Below are positions 1 to 34,922 of a DNA stretch of 34,922 bases, piece after piece. The translations under genes and the position numbers were made by a program. The stretch comes from Verrucomicrobiia bacterium (GTDB lineage Bacteria > Verrucomicrobiota > Verrucomicrobiia > Limisphaerales > UBA11358). The stretch covers positions 1-34,922 of the forward strand of contig JANWKE010000125.1 of assembly GCA_025451535.1 (NCBI GenBank), in the 5' to 3' direction. Below the pieces are notes generated by a model. The model was not told the origin of the DNA. It searched no databases and saw only the letters and a program-made list of their open reading frames with translations. Position 1 is the stretch's first letter, and every line of letters begins with the position of its first letter.

Positions 1-1214
1 CTCGTCTTAACATCGCTCATTTCCTTTTGCTCAATTCTTTACGCTGCCCCGCCCGCTGGTGTGGTTATCGGTTGGGGATTTAACGGCAATGGTGAAGTTG
101 GCCAGATCAAAGGCGCAACCCAAATATCTTCCACTAACGTGATATTTTTTCAAACGAACTCAACGGAAACACATATTCCGAGGGAAGGGTTGATGAGTAT
201 GTGGACATATTACGAGACTTCTTCACCATTTTCGATTGGTGTAGTAACTATCGAAGGGAAAATTCTGACAAATGCCGTCGCAGTTTCAGGCGGTAACGGA
301 CACGCGCTGGCTTTGAAAAGTGATGGAACAGTTGTCGGCTGGGGATTAAATAAATATGGCCAAGCCACCGGCGTTCCATCGGAAAGTCCTACGAATGGTC
401 AAGTCACTATCGGAGGAATCATTTTAAGCAATGTGGTAGCAATTTCCGCTGGTTATTACGATAGCTTGGCACTTACAATTAACGGAACAGTCGTTCGTTG
501 GGGAGGTCAACCCGTTTACCCGCCTCAAATTTTTCCAAAAGGATTTGGCGACTTAAAAACTATTGCTGGTGGGTTTGGTGTTGGCTTGGGAATCAAGAGT
601 AATGGCGTGGCGGTGGGATTGGATTTCAGTATTCCTGAAGGTGTTAATTCCCCAGTGTCGTGGGCACGTTTACCGAGTGGCGGCACTTTGAGTAATATAG
701 TTGCTGTTGCTCCTGCGGGAGATGGTTATCCCGGATTAGATAGTTTGGCTCTAAAAAAAGATGGCCTGTAATTCAGTGGGATGGTTTTGCTGGAAAGCCT
801 AGTTTTCCCAATGTGAGCAATGTAGTTGCGATTGCAGTTGGCGCGGGAAATTATTTGGCACTCAAAAAGGATGGCACTGTTTTTGGTTGGGGAGAAAATC
901 ACTATGGGCAAGCCACAGGTATTCCAACGGAACAGACTTCGAGTGGGATTGTTACCATTTGCGGCACAGTGTTAAGCAATGTCGTGGCTATAACTTCTGC
1001 TGGCCGACATGAATACAATATCTCGCATAGCATGGCGCTCAAGCGTGACGGCACAATTGTCACTTGGGGAAATTTTGGACGCTATCACATTGCAAATGTT
1101 CCAATTGGTTTGAGCAATGTTGTAGCTATTGCTTCAGGAGGCAACGATTCAAGTGGATTTTGCTTGGCAATCACTACGAATTGCCCATCACTTTTGCACT
1201 TGCAGCCGCATTAA
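1..1214 (+). pseudogene. RCC1-repeat secreted protein, 5' partial, frameshifted
   Basis: The reading frame is open from base 1, so the start lies upstream of the window. The first residues (LVLTSLISFCSILYAAPPAG) look like the end of a signal peptide. The body is a series of RCC1/BNR-like blades with recurring NVVAI, LALKKDGTV and GWG motifs, a beta-propeller type common in secreted proteins of Verrucomicrobiota. The first frame stops at 769-771 (DGL-stop) and the same protein resumes in another frame through 1214. Inserting one base after 765 restores DG-T-VIQW; the sister repeat near 870 reads GATGGCACTGT where this copy reads GATGGCCTGT, so an A appears to be missing. The end, ITTNCPSLLHLQPH, resembles the start of an Ig-like segment that is then cut off. 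The gene is visibly AT-richer than its neighbours. It is either a broken gene or carries a sequencing error; the ligand is unknown. Confidence 0.75.
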
Positions 1215-1262
1215 ATCTCCACCCCCGTTTGTATTCCGGTACGATGACTTTGGCCCTCGGCC

Positions 1263-1628
1263 TCATCGCTTCAACGTTCTTACTTTCTTCGGCTTCACCG
1301 CTTTTGCGTCGCCCCAGAGACCTTCTAGATCGTAACGTTCACGCACATCCTGCCGCATGACGTGCACAATCACGTCGAAATAATCCAGCACCACCCACGC
1401 GCCGTGCACCGTGCCATCCACGGCGCGCGGGCGCACAGCGTGCTCCTGGCGCAACTGGTCGGTGATTTCCTCCACGATCGCACGGAGGTGCGGTTCACTC
1501 GTGCCAGACGCAATTACGAAATAATCCGTCACCGACGATATTTTCCGCACGTCGAGGATGACGATGTTCTCCGCCTTTTTGTTGTCCGCGAACTCGCGGC
1601 AGAGCAAAGCCAGTTTTCGGGAATCCAT
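1263..1628 (-). CDS. rsfS: Ribosomal silencing factor RsfS (Iojap/DUF143)
   Basis: This 121-residue protein matches the RsfS/Iojap family in length and sequence: the central block DVRKISSVTDYFVIASGTS, the segment HGAWVVLDYFDVIVHVM, and RERYDLEGLWGDA near the C-terminus are the family hallmarks. RsfS binds ribosomal protein L14 (uL14) on the large subunit and blocks subunit joining when nutrients are scarce. The last residues (VKPKKVRTLKR) are a basic tail. The gene lies downstream of nadD on the same strand, an arrangement common in bacteria; the two are separated by about 85 bases filled with a heptamer-repeat hairpin. It converges on the broken RCC1 gene. The ATG start at 1628 is well placed at the family's usual N-terminus. 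Confidence 0.95.
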   Translation of the reverse strand: MDSRKLALLCREFADNKKAENIVILDVRKISSVTDYFVIASGTSEPHLRAIVEEITDQLRQEHAVRPRAVDGTVHGAWVVLDYFDVIVHVMRQDVRERYDLEGLWGDAKAVKPKKVRTLKR

Positions 1629-1632
1629 TTGT

Positions 1633-1711
1633 GAATTTATGATTTACAATTTGCGATTGACGAACCGCCACCAACTTGGCGAGTAAATCGTATATCGTAA
1701 ATCGCAAATTT
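1633..1711. repeat. Inverted pair of heptamer arrays between nadD and rsfS
   Basis: The left arm (1633-1660) reads as four 7-base units: GAATTTA, TGATTTA, CAATTTG, CGATTGA. The right arm (1684-1711) has four: TAAATCG, TATATCG, TAAATCG, CAAATTT. TAAATCG is the reverse complement of CGATTTA, so the arms can fold into an imperfect AT-rich hairpin. It fills almost the whole spacer between the two genes. It belongs to the same sequence group as the array at 5402-5490. Confidence 0.75.
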
Positions 1712-1713
1712 GT

Positions 1714-2286
1714 TCAAAGGTAAAGTTTCGCCGCGCGGATGGCCTCGGCAACGGCTGGTGGTACCAGTGGTTCAATGACCAATCCGGCTTGCACCCGCGC
1801 ACGGATTTCCGATGATGATACCGCCAAGGGAAAACCTTTCAGCGTCCGTCCGCGAAATGGCGCTGGAAAATTGACCGGCGCTTCCCCCGGCCGCGGAGTG
1901 ACCACAAACTGTGTCAGCCGGGCCAATTCGCCGGCTTCGCGCCATTCATTGAGCTTCGCCGCGTTGTCGGCGCCGATGAGATAAAACATTTCCGCCTCGG
2001 GAAAACATTTCGCATAATCGCGCACGGTTTCGATGGTGTAGGACACACCGCCGCGCCGGATTTCCTGGTCGTCAATCTCACAATTCGTCTTGCCGGCGAG
2101 CGCGAGTCGGAGCAGTTGCAGCCGGATAGCTGCCGGAGCGGGCTGGTTGGCCGGCTTGAAGGGCGATTGCGCCGCCGGAATGAAGAACAGCCGGTCCAGT
2201 CCCAGTTCCTCGATGGCCACGTGCGCGACGAGCAAATGGCCGAGGTGAACCGGGTCAAACGAACCGCCAAAGAGTCCGAGTCTCAT
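1714..2286 (-). CDS. nadD: Nicotinate-nucleotide adenylyltransferase NadD
   Basis: NadD transfers AMP from ATP to nicotinate mononucleotide, giving deamido-NAD in NAD biosynthesis. From the ATG at 2286 the protein is 190 residues, a normal family length. It opens with the nucleotidyltransferase signature MRLGLFGGSFDPVHLGH, continues with FFIPAAQSPFK and FYLIGADNA, and ends with the SSSEIRARV motif equivalent to the ISST/IR ATP-binding element. The frame stays open to another ATG at 2325, but those 13 extra codons run through a REP hairpin (2297-2318) and add residues absent from the family, so 2286 is preferred. No clear Shine-Dalgarno sequence is seen. The gene precedes rsfS on the same strand, probably in one transcript. 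Confidence 0.95.
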   Translation of the reverse strand: MRLGLFGGSFDPVHLGHLLVAHVAIEELGLDRLFFIPAAQSPFKPANQPAPAAIRLQLLRLALAGKTNCEIDDQEIRRGGVSYTIETVRDYAKCFPEAEMFYLIGADNAAKLNEWREAGELARLTQFVVTPRPGEAPVNFPAPFRGRTLKGFPLAVSSSEIRARVQAGLVIEPLVPPAVAEAIRAAKLYL

Positions 2287-2296
2287 TTTTTCTGGA

Positions 2297-2384
2297 GGGC
2301 ACTGCTTCGTCAGTACCCCATTCAATCAAATCAGTGCATCGACGAAGCGATGCCTTCCAAAACCTGCTTCGTCAGTGCCCTGAC
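2297..2384. repeat. REP family A hairpins, left cluster (3 elements)
   Basis: Three elements lie between nadD and the transposase stop. 2297-2318 is GGGCACTG, loop CTTCGT, CAGTACCC (one stem mismatch). 2336-2353 is GCATCG, loop ACGAAG, CGATGC, in the opposite orientation. 2364-2384 keeps CTG-CTTCGT-CAG and the right arm TGCCCTGAC but has lost most of its left arm. Palindromes with a constant six-base loop in both orientations beside a RAYT gene fit REP/BIME elements. Confidence 0.8.
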
Positions 2385-2386
2385 AT

Positions 2387-3028
2387 TTACCTTTCATGCC
2401 ACGCCAGGATATGTATTTCGCCAGCATAAGGCCAATCCTCCGGTTTTGCGACCAATCCTTTCCGGACAGGATTGCGCCAGACGTAATCCCATTTCTCAAC
2501 ATAATTTTCATCACGCCGCAACTGCGTGTCCCAAAAATCGAGTTGCCAGATGGGTTGTTCCGTCGAACGCGGCCAGCGGAGAGAAACCTGGCTTTTCCAA
2601 TACTTCATCCAACGTTTCAAGTTTACTGACCGATCGCGAGGCGCGCAAAAAAAGTGAATGTGATCAGGCATGATGACATAACGTCCGACCAGCCAGGTAT
2701 CTGCTTCACGCCAGGCTTTAAGAACTGCTTGCACCGCATCCTGCTTAGCCAGAATCGGCTTTCGTTCATGCGTGTTGACTGTCACCAAAACGATAATCGC
2801 CTGATTGCCTGACTCGACCGCAGGGTTATGAACCGGGTGCTTGCGCCAAACGTGCCAGTATGAACTCTGTTCGTTTATCGTTTGGATTGGAGGGTAGCGC
2901 TTCGTCGCTACCCAAATTCTTTGATTGGAGCACTGACCGGTCAGGGCACTGACGAAGCAGCGCCCTCCATGAATTGTGTCAGCAACATCGCCGCACGCCT
3001 TTGTATCGTTCTTCCGTAACGGCGACAT
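2387..3028 (-). CDS. REP-associated tyrosine transposase (RAYT, IS200/Y1 family)
   Basis: The C-terminal two thirds is a Y1/HUH single-strand transposase. It has the HUH motif in YVIMPDHIHFF (HIH at residues 123-125 of the long ORF) and the RAYT signature region ENYVEKWDYVWRNPVRKGLV, which should hold the catalytic tyrosine (Tyr176 or Tyr182). RAYTs bind and cleave REP hairpins and are thought to spread them; they are usually single-copy and lack IS ends. REP-type hairpins lie directly on both sides. The start is uncertain: the ATG at 3028 reads through REP sequence (residues ~19-47, including GGRCFVSALTG), which is unlikely to be ancestral. Family similarity appears to begin near INEQSSYWHVW (codon at 2878, ATA), so the native ATG may have been lost. 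The long ORF overlaps the cstA frame by 50 bases. It may no longer be expressed. Confidence 0.85.
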   Translation of the reverse strand: MSPLRKNDTKACGDVADTIHGGRCFVSALTGQCSNQRIWVATKRYPPIQTINEQSSYWHVWRKHPVHNPAVESGNQAIIVLVTVNTHERKPILAKQDAVQAVLKAWREADTWLVGRYVIMPDHIHFFCAPRDRSVNLKRWMKYWKSQVSLRWPRSTEQPIWQLDFWDTQLRRDENYVEKWDYVWRNPVRKGLVAKPEDWPYAGEIHILAWHER

Positions 3029-3128
3029 AAATTTTTTGGAGGGAAGCGCTTTGCCGCTTCGCTGACTCCGCCCGTGGCGCCGGTCTATGGGATTTTGTTT
3101 CAGTCAGGGCATTGACGAAGCAATGCCC
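2892..3128. repeat. REP family A hairpins, right cluster (4 elements)
   Basis: 2892-2913: GGGTAGCG, loop CTTCGT, CGCTACCC, a perfect 8-bp stem. 2944-2965: GGGCACTG, loop ACGAAG, CAGCGCCC (one mismatch). 3043-3060: GAAGCG, loop CTTTGC, CGCTTC. 3107-3128: GGGCATTG, loop ACGAAG, CAATGCCC, perfect. Stem sequences differ between copies yet stay paired, while the loop is nearly constant. Most copies carry GGAGG or CCTCC just outside one arm. The last two lie inside the cstA reading frame. Confidence 0.8.
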
Positions 3129-5402
3129 TCCACACGGTTGTTGTGCGCGTTCAAAATGCGATTCGCCGGACCATTCTTTCACCAGGCCGAGCGCAATGAC
3201 CGCCGCCCCGGCCGCCGTCCGAAAATTGGGCCCGGCTTCCTTGACGGCATAATCCGGCAACCAGACCGGCTCGGTCTCGTGCAGCACCGCCTGTTTGCGC
3301 CGGGACAGGAGCAGAATCCACTCACGCACGCTCACAAAAATGATGGCCGTGACCAACACCAGAAAAGTCCCTGCCACAGCGGCGTCGAGCACGTTATTGA
3401 ATTCCAGCATCCGGTTGGCACGCAATGATTCTTCAGCCGCATCAATGGCGGTTACATCGCCACCTGATCTAGCGGCAGTCAGATTTGCTACCAATCCCGG
3501 AGTCTTTTGATGCAAGACGCCTGCTTGGGCCAAAAAACCGATGCGCGGATCGGGATGCCAGATTTTTTGCACGCTGGCGGTGAACGTTACCGCCACCAGC
3601 CACACCAGCGGTATCAAAGTGATGAGCGCGAGTGCTGGTTTTCGTTTCGGAGGGGCGAGTTCCACGGGCCCCAAATTGTCAGGGCGTCGTGCAACTCTGC
3701 CCTCCGGCTGCAATTGCATTTTTAAAATAATCGTCGTGCCGAGGCATAGCGCGATGGCGGCCAGCATCTGGTTGGCAATGCCGAACAGTGGCCAGAGCGA
3801 GTTGATGCCACCCAGCGGATCGCGCACCCCTTGAATCAGAAAATAGCCCCACGCGCCGACCATCAGCGCGGCGGCTACCGGCGTGGCGAAGAAATTTTTC
3901 GGATCGCCCAACGGTTTCCAGGCACGACCCAGGACGCTTTGAATCAGGTAACGCCCCACGCGCGTGCCGGCGTCAAGTGTGGTCAGAATGAACAGCGCCT
4001 CGAACATGATGGCGAAGTGGTACCAGAGGTCGAGCCAGCGGCCGTTGACGGCCTTGGAAAAAATATGCGCCATGCCAACAGCCAGGGTTGCGGCGCCGCC
4101 CGTGCGGCCAAACAGGGTTTTTTCACCAAGCTGGTTCGCCAATGAATGCATTTGATCGGTCGTCACCGGGAAGCCGAGGGCAGTGACCTGGGCCACGGTC
4201 GCGGCGGGGTCGCCTTTGACGTTCATGCTGAAATAGACGCCGGGGTCGAGCGCGCAGGCGGCGATGAGCGCCATGATGGCCACGAAGGATTCGCAGCACA
4301 TCGCGCCGTAGCCGATGTGCCGCGCGTAGCTTTCGCGCGTAATCATTTTCGGCGTCGTGCCGCTGGCGATGAGCGCGTGAAAGCCGGAAACCGCGCCGCA
4401 GGCAATGGTGATGAAGCAAAACGGGAAAACTTTTCCGGCAACCACCAGGCCGGAACCGTCGGTGAACCGGGTGAGCGCCGGCAATTGCAGTACCGGCAAC
4501 ACGAACAAAATGCCGAAGGCCAGTGCCACAATCGTGCCCAGCTTCATGAACGTGCTCAAATAATCGCGCGGCGCGAGTAGGAGCCATACCGGCAGGCTGC
4601 TGGAAATGACGCCGTAGCCGATGATGGTCCAGGCCAACGTAATGCCGTGCAGACTGAAAAATTGCGACCAGGTCGGGCTTTGATAAACCAGCTTGCCGCC
4701 CCAGACCGCCAGCAACAGCAACGTGATGCCAAAGGCCGACGCTTCCAGAACCTTGCCGGTGCGCACAAAACGCATATAACAACCCATCGTCAACGCAATC
4801 GGAATGGTCGCGCCGACGGTGAACACGCCCCAAGAACTTTCCGCCAGTGCCTTCACGACCACCAATGCAAGCACGGCAAGCAGGATTATCAAAATTGCCA
4901 GGATGGCCAGCATGGCCACCACACCCGCCGGCGAATTCAATTCCTCCTTGACCATCTGCGCGAGCGATTTGCCATCGCGGCGGACCGAGCAAAATAGAAT
5001 GACGAGGTCCTGCACTGCGCCGCCGAGCACCACGCCGATCAGAATCCACAATGTGCCCGGCAAGTAACCGAATTGGGCCGCGAGCACCGGACCGACGAGC
5101 GGTCCCGGTCCGGCAATCGCTGCAAAGTGATGGCCAAAAACAATGAATTTGTTCGTTCTGACGAAATCCCGGCCGTCGTCGTGGACCACACAGGGTGTGG
5201 CCCGGTGATCATCGAGGGCAAGTATGCGCGCGGCAATCCACCTGGAATAAAACCGGTAGCCGATGGCGTAGGTGCAAACTGCCGCGATGACGAGATAGGC
5301 GGAATTGATCGGCTCATTCCGGCGCAAGGCGAGGGTCGCATAAGCCGCGGCACCGAGCAGCGCAACCAGCAACCAGAAGAAAGCAGCAATGGTTTTTCTC
5401 AA
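2979..5402 (-). CDS. cstA: Carbon starvation protein CstA (peptide/pyruvate transporter)
   Basis: This large multi-pass membrane protein (807 residues as read) belongs to the CstA family, which in E. coli imports peptides and pyruvate during carbon starvation. Family hallmarks include RFYSRWIAARIL near residue 50, then VFGHHFAAIAGPGPLVGPVL, QFGYLPGTLWILIGVVLGGA and QDLVILF, followed by many hydrophobic helices. The start is a TTG at 5402, which places the first membrane helix (TIAAFFWLLVALLGAAAYA) as in E. coli CstA; no in-frame ATG fits. The C-terminus is odd: after about GLVKEWSGESHFERAQQP the frame runs through two REP hairpins, encoding GGHCFVNALTE and a further tail of roughly 45 residues with no family counterpart. 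The native stop has probably been displaced by REP insertion. The start codon abuts the heptamer array at 5402-5490. Confidence 0.93.
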   Translation of the reverse strand: MRKTIAAFFWLLVALLGAAAYATLALRRNEPINSAYLVIAAVCTYAIGYRFYSRWIAARILALDDHRATPCVVHDDGRDFVRTNKFIVFGHHFAAIAGPGPLVGPVLAAQFGYLPGTLWILIGVVLGGAVQDLVILFCSVRRDGKSLAQMVKEELNSPAGVVAMLAILAILIILLAVLALVVVKALAESSWGVFTVGATIPIALTMGCYMRFVRTGKVLEASAFGITLLLLAVWGGKLVYQSPTWSQFFSLHGITLAWTIIGYGVISSSLPVWLLLAPRDYLSTFMKLGTIVALAFGILFVLPVLQLPALTRFTDGSGLVVAGKVFPFCFITIACGAVSGFHALIASGTTPKMITRESYARHIGYGAMCCESFVAIMALIAACALDPGVYFSMNVKGDPAATVAQVTALGFPVTTDQMHSLANQLGEKTLFGRTGGAATLAVGMAHIFSKAVNGRWLDLWYHFAIMFEALFILTTLDAGTRVGRYLIQSVLGRAWKPLGDPKNFFATPVAAALMVGAWGYFLIQGVRDPLGGINSLWPLFGIANQMLAAIALCLGTTIILKMQLQPEGRVARRPDNLGPVELAPPKRKPALALITLIPLVWLVAVTFTASVQKIWHPDPRIGFLAQAGVLHQKTPGLVANLTAARSGGDVTAIDAAEESLRANRMLEFNNVLDAAVAGTFLVLVTAIIFVSVREWILLLSRRKQAVLHETEPVWLPDYAVKEAGPNFRTAAGAAVIALGLVKEWSGESHFERAQQPCGGHCFVNALTETKSHRPAPRAESAKRQSASLQKIYVAVTEERYKGVRRCC

Positions 5403-5490
5403 TTTATGATTTGTGATTTACGATTGATGATTTGAAATGGCATTATTGGCGGCGCGTCAATCATAAATCATCAATCATAAATCGTAAATG
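5402..5490. repeat. Inverted 5+5 heptamer arrays between cstA and zinc-ribbon gene
   Basis: The left arm (5402-5436) is five 7-base units: ATTTATG, ATTTGTG, ATTTACG, ATTGATG, ATTTGAA. The right arm (5456-5490) is five: GTCAATC, ATAAATC, ATCAATC, ATAAATC, GTAAATG. The right units are reverse complements of the left phase GATTTAT, so the arms can pair across a 19-base spacer. The cstA TTG and the ATG of the downstream gene (5488-5490) are both parts of the array. No separate promoter is recognisable in the divergent spacer. Confidence 0.8.
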
Positions 5491-5784
5491 ACCCGTCACT
5501 GCCATAATTGCGGTGAACCGTGGACGTTGAACGGCCAGCCGGGTCGCGGCGAAATTTGCATGAAATGCCGGGTGGACCTGCGGGTTTGCCTGAATTGCGC
5601 GCATTACGACCCGCGCGCCGCCCACCAATGCCGGGAACGCCGGGCCGAACCGGTATTGGAAAAACACGTTGGCAACTTCTGCGAATATTTCGAGTTTGTC
5701 CTGCGCGAATGGACGCCGAAAACCGGCGGCAATCCGCGCGAGGCCGCCGCGCGCGACAAATTGAAAAAATTGTTCGGCGATTAA
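5488..5784 (+). CDS. Small zinc-ribbon protein, function unknown
   Basis: This 98-residue protein carries several closely spaced cysteines: CHNC at the N-terminus, CMKC around residue 30, CLNC around 40, then HQC and NFC. This suggests one or two zinc ribbons. The second half (YFEFVLREWTPKTGGN to KLKKLFGD) has no cysteines and ends in a basic, probably helical tail. No catalytic motif is visible; a nucleic-acid or protein-binding role is possible but not shown. The ATG lies in the last unit of a heptamer array, with no Shine-Dalgarno sequence. A frameshifted partial paralogue lies at about 8025-8164, on the far side of fcl-gmd; its conserved residues indicate that the family is a real coding family and that the C-terminal half matters. 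Confidence 0.8.
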   Translation: MTRHCHNCGEPWTLNGQPGRGEICMKCRVDLRVCLNCAHYDPRAAHQCRERRAEPVLEKHVGNFCEYFEFVLREWTPKTGGNPREAAARDKLKKLFGD

Positions 5785-5790
5785 ACGGGA

Positions 5791-5811
5791 GCGCCGGCAT
5801 CCTGTCGGCGC
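5791..5811. repeat. GC-rich palindrome downstream of zinc-ribbon gene
   Basis: GCGCCGGCA (5791-5799), loop TCC, TGTCGGCGC (5803-5811) form a 9-bp stem with one G-T pair. A GGAGCG just before it is answered by CGCTCC about 55 bases downstream, giving an outer inverted repeat. No T-run follows, so a simple terminator is unlikely; a second palindromic repeat family is more plausible. Confidence 0.5.
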
Positions 5812-5994
5812 ATTGCCTGCCAGCGTTTTCCGCAAACACGCTCCTGCAAACGACGACAACGGCATCTGTGTAAATTCCCGAAACCTTGGCGGGTGATTTT
5901 TGCCCGGCTGCGCGACAAAGCATTCCATCCGGCGACGGTTACCAAACTGTCCTTTCTTGCGAGTGAAATTGGGTTTATGCTTAACTTTATGGCA

Positions 5995-6927
5995 ATGATG
6001 CAGCAATCCAGAATTTTTGTAGCGGGACATCGAGGAATGGTTGGCAGTGCGGTTTGCCGGGAGTTGCAGAAGCAAGGCTTTCGTAATTTGATTTTGCGAA
6101 CACGGCAGGAGGTTAACTTACTTGACACTGCTGCTGTTCAGAAATTTTATCAGGAAACCGGACCGGAATATGTCTTCGTCGCCGCAGCAAAGGTCGGCGG
6201 CATTCTAGCCAACGACCGGCAACCGGCGGCGTTTCTCTATGAAAATTTGCAGATTCAAAACAATGTAATCTATGGTGCCTGGGCGGCAGGCGTTAAAAAA
6301 TTGTTGTTTTTTGGCAGTTCGTGCATTTACCCCAAATTCGCTCCGCAGCCGTTAAAGGAAGAATCTCTCTTGTCTGGGCCGTTGGAACCGACAAATCAAT
6401 GGTATGCCATCGCGAAAATCGCGGGGATTAAACTGTGTCAGGCGTTGCGGCAGCAATACAGCTGCGATTACATCAGCGTGATGCCAACCAATCTTTACGG
6501 GCCAAACGACAATTACAATTTGGAGACATCTCACGTACTGCCGGCGCTCATCCGCAAATTTCACGAAGCTAAAGTTTCCCGCACGGAACAGGTAGTTTGC
6601 TGGGGGAGCGGCTCACCTTCGCGCGAGTTTCTTTACGTGGACGATTTGGCGCGCGCCTCAGTTTTTCTGATGCAACGGTACAGCGAAGAACAATTCATCA
6701 ACGCTGGTTGCGGCTCCGACTTGACGATAAAAACGCTGGCGGAGATGGTTAAGCGGATTGTTGGCTTCCAAGGCGAAATTGTCTGGGACACGAGCAAGCC
6801 CGACGGCACGCCCAAAAAAACGATGGACAGTTCCCGTTTGTTTGCGCTGGGATGGAAACCGGAGGTGGATCTCGAAACGGGAATCCGCCTGACCTATAAA
6901 GATTTCTTGAAATTCAAGACAAGCTGA
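5995..6927 (+). CDS. fcl: GDP-L-fucose synthase
   Basis: This enzyme epimerises and reduces GDP-4-keto-6-deoxy-D-mannose to GDP-L-fucose with NADPH. It is a short-chain dehydrogenase/reductase of normal length (310 residues from 5995). The nucleotide-binding motif GHRGMVGS lies at residues 11-18, and AAAKVGGI, FFGSSCIYPK and the catalytic YAIAK (Tyr137, Lys141) follow, with NLYGPNDNY and the substrate-contact region SREFLYVDD further on. The frame is open upstream to 5893, but those residues have no family match; two ATGs at 5995 and 5998 give the expected MMQQSRIFVAGH start. It converges on gmd, with only three bases between the stops. The preceding enzyme of the pathway is that neighbour. 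Base composition is lower in GC than the flanks. Confidence 0.95.
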   Translation: MMQQSRIFVAGHRGMVGSAVCRELQKQGFRNLILRTRQEVNLLDTAAVQKFYQETGPEYVFVAAAKVGGILANDRQPAAFLYENLQIQNNVIYGAWAAGVKKLLFFGSSCIYPKFAPQPLKEESLLSGPLEPTNQWYAIAKIAGIKLCQALRQQYSCDYISVMPTNLYGPNDNYNLETSHVLPALIRKFHEAKVSRTEQVVCWGSGSPSREFLYVDDLARASVFLMQRYSEEQFINAGCGSDLTIKTLAEMVKRIVGFQGEIVWDTSKPDGTPKKTMDSSRLFALGWKPEVDLETGIRLTYKDFLKFKTS

Positions 6928-6930
6928 GAT

Positions 6931-7944
6931 TCAACCGCGCATTTGAGTTTTGCCTGCGAGGTGAACCTTCAGTTTTTGAATGTCCGCGTCCACCATCAGC
7001 TTGACCAATTCAACGAACTTTGTTTTCGGTTCCCAGCCCAGTTTTTCACGGGCTTTGGAATAATCGCCAAGTAATAAATCCACTTCCGCCGGGCGGAAAT
7101 AGCGCGGATCAATTTCCACATGTTTATGCCACTCCAACCCTGCATGGCCGAAGGCTGTCTCCAGAAACTCACGAACGCTATGGGTTTCACCGGTAGCAAT
7201 CACGAAATCGTCCGGTTTCTCCTGTTGAAGCATCAGCCACATGGCCTCGACATATTCCTTGGCGTAGCCCCAGTCGCGTTTAGCGTCGAGGTTGCCGAGA
7301 AACAACTTGTCCTGCAAACCGGCCAGAATGTGCGCCACTGCCCGCGTGATTTTCCGCGTGACAAAAGTTTCACCACGACGCGGGGATTCATGATTGAACA
7401 AAATGCCGCTGCTCGCATGCAAACCGTAGGACTCGCGATAATTGACCGTAATCCAATGAGAAAAAGCTTTGGCGCAGGCATAAGGGCTTCGAGGATAAAA
7501 CGGCGTGGTTTCCGTCTGCGGCGTCCGTCGGGCCATGCCATACATTTCACTTGAAGAAGCCTGATAAAACCGGGTCTGGATGCCGGTTTCCCGGATTGCC
7601 TCCAGCAACCGCACTGTACCGGTGGCGGTGATGTCCGTAGTGTATTCGGGAGAATCGAAGCTGACACGTACGTGGCTTTGCGCCGCGAGATTGTAGATTT
7701 CATCCGGCTCGATACGGGAGATTAACCGGGCCAAAGCGCTTGCGTCGCTCAAATCGCCGTAATACAATTTTAATGCGGTCTGGTCGGTGTGCGGGTCGGC
7801 ATAGAGATGGTCCAGACGATTCGTATTGAAGGTGCTGGCGCGCCGGATTATGCCATGAACCTCATATCCTTTCTCCAGTAATAATTCCGCCAGATAAGAA
7901 CCATCCTGCCCCGTTATGCCCGTGATTAGTGCTTTCTTTGCCAC
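6931..7944 (-). CDS. gmd: GDP-mannose 4,6-dehydratase
   Basis: Gmd converts GDP-D-mannose to GDP-4-keto-6-deoxy-D-mannose, the substrate of the adjacent fucose synthase. The protein has the SDR dinucleotide motif [11 protein letters not shown], the [15 protein letters not shown] segment typical of Gmd, and the catalytic YACAK (Tyr155, Lys159 from the GTG start), with SSSEMYG before it. GTG at 7944 gives [15 protein letters not shown], the usual N-terminus; the frame continues to a TTG at 7986 but adds 14 unmatched residues. From 7944 the length is 337, within the family range. gmd and fcl are usually co-directional in an operon; here they face each other, which is unusual. Just upstream of its start lies a decayed zinc-ribbon gene fragment. 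Confidence 0.94.
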
Positions 7945-8024
7945 ATGACGTGTGACCAGAATTGTCAATTTCGTTCCGTAAGGCAAGTTAAACCACTGCC
8001 GGCTTGCGGCGTAATAACGCCCAA

Positions 8025-8164
8025 GCTGAACCGGCCTTGGAAAAGAGTGCAGGCAATTTCTGTAATACTTTGAATTCGCCGTCCGGGCCTGGACACCGAG
8101 GGCCGGCGGTAACCAGCACGAAGCGTCTGCACGCGGGCAGTTGAAAAGATTGTTCGGCGATTGA
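8025..8164 (+). pseudogene. Decayed 3' fragment of a zinc-ribbon paralogue
   Basis: Translation gives AEPALEK, then GNFC, then, after a one-base deletion at 8064-8065 (TGT-AA-TAC where the intact gene has TGT-GAA-TAC), YFEF, W-T-P, GGN and LKRLFGD-stop. These align in order with AEPVLEK, GNFC, YFEF, WTP, GGN and LKKLFGD of the intact gene at 5488-5784; about two thirds of the residues are identical. The last 26 bases (8141-8166) match 5761-5786 at 24 positions. The N-terminal half is missing or unrecognisable before about 8000, beside gmd. A 60-codon ORF on the opposite strand here is only its shadow. Confidence 0.75.
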
Positions 8165-8174
8165 ACTCATGTTT

Positions 8175-8286
8175 CGTTAAAGCGTTGAAGGGTTAAATCG
8201 TTTAAGCGGATTGAGCCGCTTTAACGCTTCAATGCATCACGCTTCGATGTTTCAGAGCTTGAAACTTGGCAGTTGAAACTTGAAAC
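8175..8286. repeat. Octamer inverted array followed by heptamer array
   Basis: Left arm 8175-8206 has four 8-base units: CGTTAAAG, CGTTGAAG, GGTTAAAT, CGTTTAAG. The right arm 8219-8249 carries the reverse complement: CTTTAACG, CTTCAATG, a 7-base CATCACG, CTTCGATG. The arms can fold back over a short GC-rich centre. A second array, 8259-8286, has four heptamers: TTGAAAC, TTGGCAG, TTGAAAC, TTGAAAC, ending eight bases before the glycosyltransferase ATG. No promoter or ribosome binding site is obvious in this spacer. Confidence 0.75.
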
Positions 8287-8293
8287 TTTGCCG

Positions 8294-9169
8294 ATGAAAG
8301 TCAGCGGGTTCACTTTTTTGCGCAACGGGCACAAGCTCGGGTATCCGTTCATCGCGTCCATCCGCTCGACTCTGCCGATCGTGGACGAGTTTGTCATTGC
8401 GCTGGGGCCATGCGATGACGACACGGAAAAAATGCTGCGCGGGATTGGCGATCCCAAAATCCGCATCATTCCGACGCAATGGAATGAACGCATCCAGTCC
8501 GATTACAGTGTCAAGGGTTTTGTCTTTGGCCAGCAGAAATCCATTGCCTTATTCAACTGTACCGGTGATTGGGCGTTTTACCTGGAAGCCGATGAAGTCG
8601 TGCATGAGGATGACCTTCCAAAAATTCGCGCGGCGATGGAGAAATACCTGGACAATGCGCGCGTCGAGGCCCTGGCCTTTGATTACCTGCATTTTTACGG
8701 AAACAAAAACACCATCGCGTGGTCGCCGGGCTGGTATCGCAGCGAGGTGCGCATCCTTCGCAACACCATTCCCGCGTGGTCTAGCGAGTCGCTCTTTTTC
8801 AACGTGGTCGTCAGCCACAAGCAATCACGCCATCCGCGCGCGGCACACACGGGCGCCACAATTTATCATTACGGCTGGGTGCGCAGCGAGGCGCAGATGA
8901 ACTTGAAAACGTCCGAAATCTACCAGCATTGGGTTGAGAAACCGGTGCCGCCCGTGGATTACACCCAAATTGACCGGGCAGCGTTGAAACTCTTTACCGG
9001 CACGCATCCGAAGGTTGTGCAGGAGTGGCTGCCCAAGGCCGAAGGAATTTTTCGTGCCGACCCGAATCACCAGTTGACTTCGCGTGAAAAAAAACGTCGC
9101 CGGATGCTGTGGCTGGAGAAAACCTTCGGGCTGAAGTTTAACAAGAAGCATTATCGGTTGATTCGCTGA
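8294..9169 (+). CDS. Glycosyltransferase family 2-like protein
   Basis: This is probably a GT-A fold nucleotide-sugar transferase in surface polysaccharide synthesis. The protein starts MKVSGFTFLRNGHKLGYPF, a typical first strand and loop, with DEFVIALGPCDDDT as the second, and FYLEADEVVHEDD carrying the metal-binding acidic motif near residues 96-104. RSEVRILRN and the C-terminal basic segment KKRRRMLWLEKTFGLKF suggest a membrane-peripheral enzyme. The ATG at 8294 is chosen over the TTG at 8273, which lies in the heptamer array. The 3' end overlaps the convergent heptosyltransferase-type gene by 32 bases. The acceptor and donor cannot be told from the sequence. Confidence 0.85.
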   Translation: MKVSGFTFLRNGHKLGYPFIASIRSTLPIVDEFVIALGPCDDDTEKMLRGIGDPKIRIIPTQWNERIQSDYSVKGFVFGQQKSIALFNCTGDWAFYLEADEVVHEDDLPKIRAAMEKYLDNARVEALAFDYLHFYGNKNTIAWSPGWYRSEVRILRNTIPAWSSESLFFNVVVSHKQSRHPRAAHTGATIYHYGWVRSEAQMNLKTSEIYQHWVEKPVPPVDYTQIDRAALKLFTGTHPKVVQEWLPKAEGIFRADPNHQLTSREKKRRRMLWLEKTFGLKFNKKHYRLIR

Positions 9170-10127
9170 AAGCCTGCTCTGTTGCCGCCACGACATCGGC
9201 CAACGTAATGGCGGCGATGCCGGTTCCCGGTGCCGTGGTGACGACCCAATTTGCATGTTGAACCGGATAGGTTTGACCTGTCGCCGTCATCAGCATCAAT
9301 ACACGTTTTCCCATCGCCACCGCGAGATGAAGCAGGCCCGTGTCGCCGCCGATAACCAGCCTGGTTAGTTTTGTCAAGCCGGCGGAAACAAGCAGCGGCA
9401 CGCCGGCAGAAACAACAAAACCCGCCACGCGTGCCGGCTCCAAGGCGGCGTGGTCCGCGGGGCCGCCCCCAAAGATGATTTGCGCGCCCTGCGACTGAAA
9501 GTGCCGTGCCAGTGCCAGAAAATTCTTCAGCGGCCAGTTTTTATGCGGTGTGCTGGTGAAGGGCTGGAGAAACAAGGTCGGTCGGGACGAGTCCAGTTGG
9601 TTTTCGGTGAAGAATTTTTTTGCCTCCGCCAACGCGTCCTCGGGCAAGCCAAATTCGTTGCGGATTTCGCCCACCCGCAAGCCGCTTTGTTGCAACAGCG
9701 ATAGATTTCGATCAACGTGATGGATGCGCTCATTACGTTCCACCCCACGGGTATAAGCCCATTGCCGCCCCTGGCCATATACATTGCCCCAACGCTCCGG
9801 CGCGCCACTCCACCACGACAGCCAAGCGGTTTCACCGTAGCCTTGAAAATCCACGACCAGCGAAAATTTTCCCGCGCGCAAATGGCGCAGCAGCCGGATA
9901 AATTCCGGCGCGGCGCGCAGTGGATTCTTCAAAGCGGCGCGGTTGAGCGCGATGACTTCATCCACCTCGCGAAACCCTTGCAACAACGGCGCGTTTTCGC
10001 TGACGGTGAAAAACGTGATGCGCGAGTCCGGGAAATTTTCCCGGACGGCATGGACGGCGGGCAGTGTCAAAACGACATCGCCGATGGCCTTGAACCGGAT
10101 GAGCAAAATGTTTTTGCGCAGATTCAC
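9138..10127 (-). CDS. Glycosyltransferase family 9 (heptosyltransferase-like)
   Basis: GT9 enzymes (WaaC, WaaF and WaaQ relatives) add heptose to the LPS core from ADP-heptose. The protein starts KNILLIRFKAIGDVVLTLP, the GT9 N-terminal signature with the G-D pair, and has FLQPFTSTPHKNWPLKNF and VIGGDTGLLHLAVAMGKRV in the nucleotide-binding half. The GTG start at 10127 overlaps the stop of the upstream glycosyltransferase in GTGA, implying translational coupling; the frame open to 10226 is unmatched. At 329 residues it is of ordinary GT9 length. It is the last gene of the minus-strand glycan run and overlaps the opposing GT2 gene tail to tail. Confidence 0.9.
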   Translation of the reverse strand: MNLRKNILLIRFKAIGDVVLTLPAVHAVRENFPDSRITFFTVSENAPLLQGFREVDEVIALNRAALKNPLRAAPEFIRLLRHLRAGKFSLVVDFQGYGETAWLSWWSGAPERWGNVYGQGRQWAYTRGVERNERIHHVDRNLSLLQQSGLRVGEIRNEFGLPEDALAEAKKFFTENQLDSSRPTLFLQPFTSTPHKNWPLKNFLALARHFQSQGAQIIFGGGPADHAALEPARVAGFVVSAGVPLLVSAGLTKLTRLVIGGDTGLLHLAVAMGKRVLMLMTATGQTYPVQHANWVVTTAPGTGIAAITLADVVAATEQAFSESTDNASC

Positions 10128-11314
10128 TTTTGAGCGGCCAGCGCGGTCTCGACGGCGGCGACCAGCGCGGAACGGAACGCATCGCGCGAACAATTTTTGG
10201 CGTAAGCCTGCGCGCCGGCTTGCCATTTGGAAAGCTCGTCGGCGCTGGTGGACGCGGCGCGGACAATCACCTCCTGCAATTTCTTCACATTGCCGGATCT
10301 AAAGAGCAGTCCCATTTTATATTGGCGCACGATCTGCCCGATGAAGTGTTCATCGGAAGCGATGACTGGCCGGCCCGCACCGGCAGAACAGGAAAGCACG
10401 CCGCTGGTGCCATGGTGATTGAGGTAAGGGAGCAGAACCGCATCGCTCGCGGCAAATAACTGCTTCTCTTCTTCGGCAGAAACGTAGCGGTTCACGATTT
10501 CGGCGCGGCCTTGCGAGCGGAGGACAGCGAGATCGCCAGCAAGCCGTTCGTTCTTCGGCAGCAAACCGGCGCAAAGCATAAACGCCCTGCCAGGCGCGGA
10601 CATTTTGAGCATCGCTTCAACGGCGAGATGCAGGCCCTTTCGTTTGTAGTTGCCGCCGTAAAAAAGAAAAACAAACTTGTCGTCCGGCAAGTTGAACTGC
10701 TTCCGCGAAGCCGCACGGTCGGCGAAAAAATTCTCCGGATACGGATCGGCGAGAAAAGAAATGGGTGCCCGGGGATATTTTTTGCGGGCAAGCTCACAGA
10801 GCTGCGGATCCGGCAGCAGCAGCGGATTCAGCCAGTCGTTTTGGACGAGGCGGCGGAAGCCGATTTTTTTTATCGCTTGGTTGGGTGATAGTGCGCTGGC
10901 CTCGAGAAACTGCGGCCGAAGATAAATGCCGCCAAGCCATCCGCGCAAACTGGCGTCGGGCATCCATCGGAACGCGGCGCGGCGCAGCAGCGTCGAGGCG
11001 ATGTCGTTGAAGTGGGCCAGAAATACCCGCGCGGCGCCGGATTTTTTTAGGCAGGCGGCGACATGGGTGGGTGAAGTGGTTTTGGCTTCATCCGATTGTT
11101 CGGCGATGGCCGGAATGATTTTCAAATGCGGAATGAGATCGGCCATCTGGCTTTCAACTCGCTTCATCGCGGCCGGCCGCGTGTCCAGTGCCAGCGTCAG
11201 TTGAAAACCGGCGTTCAGCAAATCATCGGTGATGAAACGCAGCCAGCCAACGTGGTGACCATCCACGCTTGGTTCATAAACCAAAACATGCCGCGGGTTT
11301 TGAGTCAGGCTCAT
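10124..11314 (-). CDS. Glycosyltransferase family 4 (GT-B)
   Basis: A 396-residue GT-B enzyme. The N-terminal half starts HVLVYEPSVDGHHVGWLRFI; the C-terminal half has the GT4 pattern FVFLFYGGNYKRKGLHLAVEA, then NRYVSAEEEKQLFAASDAVLLPY and GTSGVLSCSAGAGRPVIASDE, where nucleotide-sugar contacts are expected (the usual E-x7-E is replaced by a GTSG segment before the last glutamate). It lies between a GT2 gene and a GT9 gene on the same strand; the spacing upstream is 23 bases and the stop overlaps the next GTG start by four bases. It is probably one step of surface glycan assembly. Donor and acceptor are unknown. Confidence 0.88.
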   Translation of the reverse strand: MSLTQNPRHVLVYEPSVDGHHVGWLRFITDDLLNAGFQLTLALDTRPAAMKRVESQMADLIPHLKIIPAIAEQSDEAKTTSPTHVAACLKKSGAARVFLAHFNDIASTLLRRAAFRWMPDASLRGWLGGIYLRPQFLEASALSPNQAIKKIGFRRLVQNDWLNPLLLPDPQLCELARKKYPRAPISFLADPYPENFFADRAASRKQFNLPDDKFVFLFYGGNYKRKGLHLAVEAMLKMSAPGRAFMLCAGLLPKNERLAGDLAVLRSQGRAEIVNRYVSAEEEKQLFAASDAVLLPYLNHHGTSGVLSCSAGAGRPVIASDEHFIGQIVRQYKMGLLFRSGNVKKLQEVIVRAASTSADELSKWQAGAQAYAKNCSRDAFRSALVAAVETALAAQK

Positions 11315-11337
11315 GACATTTCAAGGCTGAAACGAAT

Positions 11338-12126
11338 TCAATCCACTCGCTTCTTTTCGTTTTGTACCTGATAAACCTTTAAGTACCGCAGAAAGGTGTA
11401 GATGGCGATAATGCGCGCGATGGCGAGTCCCTGCCAGCCGTCCAGAAAGCCACGCCGTAGAAAATAGGAGCGGACGAAACGCCACCAGGGATGAAACAGG
11501 ACTGTGGTAAAACGAATCTTCCTTTTACGCTCCGCACATTCCTGCACGAAATAATCCACGGATAACATGGTCTTTTTCATTTCGTGTTCAAGTGATTCCA
11601 TGCTGTAGTGGAGCAGGTTGTTTTTTAAATCACCAGTAGAGCCGCGCACAACGAGCGATTCGTGCAGTCGCTTGTCACCCCAGTCGGCTTGGTCACGCTG
11701 CCAGAGCCGCACCTTGCGGTCGGGATACCAGTCACCATGGCGAATCCAGCGGCCATGATAAAAGGTGCAACGCGGAAAACGATAGGCCGCACAGAGAGGA
11801 TTGAATTGATGCTTTTCAAACAAACGGATGATTTCATCGCGCAATTCCGGTGGAATGACTTCGTCGGCGTCAATTGCCAGCAACCAGGGTTGGGTGGCGT
11901 GGGTGGAGGCAAAATTGCGATGAACTGCGTGGCCTCGCCATGGCTGGCTGACGACACGCGCGCCATAGGATTCGGCAATCTTGTCCGTGCCATCCGTGAC
12001 CTTGTCGTCAATGGCCAGAATGATTTCACTGATCCAACCATGCACGCTGTCCAGTGCATGGCGGATGCGGTGCGCCTCGTTTCCAGCAACCATGCAGACG
12101 GAAATGGGCAGACGGGATGCGGCCAT
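11338..12126 (-). CDS. Glycosyltransferase family 2, WaaE/KdtX-like (LPS core)
   Basis: The protein starts LPISVCMVAGNEAHRIRHAL with EIILAIDDKVTDGTDKIAE and the DXD-type LLAIDADEVIPPEL, then the features shared by LPS-core glucosyltransferases of the WaaE/KdtX group: CTFYHGRWIRHGDWYPDRKVR, DWGDKRLHESL, a histidine-rich HYSMESLEHE, and a C-terminal hydrophobic helix FLDGWQGLAIARIIAIYTFL for membrane association. The ATG at 12126 is four bases after the upstream methyltransferase stop; a TTG at 12144 also keeps the frame. At 262 residues it has the usual length. It probably adds a hexose to the inner core or to another lipid-linked sugar. Confidence 0.88.
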   Translation of the reverse strand: MAASRLPISVCMVAGNEAHRIRHALDSVHGWISEIILAIDDKVTDGTDKIAESYGARVVSQPWRGHAVHRNFASTHATQPWLLAIDADEVIPPELRDEIIRLFEKHQFNPLCAAYRFPRCTFYHGRWIRHGDWYPDRKVRLWQRDQADWGDKRLHESLVVRGSTGDLKNNLLHYSMESLEHEMKKTMLSVDYFVQECAERKRKIRFTTVLFHPWWRFVRSYFLRRGFLDGWQGLAIARIIAIYTFLRYLKVYQVQNEKKRVD

Positions 12127-12130
12127 GATT

Positions 12131-12865
12131 TTACTGTCTTTCAAAAACCAGGATGAGCGAGCGGCTGAACAACAGCGGCAGCGAAAACAAATCTTTGATT
12201 TCCTTTTCGCAATCTGCCGCGGGCTTTTCCTTTTGCCGCTTCACCGCGTATCGCATCCAAACCCAGCCGAGACCGACGAACGGCAACAAAAACGGAATAA
12301 GCCACTTTTTCTTCCACCGGTCACCGGCCAGTTGCGTCAGCCGCGCGCCGTAATTTTCAAACAGGTAAGCGAGTTGCGGCTGGCTCAAGGGAGCGATGTG
12401 GCCGCGGTCAATCATTTCGCCTGGCTTCAATTGCCGGCGGTTCCACGGCACGAACTGGTAGAAACAGCCGGTGTAGAGAAAATGGAAGCGGGAAAAAAGA
12501 TTCTGGATGTTCGGCAGTGAAACGATGATGCGCCCGCCGCTTTTGGTGATACGGCAAAACTCGCGGATAATGGCTGCCGAATCCACGACGTGCTCAACGC
12601 CTTCCAGGCAAATGCAGGTGTCGAACTCGTCATCGGCAAACGGCAACGGTTCGCTCATGTTGGCATAAACATAATCGGCGCCAGCGCGGTTGATGTCGGC
12701 GGAAACCGCCTCGTGCCCGCGCTCGCGGAGGAGGGCGGTCAATTTCCCGTTGCCCGCGGGGATGTCCAGGATTTTTTGGCCGCCTTTCCGTTGCTCGACC
12801 AGGCGGACGACAATCTCCATGTAGCCGGTATATTTGCTGCCGTGGGAAAAGTCTTTTTCAAACAT
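12131..12865 (-). CDS. Class I SAM-dependent methyltransferase
   Basis: A 244-residue protein with SAM-binding motif I KILDIPAGNGKLTALL (residues ~31-46), motif II near AVSADIN, the post-II CICLEGVEHVVD typical of Methyltransf_11-type enzymes, and GGRIIVSLPN as motif III. The C-terminal part has a hydrophobic segment (LIPFLLPFVGLGWVWMRYAV) that could bind the membrane. Lying in the glycan cluster immediately before a GT2 gene, it probably methylates a sugar or a carrier-linked intermediate; the substrate is not evident. The start at 12865 is ATG with no clear Shine-Dalgarno sequence. Confidence 0.87.
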   Translation of the reverse strand: MFEKDFSHGSKYTGYMEIVVRLVEQRKGGQKILDIPAGNGKLTALLRERGHEAVSADINRAGADYVYANMSEPLPFADDEFDTCICLEGVEHVVDSAAIIREFCRITKSGGRIIVSLPNIQNLFSRFHFLYTGCFYQFVPWNRRQLKPGEMIDRGHIAPLSQPQLAYLFENYGARLTQLAGDRWKKKWLIPFLLPFVGLGWVWMRYAVKRQKEKPAADCEKEIKDLFSLPLLFSRSLILVFERQ

Positions 12866-12954
12866 TATGATCGTGGTGTTGAATCTTCAGGTCGTGACAG
12901 GCTGGACGACGCCATTTCTACTGACAAGCGCATTCCTTGCCGAGAGCAGGCTCG

Positions 12955-13791
12955 TCAGCGGTAACCCCACTTTCCAGCGATGCGCGTTTCATGGAGCGTG
13001 TGCCCGTAACGGAGCCGCTCCGAATGCTTCCACCAGTTCACCCGGATGGCCTGCCTGATCTGGTTCAATTTTCGTTTGCCCCAGGTCTGCCCGGTTTTGC
13101 GCCGGTAATAAGTGCGGTCGCCTAAGCTCATGTTGGGCCGGTTCAAGGTGTCTTTGATGCTTTTCTGGGTGATGCCGCCGAAGTGATGAAGAAAAGCTCC
13201 GCCGGTGACCGCCATCTGGAAACCGCCTCGGCGGACGCGCCTGAAAAATTCGTCGTCTTCATAGCCCCACAGTTTGGGATCATCATCGAACAGACCGAGC
13301 GCGTCGAACACGCGGTGGTGAACCATGAAACAGACGGCGAAAACCACCCCCCCCCGGGTGGCCCGGGCCATCACACGGACGAATTTTTCGGCGTGCGGCA
13401 GGAAATCGTAGTCCAGCTCCCCTTCGCACATGGCGGGGCTGACCATGTCGAAATGGCCAACCTCGGCAAATCGCAGCAGTTCGTGCAGCGCGTCCGGCGC
13501 GATGACCACGTCGTTGTTGAGCAGGATGGTCCAGGTGGTCTGGCGGAGTTTGAGAGCCTGATTCCACGAGAAGGCGCAACTATGGTTTTCCGGGTTGTGG
13601 ATAGCCAAAATTTGCGGTCGGCTGGCCAGATATTCCGCCGTCCCGTCGGTCGAGGCGTTGTTGACGATGGTTATCTGCTCGTCGGCGATACCCGCGCGGT
13701 TGAGGCTTTCCACGCAGTTGGCGGTGTAGGACAACTGGTTGAAAACCGGAATTACGACCGTGATGGTGAAAATGTTTGGTGCTTGATTCAT
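12955..13791 (-). CDS. Glycosyltransferase family 2 (rhamnosyltransferase-like)
   Basis: A classic GT2 protein of 278 residues: TITVVIPVFNQLSYTANCVE at the N-terminus, ITIVNNASTDGT, WTILLNNDVVIAPDAL with the N-N-D metal site, and GYEDDEFFRRVRRGGF, the ED-Y/ED-E catalytic region seen in rhamnosyl- and related transferases. The C-terminal stretch is basic and aromatic-rich (NWWKHSERLRYGHTLHE). It is flanked by two methyltransferase genes on the same strand, so it probably forms part of the same pathway. The ATG at 13791 is the only suitable start. The donor sugar is unknown. Confidence 0.9.
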   Translation of the reverse strand: MNQAPNIFTITVVIPVFNQLSYTANCVESLNRAGIADEQITIVNNASTDGTAEYLASRPQILAIHNPENHSCAFSWNQALKLRQTTWTILLNNDVVIAPDALHELLRFAEVGHFDMVSPAMCEGELDYDFLPHAEKFVRVMARATRGGVVFAVCFMVHHRVFDALGLFDDDPKLWGYEDDEFFRRVRRGGFQMAVTGGAFLHHFGGITQKSIKDTLNRPNMSLGDRTYYRRKTGQTWGKRKLNQIRQAIRVNWWKHSERLRYGHTLHETRIAGKWGYR

Positions 13792-13937
13792 GGATTAGGA
13801 AATGAAGATTTCCTGTCGTCAACGCGGGTATTCATTCCGAGGCGAATTTAGCTGGTTGCCTCAAATATGAAAACAGATCTTTTGCTTCGACACGAGGGCA
13901 TTTTATTTCATCCAGATCCAACCAGGGATAGGCACCG

Positions 13938-14801
13938 TCAGTTCTCGGGTATGGATTCGGTTCCCCGGTAAAGCGAGCGGAATAAGGGTGTGGGTTCCGT
14001 GGTTTTCTGGAGCACCACAACCATAGAATACCAGTGAATCGCGGCGATATCCTGTTGAAAGGCGCTGGGCCGCGCCGTCAAATCTTCACCGCGAATGACA
14101 TCGGTGAGATTGTGGTGGTTGATCAACCCGCCGACGTAAGTGGTGAAGCCCTGATGCGCGTGATGGACATCTTCGCAGAGATAGACGCCGCCCGGGCAGA
14201 GGTGGGGAAGCAATTCTTCCAGCGTCACGATCTGTTGTTCGGCGCGGTGCCCGCCGTCATCAATGATGACGTCAAATTGGGACTCCAGTTCCTTAAACCG
14301 TTGCCAGAAAGCCCGGTCCGTCTGGTCCCCGATGTAAATGCGGAATCCGTCCTTTTCGTAGGCCTTGCAGCGTGTATCAATGTCCATGCCCACCACCGTG
14401 CATTTTTTCCCAAAATAGTGCCGCCACATCTCCAAGCTGCCGCCGGCGGCTATGCCTATTTCCAGAATCCGAACCTCCCGGCCCCGGAACTGGGCAAAAT
14501 GCCGGTGGTAGATTTCGAAGTAATGCTGCCACTTGCAAATTATTTTTCCCGTCCGGTGTGAATCAAAATAATCCCACAGCGGATTGGGCTCGGCGGGAGC
14601 GGCCATACTCCCGGCGGCGATATTCGACTGGCGGCCCGGTTCGGCCCTCCAGCGCCTAGCGTAAGCGAAACCGACGGTCCCAAAGGGAACCGTCCGCAAT
14701 ATCCCCAGCAACTCTAATGGCCGGCGGAAGGAACGGCAAACAATCCTGAACCGCTGGCTTAGAACGGCATATTTATATTTGGCATAGGCTAAACCCTTCA
14801 T
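13938..14801 (-). CDS. Class I SAM-dependent methyltransferase (CmcI/MycE-like)
   Basis: The C-terminal half shows VRILEIGIAAGGSLEMWRHYF (motif I), VVGMDIDTRC (motif II), IYIGDQTD, and FDVIIDDGGHRAEQQ, where the D-D-G-H pattern resembles sugar O-methyltransferases of the MycE/CmcI type that use a metal ion. GGVYLCEDVHHAH follows. The first ~75 residues (MKGLAYAKYKYAVLSQRF onward) are basic and without a recognised domain. The ATG at 14801 is chosen; the frame is open to 15104 but the upstream residues are low quality and overlap a different decayed reading frame. It is the first gene of the minus-strand glycan run. Confidence 0.85.
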   Translation of the reverse strand: MKGLAYAKYKYAVLSQRFRIVCRSFRRPLELLGILRTVPFGTVGFAYARRWRAEPGRQSNIAAGSMAAPAEPNPLWDYFDSHRTGKIICKWQHYFEIYHRHFAQFRGREVRILEIGIAAGGSLEMWRHYFGKKCTVVGMDIDTRCKAYEKDGFRIYIGDQTDRAFWQRFKELESQFDVIIDDGGHRAEQQIVTLEELLPHLCPGGVYLCEDVHHAHQGFTTYVGGLINHHNLTDVIRGEDLTARPSAFQQDIAAIHWYSMVVVLQKTTEPTPLFRSLYRGTESIPEN

Positions 14802-14975
14802 TTTTGAATATTGAACCCGCCCAATTATTCCACCTTTAAAGCCTCGGTCAATCCTCATTTGGCGGACGGTTCGAGGTACGGCCCAAAGCAGACAAGCTTC
14901 AGCAAATCTACGTCCAATCACCCAAGACGTGTTATCCTTGGAGCATTTTCCATTTGGATAGACGTGATGATGATT

Positions 14976-15000
14976 ATTCTCCTTTTTATGAGAGGAGAAT
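14976..15000. repeat. 7-bp inverted repeat upstream of methyltransferase gene
   Basis: ATTCTCC (14976-14982) and GGAGAAT (14994-15000) are perfect reverse complements around an 11-base spacer. It lies in the 540-base interval between the divergent methyltransferase and MsbA-like genes, at the 3' end of a possible decayed gene on the minus strand. It might be an operator or a weak terminator for that gene; nothing decides between these. Confidence 0.35.
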
Positions 15001-15298
15001 GATGCGGCCGTTGAGCCAGGATTTGCGACAGCGGACCTGGAGCAGCTCGTGCAGTTCGGCCATTCTACGCTGCCACTCCTTGGCCTCATCGCGCCGGATT
15101 TCAATTTGGAATTCTGGTATTTTCAAATTGGTCGTCACGCCTCGAAGTGGAGCCGCAGTCTTGGAAAATTCCGCCGTCCGCACCCGCGCCACTGTGCTGC
15201 CGTGGCGGAAATGTCAGGCGCCGGCGCGAGAGTTCCCGGCCCGGCTCAAAACTATTTTCCAGGTCGCCCCAAGTAATCTCAGGCTTGTCCGCAAACAA
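14986..15298 (-). pseudogene. Possible decayed gene of unknown family, frameshifted
   Basis: Two overlapping minus-strand frames look like one protein split by a frameshift near 15200. The first (from 15298, TTG; open to about 15325) has PEITWGDLENSFEPGRELSR and RRRLTFP. The second continues HGSTVARVRTAEF, NLKIPEFQIEIRRDEAKEW and QRRMAELHELLQVR, ending at 14986. One extra base (or two missing) at 15195-15205 would join them into about 104 residues. The residue pattern is protein-like, with alternating charged and hydrophobic positions. I do not recognise the family. Otherwise the 14802-15344 interval holds only the short inverted repeat. Confidence 0.3.
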
Positions 15299-15344
15299 AA
15301 CTCTCGCTTTCTTCCGTTGACCGCCAACAATATGTCAGCCGCTA

Positions 15345-17165
15345 ATGACAAAGTTCCTGCTCAGAGTCTGGGGCCTGGCCAAACCCTACCGGCTGCGATT
15401 GTCCCTCGGGGTGCTGACCGGCTTCCTGGCGGGGGTGATCTCACCGCTGGTGATCGGGACCGTCATGTTCGTCTACAGCGCCGTCTTTCCAACGCCCGGC
15501 CAATCGGGCGTCGCGCAGTTGCCGCTGCAACGGATGCCGGAGTTCATCCAAAACTGGTTCTACGCCGCGCGTCAGGCCCTGGAACAAGGCGTGCATGCAC
15601 ATCCGTGGATCATCGTGGCATTGATTGCCGCCATTCCCGTCATCATGTTGTTCAGCGGCATTCTGGGGTATCTCAACGTCTATCTCCTGCAGTGGGTGGC
15701 CAGCCGTGCCGTGGCCGACATGCGGGTCCAGCTTTTCCGGCATTTGCTGGATTTGTCCGCCGGGTTCTACAGTACCAATTCTTCCGGCCAGCTCATCGCG
15801 CGGGTAATGAACGACACCAACGCGCTGCTGAACATTCTGAACAACGCGGTTTCCGTGGTGGTCCGCGATCCCGTTTCGCTGATCAGCGTTTTGGCGTTTC
15901 TGCTTTGGCAACAGCCCAGGTTGACACTCATCACGATGATCGTCCTGCCGGCGGTGATGATTCCCATCCTGGTTTACAGCCGCAAAATCCGCCGGTCCAG
16001 CCGCGAAGCGCAAACGCTGCTGGCCGAACAGACGCAAATCATGTCTGAGGCCTTTACCGGCCACCGCGTCGTCAAGGCCTACGGTTTGGAGCCGATCGTG
16101 GCGGAACAGTTCCGGAGCGCCGCGCGCCGGTTTGTCAGCCAATACATGCGGATCATCCGCGCCGGCAGCATTCCCGGTCCACTCATCGAATTTTTTGGCT
16201 CCTGCGGCGTGGCGTTGTTGCTGGCCTATTTGATTTATGGGCGGCAAGGGCATCCCAATCCCGCGGCCTTCCTGCAATTGATTGGCAGTGTCTTTTATAT
16301 GTATCGCCCGCTGAAGAATCTCGCCCAGTTGCAGAATCAGGTCGTCCAGGCGCGCGCGGCCAGCGAGCGGGCCTTTGCGCTGATGGATACGCATACCACG
16401 GTGATTGAACCTGTCCGGCCCAAAAAGCTTCAGGCCGCCGGCGCAAACATCCAATTTGACCATGTCCATTTTTCCTACGGCGAAAAAATCGCGTTGCAGG
16501 ACATCAACATGGAAATTAAATCCGGCCAACTGGTTGCGCTGGTCGGCGCCAGCGGCTCCGGAAAAACCACGCTGGCCAATCTGTTGCTCCGTTTCTACGA
16601 TCCGGCCCAGGGTGCCATTCGTATCGGCGGCGTGAACATTCGAGATGTCTCCACGCGCGACCTGCGCAACCAGATCGCCGTCGTCACCCAGGAAATCATT
16701 TTGTTCGACGATACCGTCCGCCGGAACATCGAACTGGGCCGGCCCGGCGCAACCAACGACGAAATCATCGCCGCCGCCAGGCATGCCTACGCTTACGATT
16801 TCATCATGCAGAGACCGGAGGGTTTTGACGCCGTGATTGGTGAAAAAGGCGTGATGCTTTCCGGCGGCCAGCGTCAGCGCATTGCCATTGCCCGCGCCGT
16901 CGTTCGCAATGCTCCGATTCTTATATTGGACGAAGCCTTGAGTGCGCTCGATTCTGAATCGGAACGCATCGTGCAAAACGCGCTGGACGAATTGATGAAA
17001 GGGCGGACGACCATCTGCATCGCGCACCGGCTCTCGACCATCCTGCATGCGGATCTGATTGTCGTGCTCGACCAGGGCCGCATCGTGGAAACCGGCCGCC
17101 ATGAAGAGCTCGTCCACCGCGGCGGCGTTTATCAGAAACTTTACGAACTGCAATTTCAGTCGTGA
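15345..17165 (+). CDS. MsbA-like ABC exporter (lipid flippase)
   Basis: A 606-residue half-transporter fusing an ABC_membrane exporter domain (residues ~1-330, six predicted helices; an extra periplasmic-side insertion after helix 1 around residues 45-85) to an ATPase domain. Walker A GASGSGKTT lies near residue 401, the signature LSGGQRQR near 505, Walker B ILILDEALSALD near 525, and the H-loop in CIAHRLSTI. This architecture and its place beside GT9 and core-glycan genes suggest MsbA-like flipping of lipid A or another glycolipid across the inner membrane; a multidrug role cannot be excluded. The ATG at 15345 is chosen since it gives the usual short N-terminal helix. The stop overlaps the next gene's GTG. 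Confidence 0.9.
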   Translation: MTKFLLRVWGLAKPYRLRLSLGVLTGFLAGVISPLVIGTVMFVYSAVFPTPGQSGVAQLPLQRMPEFIQNWFYAARQALEQGVHAHPWIIVALIAAIPVIMLFSGILGYLNVYLLQWVASRAVADMRVQLFRHLLDLSAGFYSTNSSGQLIARVMNDTNALLNILNNAVSVVVRDPVSLISVLAFLLWQQPRLTLITMIVLPAVMIPILVYSRKIRRSSREAQTLLAEQTQIMSEAFTGHRVVKAYGLEPIVAEQFRSAARRFVSQYMRIIRAGSIPGPLIEFFGSCGVALLLAYLIYGRQGHPNPAAFLQLIGSVFYMYRPLKNLAQLQNQVVQARAASERAFALMDTHTTVIEPVRPKKLQAAGANIQFDHVHFSYGEKIALQDINMEIKSGQLVALVGASGSGKTTLANLLLRFYDPAQGAIRIGGVNIRDVSTRDLRNQIAVVTQEIILFDDTVRRNIELGRPGATNDEIIAAARHAYAYDFIMQRPEGFDAVIGEKGVMLSGGQRQRIAIARAVVRNAPILILDEALSALDSESERIVQNALDELMKGRTTICIAHRLSTILHADLIVVLDQGRIVETGRHEELVHRGGVYQKLYELQFQS

Positions 17166-18202
17166 GCGCGCGGCCTGAAAAAATCCTCGCCCTGCAATTC
17201 AAATATTTCGGTGATGCTGTGCTGCTCACGCCGGTGCTCCGCACCCTGCGCGGCCATTTTCCCGACGGCGAATTGCATCTCCTCGCGCCGGAAGAAATTG
17301 CGCCGTTGTTCCAGCATCTGCCGTATCTCAGGCAGGTCTGGCCGATGCCGCGCAAGCGCGGGCGGGCGCGTTTCAGCCAAAGCTGGCCGCTCATTCGGGC
17401 GCTGCGCCGCGAACATTTTGACCGCTCGGTGGATTTTGCGAGTAATGACCGCGGCGCCATCTTGAGCCGGCTCATCGGCGCGCGCCGCCGCCTTGGCTGG
17501 GATGAGCGCGGCGGATTCTTCGGCCGTAAGTTTTGCTACACCGACCGGGTTCTGCCGGAGACAAATCGACAGCACGAATCCGTGCGTTTGGCGCAGCTTT
17601 TGTCCGGCTGGCAAATTCCGCCGCCTCCTTCGCTGGAAGCCGAAATTCGCGCCGATCCGTTGCTGGCCGATGCCGCAAAAGAAATTCTTCCCGGCGAACG
17701 CGCGGTCGTTTGCCATGTCGCCTCCAGCCAGCCGAAAAAAGAGTGGCCCCGGGCGCATTGGGCAAAGTTACACCACTTGGCCACCAAAGCCGGATTCCCG
17801 GTCATTTTTACCACCGCACTGGGCGAACGCGAGCAGACCTTGATGGCGGAGCTAAAAAAGTTTGCGCCGGACGCATTGATTTTGCCGCCGGTGCGGGAAC
17901 TGCCTTTGTTTCTAGCCGTCCTGGCGCGGGCCGCTGTTTTTATTTCCGGCGACACCGGCCCGTTGCATTTTGCGGCCGGCCTGGGCGTGCCAACGGTTTC
18001 GCTGTTCGGTCCAACGTCAGCCGCGCAGTGGGCGCCCGTCGGCAAACACCATCAGGTTCTGACGGGAAATTCCTGCGCTTGCGACGGCAACCTGAACTTC
18101 TGTCAAAATGCCAATCACTGTCTCGTGGCTATCTCACCCGAACAGGTTTTGGCTTGTTTGCGGACTGTTTCGGAGGAATCCAAACTTCGCAAAGGCCCGT
18201 GA
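17162..18202 (+). CDS. Glycosyltransferase family 9, heptosyltransferase WaaF-like
   Basis: A 346-residue GT9 enzyme starting KILALQFKYFGDAVLLTPVL, with DRSVDFASNDRGAILSRLIG, VVCHVASSQPKKEWPRAHWA, and the ADP-heptose site region FISGDTGPLHFAAGLGVPTVSLFGPT split over residues ~262-287. A C-terminal cluster CACDGNLNFCQNANHC contains four cysteines, which are frequent at this position in such enzymes. GTG at 17162 overlaps the ABC transporter's TGA (GTGA), so the two are translationally coupled: a heptosyltransferase with the flippase suggests LPS core completion and export. The stop is one base from that of the convergent mpl. Confidence 0.92.
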   Translation: MSARPEKILALQFKYFGDAVLLTPVLRTLRGHFPDGELHLLAPEEIAPLFQHLPYLRQVWPMPRKRGRARFSQSWPLIRALRREHFDRSVDFASNDRGAILSRLIGARRRLGWDERGGFFGRKFCYTDRVLPETNRQHESVRLAQLLSGWQIPPPPSLEAEIRADPLLADAAKEILPGERAVVCHVASSQPKKEWPRAHWAKLHHLATKAGFPVIFTTALGEREQTLMAELKKFAPDALILPPVRELPLFLAVLARAAVFISGDTGPLHFAAGLGVPTVSLFGPTSAAQWAPVGKHHQVLTGNSCACDGNLNFCQNANHCLVAISPEQVLACLRTVSEESKLRKGP

Positions 18203-18203
18203 G

Positions 18204-19601
18204 TTATCTGCGCCCCAGCCGTTCCAACAACTTCCCGTGAATTCCGCCAAACCCGCCGTTGCTGAATACACAAACAATGTCGCCCCCTTGCACGCCCCGG
18301 GCCACGTGCGAAACGATTGCATCGACGTCCGGCAGATAGGCGGCATTTTTGCCGGAGGTCTTCAGATCCTGCATGAGTTTTTCGGGGTTGAGCCGTTCGT
18401 CCGCGGCGATCTGCTCCAGCCGCGCGACTTCCGAAACCACGACCGCGTCGGCGTCAGTGAACGCGCCTGCCAGTTCGGTTTGAAAGACGTTCCGCCGGGT
18501 GGTGTTGCTGCGCGGCTCGAAGATGGCCCAGATTTTTTCGCGCGGATATTTGATGCGCAACGCCCGCAAGGTTTCGCGAATGGCCGTCGGGTGATGGCCG
18601 AAATCATCCACCACCGTCACGCCGCCGGCGACGCCGCGGACTTCCATCCGGCGCTTGATGCCTTTGAACGTATCGAACGCCGATTGGATCTGGTGGTTCT
18701 TTAATCCGCAATGCTTGGCGCAGGCGATGACCGCCAGCGCGTTCCGGACGTTCAGTTCGCCAACCAGGTTCAGGTGGAACTTGAAGCTCGGGATTTCAAA
18801 CTCGGTCGCCGTCGGTCCGTAGCGAATATTAAACGCCCGCACCTTGTTGTTCTCGCCGAGGCCAAATCGCTGGACCGGACAATGGGTCACATTCAACAGT
18901 GGCGCGAGGTTCGGGTCATCGCCGTTGCCCAATAACAGGCCGTTGCGCGGCACGAGCCGGATGAAATGGGAGAAGGTTTTTTCGACGGCTTCCAGGTTTT
19001 CAAAAATGTCCGCGTGATCGAACTCGAGGTTGTTGACGATGGCAACCTCGGGCAGGTAATGGACGAACTTGCTGCGTTTGTCGAAGAAGGCGGTGTCATA
19101 TTCATCGCCCTCGACGATGAACCAGTCGGAGTCGGTGAACCTTGCGCCCTGGCTGAGATTGTTCGGGATGCCGCCAATGAGATAGCTTGGATTCAGGCCG
19201 TTGTGCTCAAAAACCCACGTCAACAGCGAGGTCGTCGTGGTCTTGCCGTGGGTGCCGGTGACCACCAGCGGGCGTTTGCCGCGGATGAAAAATTCCCGGA
19301 GCAGTTCCGGCAGCGAGCAATAGCGCAGCTTGTGGTCCAGCACAAACTCCGCCTCCGGGTTGCCGCGGGAAACGGCATTGCCGATCACGACCAGGTCGGG
19401 TTTGTGCGCGAGATTCCGCTCGGCAAAACCGTTCATCACCTGGATTTTCCGCTCCGCCAGAAACGTGGACATCGGCGGATAAACATTCTGGTCCGAGCCG
19501 GTGACCTGGAACCCTTTCTCCTTCATGGCTTCCGCCGCGGACGCCATGGCCGTGCCACAGATGCCGACAAAATGCACCGATTTGATTTCCGATGAAAACA
19601 T
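18204..19601 (-). CDS. mpl: Murein peptide ligase Mpl
   Basis: Mpl (UDP-N-acetylmuramate:L-alanyl-gamma-D-glutamyl-meso-diaminopimelate ligase) joins recycled murein tripeptide to UDP-MurNAc in the cytoplasm. The 465-residue protein has the Mur ligase order: N-terminal Rossmann domain with VHFVGICGTAMA, ATP-binding VVTGTHGKTTTT (Lys120), EGDEYDTAFFDKRSKF and NNLEFDHADIF in the central domain, and the Mpl-type VDDFGHHPTAIRETL and FEPRSNTTRRNVFQ in the third domain. EYDTAFFDKRSKF separates Mpl from MurC. It is a lone gene, divergent from the PAP2 fusion across 135 bases. Its presence argues for a Gram-negative cell that recycles meso-DAP peptidoglycan. Confidence 0.95.
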   Translation of the reverse strand: MFSSEIKSVHFVGICGTAMASAAEAMKEKGFQVTGSDQNVYPPMSTFLAERKIQVMNGFAERNLAHKPDLVVIGNAVSRGNPEAEFVLDHKLRYCSLPELLREFFIRGKRPLVVTGTHGKTTTTSLLTWVFEHNGLNPSYLIGGIPNNLSQGARFTDSDWFIVEGDEYDTAFFDKRSKFVHYLPEVAIVNNLEFDHADIFENLEAVEKTFSHFIRLVPRNGLLLGNGDDPNLAPLLNVTHCPVQRFGLGENNKVRAFNIRYGPTATEFEIPSFKFHLNLVGELNVRNALAVIACAKHCGLKNHQIQSAFDTFKGIKRRMEVRGVAGGVTVVDDFGHHPTAIRETLRALRIKYPREKIWAIFEPRSNTTRRNVFQTELAGAFTDADAVVVSEVARLEQIAADERLNPEKLMQDLKTSGKNAAYLPDVDAIVSHVARGVQGGDIVCVFSNGGFGGIHGKLLERLGRR

Positions 19602-19736
19602 GCCGGCGCATTAAACCATGAAGCTACAGCCGCACAATGTTTTTTGATTTCTCAATAATCACGCAGGCCGTCATAAGCAACATTTCGAGAACGCTATTGG
19701 GTTTTCAACTCGCAATTTCCCGCTACACTGTCGCCA

Positions 19737-22043
19737 ATGCACTGGCTGCAAACGCTCGACATCGCATTGTTTCATTTCATCAACGGCTCGTTGCGCAATC
19801 CGTTCTTCGACCGGCTGATGCCGGCTTTGAGCGGTGGCGATGGCGTCATGCGCTGGTTTGTCTGGTTTGCCGTGGCCGCCATTGTCGGCACGCTCTGTTT
19901 CGGCAGCGCCCGGGCACGGCTGTGCGCTTTAATGATCACCCTCGTTGTCGCGCTCGGCGATCCGCTCGTCGTCAATACCATCAAACACCTCATCGACCGG
20001 CCGCGCCCGTTTGTCACCCTGCCGGACGCGCGGGTGTTCGGCGTCGTCGGCCAAGGCTACGTTCCGCCTGAGGAAATGACCGCCAACACCCCCGGCCTCA
20101 ACAGCATGCCGTCGGCGCACGCGGCCAACTGGTTCGCGATGACGATGGTGATGTTCCTGTTTTATCGCCGCAGTCTTTGGTTCATGTTGCCGATGGCGCT
20201 CGCCGTTTCATTTTCGCGCGTCTACAACGGCGTCCATTATCCCGGTGACGTGCTGGCGGGCATGATTCTGGGCGCGGGTTACGCCGCGGCCGGAGTGGTG
20301 GCGTTCCAAACCATTTGGAATTGGGCCGGAAAGAAATGGTTCCCCCTCTGGCACGCCAGCATGCCATCGCTTTTAAGTGCAAAAGGCAGAAGGCAGAAGG
20401 CAGAACCGGATACTCAAAGCTCTGCAAAGCCATCAACTATCAACTATCAACTATCAACTGCTGACTCCCACTGGCTCCGCCTCGGCTATCTTGTGACCCT
20501 GGTCATGTTGATGGCGGGCTGGGTGTACCTCGCCAGCGGCACCATTCAGCTCAGCCAGGACGAAGCCTACCAATGGGTCTGGTCCAAACACCTCGCGCTG
20601 TCGTATTACAGCAAACCACCGGGCATCGCGCTGATTCAATTTGCCGGCACCTCGCTCTTCGGCGACAACGAATTTGGCGTCCGTTTCTTTTCGCCTTTGT
20701 CTGCGGCGATTCTAAGCCTGATGGTGTTGCGTTTTCTGGCGCGCGAAGCGGGTGCGCAGCCGGCTTTCTGGCTGTTGCTCATCGTCATTGCCACGCCGCT
20801 GCTCGGCCTCGGCACCGTCCTGATGACGGTTGATCCGCCACTGGTGCTATGCTGGACGTGGGCCATGATCGCGGGTTGGCGCGCCGTGCAGCCGGACGGT
20901 CAAACGCGTCATTGGCTCGCCGTCGGCCTGGCCATGGGGCTCGCCTTTCTTTGCAAATACACCGCCGTGTTTCAAATCATCTGCTGGGCCATTTTTTTCG
21001 TGCTGGCGCCGAAGGCGCGCAACCATTTGCGTCGGCCCGGCCCGTGGCTGGCGCTGCTGGTGTTTCTGCTCTGCACCTTGCCGGTCGTGATCTGGAACTC
21101 CCAGCATGCCTGGAGCACACTGAATGACGTGGGTGGCGATGCGGGACTGCATTCACACTGGCGGTTGACACTGCGTTATTTCTGGGACTTTCTGTTCTCG
21201 GAAGCAGCATTGTTGAACCCGATTTTCTTCATCGGCGCACTTTGGGCAATGATTGGCTTTTGGAAATGGCGACTCGAGCGCCCACTGTGGTTGTATCTTT
21301 TCAGCATGGGCGCGCCGGTTTTTCTGGGCTACTGGCTTTACTCGTTTCATTCACGCATCCTGCCCAACTGGATTGCCGTCGCCATCCTCCCGATGTTTTG
21401 TCTGATGGTCGCTTATTGGAATGAACAGCGGCGCGTGGCGAGGCCATTTCTGGCCGTTGGCCTGGCGCTCGGCTTCTTTGTCTTTGCCTTCATGCACCAA
21501 AGCAAGCTGGTGGGAAAGCTCACCGGCGACGACTTGCCGCCTGCCAAGGACCCGACCCGCCGCGTGCAGGCCTGGAAACAGGAAGCTGCGCTGGTGGAAA
21601 CGGAAAGGGGAAAATTGCAGCAGGCAGGCAGGCCCGCGTTCATCATCTGCAGCCACTACGGCATCACGGGATTGTATTCGTTCTATATTCCCGAAGCGAA
21701 AGCGGCGATAAAATCCGACGAACCCCTGGTCTATGCCATGGATTCCGACGAGCCGCACAACCAATTTTATTTCTGGACGGAATACAACTACCCCGAACAT
21801 CGCCAGGGCCAGAATGCCATTTTTGTCAGCGAAGTGGATCCCTATCCGTTGGAAGCAGGCTGGTTCTGGAAATGGCTGAATCACGAACAAATCAACTACG
21901 GTAAAATTCCATCCCCTGCGGCCGCGCCGGAAAAACTGTTACAGCAGTTTGCCGCCGTTACCGATTTGGGCGAGCACGATATTGAACTTGGCGGCCGCGT
22001 GTTCCATCGCGTGCATCTCTGGGCGTGCTACGATTTGAAATGA
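19737..22043 (+). CDS. PAP2 phosphatase fused to GT-C (PMT/ArnT-type) glycosyltransferase
   Basis: The first ~205 residues are a membrane PAP2 lipid phosphatase with all three motifs: KHLIDRPRP (~83-91), SMPSAHAAN (~122-130) and SRVYNGVHYPGD (~158-169). Residues ~245-768 form a GT-C enzyme of the PMT_2/GT39 or GT83 type: a first helix followed by LSQDEAYQWVWSKHLALSYY with the catalytic-type Asp-Glu, then SKPPGIALIQF, many helices, and a soluble C-terminal domain. Such transferases use polyprenyl-phosphate sugars; the phosphatase could recycle the lipid carrier, so the fusion makes sense, but this is inference. The linker (residues ~212-243) is low complexity and is encoded by two heptamer arrays, indicating that two genes were once separate. 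A TACACT hexamer 7 bases before the ATG hints at a near-leaderless message. Confidence 0.9.
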   Translation: MHWLQTLDIALFHFINGSLRNPFFDRLMPALSGGDGVMRWFVWFAVAAIVGTLCFGSARARLCALMITLVVALGDPLVVNTIKHLIDRPRPFVTLPDARVFGVVGQGYVPPEEMTANTPGLNSMPSAHAANWFAMTMVMFLFYRRSLWFMLPMALAVSFSRVYNGVHYPGDVLAGMILGAGYAAAGVVAFQTIWNWAGKKWFPLWHASMPSLLSAKGRRQKAEPDTQSSAKPSTINYQLSTADSHWLRLGYLVTLVMLMAGWVYLASGTIQLSQDEAYQWVWSKHLALSYYSKPPGIALIQFAGTSLFGDNEFGVRFFSPLSAAILSLMVLRFLAREAGAQPAFWLLLIVIATPLLGLGTVLMTVDPPLVLCWTWAMIAGWRAVQPDGQTRHWLAVGLAMGLAFLCKYTAVFQIICWAIFFVLAPKARNHLRRPGPWLALLVFLLCTLPVVIWNSQHAWSTLNDVGGDAGLHSHWRLTLRYFWDFLFSEAALLNPIFFIGALWAMIGFWKWRLERPLWLYLFSMGAPVFLGYWLYSFHSRILPNWIAVAILPMFCLMVAYWNEQRRVARPFLAVGLALGFFVFAFMHQSKLVGKLTGDDLPPAKDPTRRVQAWKQEAALVETERGKLQQAGRPAFIICSHYGITGLYSFYIPEAKAAIKSDEPLVYAMDSDEPHNQFYFWTEYNYPEHRQGQNAIFVSEVDPYPLEAGWFWKWLNHEQINYGKIPSPAAAPEKLLQQFAAVTDLGEHDIELGGRVFHRVHLWACYDLK
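20383..20459 (+). repeat. Two heptamer arrays forming the fusion linker
   Basis: 20383-20403 is AAGGCAG three times without a mismatch. 20432-20459 is ATCAACT four times without a mismatch. They are read in frame as part of KGRRQKAE and INYQLST. The two arrays are not complements of each other. In this window such arrays otherwise lie between genes or at gene ends. Confidence 0.9.
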
Positions 22044-22064
22044 GAAGTGTGAAATGCGAAGCGG
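22037..22064 (+). repeat. Degenerate heptamer array at gene junction
   Basis: Four 7-base units, GAAATGA, GAAGTGT, GAAATGC, GAAGCGG, span the stop of the PAP2 fusion and the first codons of ogg. The ATGA overlap of the two genes lies in the first unit. The period is clear but the units differ, so this may be an old array. Confidence 0.5.
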
Positions 22065-22999
22065 GACAAACCGGTGGTGAATTGATAACGGCAGAAATCG
22101 CCGACGCCGCCTCTGCTTCGATTGTTATTCCCGTTCGCGATTATGATCTGGCGGCCACCCTGGATTCAGGCCAGGTCTTCCGCTGGCAGGAACATCAGGG
22201 CGGCTGGAACGGTGTCATCGGAAAACACCGGGTCTGGTTGACCCAGGTCCGTGACGGCATCCGGGCCGAAACCGCCGGGCCGGTCGAAAACTGGGACTGG
22301 CTGCGTGATTTTCTGCAAACCGAAGTTGATTTGGGTGCGATCCTCAGCACCTTTCCCGATGACCCGCCGATGCGCGCGGCGGTGGGCGCTTGTCACGGGT
22401 TGCGTGTGCTGCGGCAGGATCCCTGGGAATGTCTCGCATCGTTCATTTTGTCCTCCACCAAACAAATCGTCCAAATCCGGCAGATCATCTCGCTGTTGTG
22501 CGAAAGCTTTGGGGAACCCCTCTCTAGCGGCGGTCTGCGACCGCCGCTAGAGGATGGCTTAGGACCGGCGGTCATAGACCGCCGCTACAACGCTTTTCCC
22601 ACTCCCGCCCGCCTCGCCGCGGCAACCGAATCCGAATTGCGTGCGTGCAAGATGGGGTTTCGCGCGCCGCATCTGCTGGCCGCCGCCCGGCAGATTGCCG
22701 ACGGCCAATTTGATTTGGATCGGCCGCGCCAGTTGCCGCCGGCCGAAGCGCGGGCGGAGCTGATGAAACTGCGCGGGGTGGGCGGCAAAATCGCTGATTG
22801 CGTGTTGCTGTTCGCCTACGGGTTTGACGCCGCCTTTCCGGTGGACGTCTGGGTGGAACGCGCCTTGCGCCAGCTTTATTTCCCGCGCCGCCGCGTGACG
22901 ATGAAACGCCTGCACCAGTTCGCCGCCACGCATTTCGGACCGCACGCCGGCTGCGCGCAGCAGTATCTTTTTCATTACAGGCGGACGAAAATGAAATAA
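22040..22999 (+). CDS. ogg: 8-oxoguanine DNA glycosylase/lyase (OGG1 type)
   Basis: OGG1-type enzymes excise 8-oxoguanine opposite C and cut the strand. The 319-residue protein has the OGG N-terminal domain (DYDLAATLDSGQVFRWQEH, GVIGKHRVWL), the HhH region DPWECLASFILSSTKQI, and the helix-hairpin-helix with catalytic lysine LRGVGGKIADC (Lys250) and aspartate in FPVDVWVERAL (Asp269). Residues ~161-184 (SSGGLRPPLEDG and AVIDRRYN) are not part of the family: they are encoded by two palindromes inserted in frame between CESFGEP and AFPTPARL, which probably lie in a surface loop. The ATG at 22040 overlaps the upstream TGA in ATGA; a GTG at 22025 is less likely. It seems to remain functional, since every catalytic residue is kept. 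Confidence 0.92.
   Translation: MRSVKCEAGQTGGELITAEIADAASASIVIPVRDYDLAATLDSGQVFRWQEHQGGWNGVIGKHRVWLTQVRDGIRAETAGPVENWDWLRDFLQTEVDLGAILSTFPDDPPMRAAVGACHGLRVLRQDPWECLASFILSSTKQIVQIRQIISLLCESFGEPLSSGGLRPPLEDGLGPAVIDRRYNAFPTPARLAAATESELRACKMGFRAPHLLAAARQIADGQFDLDRPRQLPPAEARAELMKLRGVGGKIADCVLLFAYGFDAAFPVDVWVERALRQLYFPRRRVTMKRLHQFAATHFGPHAGCAQQYLFHYRRTKMK
22522..22584. repeat. Palindrome family B inserted in ogg
   Basis: The first element has 14-bp perfect arms, CTCTAGCGGCGGTC (22522-22535) and GACCGCCGCTAGAG (22539-22552), with loop TGC. The second has CGGCGGTC (22566-22573), loop ATA, GACCGCCG (22577-22584). Both share the core GCGGTC-N3-GACCGC. The core differs from REP family A beside the transposase. 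The insert keeps the host reading frame. Confidence 0.85.
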
Positions 23000-23014
23000 C
23001 CTTCCGGCCGAAGC

Positions 23015-23809
23015 ATGAACATTGAAGTGGTCCTGACGCCGGCGGAGCTGCCCGCCCTGAAACAACGCGATTTGCGCGACGCGGCGTGCGTCGTGTTCGA
23101 CGTGTTGCGCGCCACCAGCACCTTCGTGACCGCATTGCACCATGGCGCCAGGGCCATCGTGCCGGTCGGCGAAATCGCCGAAGCCCTGGCCGTGCGACAA
23201 AAGCAGCCGGAGGTGCTGCTGGGGGGCGAACGCGACGGCGTCAGAATCCGTGCGGCGCAATCCGGCGGGGTTGATTTTGACCTCGGCAATTCGCCGCGTG
23301 AATTCACGCGGGAAAAAGTCAGCGGTAAGACCATTGTCTCCACGACCACCAACGGCACGCGCGCGTTGCGCGCCGGTGCAGGCGCCAAAACGGTCCTGGC
23401 CGCTTCCTTTTTAAACCTGGCGGCCACGGCGAATTTTCTCCGGCGACTTTCGCCCCTGCACCTGGTATTGGTCTGTGCCGGGACGCGGGAGAACACGGCG
23501 CTGGAAGATGTGCTGGCGGCTGGCGGCCTGTGTGAAATGTTGGAGGCAGGGCCATCGCGCCGCGATGACCGGATGGCGCAGCGCGCCGTCCCCACCCGCT
23601 TTTCGGATTCAGCGGAAATTGCCCGATTTACGTATGCACAGGCCAAATCCGATCTGACGGCGGCGGTTCACACTTCGGAAAACGCGCGGCGGTTGCTGGC
23701 GATTCCCGAATTGCGCGATGACGTTTCGTTTTGCCTGCAACCCGACATTTTCCCGCTGGTGGCCAGACTGGAAACCGATGGCGCTATCCGTGGTGAAGCA
23801 TCAAAATGA
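23015..23809 (+). CDS. comB: 2-phosphosulfolactate phosphatase family protein (ComB-like)
   Basis: ComB hydrolyses 2-phosphosulfolactate to sulfolactate in methanogen coenzyme M synthesis; relatives occur in many bacteria without that coenzyme, where the role may be sulfolactate metabolism or unknown. This 264-residue protein has the family motifs: VVFDVLRATSTFVTAL near the N-terminus (acidic residue in the Mg2+ site), GGERDGVRI, DLGNSPREFT, KTIVSTTTNGTRAL around the middle, and CAGTRENTALEDVLAAGGL. It begins 15 bases after ogg and its stop overlaps the following GNAT gene in ATGA, so the four genes from 19737 look like one transcript. The specific substrate is not shown by the sequence. Confidence 0.88.
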   Translation: MNIEVVLTPAELPALKQRDLRDAACVVFDVLRATSTFVTALHHGARAIVPVGEIAEALAVRQKQPEVLLGGERDGVRIRAAQSGGVDFDLGNSPREFTREKVSGKTIVSTTTNGTRALRAGAGAKTVLAASFLNLAATANFLRRLSPLHLVLVCAGTRENTALEDVLAAGGLCEMLEAGPSRRDDRMAQRAVPTRFSDSAEIARFTYAQAKSDLTAAVHTSENARRLLAIPELRDDVSFCLQPDIFPLVARLETDGAIRGEASK

Positions 23810-24312
23810 TCCGGCCTTGCACAGTTTCCGACGTTCCAGACATGTTCACCATCGTTAATGACGCCGCTCAGGCCTACAAAGAGGTGATTCCCACCGATCG
23901 TTGGCATGAACCTTATATGCCGCTCGCAGAGCTGACGGAAGAAATCGCAGCGGGCGTCAAATTCTGGGGCTATGTGGAGAACGATCGGCTGGTCGGCGTC
24001 ATGGGCATGCAACCGGTCAAGGACGTCACTTTAATCCGGCACGCCTATGTCACAACGGCGATGCGTAATCACGGTTTCGGCGGGAAACTGCTCAGTCATT
24101 TGCTGGAGCGGATCGAAGGCGAAATTCTCGTTGGGACCTGGCAGGCCGCCCGTTGGGCCGTCAGTTTTTACCAGAAGCACGGATTCCAATTGGTTGACGA
24201 AGCGGAGAAAAACCGGTTGCTGGCGACTTATTGGGAAATACCCCAACGGCAAATTGAGACCTCCGTGGTACTGGTTTATAACCGGCCTCGTTCGTTATCG
24301 GGCAAAGTTTAA
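23806..24312 (+). CDS. GNAT family N-acetyltransferase
   Basis: A 168-residue GNAT protein. The acetyl-CoA-binding motif A is visible in HAYVTTAMRNHGFGGKLLSHL (R-x-x-G-x-G/A type: RNHGFGGKLL near residues 86-95), preceded by KFWGYVENDRLVGVMGMQ as strands 2-4 and followed by WQAARWAVSFYQKHGFQLV, the usual motif B with tyrosine near the thiol of CoA. Its ATG overlaps the ComB stop by four bases. The acceptor amine is unknown. Confidence 0.88.
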   Translation: MIRPCTVSDVPDMFTIVNDAAQAYKEVIPTDRWHEPYMPLAELTEEIAAGVKFWGYVENDRLVGVMGMQPVKDVTLIRHAYVTTAMRNHGFGGKLLSHLLERIEGEILVGTWQAARWAVSFYQKHGFQLVDEAEKNRLLATYWEIPQRQIETSVVLVYNRPRSLSGKV

Positions 24313-24421
24313 AACAAATCTGCTTAAAGGAAAATCGGAGCTGTTCCGTTTGCTTGTGCTTTTAGAGCACTTACGCTTCCAGATTGTATTGACTCTCAAT
24401 CCAGATTGCCGGACCCAATTG

Positions 24422-24592
24422 CTATCCAATGTAATCAACCTGAACGAATCCGACGATTTCATCCACGTTAAAGGCGGCTACCACCGTCTCCCCCTCCCAG
24501 AAAAAAATGATCTTGTTGCCATCCCCAACGGTAGCGGTCTCCGCTTTGACCATCAGTACGCCGGTTTTTGTGACCAGTCGGTAGGTTTTCAT
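24422..24592 (-). CDS. Small ORF, 56 residues, unknown
   Basis: An ATG at 24592 opens a 56-codon frame ending TAG. The product starts MKTYRLVTKTGVLMVKAE and ends FNVDEIVGFVQVDYIG, with IIFFWEGETVVAAF in the middle: strand-turn-strand alternation that suggests a small beta barrel. This looks more like a protein than random translation, and no better frame exists on either strand in 24313-24758. No Shine-Dalgarno sequence is seen before the ATG. The remainder of the 24313-24758 interval shows no other gene; a weak 5-bp hairpin near 24355-24371 is the only structure. Confidence 0.45.
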   Translation of the reverse strand: MKTYRLVTKTGVLMVKAETATVGDGNKIIFFWEGETVVAAFNVDEIVGFVQVDYIG

Positions 24593-24758
24593 ATAATTAT
24601 GGTTTAACCACTTCGGATAAAATTCACAAGCTTTTCTCCATCACAAAGTAATCCGGCTTGGATTACAAAGCCCAATCCAGTACAACCTTGTCGAAAAATC
24701 GAATACCGGACAGAGCTGAACAGGCCCCAACTGCATGGCATTTCAACCTTAACCATTT

Positions 24759-25304
24759 ATGGTCACCACCAATATCTCCAACGCTCCGGTTGCCTGGTAC
24801 ATTCGCGTGCTGCAACAACCCGTTACCTCCTTCGGCCTAGCCGCCCTTTGTCTCGCCCTTGATTTTTCAACGGAACCGTACATTACCTTCCCGATTACGT
24901 TCATTATTCCCGTGGCCATTGCCGCCTGGTTCTGTCGCTCGCCGTATGCCTATTCCCTGGCGATTATCCAACCGCTGGTGCGCCTGAGTTTTACCTGTCT
25001 CCGGCATGCTCCCGGAAATATCAATGATTTGATCGCCAATTCCGGCATTCGCGTCGTCGTCCTGGTGCTTCTGGCCTACTTAATCAGCCGGACCGCCCGT
25101 CAGACGCGTGAGCTGGCCAAACGGGTCAACCTGTTGGAAGGCATTCTGCCCATTTGCAGTCTGTGCAAAAAAATCCGCGACGAGCGCGGCGACTGGCAGC
25201 CGGTGGAAATTTATGTTTCGAATCGTACGGATGCCCTGTTCAGCCACAGCCTTTGCCCCGACTGCCTGAAACGCGATTACCGACACGTTCAAGTCGAGGG
25301 CTGA
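24759..25304 (+). CDS. Membrane protein with paired-CxxC cytoplasmic tail
   Basis: A 181-residue protein with three or four predicted membrane helices (about residues 22-35, 41-57, 62-75 and 95-110), a short alpha-helical connector (RTARQTRELAKRVNLLEGIL), and a C-terminal module with two CxxC pairs: LPICSLCKKIRDERGDWQPV and SHSLCPDCLKRDY, about 35 residues apart. Such a module, with CKKIRD, W, VE-Y and FSH-CP-C motifs, is often the last part of PAS- or receiver-containing signalling proteins in this and other phyla, and likely binds zinc. Here it sits directly on a small membrane domain without kinase or PAS. Its function is unknown; a redox or metal-responsive output is possible. It is convergent with mqnD. 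Confidence 0.75.
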   Translation: MVTTNISNAPVAWYIRVLQQPVTSFGLAALCLALDFSTEPYITFPITFIIPVAIAAWFCRSPYAYSLAIIQPLVRLSFTCLRHAPGNINDLIANSGIRVVVLVLLAYLISRTARQTRELAKRVNLLEGILPICSLCKKIRDERGDWQPVEIYVSNRTDALFSHSLCPDCLKRDYRHVQVEG

Positions 25305-25374
25305 TATCCACGGTGCGGCTGGAACATCGGTTCCGCTTTTGAACCGGCAACCCTTCCCATCAGGTCCGCCAGGC

Positions 25375-26226
25375 TCAAACCACAAATTCCAGTTCCTGCC
25401 GGTGCGGAATCAGTCCGCGCTCGAAGGCCCGCCCCAAAAAACGGCGGATGGATTCCCGGCCCCGCTCACCGTAATCGAGCGTCCAATGATTTACGTACAT
25501 GCCGACGAATTTGTCGGCGAGGTCGCGCCCCATGTCGCGGGCGTATTGCAGCGCGTGTTGCACCGCCTCGGCACGATGCTCCAGGCTGAATTGAATGCTT
25601 GCGGCCAGAATCCCGGCAATGGTTTGGCGCACGTCCGGCGGGAACTTTTTGTGGATGACATTGCCGCCCAACGGCAGCGGCAGGCCGTCGTTTTCCTTTC
25701 CCCACCAGGCGCCCAGGTCTTCACACACCGCCAGCCCCTCGTTTTGATACGTCAACTGGCCTTCATGGATGATGAGTCCCACCTCGGCCGCGCCGGAGCG
25801 GACGGTCTGGAAAATCTCGTCGAAGGGCACCACAACGTAATTGAATTCCTTCGCGCCTTTGCCCAGCCAGAGTTGCAGCGCGAGGAAGGCGCTCGTCATT
25901 GTCCCGGGCACGGCGATTCTTTTCCGGGCAACTTCATCCCGAGAAAACTTTTGTTTCGCCACCAGCATCGGGCCGTAACCGTCGCCCATGCTGGCGCCGC
26001 TGGGCAACAGCGCGTATCGCTCGCTCACATAAGCATAGGCGTGCAGGCTGATGGCGGTGATGTCCAGCTCGCCGCGCGTGGCACGTTCGTTCAACGTCTG
26101 GATGTCCTGCAAAATATGCTCAAAACGGAAACCGTGCGTCGGAATCAAGTCCTTCGCCAGCGCATAAAACATGAAAGCGTCATCCGGATCAGGCGAGTGA
26201 CCCAGCGTCAACGTCGTCGGTTGCAT
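25375..26226 (-). CDS. mqnD: 1,4-dihydroxy-6-naphthoate synthase MqnD
   Basis: MqnD converts cyclic dehypoxanthinyl futalosine to 1,4-dihydroxy-6-naphthoate in the futalosine route to menaquinone. The 283-residue protein has a periplasmic-binding-protein-like fold and the family's N-terminal LGHSPDPDDAFMFYAL, DITAISLHAYAYV, GDGYGPMLVA, VPGTMTSAFLALQLWL and VGLIIHEGQLTY. MqnA is a paralogue; the HSPDPDDAFMFYAL start favours MqnD. No other menaquinone gene is in the window. The ATG at 26226 is well placed. A long open frame on the opposite strand (25339-26394) is its shadow. Confidence 0.92.
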   Translation of the reverse strand: MQPTTLTLGHSPDPDDAFMFYALAKDLIPTHGFRFEHILQDIQTLNERATRGELDITAISLHAYAYVSERYALLPSGASMGDGYGPMLVAKQKFSRDEVARKRIAVPGTMTSAFLALQLWLGKGAKEFNYVVVPFDEIFQTVRSGAAEVGLIIHEGQLTYQNEGLAVCEDLGAWWGKENDGLPLPLGGNVIHKKFPPDVRQTIAGILAASIQFSLEHRAEAVQHALQYARDMGRDLADKFVGMYVNHWTLDYGERGRESIRRFLGRAFERGLIPHRQELEFVV

Positions 26227-26303
26227 CGGCGGAAACTAATTCAAACCCCGCGGGCTGTCACGACGAGAAGGGTCATGCGGCAGAAATTTAAAAACGGTGG
26301 GCC

Positions 26304-26325
26304 GGGCGGGCTCATGCGCCCGCCC
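26304..26325. repeat. GC palindrome with six-base loop (family D)
   Basis: GGGCGGGC (26304-26311), loop TCATGC, GCCCGCCC (26318-26325) form a perfect 8-bp stem with the same stem and loop lengths as REP family A but a different sequence. There is no T-run, and it lies about 80 bases upstream of the mqnD start, so it is not that gene's terminator. Confidence 0.6.
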
Positions 26326-26842
26326 CACCCCACCAACCCATGTTACTCCCCGGTTTGTATCAGGATTCGAACTTTGTTCGTTTCACACTCTTGATTAACT
26401 TTCAGTTTCGTCTGCACGCGCGTACGCGCTGCCCGGCCCGGCCGCAACCAAAATTCACCTCCTCTTTCGCAATTTGCTTTGCGGGCAAACCCGACCGGCG
26501 CGCACGTCGTGCTCCTCCACCGACCAGCAACCTCTGCCCCTACCTTTCCAAAGACCAACCCACTCACCCTCACCCCCACCTTGCGATTGCCCGGGGCTCC
26601 CCACCCACATCACTTCTCTGCGACAACCGCTTCCCACCACCGCGCCCCTTTAAGCACTGCGCGTGCCGCCCGCGAAATTCTCAGAAATTTTGTGGAAATC
26701 CGTTGTATTTCGTGAACCTGATTTCGTGAGCGGGTCAAAGTGCTGTTGGTTTTTTCTCAAGGTGACCAAAAACTTCCGCGCCGGATTGTTGCCGGGGGCA
26801 CCGACGCCTTTCCGACACTTTCCTCTTCCCTTCGGAAGTGGT

Positions 26843-26851
26843 TGTTATAAT
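26843..26851 (+). promoter_or_regulatory. Candidate extended -10 promoter
   Basis: TGTTATAAT fits the extended -10 pattern TGnTATAAT exactly. No good -35 hexamer is seen 17 bases upstream (CTCTTC), as is usual for extended -10 promoters. It would start transcription near 26858, ahead of the DUF2911 operon at 27036, and only a few bases before the ATG of the short ORF at 26862. Confidence 0.45.
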
Positions 26852-26861
26852 CTCCGGCCCC

Positions 26862-27005
26862 ATGAACCCGGAAGCACGCTATTTCCGCCATGCCTGGCTT
26901 GAGGCGGTTTATCCGCATCTCCCGGCCCGATTCTTCTGTAACCCCGATTTCACCGGTCTCGTCTGTTTCTCAACCAAAGATGGACTCGAATTAACCACAA
27001 CCTGA
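26862..27005 (+). CDS. Short ORF, 47 residues, possible leader peptide
   Basis: The frame runs from ATG 26862 to TGA 27003-27005. The product starts MNPEARYFRHAWLEAVYPHL and includes FFCNPDFTGLVCFSTKDG. It lies right behind the candidate promoter, so the message would be nearly leaderless, and 30 bases before the DUF2911 start codon. It may be a small protein, a leader peptide, or chance; no family is recognised. Confidence 0.25.
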   Translation: MNPEARYFRHAWLEAVYPHLPARFFCNPDFTGLVCFSTKDGLELTTT

Positions 27006-27035
27006 ACGCAAACCATCCCAGCCATAGGAGTCATC

Positions 27036-27587
27036 ATGAACAAACACCTCTCCCTTCTCGCAGTCGTCGCCGTGGCCATGCTCAGTGCCTGGCCGGTGAT
27101 GGCCCAACGCAGCCGCGTGAGCCCGCATGAAACCATCAGCGGCGTGATCGACGGCAACCGGGTCACCATTACTTACGGCCGTCCCTACACCACCAAACCC
27201 GGGACGACCGAGGCCCGTAAAATCTGGGGCGGACTGGTGCCCTATGGGGAGCCCTGGCGCATGGGGGCGGACGAGGCCACGACCCTCATCACGCAAAAGC
27301 CGATCGAATTGGGCGGCAAGACCATTCCCGCGGGGGCTTACACCCTTTACCTGGTGCCGGAGGAAAACGGGGCGTCCCAACTGGCCATCAGCACGCGCCT
27401 CGGCGGCTGGGGAATCCCAGTGGACACCTCGCACGACGTGGCGCGGGTTGACCTGAAAAAGGAAGCATTGGACAAGCCGGTGGACCAATTCACCATGGCG
27501 GTCGCCCGGTCGCCGGGCGGGGGCGGCGTCTTGAAGATGATGTGGGAAAACACCGGATTTTCCGTGCCTCTCACTGTGGCAAAGTAA
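27036..27587 (+). CDS. DUF2911 domain secreted protein
   Basis: A 183-residue protein with a signal peptide (MNKHLSLLAVVAVAMLSAWP to VMAQ) and a DUF2911 domain: YGRPYTTKPG, IWGGLVPYGEPWRMGADEAT, IPAGAYTLYLVPEENG and a C-terminal strand region. DUF2911 proteins are secreted or periplasmic and of unknown biochemical role. A good Shine-Dalgarno AGGAG (27026-27030) sits five bases before the ATG. A second DUF2911 gene follows after 26 bases, and both precede a secreted PIG-L protein, so they may act on or bind the same extracytoplasmic substrate. The histidine-poor domain lacks an obvious catalytic set. Confidence 0.88.
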   Translation: MNKHLSLLAVVAVAMLSAWPVMAQRSRVSPHETISGVIDGNRVTITYGRPYTTKPGTTEARKIWGGLVPYGEPWRMGADEATTLITQKPIELGGKTIPAGAYTLYLVPEENGASQLAISTRLGGWGIPVDTSHDVARVDLKKEALDKPVDQFTMAVARSPGGGGVLKMMWENTGFSVPLTVAK

Positions 27588-27613
27588 TCCGACATATTCC
27601 AGCCATCGAATCC

Positions 27614-28495
27614 ATGAATACAAAACCATTGCTTCGCTCGCTCACCCTGGTTTGCGGGCTGGCCTTTGTGACCGGCTTGTCGGCACAGACGCCGGGGATT
27701 GAATTCCCCGCCGCCAGTCCCGCTTGCACGCTGAAACAGCGCGTCGGCCTCACGGATATTCAAGTGGATTATTCACGGCCCGGGGTAAAAGACCGCACCA
27801 TCTTTGGGGGCATTGTGCCCTACGGCCAGGTCTGGCGCACCGGCGCCAATCAGGCCACCAAACTCACCTTCAACACGCCGGTCAAACTCGAGGGGCATGA
27901 AATCCCCGCCGGCACTTATGCGCTTTTCACCATCCCCGGCGAGAACGAGTGGACCATCATCATCAACAAGGACGCGAACCAATGGGGCGCCTTTCAATAC
28001 AACGAGAAGAATGACGTCGTGCGATTCAAGGTGACGCCGGCAACGTTGACGGATACGCACCTCGAAACCTTCACCATCGAGCTGAACCACATTCGTGACG
28101 AATCGGCGGCGCTCATGCTGGTTTGGGACCAGACCGTGGTGCCGATCCGGCTGGAGGTGAATGTCGCCGACAAGGTCGTTCCGCAAATTGAGGCGGCCCT
28201 GGCGAAGCCCGGCAAAAAATCGGACGGGTTTTATTTTCAGGCCGCCACGTTCTACTACAATCACAACCTGGACCTGAAGCAGGCCCTGGATTGGGTCAAC
28301 GCCGGCCTGGCGGACAATCCCCGGATTGCCTTTGAAATGTTCCACTTGAAGGCTCAGATTCTGGCGAAACAGGGAGACAAACCGGGCGCGATCGCGGCAG
28401 CCAAGCAATCCACCGAATTGGCGCTGAAGGCTGAAGGCCCCGGCAGTTCATTCCCCAAAATGAACCAGGACCTCATCTCCAGCTTGCAGGAATGA
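27614..28495 (+). CDS. DUF2911 protein with TPR-like C-terminus
   Basis: A 293-residue secreted protein: signal peptide (MNTKPLLRSLTLVCGLAFV to LSAQ), a DUF2911 domain (VDYSRPGVKDRTIFGGIVPY, GQVWRTGANQATKL, IPAGTYALFTIPGENEW), then about 100 residues with tetratricopeptide-like helices (FYFQAATFYYNHNLDLKQAL, LAKQGDKPGAIAAAKQSTEL). The first domain is a paralogue of the preceding gene. The ATG at 27614 is preferred over an open frame from 27542, which would overlap the previous gene and lose the signal peptide. Its stop overlaps the next start in ATGATG. The function is unknown; the TPR part suggests protein contacts in the periplasm. Confidence 0.87.
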   Translation: MNTKPLLRSLTLVCGLAFVTGLSAQTPGIEFPAASPACTLKQRVGLTDIQVDYSRPGVKDRTIFGGIVPYGQVWRTGANQATKLTFNTPVKLEGHEIPAGTYALFTIPGENEWTIIINKDANQWGAFQYNEKNDVVRFKVTPATLTDTHLETFTIELNHIRDESAALMLVWDQTVVPIRLEVNVADKVVPQIEAALAKPGKKSDGFYFQAATFYYNHNLDLKQALDWVNAGLADNPRIAFEMFHLKAQILAKQGDKPGAIAAAKQSTELALKAEGPGSSFPKMNQDLISSLQE

Positions 28496-31038
28496 TGTCC
28501 ACTGCGTCCATTGCCGCACCTGCGCTGCGCTCACGTCGGGCGCAGCGTTTCCTTTTCAGTCTGGCCTGTGGCCTTGTGATGCTAAGTGTGCCACGGGTGG
28601 CCGGCGCCGCGCCGGCGCCCGCTTCGTTGATTCTCCAGGACCTGTACAACTTCGACACGGTAGGCAATGTGCTTTACGTTGCCGCGCATCCCGACGACGA
28701 AGACACGCAACTCATCACCTTCCTCGCACGCGGACGGCATTACCGCTCCGCGTATCTGTCAGTCACGCGCGGCGACGGCGGCCAGAACGTGCTCGGCCCG
28801 GAATTCGGCCAGGAGTTGGGCGTCATCCGGACCCAGGAATTGCTGGCGGCGCGCCGGTTGGATGGCGGCGAACAGTTCTTCACCCGCGCGATGGACTTTG
28901 GCTATTCCAAGGATTACCGCGAAACGCTGCGCATCTGGGACCATCAGCAGGTCCTTTCCGACGTGGTGCGCGTCATCCGCACCTTTCAGCCGGACGTGGT
29001 CATCGCCGGTTTTTCCACGAACCAAACTCCCGGCCAGCACGGTCATCACGTCGCCTCCGCCATCCTCGCCGGGGAAGCGTTCAAACTTGCCGGGGATCCG
29101 AAGGCGTTTCCCGACCAGCTCGATTATTTGAAGCCGTGGCAGCCGAAGCGCCTGCTGCAAAACAACCGTTTCGGTGGACGCGGCGGCGGCAATTCCGCCG
29201 GCGCCCCGCACGTCGAAATCAGCGGCACCGACCCGGTGCTGGGCATTTCCTTCGGCGAACTCGCCGCGCGCAGCCGCGCGATGCACAAAACGCAAGGCTT
29301 CGGGAATTTCGGCGGCTTCGGCGGCGGCGGCGCCCGCACCGCCAGCTTCCTCGTGCTCGCCGGCGAGCCGGCGACCAACGACATCATGGATGGCATTGAC
29401 ACCACCTGGTCGCGCGTGCCCGGCGGCACCCAAATCGGCAAACAGGCGGACGGAATCATCGCGCATTTTGACACAAACAATCCGTCCGCGAGCGTGAATG
29501 CGCTGCTCGCGCTGAAAAAAAATCTCGCGGCGCTGCCGGACAGTCCGCGGGTTGGACTGAAACGAAAGCTGCTCGATAAGATTTTACAGGAATGCCTCGG
29601 CCTCTCCGTTGCGACGACCGTTCCGCAAGCCGAAGTTGTTGCCGGCGAACCGTTGAAACTGAATTTCACCGTGAATCTCGCGTCAAGCCAGCCGGTGCAT
29701 TGGATTGGAATTCGTTTCCCCGTGACCGGCCGTGAAATTTCCCTTCCGGACAACGCGCCCATGGGCAACGAAACGGATCACGGGAGACTCACTTCCGAAG
29801 CCACGGAAACCCTGCCCGCCACGTTGCCCTTGAGTGAGCCGTATTGGCTCCGCGAAGAGCCGACCGTCGGCATGTTCCGCGTGGATGATCCCAAACTCAT
29901 CGGTCAGCCGGAAAGCCCGCCAGCGTTTCCCGTCGAATATGTTTTCCGCGTTGGCGATCAAACGCTTGTCGTCGCCGACGAACCTGTTCAAGCCGGCACC
30001 GAGTCCGGCAAATTTGAAGCGCGCCGGACGCTGAAAGTCATTCCTCCGGTTTCGCTGCGATGCGAGGACGAAGTGAGATTGTTCAAGCCCGGCACTGCGC
30101 GGAAGGTGATCATCGAGGTCACCGCCGCCCGCGCGGATTTGCAAGGCGAACTTTCGCTCGACCCACCCGACGGTTGGAAAGCCACGCCGGTAAAAAGAGA
30201 ATTCTCATTTGCTTCCGCGGGGGCGCGCAAGGAATTCTCCTTCACCGTCACCGCGCCTCCCCAAGCCGCGACGGCCCAGATCACCGCCCGCGCAAAAATC
30301 GGTGACAAGGTTTACGACAACCAGCGCATCGAAATCAGTTATCCGCACATTCCGATGCAATTGCTGCAACCGCCGGCGCGCATCAAAGCCGTCAGCCTCG
30401 ACCTCGCGATCCGCGGGAAACAAGTCGGTTACGTTCCCGGCGCGGGCGACAGCGTGGACGATGCCATCCAGGAAATGGGCTACGACGTCACGCTGCTCAC
30501 CGGCGACGATTTGACCACAAACCGTTTGAAAGATTTTGACGCCGTGGTCATCGGCGTCCGCGCGTTCAACGTTCGTACCGACCTCGTTTCCCATTTGCCG
30601 GCCTTGTTCGCTTACGTTGAAGCCGGCGGCAACGTCATTGAACAATACAACCGGCCGGGACGCGATTTGAAGACCGACCAGCTGGCGCCCTACAGCCTGC
30701 ACATTTCGGGCGAACGTGTTACCGACGAGACCGCGCCGGTGACGTTTCTTGCGCCCGATCATCCGGTGCTGAACACGCCCAACAAAATCACCAGCGCCGA
30801 TTTCGACGGCTGGATCCAGGAACGCGGGATTTATTATCCCGACGAGTGGGATGACCATTTCACGCCCATCCTCGCGTGCAGCGATCCCGGCGAAGCACCG
30901 CTCAAAGGCGGACTGCTCGTCGCCTCGTATGGCAAGGGCCATTTCGTTTATACCGGCCTGGTGTTTTTCCGGCAACTGCCCGCGGGTGTGCCCGGCGCCT
31001 ACCGCTTGTTTGCCAATCTGGTTTCACTCGGCAAATGA
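28492..31038 (+). CDS. Secreted PIG-L/LmbE deacetylase with C-terminal amidotransferase-like domain
   Basis: PIG-L enzymes are zinc-dependent de-N-acetylases acting on N-acetylhexosamine groups. This 848-residue protein has a signal peptide ending near AGAAPAP, the metal motif YVAAHPDDEDTQ (AHPDDE at 65-70), SVTRGDGGQNVLG, QELLAARRLDGGEQFF, and the third ligand region GQHGHHVASA. A Gly-rich loop at ~225-290 is peculiar. Residues ~360-610 look like beta domains, and ~620-848 (DSVDDAIQEMGYDVTLLTGD, DFDAVVIGVRAFN, YVEAGGNVIEQYN) resemble a ThuA/class I amidotransferase-like Rossmann fold without an obvious Cys-His-Glu triad. The start overlaps the previous stop and its stop overlaps the following ATG. 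It probably removes acetyl groups from an extracellular glycan. Confidence 0.88.
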   Translation: MMSTASIAAPALRSRRAQRFLFSLACGLVMLSVPRVAGAAPAPASLILQDLYNFDTVGNVLYVAAHPDDEDTQLITFLARGRHYRSAYLSVTRGDGGQNVLGPEFGQELGVIRTQELLAARRLDGGEQFFTRAMDFGYSKDYRETLRIWDHQQVLSDVVRVIRTFQPDVVIAGFSTNQTPGQHGHHVASAILAGEAFKLAGDPKAFPDQLDYLKPWQPKRLLQNNRFGGRGGGNSAGAPHVEISGTDPVLGISFGELAARSRAMHKTQGFGNFGGFGGGGARTASFLVLAGEPATNDIMDGIDTTWSRVPGGTQIGKQADGIIAHFDTNNPSASVNALLALKKNLAALPDSPRVGLKRKLLDKILQECLGLSVATTVPQAEVVAGEPLKLNFTVNLASSQPVHWIGIRFPVTGREISLPDNAPMGNETDHGRLTSEATETLPATLPLSEPYWLREEPTVGMFRVDDPKLIGQPESPPAFPVEYVFRVGDQTLVVADEPVQAGTESGKFEARRTLKVIPPVSLRCEDEVRLFKPGTARKVIIEVTAARADLQGELSLDPPDGWKATPVKREFSFASAGARKEFSFTVTAPPQAATAQITARAKIGDKVYDNQRIEISYPHIPMQLLQPPARIKAVSLDLAIRGKQVGYVPGAGDSVDDAIQEMGYDVTLLTGDDLTTNRLKDFDAVVIGVRAFNVRTDLVSHLPALFAYVEAGGNVIEQYNRPGRDLKTDQLAPYSLHISGERVTDETAPVTFLAPDHPVLNTPNKITSADFDGWIQERGIYYPDEWDDHFTPILACSDPGEAPLKGGLLVASYGKGHFVYTGLVFFRQLPAGVPGAYRLFANLVSLGK

Positions 31039-31205
31039 AATCTTCGGAGGCCAACACCGCATCCGTTGACGTGCCTCCGGATAACAGGGACGAATTGACC
31101 AGCCTGCCCTGGCTGCGCACCTGGCGCGGGGTTTACCTTTTTGTCTTCAGCTGTTTCGTTTTGTGGGTGGTGCTCCTGCTTGCGTTGACGATGAGTTTTT
31201 CATGA
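31035..31205 (+). CDS. 56-residue single-pass membrane protein
   Basis: The ATG at 31035 overlaps the PIG-L stop (ATGA), and its own stop overlaps the symporter's ATG (ATGA). The product has a polar N-terminus (MKSSEANTASVDVPPDNRDE), then LTSLPWLRTWRG and one hydrophobic helix YLFVFSCFVLWVVLLLALT. Strict overlap on both sides argues for a real, translated gene coupled to the transporter. Small subunits precede some Na+/solute symporters; this one resembles that arrangement, but family identity is not established. Confidence 0.7.
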   Translation: MKSSEANTASVDVPPDNRDELTSLPWLRTWRGVYLFVFSCFVLWVVLLLALTMSFS

Positions 31206-32929
31206 ACCCCCTCGATTTTGTTGTCCTGATTGGCAGCATGGTGGCCATCGCGGCTTACGGCGCCTGGCACACGCGCCGCCATCGGAACCTGAACCACTAT
31301 CTGCGGGGCGACGAAACCGTCGGCTGGCTGACCATCGGGATTTCGGTCGCCGCCACCCAGGCGAGCGCCATCACGTTCATCTCCACGCCCGGCCAGGGAT
31401 ACGAAAGCGGACTGGATTTCGTGCAGAATTATTTCGGCATGCCGCTGGCGCTTATTCTCATCGCCGCGGTTTTCCTCCCGATTTACCGGCGGTTGAATGT
31501 TTATACCGCCTATGAATATCTGGGGCACCGGTTCGATGCCAAGACCCGCTTGCTGGGGGCCGCCCTGTTTCTCGTGTCGCGCGGCCTGGCCGCCGGCATC
31601 ACGATTTACGCGCCGGCCATCATTCTGTCCACCGTGCTCGGCTGGCGGCTGGATCTCACCATCATTTTGAGCGGATTGCTGGTGATCATTTACACCGTGG
31701 CCGGCGGCAGCCAGGCGGTGACGCTCACCCAAAAGTGGCAAATGGCCGTCATCTTCGGCGGCATGGTGGCGGCGTTTGTTATTCTGCTGGTGAAGCTACC
31801 GACCAGTCTCGGGGACGCCTTCACCGTGGCGGGCGGATTCAAAAAGCTGGATGCGGTGAGTTTCTCAACCGACATCCACCGGCGTTATACGTTCTGGACC
31901 GGCTTGCTGGGCGGATTTTTTTTGTCCCTGTCTTACTTCGGCACCGACCAATCGCAGGTGCAACGTTACCTTTCCGGCTCGTCCCTGCGCGAAAGCCGGC
32001 TGGGCTTGATGTTCAATGCCGTGCTGAAGATTCCGATGCAATTCTTCATTTTGTTGCTGGGCGTGATGGTGTTTGTCTTCTACCAATTCGAGCAGCCGCC
32101 GGTCTTCTTCAACCACGCCGCCTGGCAACAGGCGGTCCAACATGATCCGGGCGCAAAACTCCAGGCGCTGCAACAGGAATTCACCACGGCTTACACGCAG
32201 AAGGAACAATGGATTCACCAATGGCTCGACGCCAAACACGCGGGTAATCTTGAAGCCGGAGCCGCCGCACGGGCGCAGGCATTGGCCGCGCTGGAACACG
32301 TCAACGCTTTGCGCGACGAAGCCCGGAACGTGATGCAGAAAGAAGATCCCGGTGTGACCAGCAACGATGCCGATTACGTCTTCGTCACGTTCGTTTTGGA
32401 CCATCTGCCGCACGGCTTGATCGGGCTGTTGATTGCGGCCTTCTTTGCCGCTGCGCTCCAATCGAAGGCCGCCGAACTGAGCGCGCTCGGTTCGACCACG
32501 ACGGTTGATTTCTACCGGCACCTGGTCAAACGCGAAGCCAGCGACGCGCATTACGTTTCCGCCTCAAAATGGTTCACCTTGTTCTGGGGCCTGGTGGCCA
32601 TTGCCTTTGCGCTGTTTGCAAACCTGGTCGAGAATTTGATTCAAGCCGTCAACATCGTCGGCTCGGTTTTTTACCCCGTGGTGCTGGCCCTGTTCCTGGT
32701 GGCGTTTTTCATCAAACGTGTCGGCGGCACGGCAATGTTTTGGAGTGCTTTGGCGGCGCAATTGCTGGTTCTGGTTGTTTACTCTTTGCATTACCGGTTC
32801 CCGGAACTCGATTTTTCCTACCTCTGGTATAATTTCATCGGCTGCGCCGCCTGCGTGCTGTTAAGCTTGGTCATTCAGGCCGTACTCGGTTCAACCAACA
32901 AGCTCAGAACTGTGACGAGTGACAAGTGA
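31202..32929 (+). CDS. Sodium:solute symporter (SSS family)
   Basis: A 575-residue membrane carrier of the SSS family, coupling Na+ entry to uptake of sugars or other organic solutes. Recognisable parts are the first helix LDFVVLIGSMVAIAAYGAWH, YLRGDETVGWLTIGISVAA and ATQASAITFISTPGQGYESG (Na+ site region in helix 1-2), AYEYLGHRFD, LSYFGTDQSQVQRYLSG (sugar-type signature), and HGLIGLLIAAFFAAALQSKA. A polar insert of about 85 residues (~302-388, HAAWQQAVQH to NDADY) lies between helices and is predicted helical. The last codons, TVTSDK, are encoded by a heptamer array, so the C-terminus has been altered by repeat growth. ATG 31202 is chosen by ATGA overlap. Confidence 0.9.
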   Translation: MNPLDFVVLIGSMVAIAAYGAWHTRRHRNLNHYLRGDETVGWLTIGISVAATQASAITFISTPGQGYESGLDFVQNYFGMPLALILIAAVFLPIYRRLNVYTAYEYLGHRFDAKTRLLGAALFLVSRGLAAGITIYAPAIILSTVLGWRLDLTIILSGLLVIIYTVAGGSQAVTLTQKWQMAVIFGGMVAAFVILLVKLPTSLGDAFTVAGGFKKLDAVSFSTDIHRRYTFWTGLLGGFFLSLSYFGTDQSQVQRYLSGSSLRESRLGLMFNAVLKIPMQFFILLLGVMVFVFYQFEQPPVFFNHAAWQQAVQHDPGAKLQALQQEFTTAYTQKEQWIHQWLDAKHAGNLEAGAAARAQALAALEHVNALRDEARNVMQKEDPGVTSNDADYVFVTFVLDHLPHGLIGLLIAAFFAAALQSKAAELSALGSTTTVDFYRHLVKREASDAHYVSASKWFTLFWGLVAIAFALFANLVENLIQAVNIVGSVFYPVVLALFLVAFFIKRVGGTAMFWSALAAQLLVLVVYSLHYRFPELDFSYLWYNFIGCAACVLLSLVIQAVLGSTNKLRTVTSDK

Positions 32930-32993
32930 CATGATAAAGCAACACCACGAACAACTTTCCCGGTCTGGTGACCTGTCACCTGCCACCTGTCAC
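32912..32993. repeat. Inverted heptamer arrays across the symporter stop
   Basis: The left arm is GTGACGA, GTGACAA, GTGACAT (32912-32932); it contains the symporter TGA. The right arm is CTGTCAC, CTGCCAC, CTGTCAC (32973-32993), five bases before the BshC-like ATG. The right units are reverse complements of the left phase (GTGACAG). GGTGAC/GTCACC also makes a local 6-bp palindrome at 32967-32980. Confidence 0.8.
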
Positions 32994-32998
32994 GTCCG

Positions 32999-33769
32999 AT
33001 GACTGCCGCTCCGGTCATTTGTTTCGGCCAGCAACCGTGTGGATTTTTTCCACGGCGCTTCCTGGTTGCCAAAATCCAGACGGCCCGGCGACTCCAAAAG
33101 GAAATCGGCGGCGAAATCATTTACTTCTGCCACGACAGCGACCATGACCCGCGCGAGACCCAGACCATCCTGCGCCATCGCAAGACCAATGAACCCGCGC
33201 AACTCAACTTTGCGTTCCCGAACCGGGTTCAGCGGAAATTTTCGCCGCAATATCGCAAACAGATTGCCGCCGGCTGGCAGGATAAAACGGCGCTCCAGTT
33301 GCCGAATTACGTCGGGCATCCGTTGATTAACGTTTTCAAAACAATTTCCACCGCGAACGTCGCCGATTTCTGCCTCGAGATATATCGCGGGATGGGCTTG
33401 CTCGACGGCATCCGGGTCGTGCGTTCGAGTGATCCCGCCGTGCGCCGCGCAGCGTGTGACGTGCCGGAATTTTTCGTGGATGTTCCGTTTGAAGGCGAAG
33501 TCGTCCGCGCCCGTTTCGTGAAAGGCGCGTTCCAACTCCACGAAGGCGGGGATTCATTTATTACACTCTCTCAGGCCGCCTTTTCGAGGGAACAAATCAG
33601 CCCGACGCGGGACACCCGGTTACGCTGGATGCAATCGGTCGTGCATTGCACGCATTACGTTGCCGGGCCGGGCGAAACGGCCTATCTTCGCCGGGAAGAA
33701 ACACCGGAAATCACGTTTATCAACCGCGACACCATTGAACGGTCCGATGAGGCCTACACCGAAATCTGA
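32999..33769 (+). CDS. Short BshC-like protein
   Basis: BshC is the enzyme thought to add cysteine to glucosaminyl-malate, the last step of bacillithiol synthesis; it is normally about 530 residues. This 256-residue protein shows the same landmarks in the same order: VICFGQQPCGFF with KIQTARRLQKE, matching the GQQPG region of BshC; IIYFCHDSDHDPRET, equivalent to the acidic-His ED-H-D/E segment; and HYVAGPGETAYLRR, matching the VGGPGEIAY region near the end of the BshC core. The long coiled-coil C-terminal part is absent. The next gene is a BshB-like deacetylase, overlapping by 23 bases, which supports the link. It could be a minimal BshC or a relative acting on another thiol donor; no bshA is adjacent. 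There is no clear Shine-Dalgarno sequence. Confidence 0.6.
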   Translation: MTAAPVICFGQQPCGFFPRRFLVAKIQTARRLQKEIGGEIIYFCHDSDHDPRETQTILRHRKTNEPAQLNFAFPNRVQRKFSPQYRKQIAAGWQDKTALQLPNYVGHPLINVFKTISTANVADFCLEIYRGMGLLDGIRVVRSSDPAVRRAACDVPEFFVDVPFEGEVVRARFVKGAFQLHEGGDSFITLSQAAFSREQISPTRDTRLRWMQSVVHCTHYVAGPGETAYLRREETPEITFINRDTIERSDEAYTEI

Positions 33770-34478
33770 GGCCGCGCCGATGCTGGCTTTCGGCGCGCAT
33801 CCCGATGACATCGAATTCGGGTGCGGAGGCGTCATTGCAAAAGAAAGCCGCACTGGTCGCACCGCCCATTTCGTCATTTGCTCGCGCGGAGAATCATCGA
33901 CGCACGGCACACCGGCACACCGGGTGATCGAGGCGAACCGGTCCGCCGCACTGTTGGGGGCCAGGCTCGAATTCATCGAACTGGACGGTGATGCGCATCT
34001 TGAAGTCCGTACCGCTCACGCCATCAAACTGGCGGGCATCATCCGCCGGGTGCGACCGGGCGTCGTGCTCGCGCCGAGCCTGGTCGGAAACCAGCATCCC
34101 GACCATGCGCAGCTGGGGCAACTTGTGCGCGACGCCTGCCGGCTGGCCCGTTACGGCGGCATCAAAGAATTGCGCCGCGCGCCGGTTCACGCCATTGAAC
34201 AACTGTTTTACTACGCCGTGACGCCGGAAGCCGAGCCGGCCGACCTCACGCCGGTGCTGATTGATGTCTCCGCGCCGGATGTTCTCAAGGCGTGGACCTC
34301 AGCGATGGAAGCGCACGTTTCACAGGCCGCCACGCGCAACTATGTGGAATTGCAGCTTACCCGGGCGCGACTGCGCGGTTTGCGTGCCGGTGTCGGCCAC
34401 GCCATCGCGCTGTTTCCCAACGACCCGCTGGTGCTGGACTCACTCGCGCAAGCCGGCCACGCCGCAAGGCGGTTTTAG
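33747..34478 (+). CDS. PIG-L family deacetylase, BshB-like
   Basis: A 243-residue cytoplasmic zinc de-N-acetylase. It has LAFGAHPDDIEFGCGGVIAK (AHPDD metal motif), FVICSRGESSTHGTPAHR, RSAALLGARLEFIELDGDAH, and the third ligand block SLVGNQHPDHAQLGQLVRDA, all typical of BshB and MshB-like enzymes. AIEQLFYYAV and PVLIDVSAPDVLKAW are the usual closing strands. BshB deacetylates GlcNAc-malate in bacillithiol synthesis; here the neighbouring BshC-like gene is the main reason for the link. The ATG at 33747 overlaps the upstream gene by 23 bases; an ATG at 33780, with GAGG eight bases upstream, is an alternative and gives MLAFGAHPDD directly. Confidence 0.85.
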   Translation: MRPTPKSEAAPMLAFGAHPDDIEFGCGGVIAKESRTGRTAHFVICSRGESSTHGTPAHRVIEANRSAALLGARLEFIELDGDAHLEVRTAHAIKLAGIIRRVRPGVVLAPSLVGNQHPDHAQLGQLVRDACRLARYGGIKELRRAPVHAIEQLFYYAVTPEAEPADLTPVLIDVSAPDVLKAWTSAMEAHVSQAATRNYVELQLTRARLRGLRAGVGHAIALFPNDPLVLDSLAQAGHAARRF

Positions 34479-34485
34479 GTTTTAA

Positions 34486-34517
34486 CGCAAAGACGCAAGG
34501 GCGCGGAGACGCAAATG
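34486..34517 (+). repeat. Octamer array upstream of GxxExxY gene
   Basis: Four 8-base units, CGCAAAGA, CGCAAGGG, CGCGGAGA, CGCAAATG, occupy 34486-34517, directly after the BshB-like stop. They are imperfect but the period is unbroken. Bases 34518-34606 carry no other recognisable feature apart from the ribosome binding site of the next gene. Confidence 0.7.
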
Positions 34518-34606
34518 AAATTCTATCAAAAAGAATACGGGGTTGAACTCAAACGCCGTGCCTTGGCTGTTTCGCCGTAAAACACGAAATGCAAAAGGAA
34601 AACACT

Positions 34607-34922
34607 ATGAACGAGAATGAAATCGGCAAAGTAATTGTTGATGCAGCCATCGAAGTACATCGAGAACTGGGTGGTCCTGGATTGGTTGAGGACGTTTACG
34701 AGGAAGCACTTGAGGAAGAACTTCGTTTACGCGGCGTTTTGGTCGAGCGTCAATTGCCTGTTCGTATTGTCTATAAAGGCCGGTGTTTGCGCAAACCGCT
34801 GCGCCTGGACATGAAGATTGAGAAATTGGTTTTGGTGGATAACAAGGCTGTTACCGAATGGAACCCGATTTTCGAGGCTCAAATGCTGACTTATCTCCGG
34901 TTGACCGACCTCAAACTGGGTC
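34607..34922 (+). CDS. GxxExxY protein, 3' partial
   Basis: The frame is open to the window edge, giving 105 residues. The defining motif GLVEDVY (Gly25, Glu28, Tyr31) follows AAIEVHRELGGP, and further conserved parts are ERQLPVRIVYKG, RLDMKIEKLVLVDNKAV and NPIFEAQMLTYLRLTDLKLG. The family is predicted to have a PD-(D/E)XK-like nuclease fold, with unknown function; the usual V-E-L-K is here V-D-N-K. AAGGA (34595-34599) seven bases before the ATG is a strong ribosome binding site; an in-frame ATG at 34589 lies before it and is less likely. The octamer array upstream is another repeat at a gene boundary. Confidence 0.85.
   Translation, partial: MNENEIGKVIVDAAIEVHRELGGPGLVEDVYEEALEEELRLRGVLVERQLPVRIVYKGRCLRKPLRLDMKIEKLVLVDNKAVTEWNPIFEAQMLTYLRLTDLKLG

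Follow-up and report, generated by a model that had tools for sequence, protein, structure and literature searches.

A degenerate octamer hairpin beside a heptamer array in a Verrucomicrobiia genome: a candidate member of a dispersed family of polar two-arm repeat modules

The octamer part of a pair of short tandem arrays lying upstream of a glycosyltransferase gene in a Verrucomicrobiia genome (GCA_025451535.1) is read here, with moderate confidence, as one copy of a dispersed and polar two-arm repeat module that enters intergenic gaps, and sometimes genes, and whose arms then undergo slippage. Pairs of this kind recur as families at unrelated loci, with a fixed polarity and a similar size. 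The maintenance of both polarity and size despite differing units points to a process that makes or spreads pairs. The window is the whole stretch of DNA that was analysed, 34,922 nucleotides of contig JANWKE010000125.1 on its forward strand, and belongs to a source genome of 4.4 Mb in 188 contigs. At the locus under study it holds the following features:

About 8016 to 8164, plus strand: remnant of a small zinc-ribbon-like gene, truncated at its 5' end and frameshifted
8169 to 8175, plus strand: ATGTTTC, first copy, on the near side of the octamer hairpin
8175 to 8208, plus strand: left arm, four degenerate octamers CGTTRAAG; a scored run whose family recurs elsewhere
8209 to 8216, unstranded: short loop between the scored arms (median in relatives about 16 nt)
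8217 to 8249, minus strand: right arm, CTTYAACG-type octamers, the reverse complement of the left-arm unit; 8240 to 8249 by eye
8247 to 8253, plus strand: ATGTTTC, second copy, on the far side, overlapping the end of the right arm
8258 to 8293, plus strand: CTTGAAA-type heptamer array, up to the glycosyltransferase start codon; a similar array lies in the same place in genomes G009 and G026
8294 to 9169, plus strand: glycosyltransferase family 2 gene, its start taken as the ATG at 8294

At the sequence level, the hairpin consists of about four degenerate CGTTRAAG units followed by about four in reverse complement. From 8175 onwards the left arm reads CGTTAAAG, CGTTGAAG, GGTTAAAT and CGTTTAAG, and the right arm, ending at 8249, reads CTTTAACG, CTTCAATG, CATCACG and CTTCGATG, the irregular 7-nt unit CATCACG being present also in loci L073 and L075. 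The scored octamer runs cover 8175-8208 and 8217-8239, the remainder of the hairpin having been assigned by eye. When the 349-nt spacer at 7945-8293 was compared with exact dinucleotide shuffles, its period-8 score and its period-7 score were each reached by none of 500, and its inverted-repeat score by two of 500; two runs of the octamer family were observed in it, and none of 200 shuffles contained any. Folded as single-stranded DNA, positions 8168-8254 give -17.1 kcal/mol (z = -3.45), a value that none of 200 shuffles equalled. A T run of the kind expected from a Rho-independent terminator was sought by eye after 8249, where just TTT is followed by CAGAG. A preliminary description of this DNA had reported an inverted octamer array next to an unrelated heptamer array, behind a decayed gene. 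The shuffles bear out two adjacent arrays of periods 8 and 7 with the octamers inverted, and the decayed gene corresponds to the truncated zinc-ribbon-like remnant. The layout described there holds as well, with the amendments that the octamers are degenerate, that one right-arm unit measures 7 nt and that the octamer and heptamer units at 8175-8293 have TTGAA in common.

The heptamer array fills 8258-8292 with CTTGAAA, CTTGGCA, GTTGAAA, CTTGAAA and CTTTGCC. Its surroundings were compared across 30 glycosyltransferase loci, made up of the window and 29 of those returned by a search in which 52 of 97 genomes matched. In relatives the zinc-ribbon-like gene adjoins the glycosyltransferase directly upstream, and it is kept there in 16 of the 30 loci. 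The gap between the two genes is 23-26 nt in 7 of these 16 versus 129 nt in the window, and TAGCATC occurs in six of the seven short gaps. The name zinc-ribbon-like rests on the Cys pattern; besides the decayed copy at 8016-8164 the window holds an intact one at 5488-5784, and a Pfam scan of part of it (5560-5784) returned no family. CTTGAAA-type heptamers precede the glycosyltransferase start codon in three loci of the 30 (the window and its congeners G009 and G026), the array-holding spacers having been judged by eye and not by script. The octamer pair is absent from this locus in congeners. At its place G026 carries a different hairpin of 25 bp by eye (locus L048, just upstream of position 1537). 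In G040 the glycosyltransferase start codon is preceded by heptamers of the AATCGTA type. From the distribution of the CTTGAAA array over the window, G009 and G026, together with the other hairpin of G026 and the AATCGTA units of G040, the heptamer array looks older than the octamer pair and separate from it. It would be a vertically inherited, older single array in the glycosyltransferase leader.

Facing arrays recur elsewhere in a sample of the source genome. In 40 of its pieces, which include the window and total 681,997 bases, 32 period-7 arrays reach a score of at least 12, with none in one Markov shuffle, and each other period from 4 to 15 gives 0-4 arrays at the same score, except for the multiple 14 (23 arrays). 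Partners were counted for 59 period-7 arrays, taken at a lower array threshold from the 40 pieces plus contig C74, which had been chosen for holding an array. Within 600 bp, 18 of the 59 have an inverted partner at a score of at least 12 (12 pairs, both members being countable), whereas the controls amount to 4 direct, 1 reversed and 4 complement partners and to 15 of 464 in cross-locus comparisons. The preliminary description had named this count as its check and inverted pairing at chance level as the outcome that would speak against it; given that facing pairs are more frequent than the controls, that objection fails. Period-7 arrays are also enriched between genes, since 28 of 52 are intergenic in a sample that a home-made gene caller finds to be about 85% coding (about 15% non-coding bases), many others lying in called genes. 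Octamer runs are rare in this genome: at a score of at least 14 they number three in the own-genome sample, two of them at 8175-8249, with none in one shuffle, and the octamer pattern has three sites in the whole source genome.

Outside this genome the same units occur too, the octamer family being dispersed through the genus and the order. The octamer stretch of the window matches other loci in its own and in other genomes. The pattern GTTRAAGCGTTRAAGCGTTRAA, with one mismatch allowed, occurs in 18 of 97 genomes (most richly in G005, G020, G040, G082, G085 and G087) and the heptamer AAATCRT in 46 of 97, with no control matches for either. The preliminary description had favoured a common mechanism rather than one mobile sequence, a contrast that suits the adjacent heptamer array with its separate, older origin and does not suit the octamer hairpin, which is a copy of a dispersed family. 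A scan with a 25-nt octamer string gave at least 120 stretches; of the 80 loci listed, 45 were assigned to Verrucomicrobiota, and other or unnamed taxa account for the remaining 35. Polarity, that is, CGTTGAAG followed by CTTCAACG versus the converse, is 53:1 in relatives and in the Verrucomicrobiota among the matches listed, 2:2 in the 35 loci of other or unnamed taxa among the matches listed, and 10:1 in 40 further loci of unnamed taxa alone, outside the 80 listed; the count that includes those 40 is 62:2. For ATTTRYG heptamers the 97 whole genomes yield 67 matches in 28 genomes versus 0 converse, a number that includes overlapping registers and some orthologous sites and so does not equal independent events. 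In fetched loci the ratio is 32 to 1, with 0 in the shuffle. Most loci of relatives had been fetched for holding an array, and it is the own-genome sample and the whole-genome counts that are free of this bias, with the exception of the partner test, which took in contig C74. A purine-rich left arm was considered as a general rule of polarity and discarded, as it was found in 37 versus 32 of 72 inverted-like pairs (the set of 125 neighbour pairs comprising these 72, 13 direct-like and 40 that are neither).

The similarity in size is likewise apparent for both unit lengths. Octamer modules in relatives (n = 35) measure 31/16/31 nt for arm, loop and arm, and in heptamer modules (n = 32) both arms measure 29 nt, with a median gap of 22 and total quartiles of 76-85 nt. 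Loops are mostly unlike between loci when compared by eye. A conserved loop motif is doubtful: a 19-nt loop type recurs in five loci (L412, L424 and three more), but the last three are orthologous. The 19-nt loops of L412 and L424, which belong to two heptamer pairs, have similar ends (AGCGG...GGCG), and blastn at 1e-20 links neither of these pairs with the other or with the three orthologous loci.

Comparison of orthologous positions shows how the unit can change while the layout persists. By eye, one orthologous operon gap holds facing pairs with different units in different species. In the gap of locus L161, 10 of 31 loci are array-like by eye, with at least four unit types: CGTTGAAG in G040, CGAATGA-like in G024, GAAGAAT/GCAGAAG-like in G004, G005 and G009, AATTAAAAATG-like in G027 and TTTCCGC-like in G003 and G017. 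The remaining loci of this gap consist of 8 with 6-26 nt (one of which, L245, is array-like too) and 13 that are longer and have no clear array. That a single orthologous gap carries pairs built of different units, along with the enrichment of inverted partners, sustains the earlier claim that the unit varies and the layout is shared. A second gap lies between two genes that we take, from their start and end sequences, to be rpsJ and rplC. Of 30 loci, 22 have a short gap of 1-16 nt; the other 8 (L081, L195, L197, L198, L200, L201, L207 and L219) have a long one of 33-96 nt, which by eye is array-like in six and degenerate in two. GGA is found within 20 nt before the rplC start in 18 of the 22 short gaps versus none of the 8 long ones. 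The loci with arrays in this gap are without the Shine-Dalgarno-like leader that most others have, which indicates that the modules bear on translation start in these bacteria. Coding sequence is affected as well. A heptamer pair lies in frame inside an ORF that is presumably lpxB-like, judging from its motifs, between GHP and LLPGSR in three orthologues (G016, G028 and G029). The lpxB-like orthologues L422, L423 and L426 have a DNA identity of about 84-86%, and the pair of L422 translates as FTNDDLRFTN...VNRKSQI.

The window itself contains further arrays:

1635 to 1709, unstranded: facing pair of ATTTRYG heptamer arrays
5402 to 5489, unstranded: two ATTTRYG heptamer arrays that face each other, the right one overlapping the start codon (5488) of the intact zinc-ribbon-like gene
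20379 to 20459, unstranded: two four-unit heptamer arrays of the unrelated units GCAGAAG and ATCAACT, 26 nt apart, in the ORF 19737-22043
32912 to 32993, unstranded: GTGACNN heptamer arrays in facing orientation, flanked by codirectional genes, the left one overlapping the upstream gene's end; their inverted score of 8 falls short of the 12 required in the pair count

The arrays at 20379-20459 encode a linker between two apparently joined proteins, tentatively a PAP2-like part and a glycosyltransferase-like part; this suggests a gene fusion via an array-filled gap. A second octamer family, ACGCAAAG (variant TCTCTGCG), forms tandem arrays at L029 14179-14203, L039 10358-10385 and L183 848-875 and at 34485-34515 of the window, where the copy is weak.

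In the proposed module, about four units of 7 or 8 nt would be followed by a loop of 16-22 nt and then by about four more units in reverse complement. Modules would arrive as insertions and survive mostly in short intergenic gaps, sometimes in frame within genes, and after arrival each arm would turn over alone by replication slippage. Because the arms would slip independently, they would stay within the family and yet be unmatched to each other, and the loops would drift. Several unit families coexist in one genome, and one gap can be filled by different families in different species. Hairpin formation by DNA or RNA would be incidental, its effect on neighbouring genes being mild at most. Several lines of evidence favour such two-arm modules with slippage, namely the dispersal of the family, the short gaps of relatives at the glycosyltransferase and rpsJ-rplC loci, the different units at the gap of L161, the fixed polarity, the similar size, the in-frame pair in the lpxB-like ORF, the tests of arms against their own partners, the separate growth of arms, the lack of a wobble or flank signal and the lack of a common enzyme family. 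The similarity of octamer right arms (30 pairs) is 14.5 to their own left arm versus 16.8 to others of the same genome (permutation p = 0.99), and that of heptamer right arms (32 pairs) is 14.9 versus 15.7 (p = 0.97); octamer arms thus fit their own partner significantly worse than other arms. Slippage inside arms is plausible; locus L322, for instance, carries about ten copies of AGGTTGAA on one side, the opposite side being mainly CTTCAACG. Flank repeats gave p = 0.28 and 0.19 family-wide, which provides no signal of target-site duplication, and a flank repeat of at least 6 nt accompanies 1 of 58 octamer modules and 3 of 32 heptamer modules. The 7-nt repeat ATGTTTC around the hairpin of the window is possibly a target duplication, one that has no counterpart in the family-wide signal. 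Among the enzyme families sought, Y1_Tnp was found in 85 of 97 genomes, RVT_1 in 33 and Ku in 10, and none of the three was detected in all array-bearing genomes. Several of these results also weigh against the module reading. There is no target-site duplication signal, the loops mostly differ, unlike those of a normal mobile element, the worse fit of octamer arms to their own partner is not explained by it, and no enzyme family sought fits. Near-identical module copies were not noticed among the loci compared by eye.

An alternative that we regard as rather unlikely, though deserving attention, is that facing arrays are under selection in the leaders and tails of genes, where they would act as a hairpin in the mRNA or as a series of sites for a protein, the structure being what counts, so that units are free to vary. 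Consistent with it, arrays near gene ends keep a consistent orientation, singles included: single octamer arrays at one gene end are in the CTTCAACG sense at 19 of 23 starts and in the CGTTGAAG sense at 21 of 24 stops, and single heptamer arrays are in the reverse sense at 18 of 18 starts, with 6 of 7 at stops. The same count, which takes in the 40 loci of unnamed taxa outside the 80 listed, contains 60 single octamer arrays without a gene end within 30 nt and 13 inside genes, and single arrays may be decayed pairs, both of which go against selection. In some cases, the facing pairs of genomes from different families (G058, G087 and G004) are orthologous. Such pairs would be old, or recurrent at one site, and could therefore also mean selection; array-free orthologous gaps, however, are common, and pairs also occur within coding sequence. 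At the RNA level, no wobble excess was detected on the transcribed strand (G-U 14 versus A-C 9 in heptamers, 13 versus 11 in octamers), which makes RNA-level pairing unlikely as the selected trait, and Rfam 15 covariance models gave no match at gathering score in the whole window. The published position of TAACTGA arrays, for the most part immediately before start codons, is in line with a function in leaders (PMC4679880).

The preliminary description had itself proposed slippage plus templated fold-back copying, in which slippage makes an array, the nascent strand folds back and copies it, and each locus makes its own pair. The slippage half of this proposal stands as plausible within arms, but the fold-back half is very doubtful. 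The enrichment of facing pairs among period-7 arrays, the variation of unit type between loci and at orthologous gaps, and the expansion of arms on their own in L322 would all suit it. Nevertheless, a right arm is no closer to its own left arm than to other arms of the family, polarity is fixed where blind fold-back would not give it, one and the same unit is found at unrelated loci and across many genomes, and some neighbouring arrays, such as those at 20379-20459, have unrelated units.

Also improbable is an activity that extends the two 3' ends of a break or gap with short repeats, written in the 5'-to-3' direction, before the ends are joined, in a manner comparable to head-to-head telomere fusion. 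If ends were written in this way, polarity would be fixed, the arms would be independent of each other and come from a single pool, loops would not be conserved, units would sometimes differ between the two sides, and the old spacer would be replaced. On the other hand, an arm length of about four units and the dominance of few unit families are left unexplained by it. Reverse transcriptase and Ku were rejected as the writer after they were not found in several octamer-rich draft genomes (RVT_1 in G005, G020 and G087; Ku in G000, G005, G020 and G040); as the genomes are drafts, a missing RVT_1 or Ku may be an assembly gap. The wider notion that one bacterial mechanism of this type operates across unrelated phyla with different words, namely the GGGAATC repeats of Xanthomonas, the octamers described here and the ATTTRYG heptamers, appears to us a long shot.

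A mobile hairpin of the MITE or REP type, moved in trans by a Y1/RAYT-type transposase, would account for dispersed hairpins of fixed polarity and has a Y1-like gene with REP-like repeats around it in the window, but it is hardly probable, given that the repeats of that gene are of a different sequence, that G048 has heptamer arrays and no Y1_Tnp was found in it, that no target duplication is seen and that the interiors mostly differ. The gene in question, IS200/Y1-like (2387-3028, minus strand), scores 21.9 bits, just below the Pfam cut-off of 23, and the REP-like repeats GGGCAYTGACGAAGCARYGCCC that surround it (2300-3132) form a family unlike the arrays studied.

Several known repeat systems resemble the modules in part. 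REP and BIME elements are dispersed intergenic hairpins in operon gaps, with a conserved palindrome and a tag (GTAG or CGTC) at one end, and are associated with RAYT transposases. The modules share with them the dispersed hairpins in operon gaps and differ in their tandem units, variable loops and many unit families. The TAACTGA repeats of Beggiatoaceae, Cyanobacteria and Bacteroidetes are mostly intergenic, those of the main genome lying for the most part immediately before start codons, and comprise 169 direct sets and only one indirect repeat (PMC4679880). They are similar in being short heptamer arrays and in their position before a start codon, as the CTTGAAA array ends at the ATG at 8294, but they have a single unit that is almost always direct, and the units found here differ by eye from TAACTGA. 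Long simple sequence repeats with a heptamer excess have been attributed to polymerase slippage (as cited in PMC4692102 and PMC4679880); the 7-nt periodicity stands out here as it does there, but slippage alone does not predict facing pairs of fixed polarity. The nearest published relative is the set of GGGAATC heptamer arrays of Xanthomonas, mostly of four units and 89-93% intergenic, in which close pairs, convergent on opposite strands, make up 70 cases among 186 repeats in Xcc and 75 among 183 in Xac, most repeats lying between the same genes in both species and the long ones not (PMC4692102). Arrays of about four heptamers (the ATTTRYG arms measure 29 nt) and convergent pairs are common to both systems, whereas the hairpin at 8175 is built of 8-nt units. 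GGGAATC is one G-rich unit studied for G-quadruplexes, whereas here there are many units, octamers among them, without G tracts: none of CGTTRAAG, CTTGAAA and ATTTRYG contains GGG by eye, single variant units such as AAGGGTT occurring. Since the Xanthomonas pairs share the layout, that layout was already known and the arrays described here are not a new kind. Among titles and abstract starts of the open-licence literature, no account of facing array pairs in Verrucomicrobiota was recognised. The present analysis adds that units can be octamers, that many different units occur, that polarity is strict, that the two arms are independent of each other and that orthologous gaps differ in their unit. 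The polarity (67 versus 0), the similar module size, the uncopied arms and the differing units in one gap are not predicted by simple slippage, and these same facts make the mechanism testable by the comparison of close strains.
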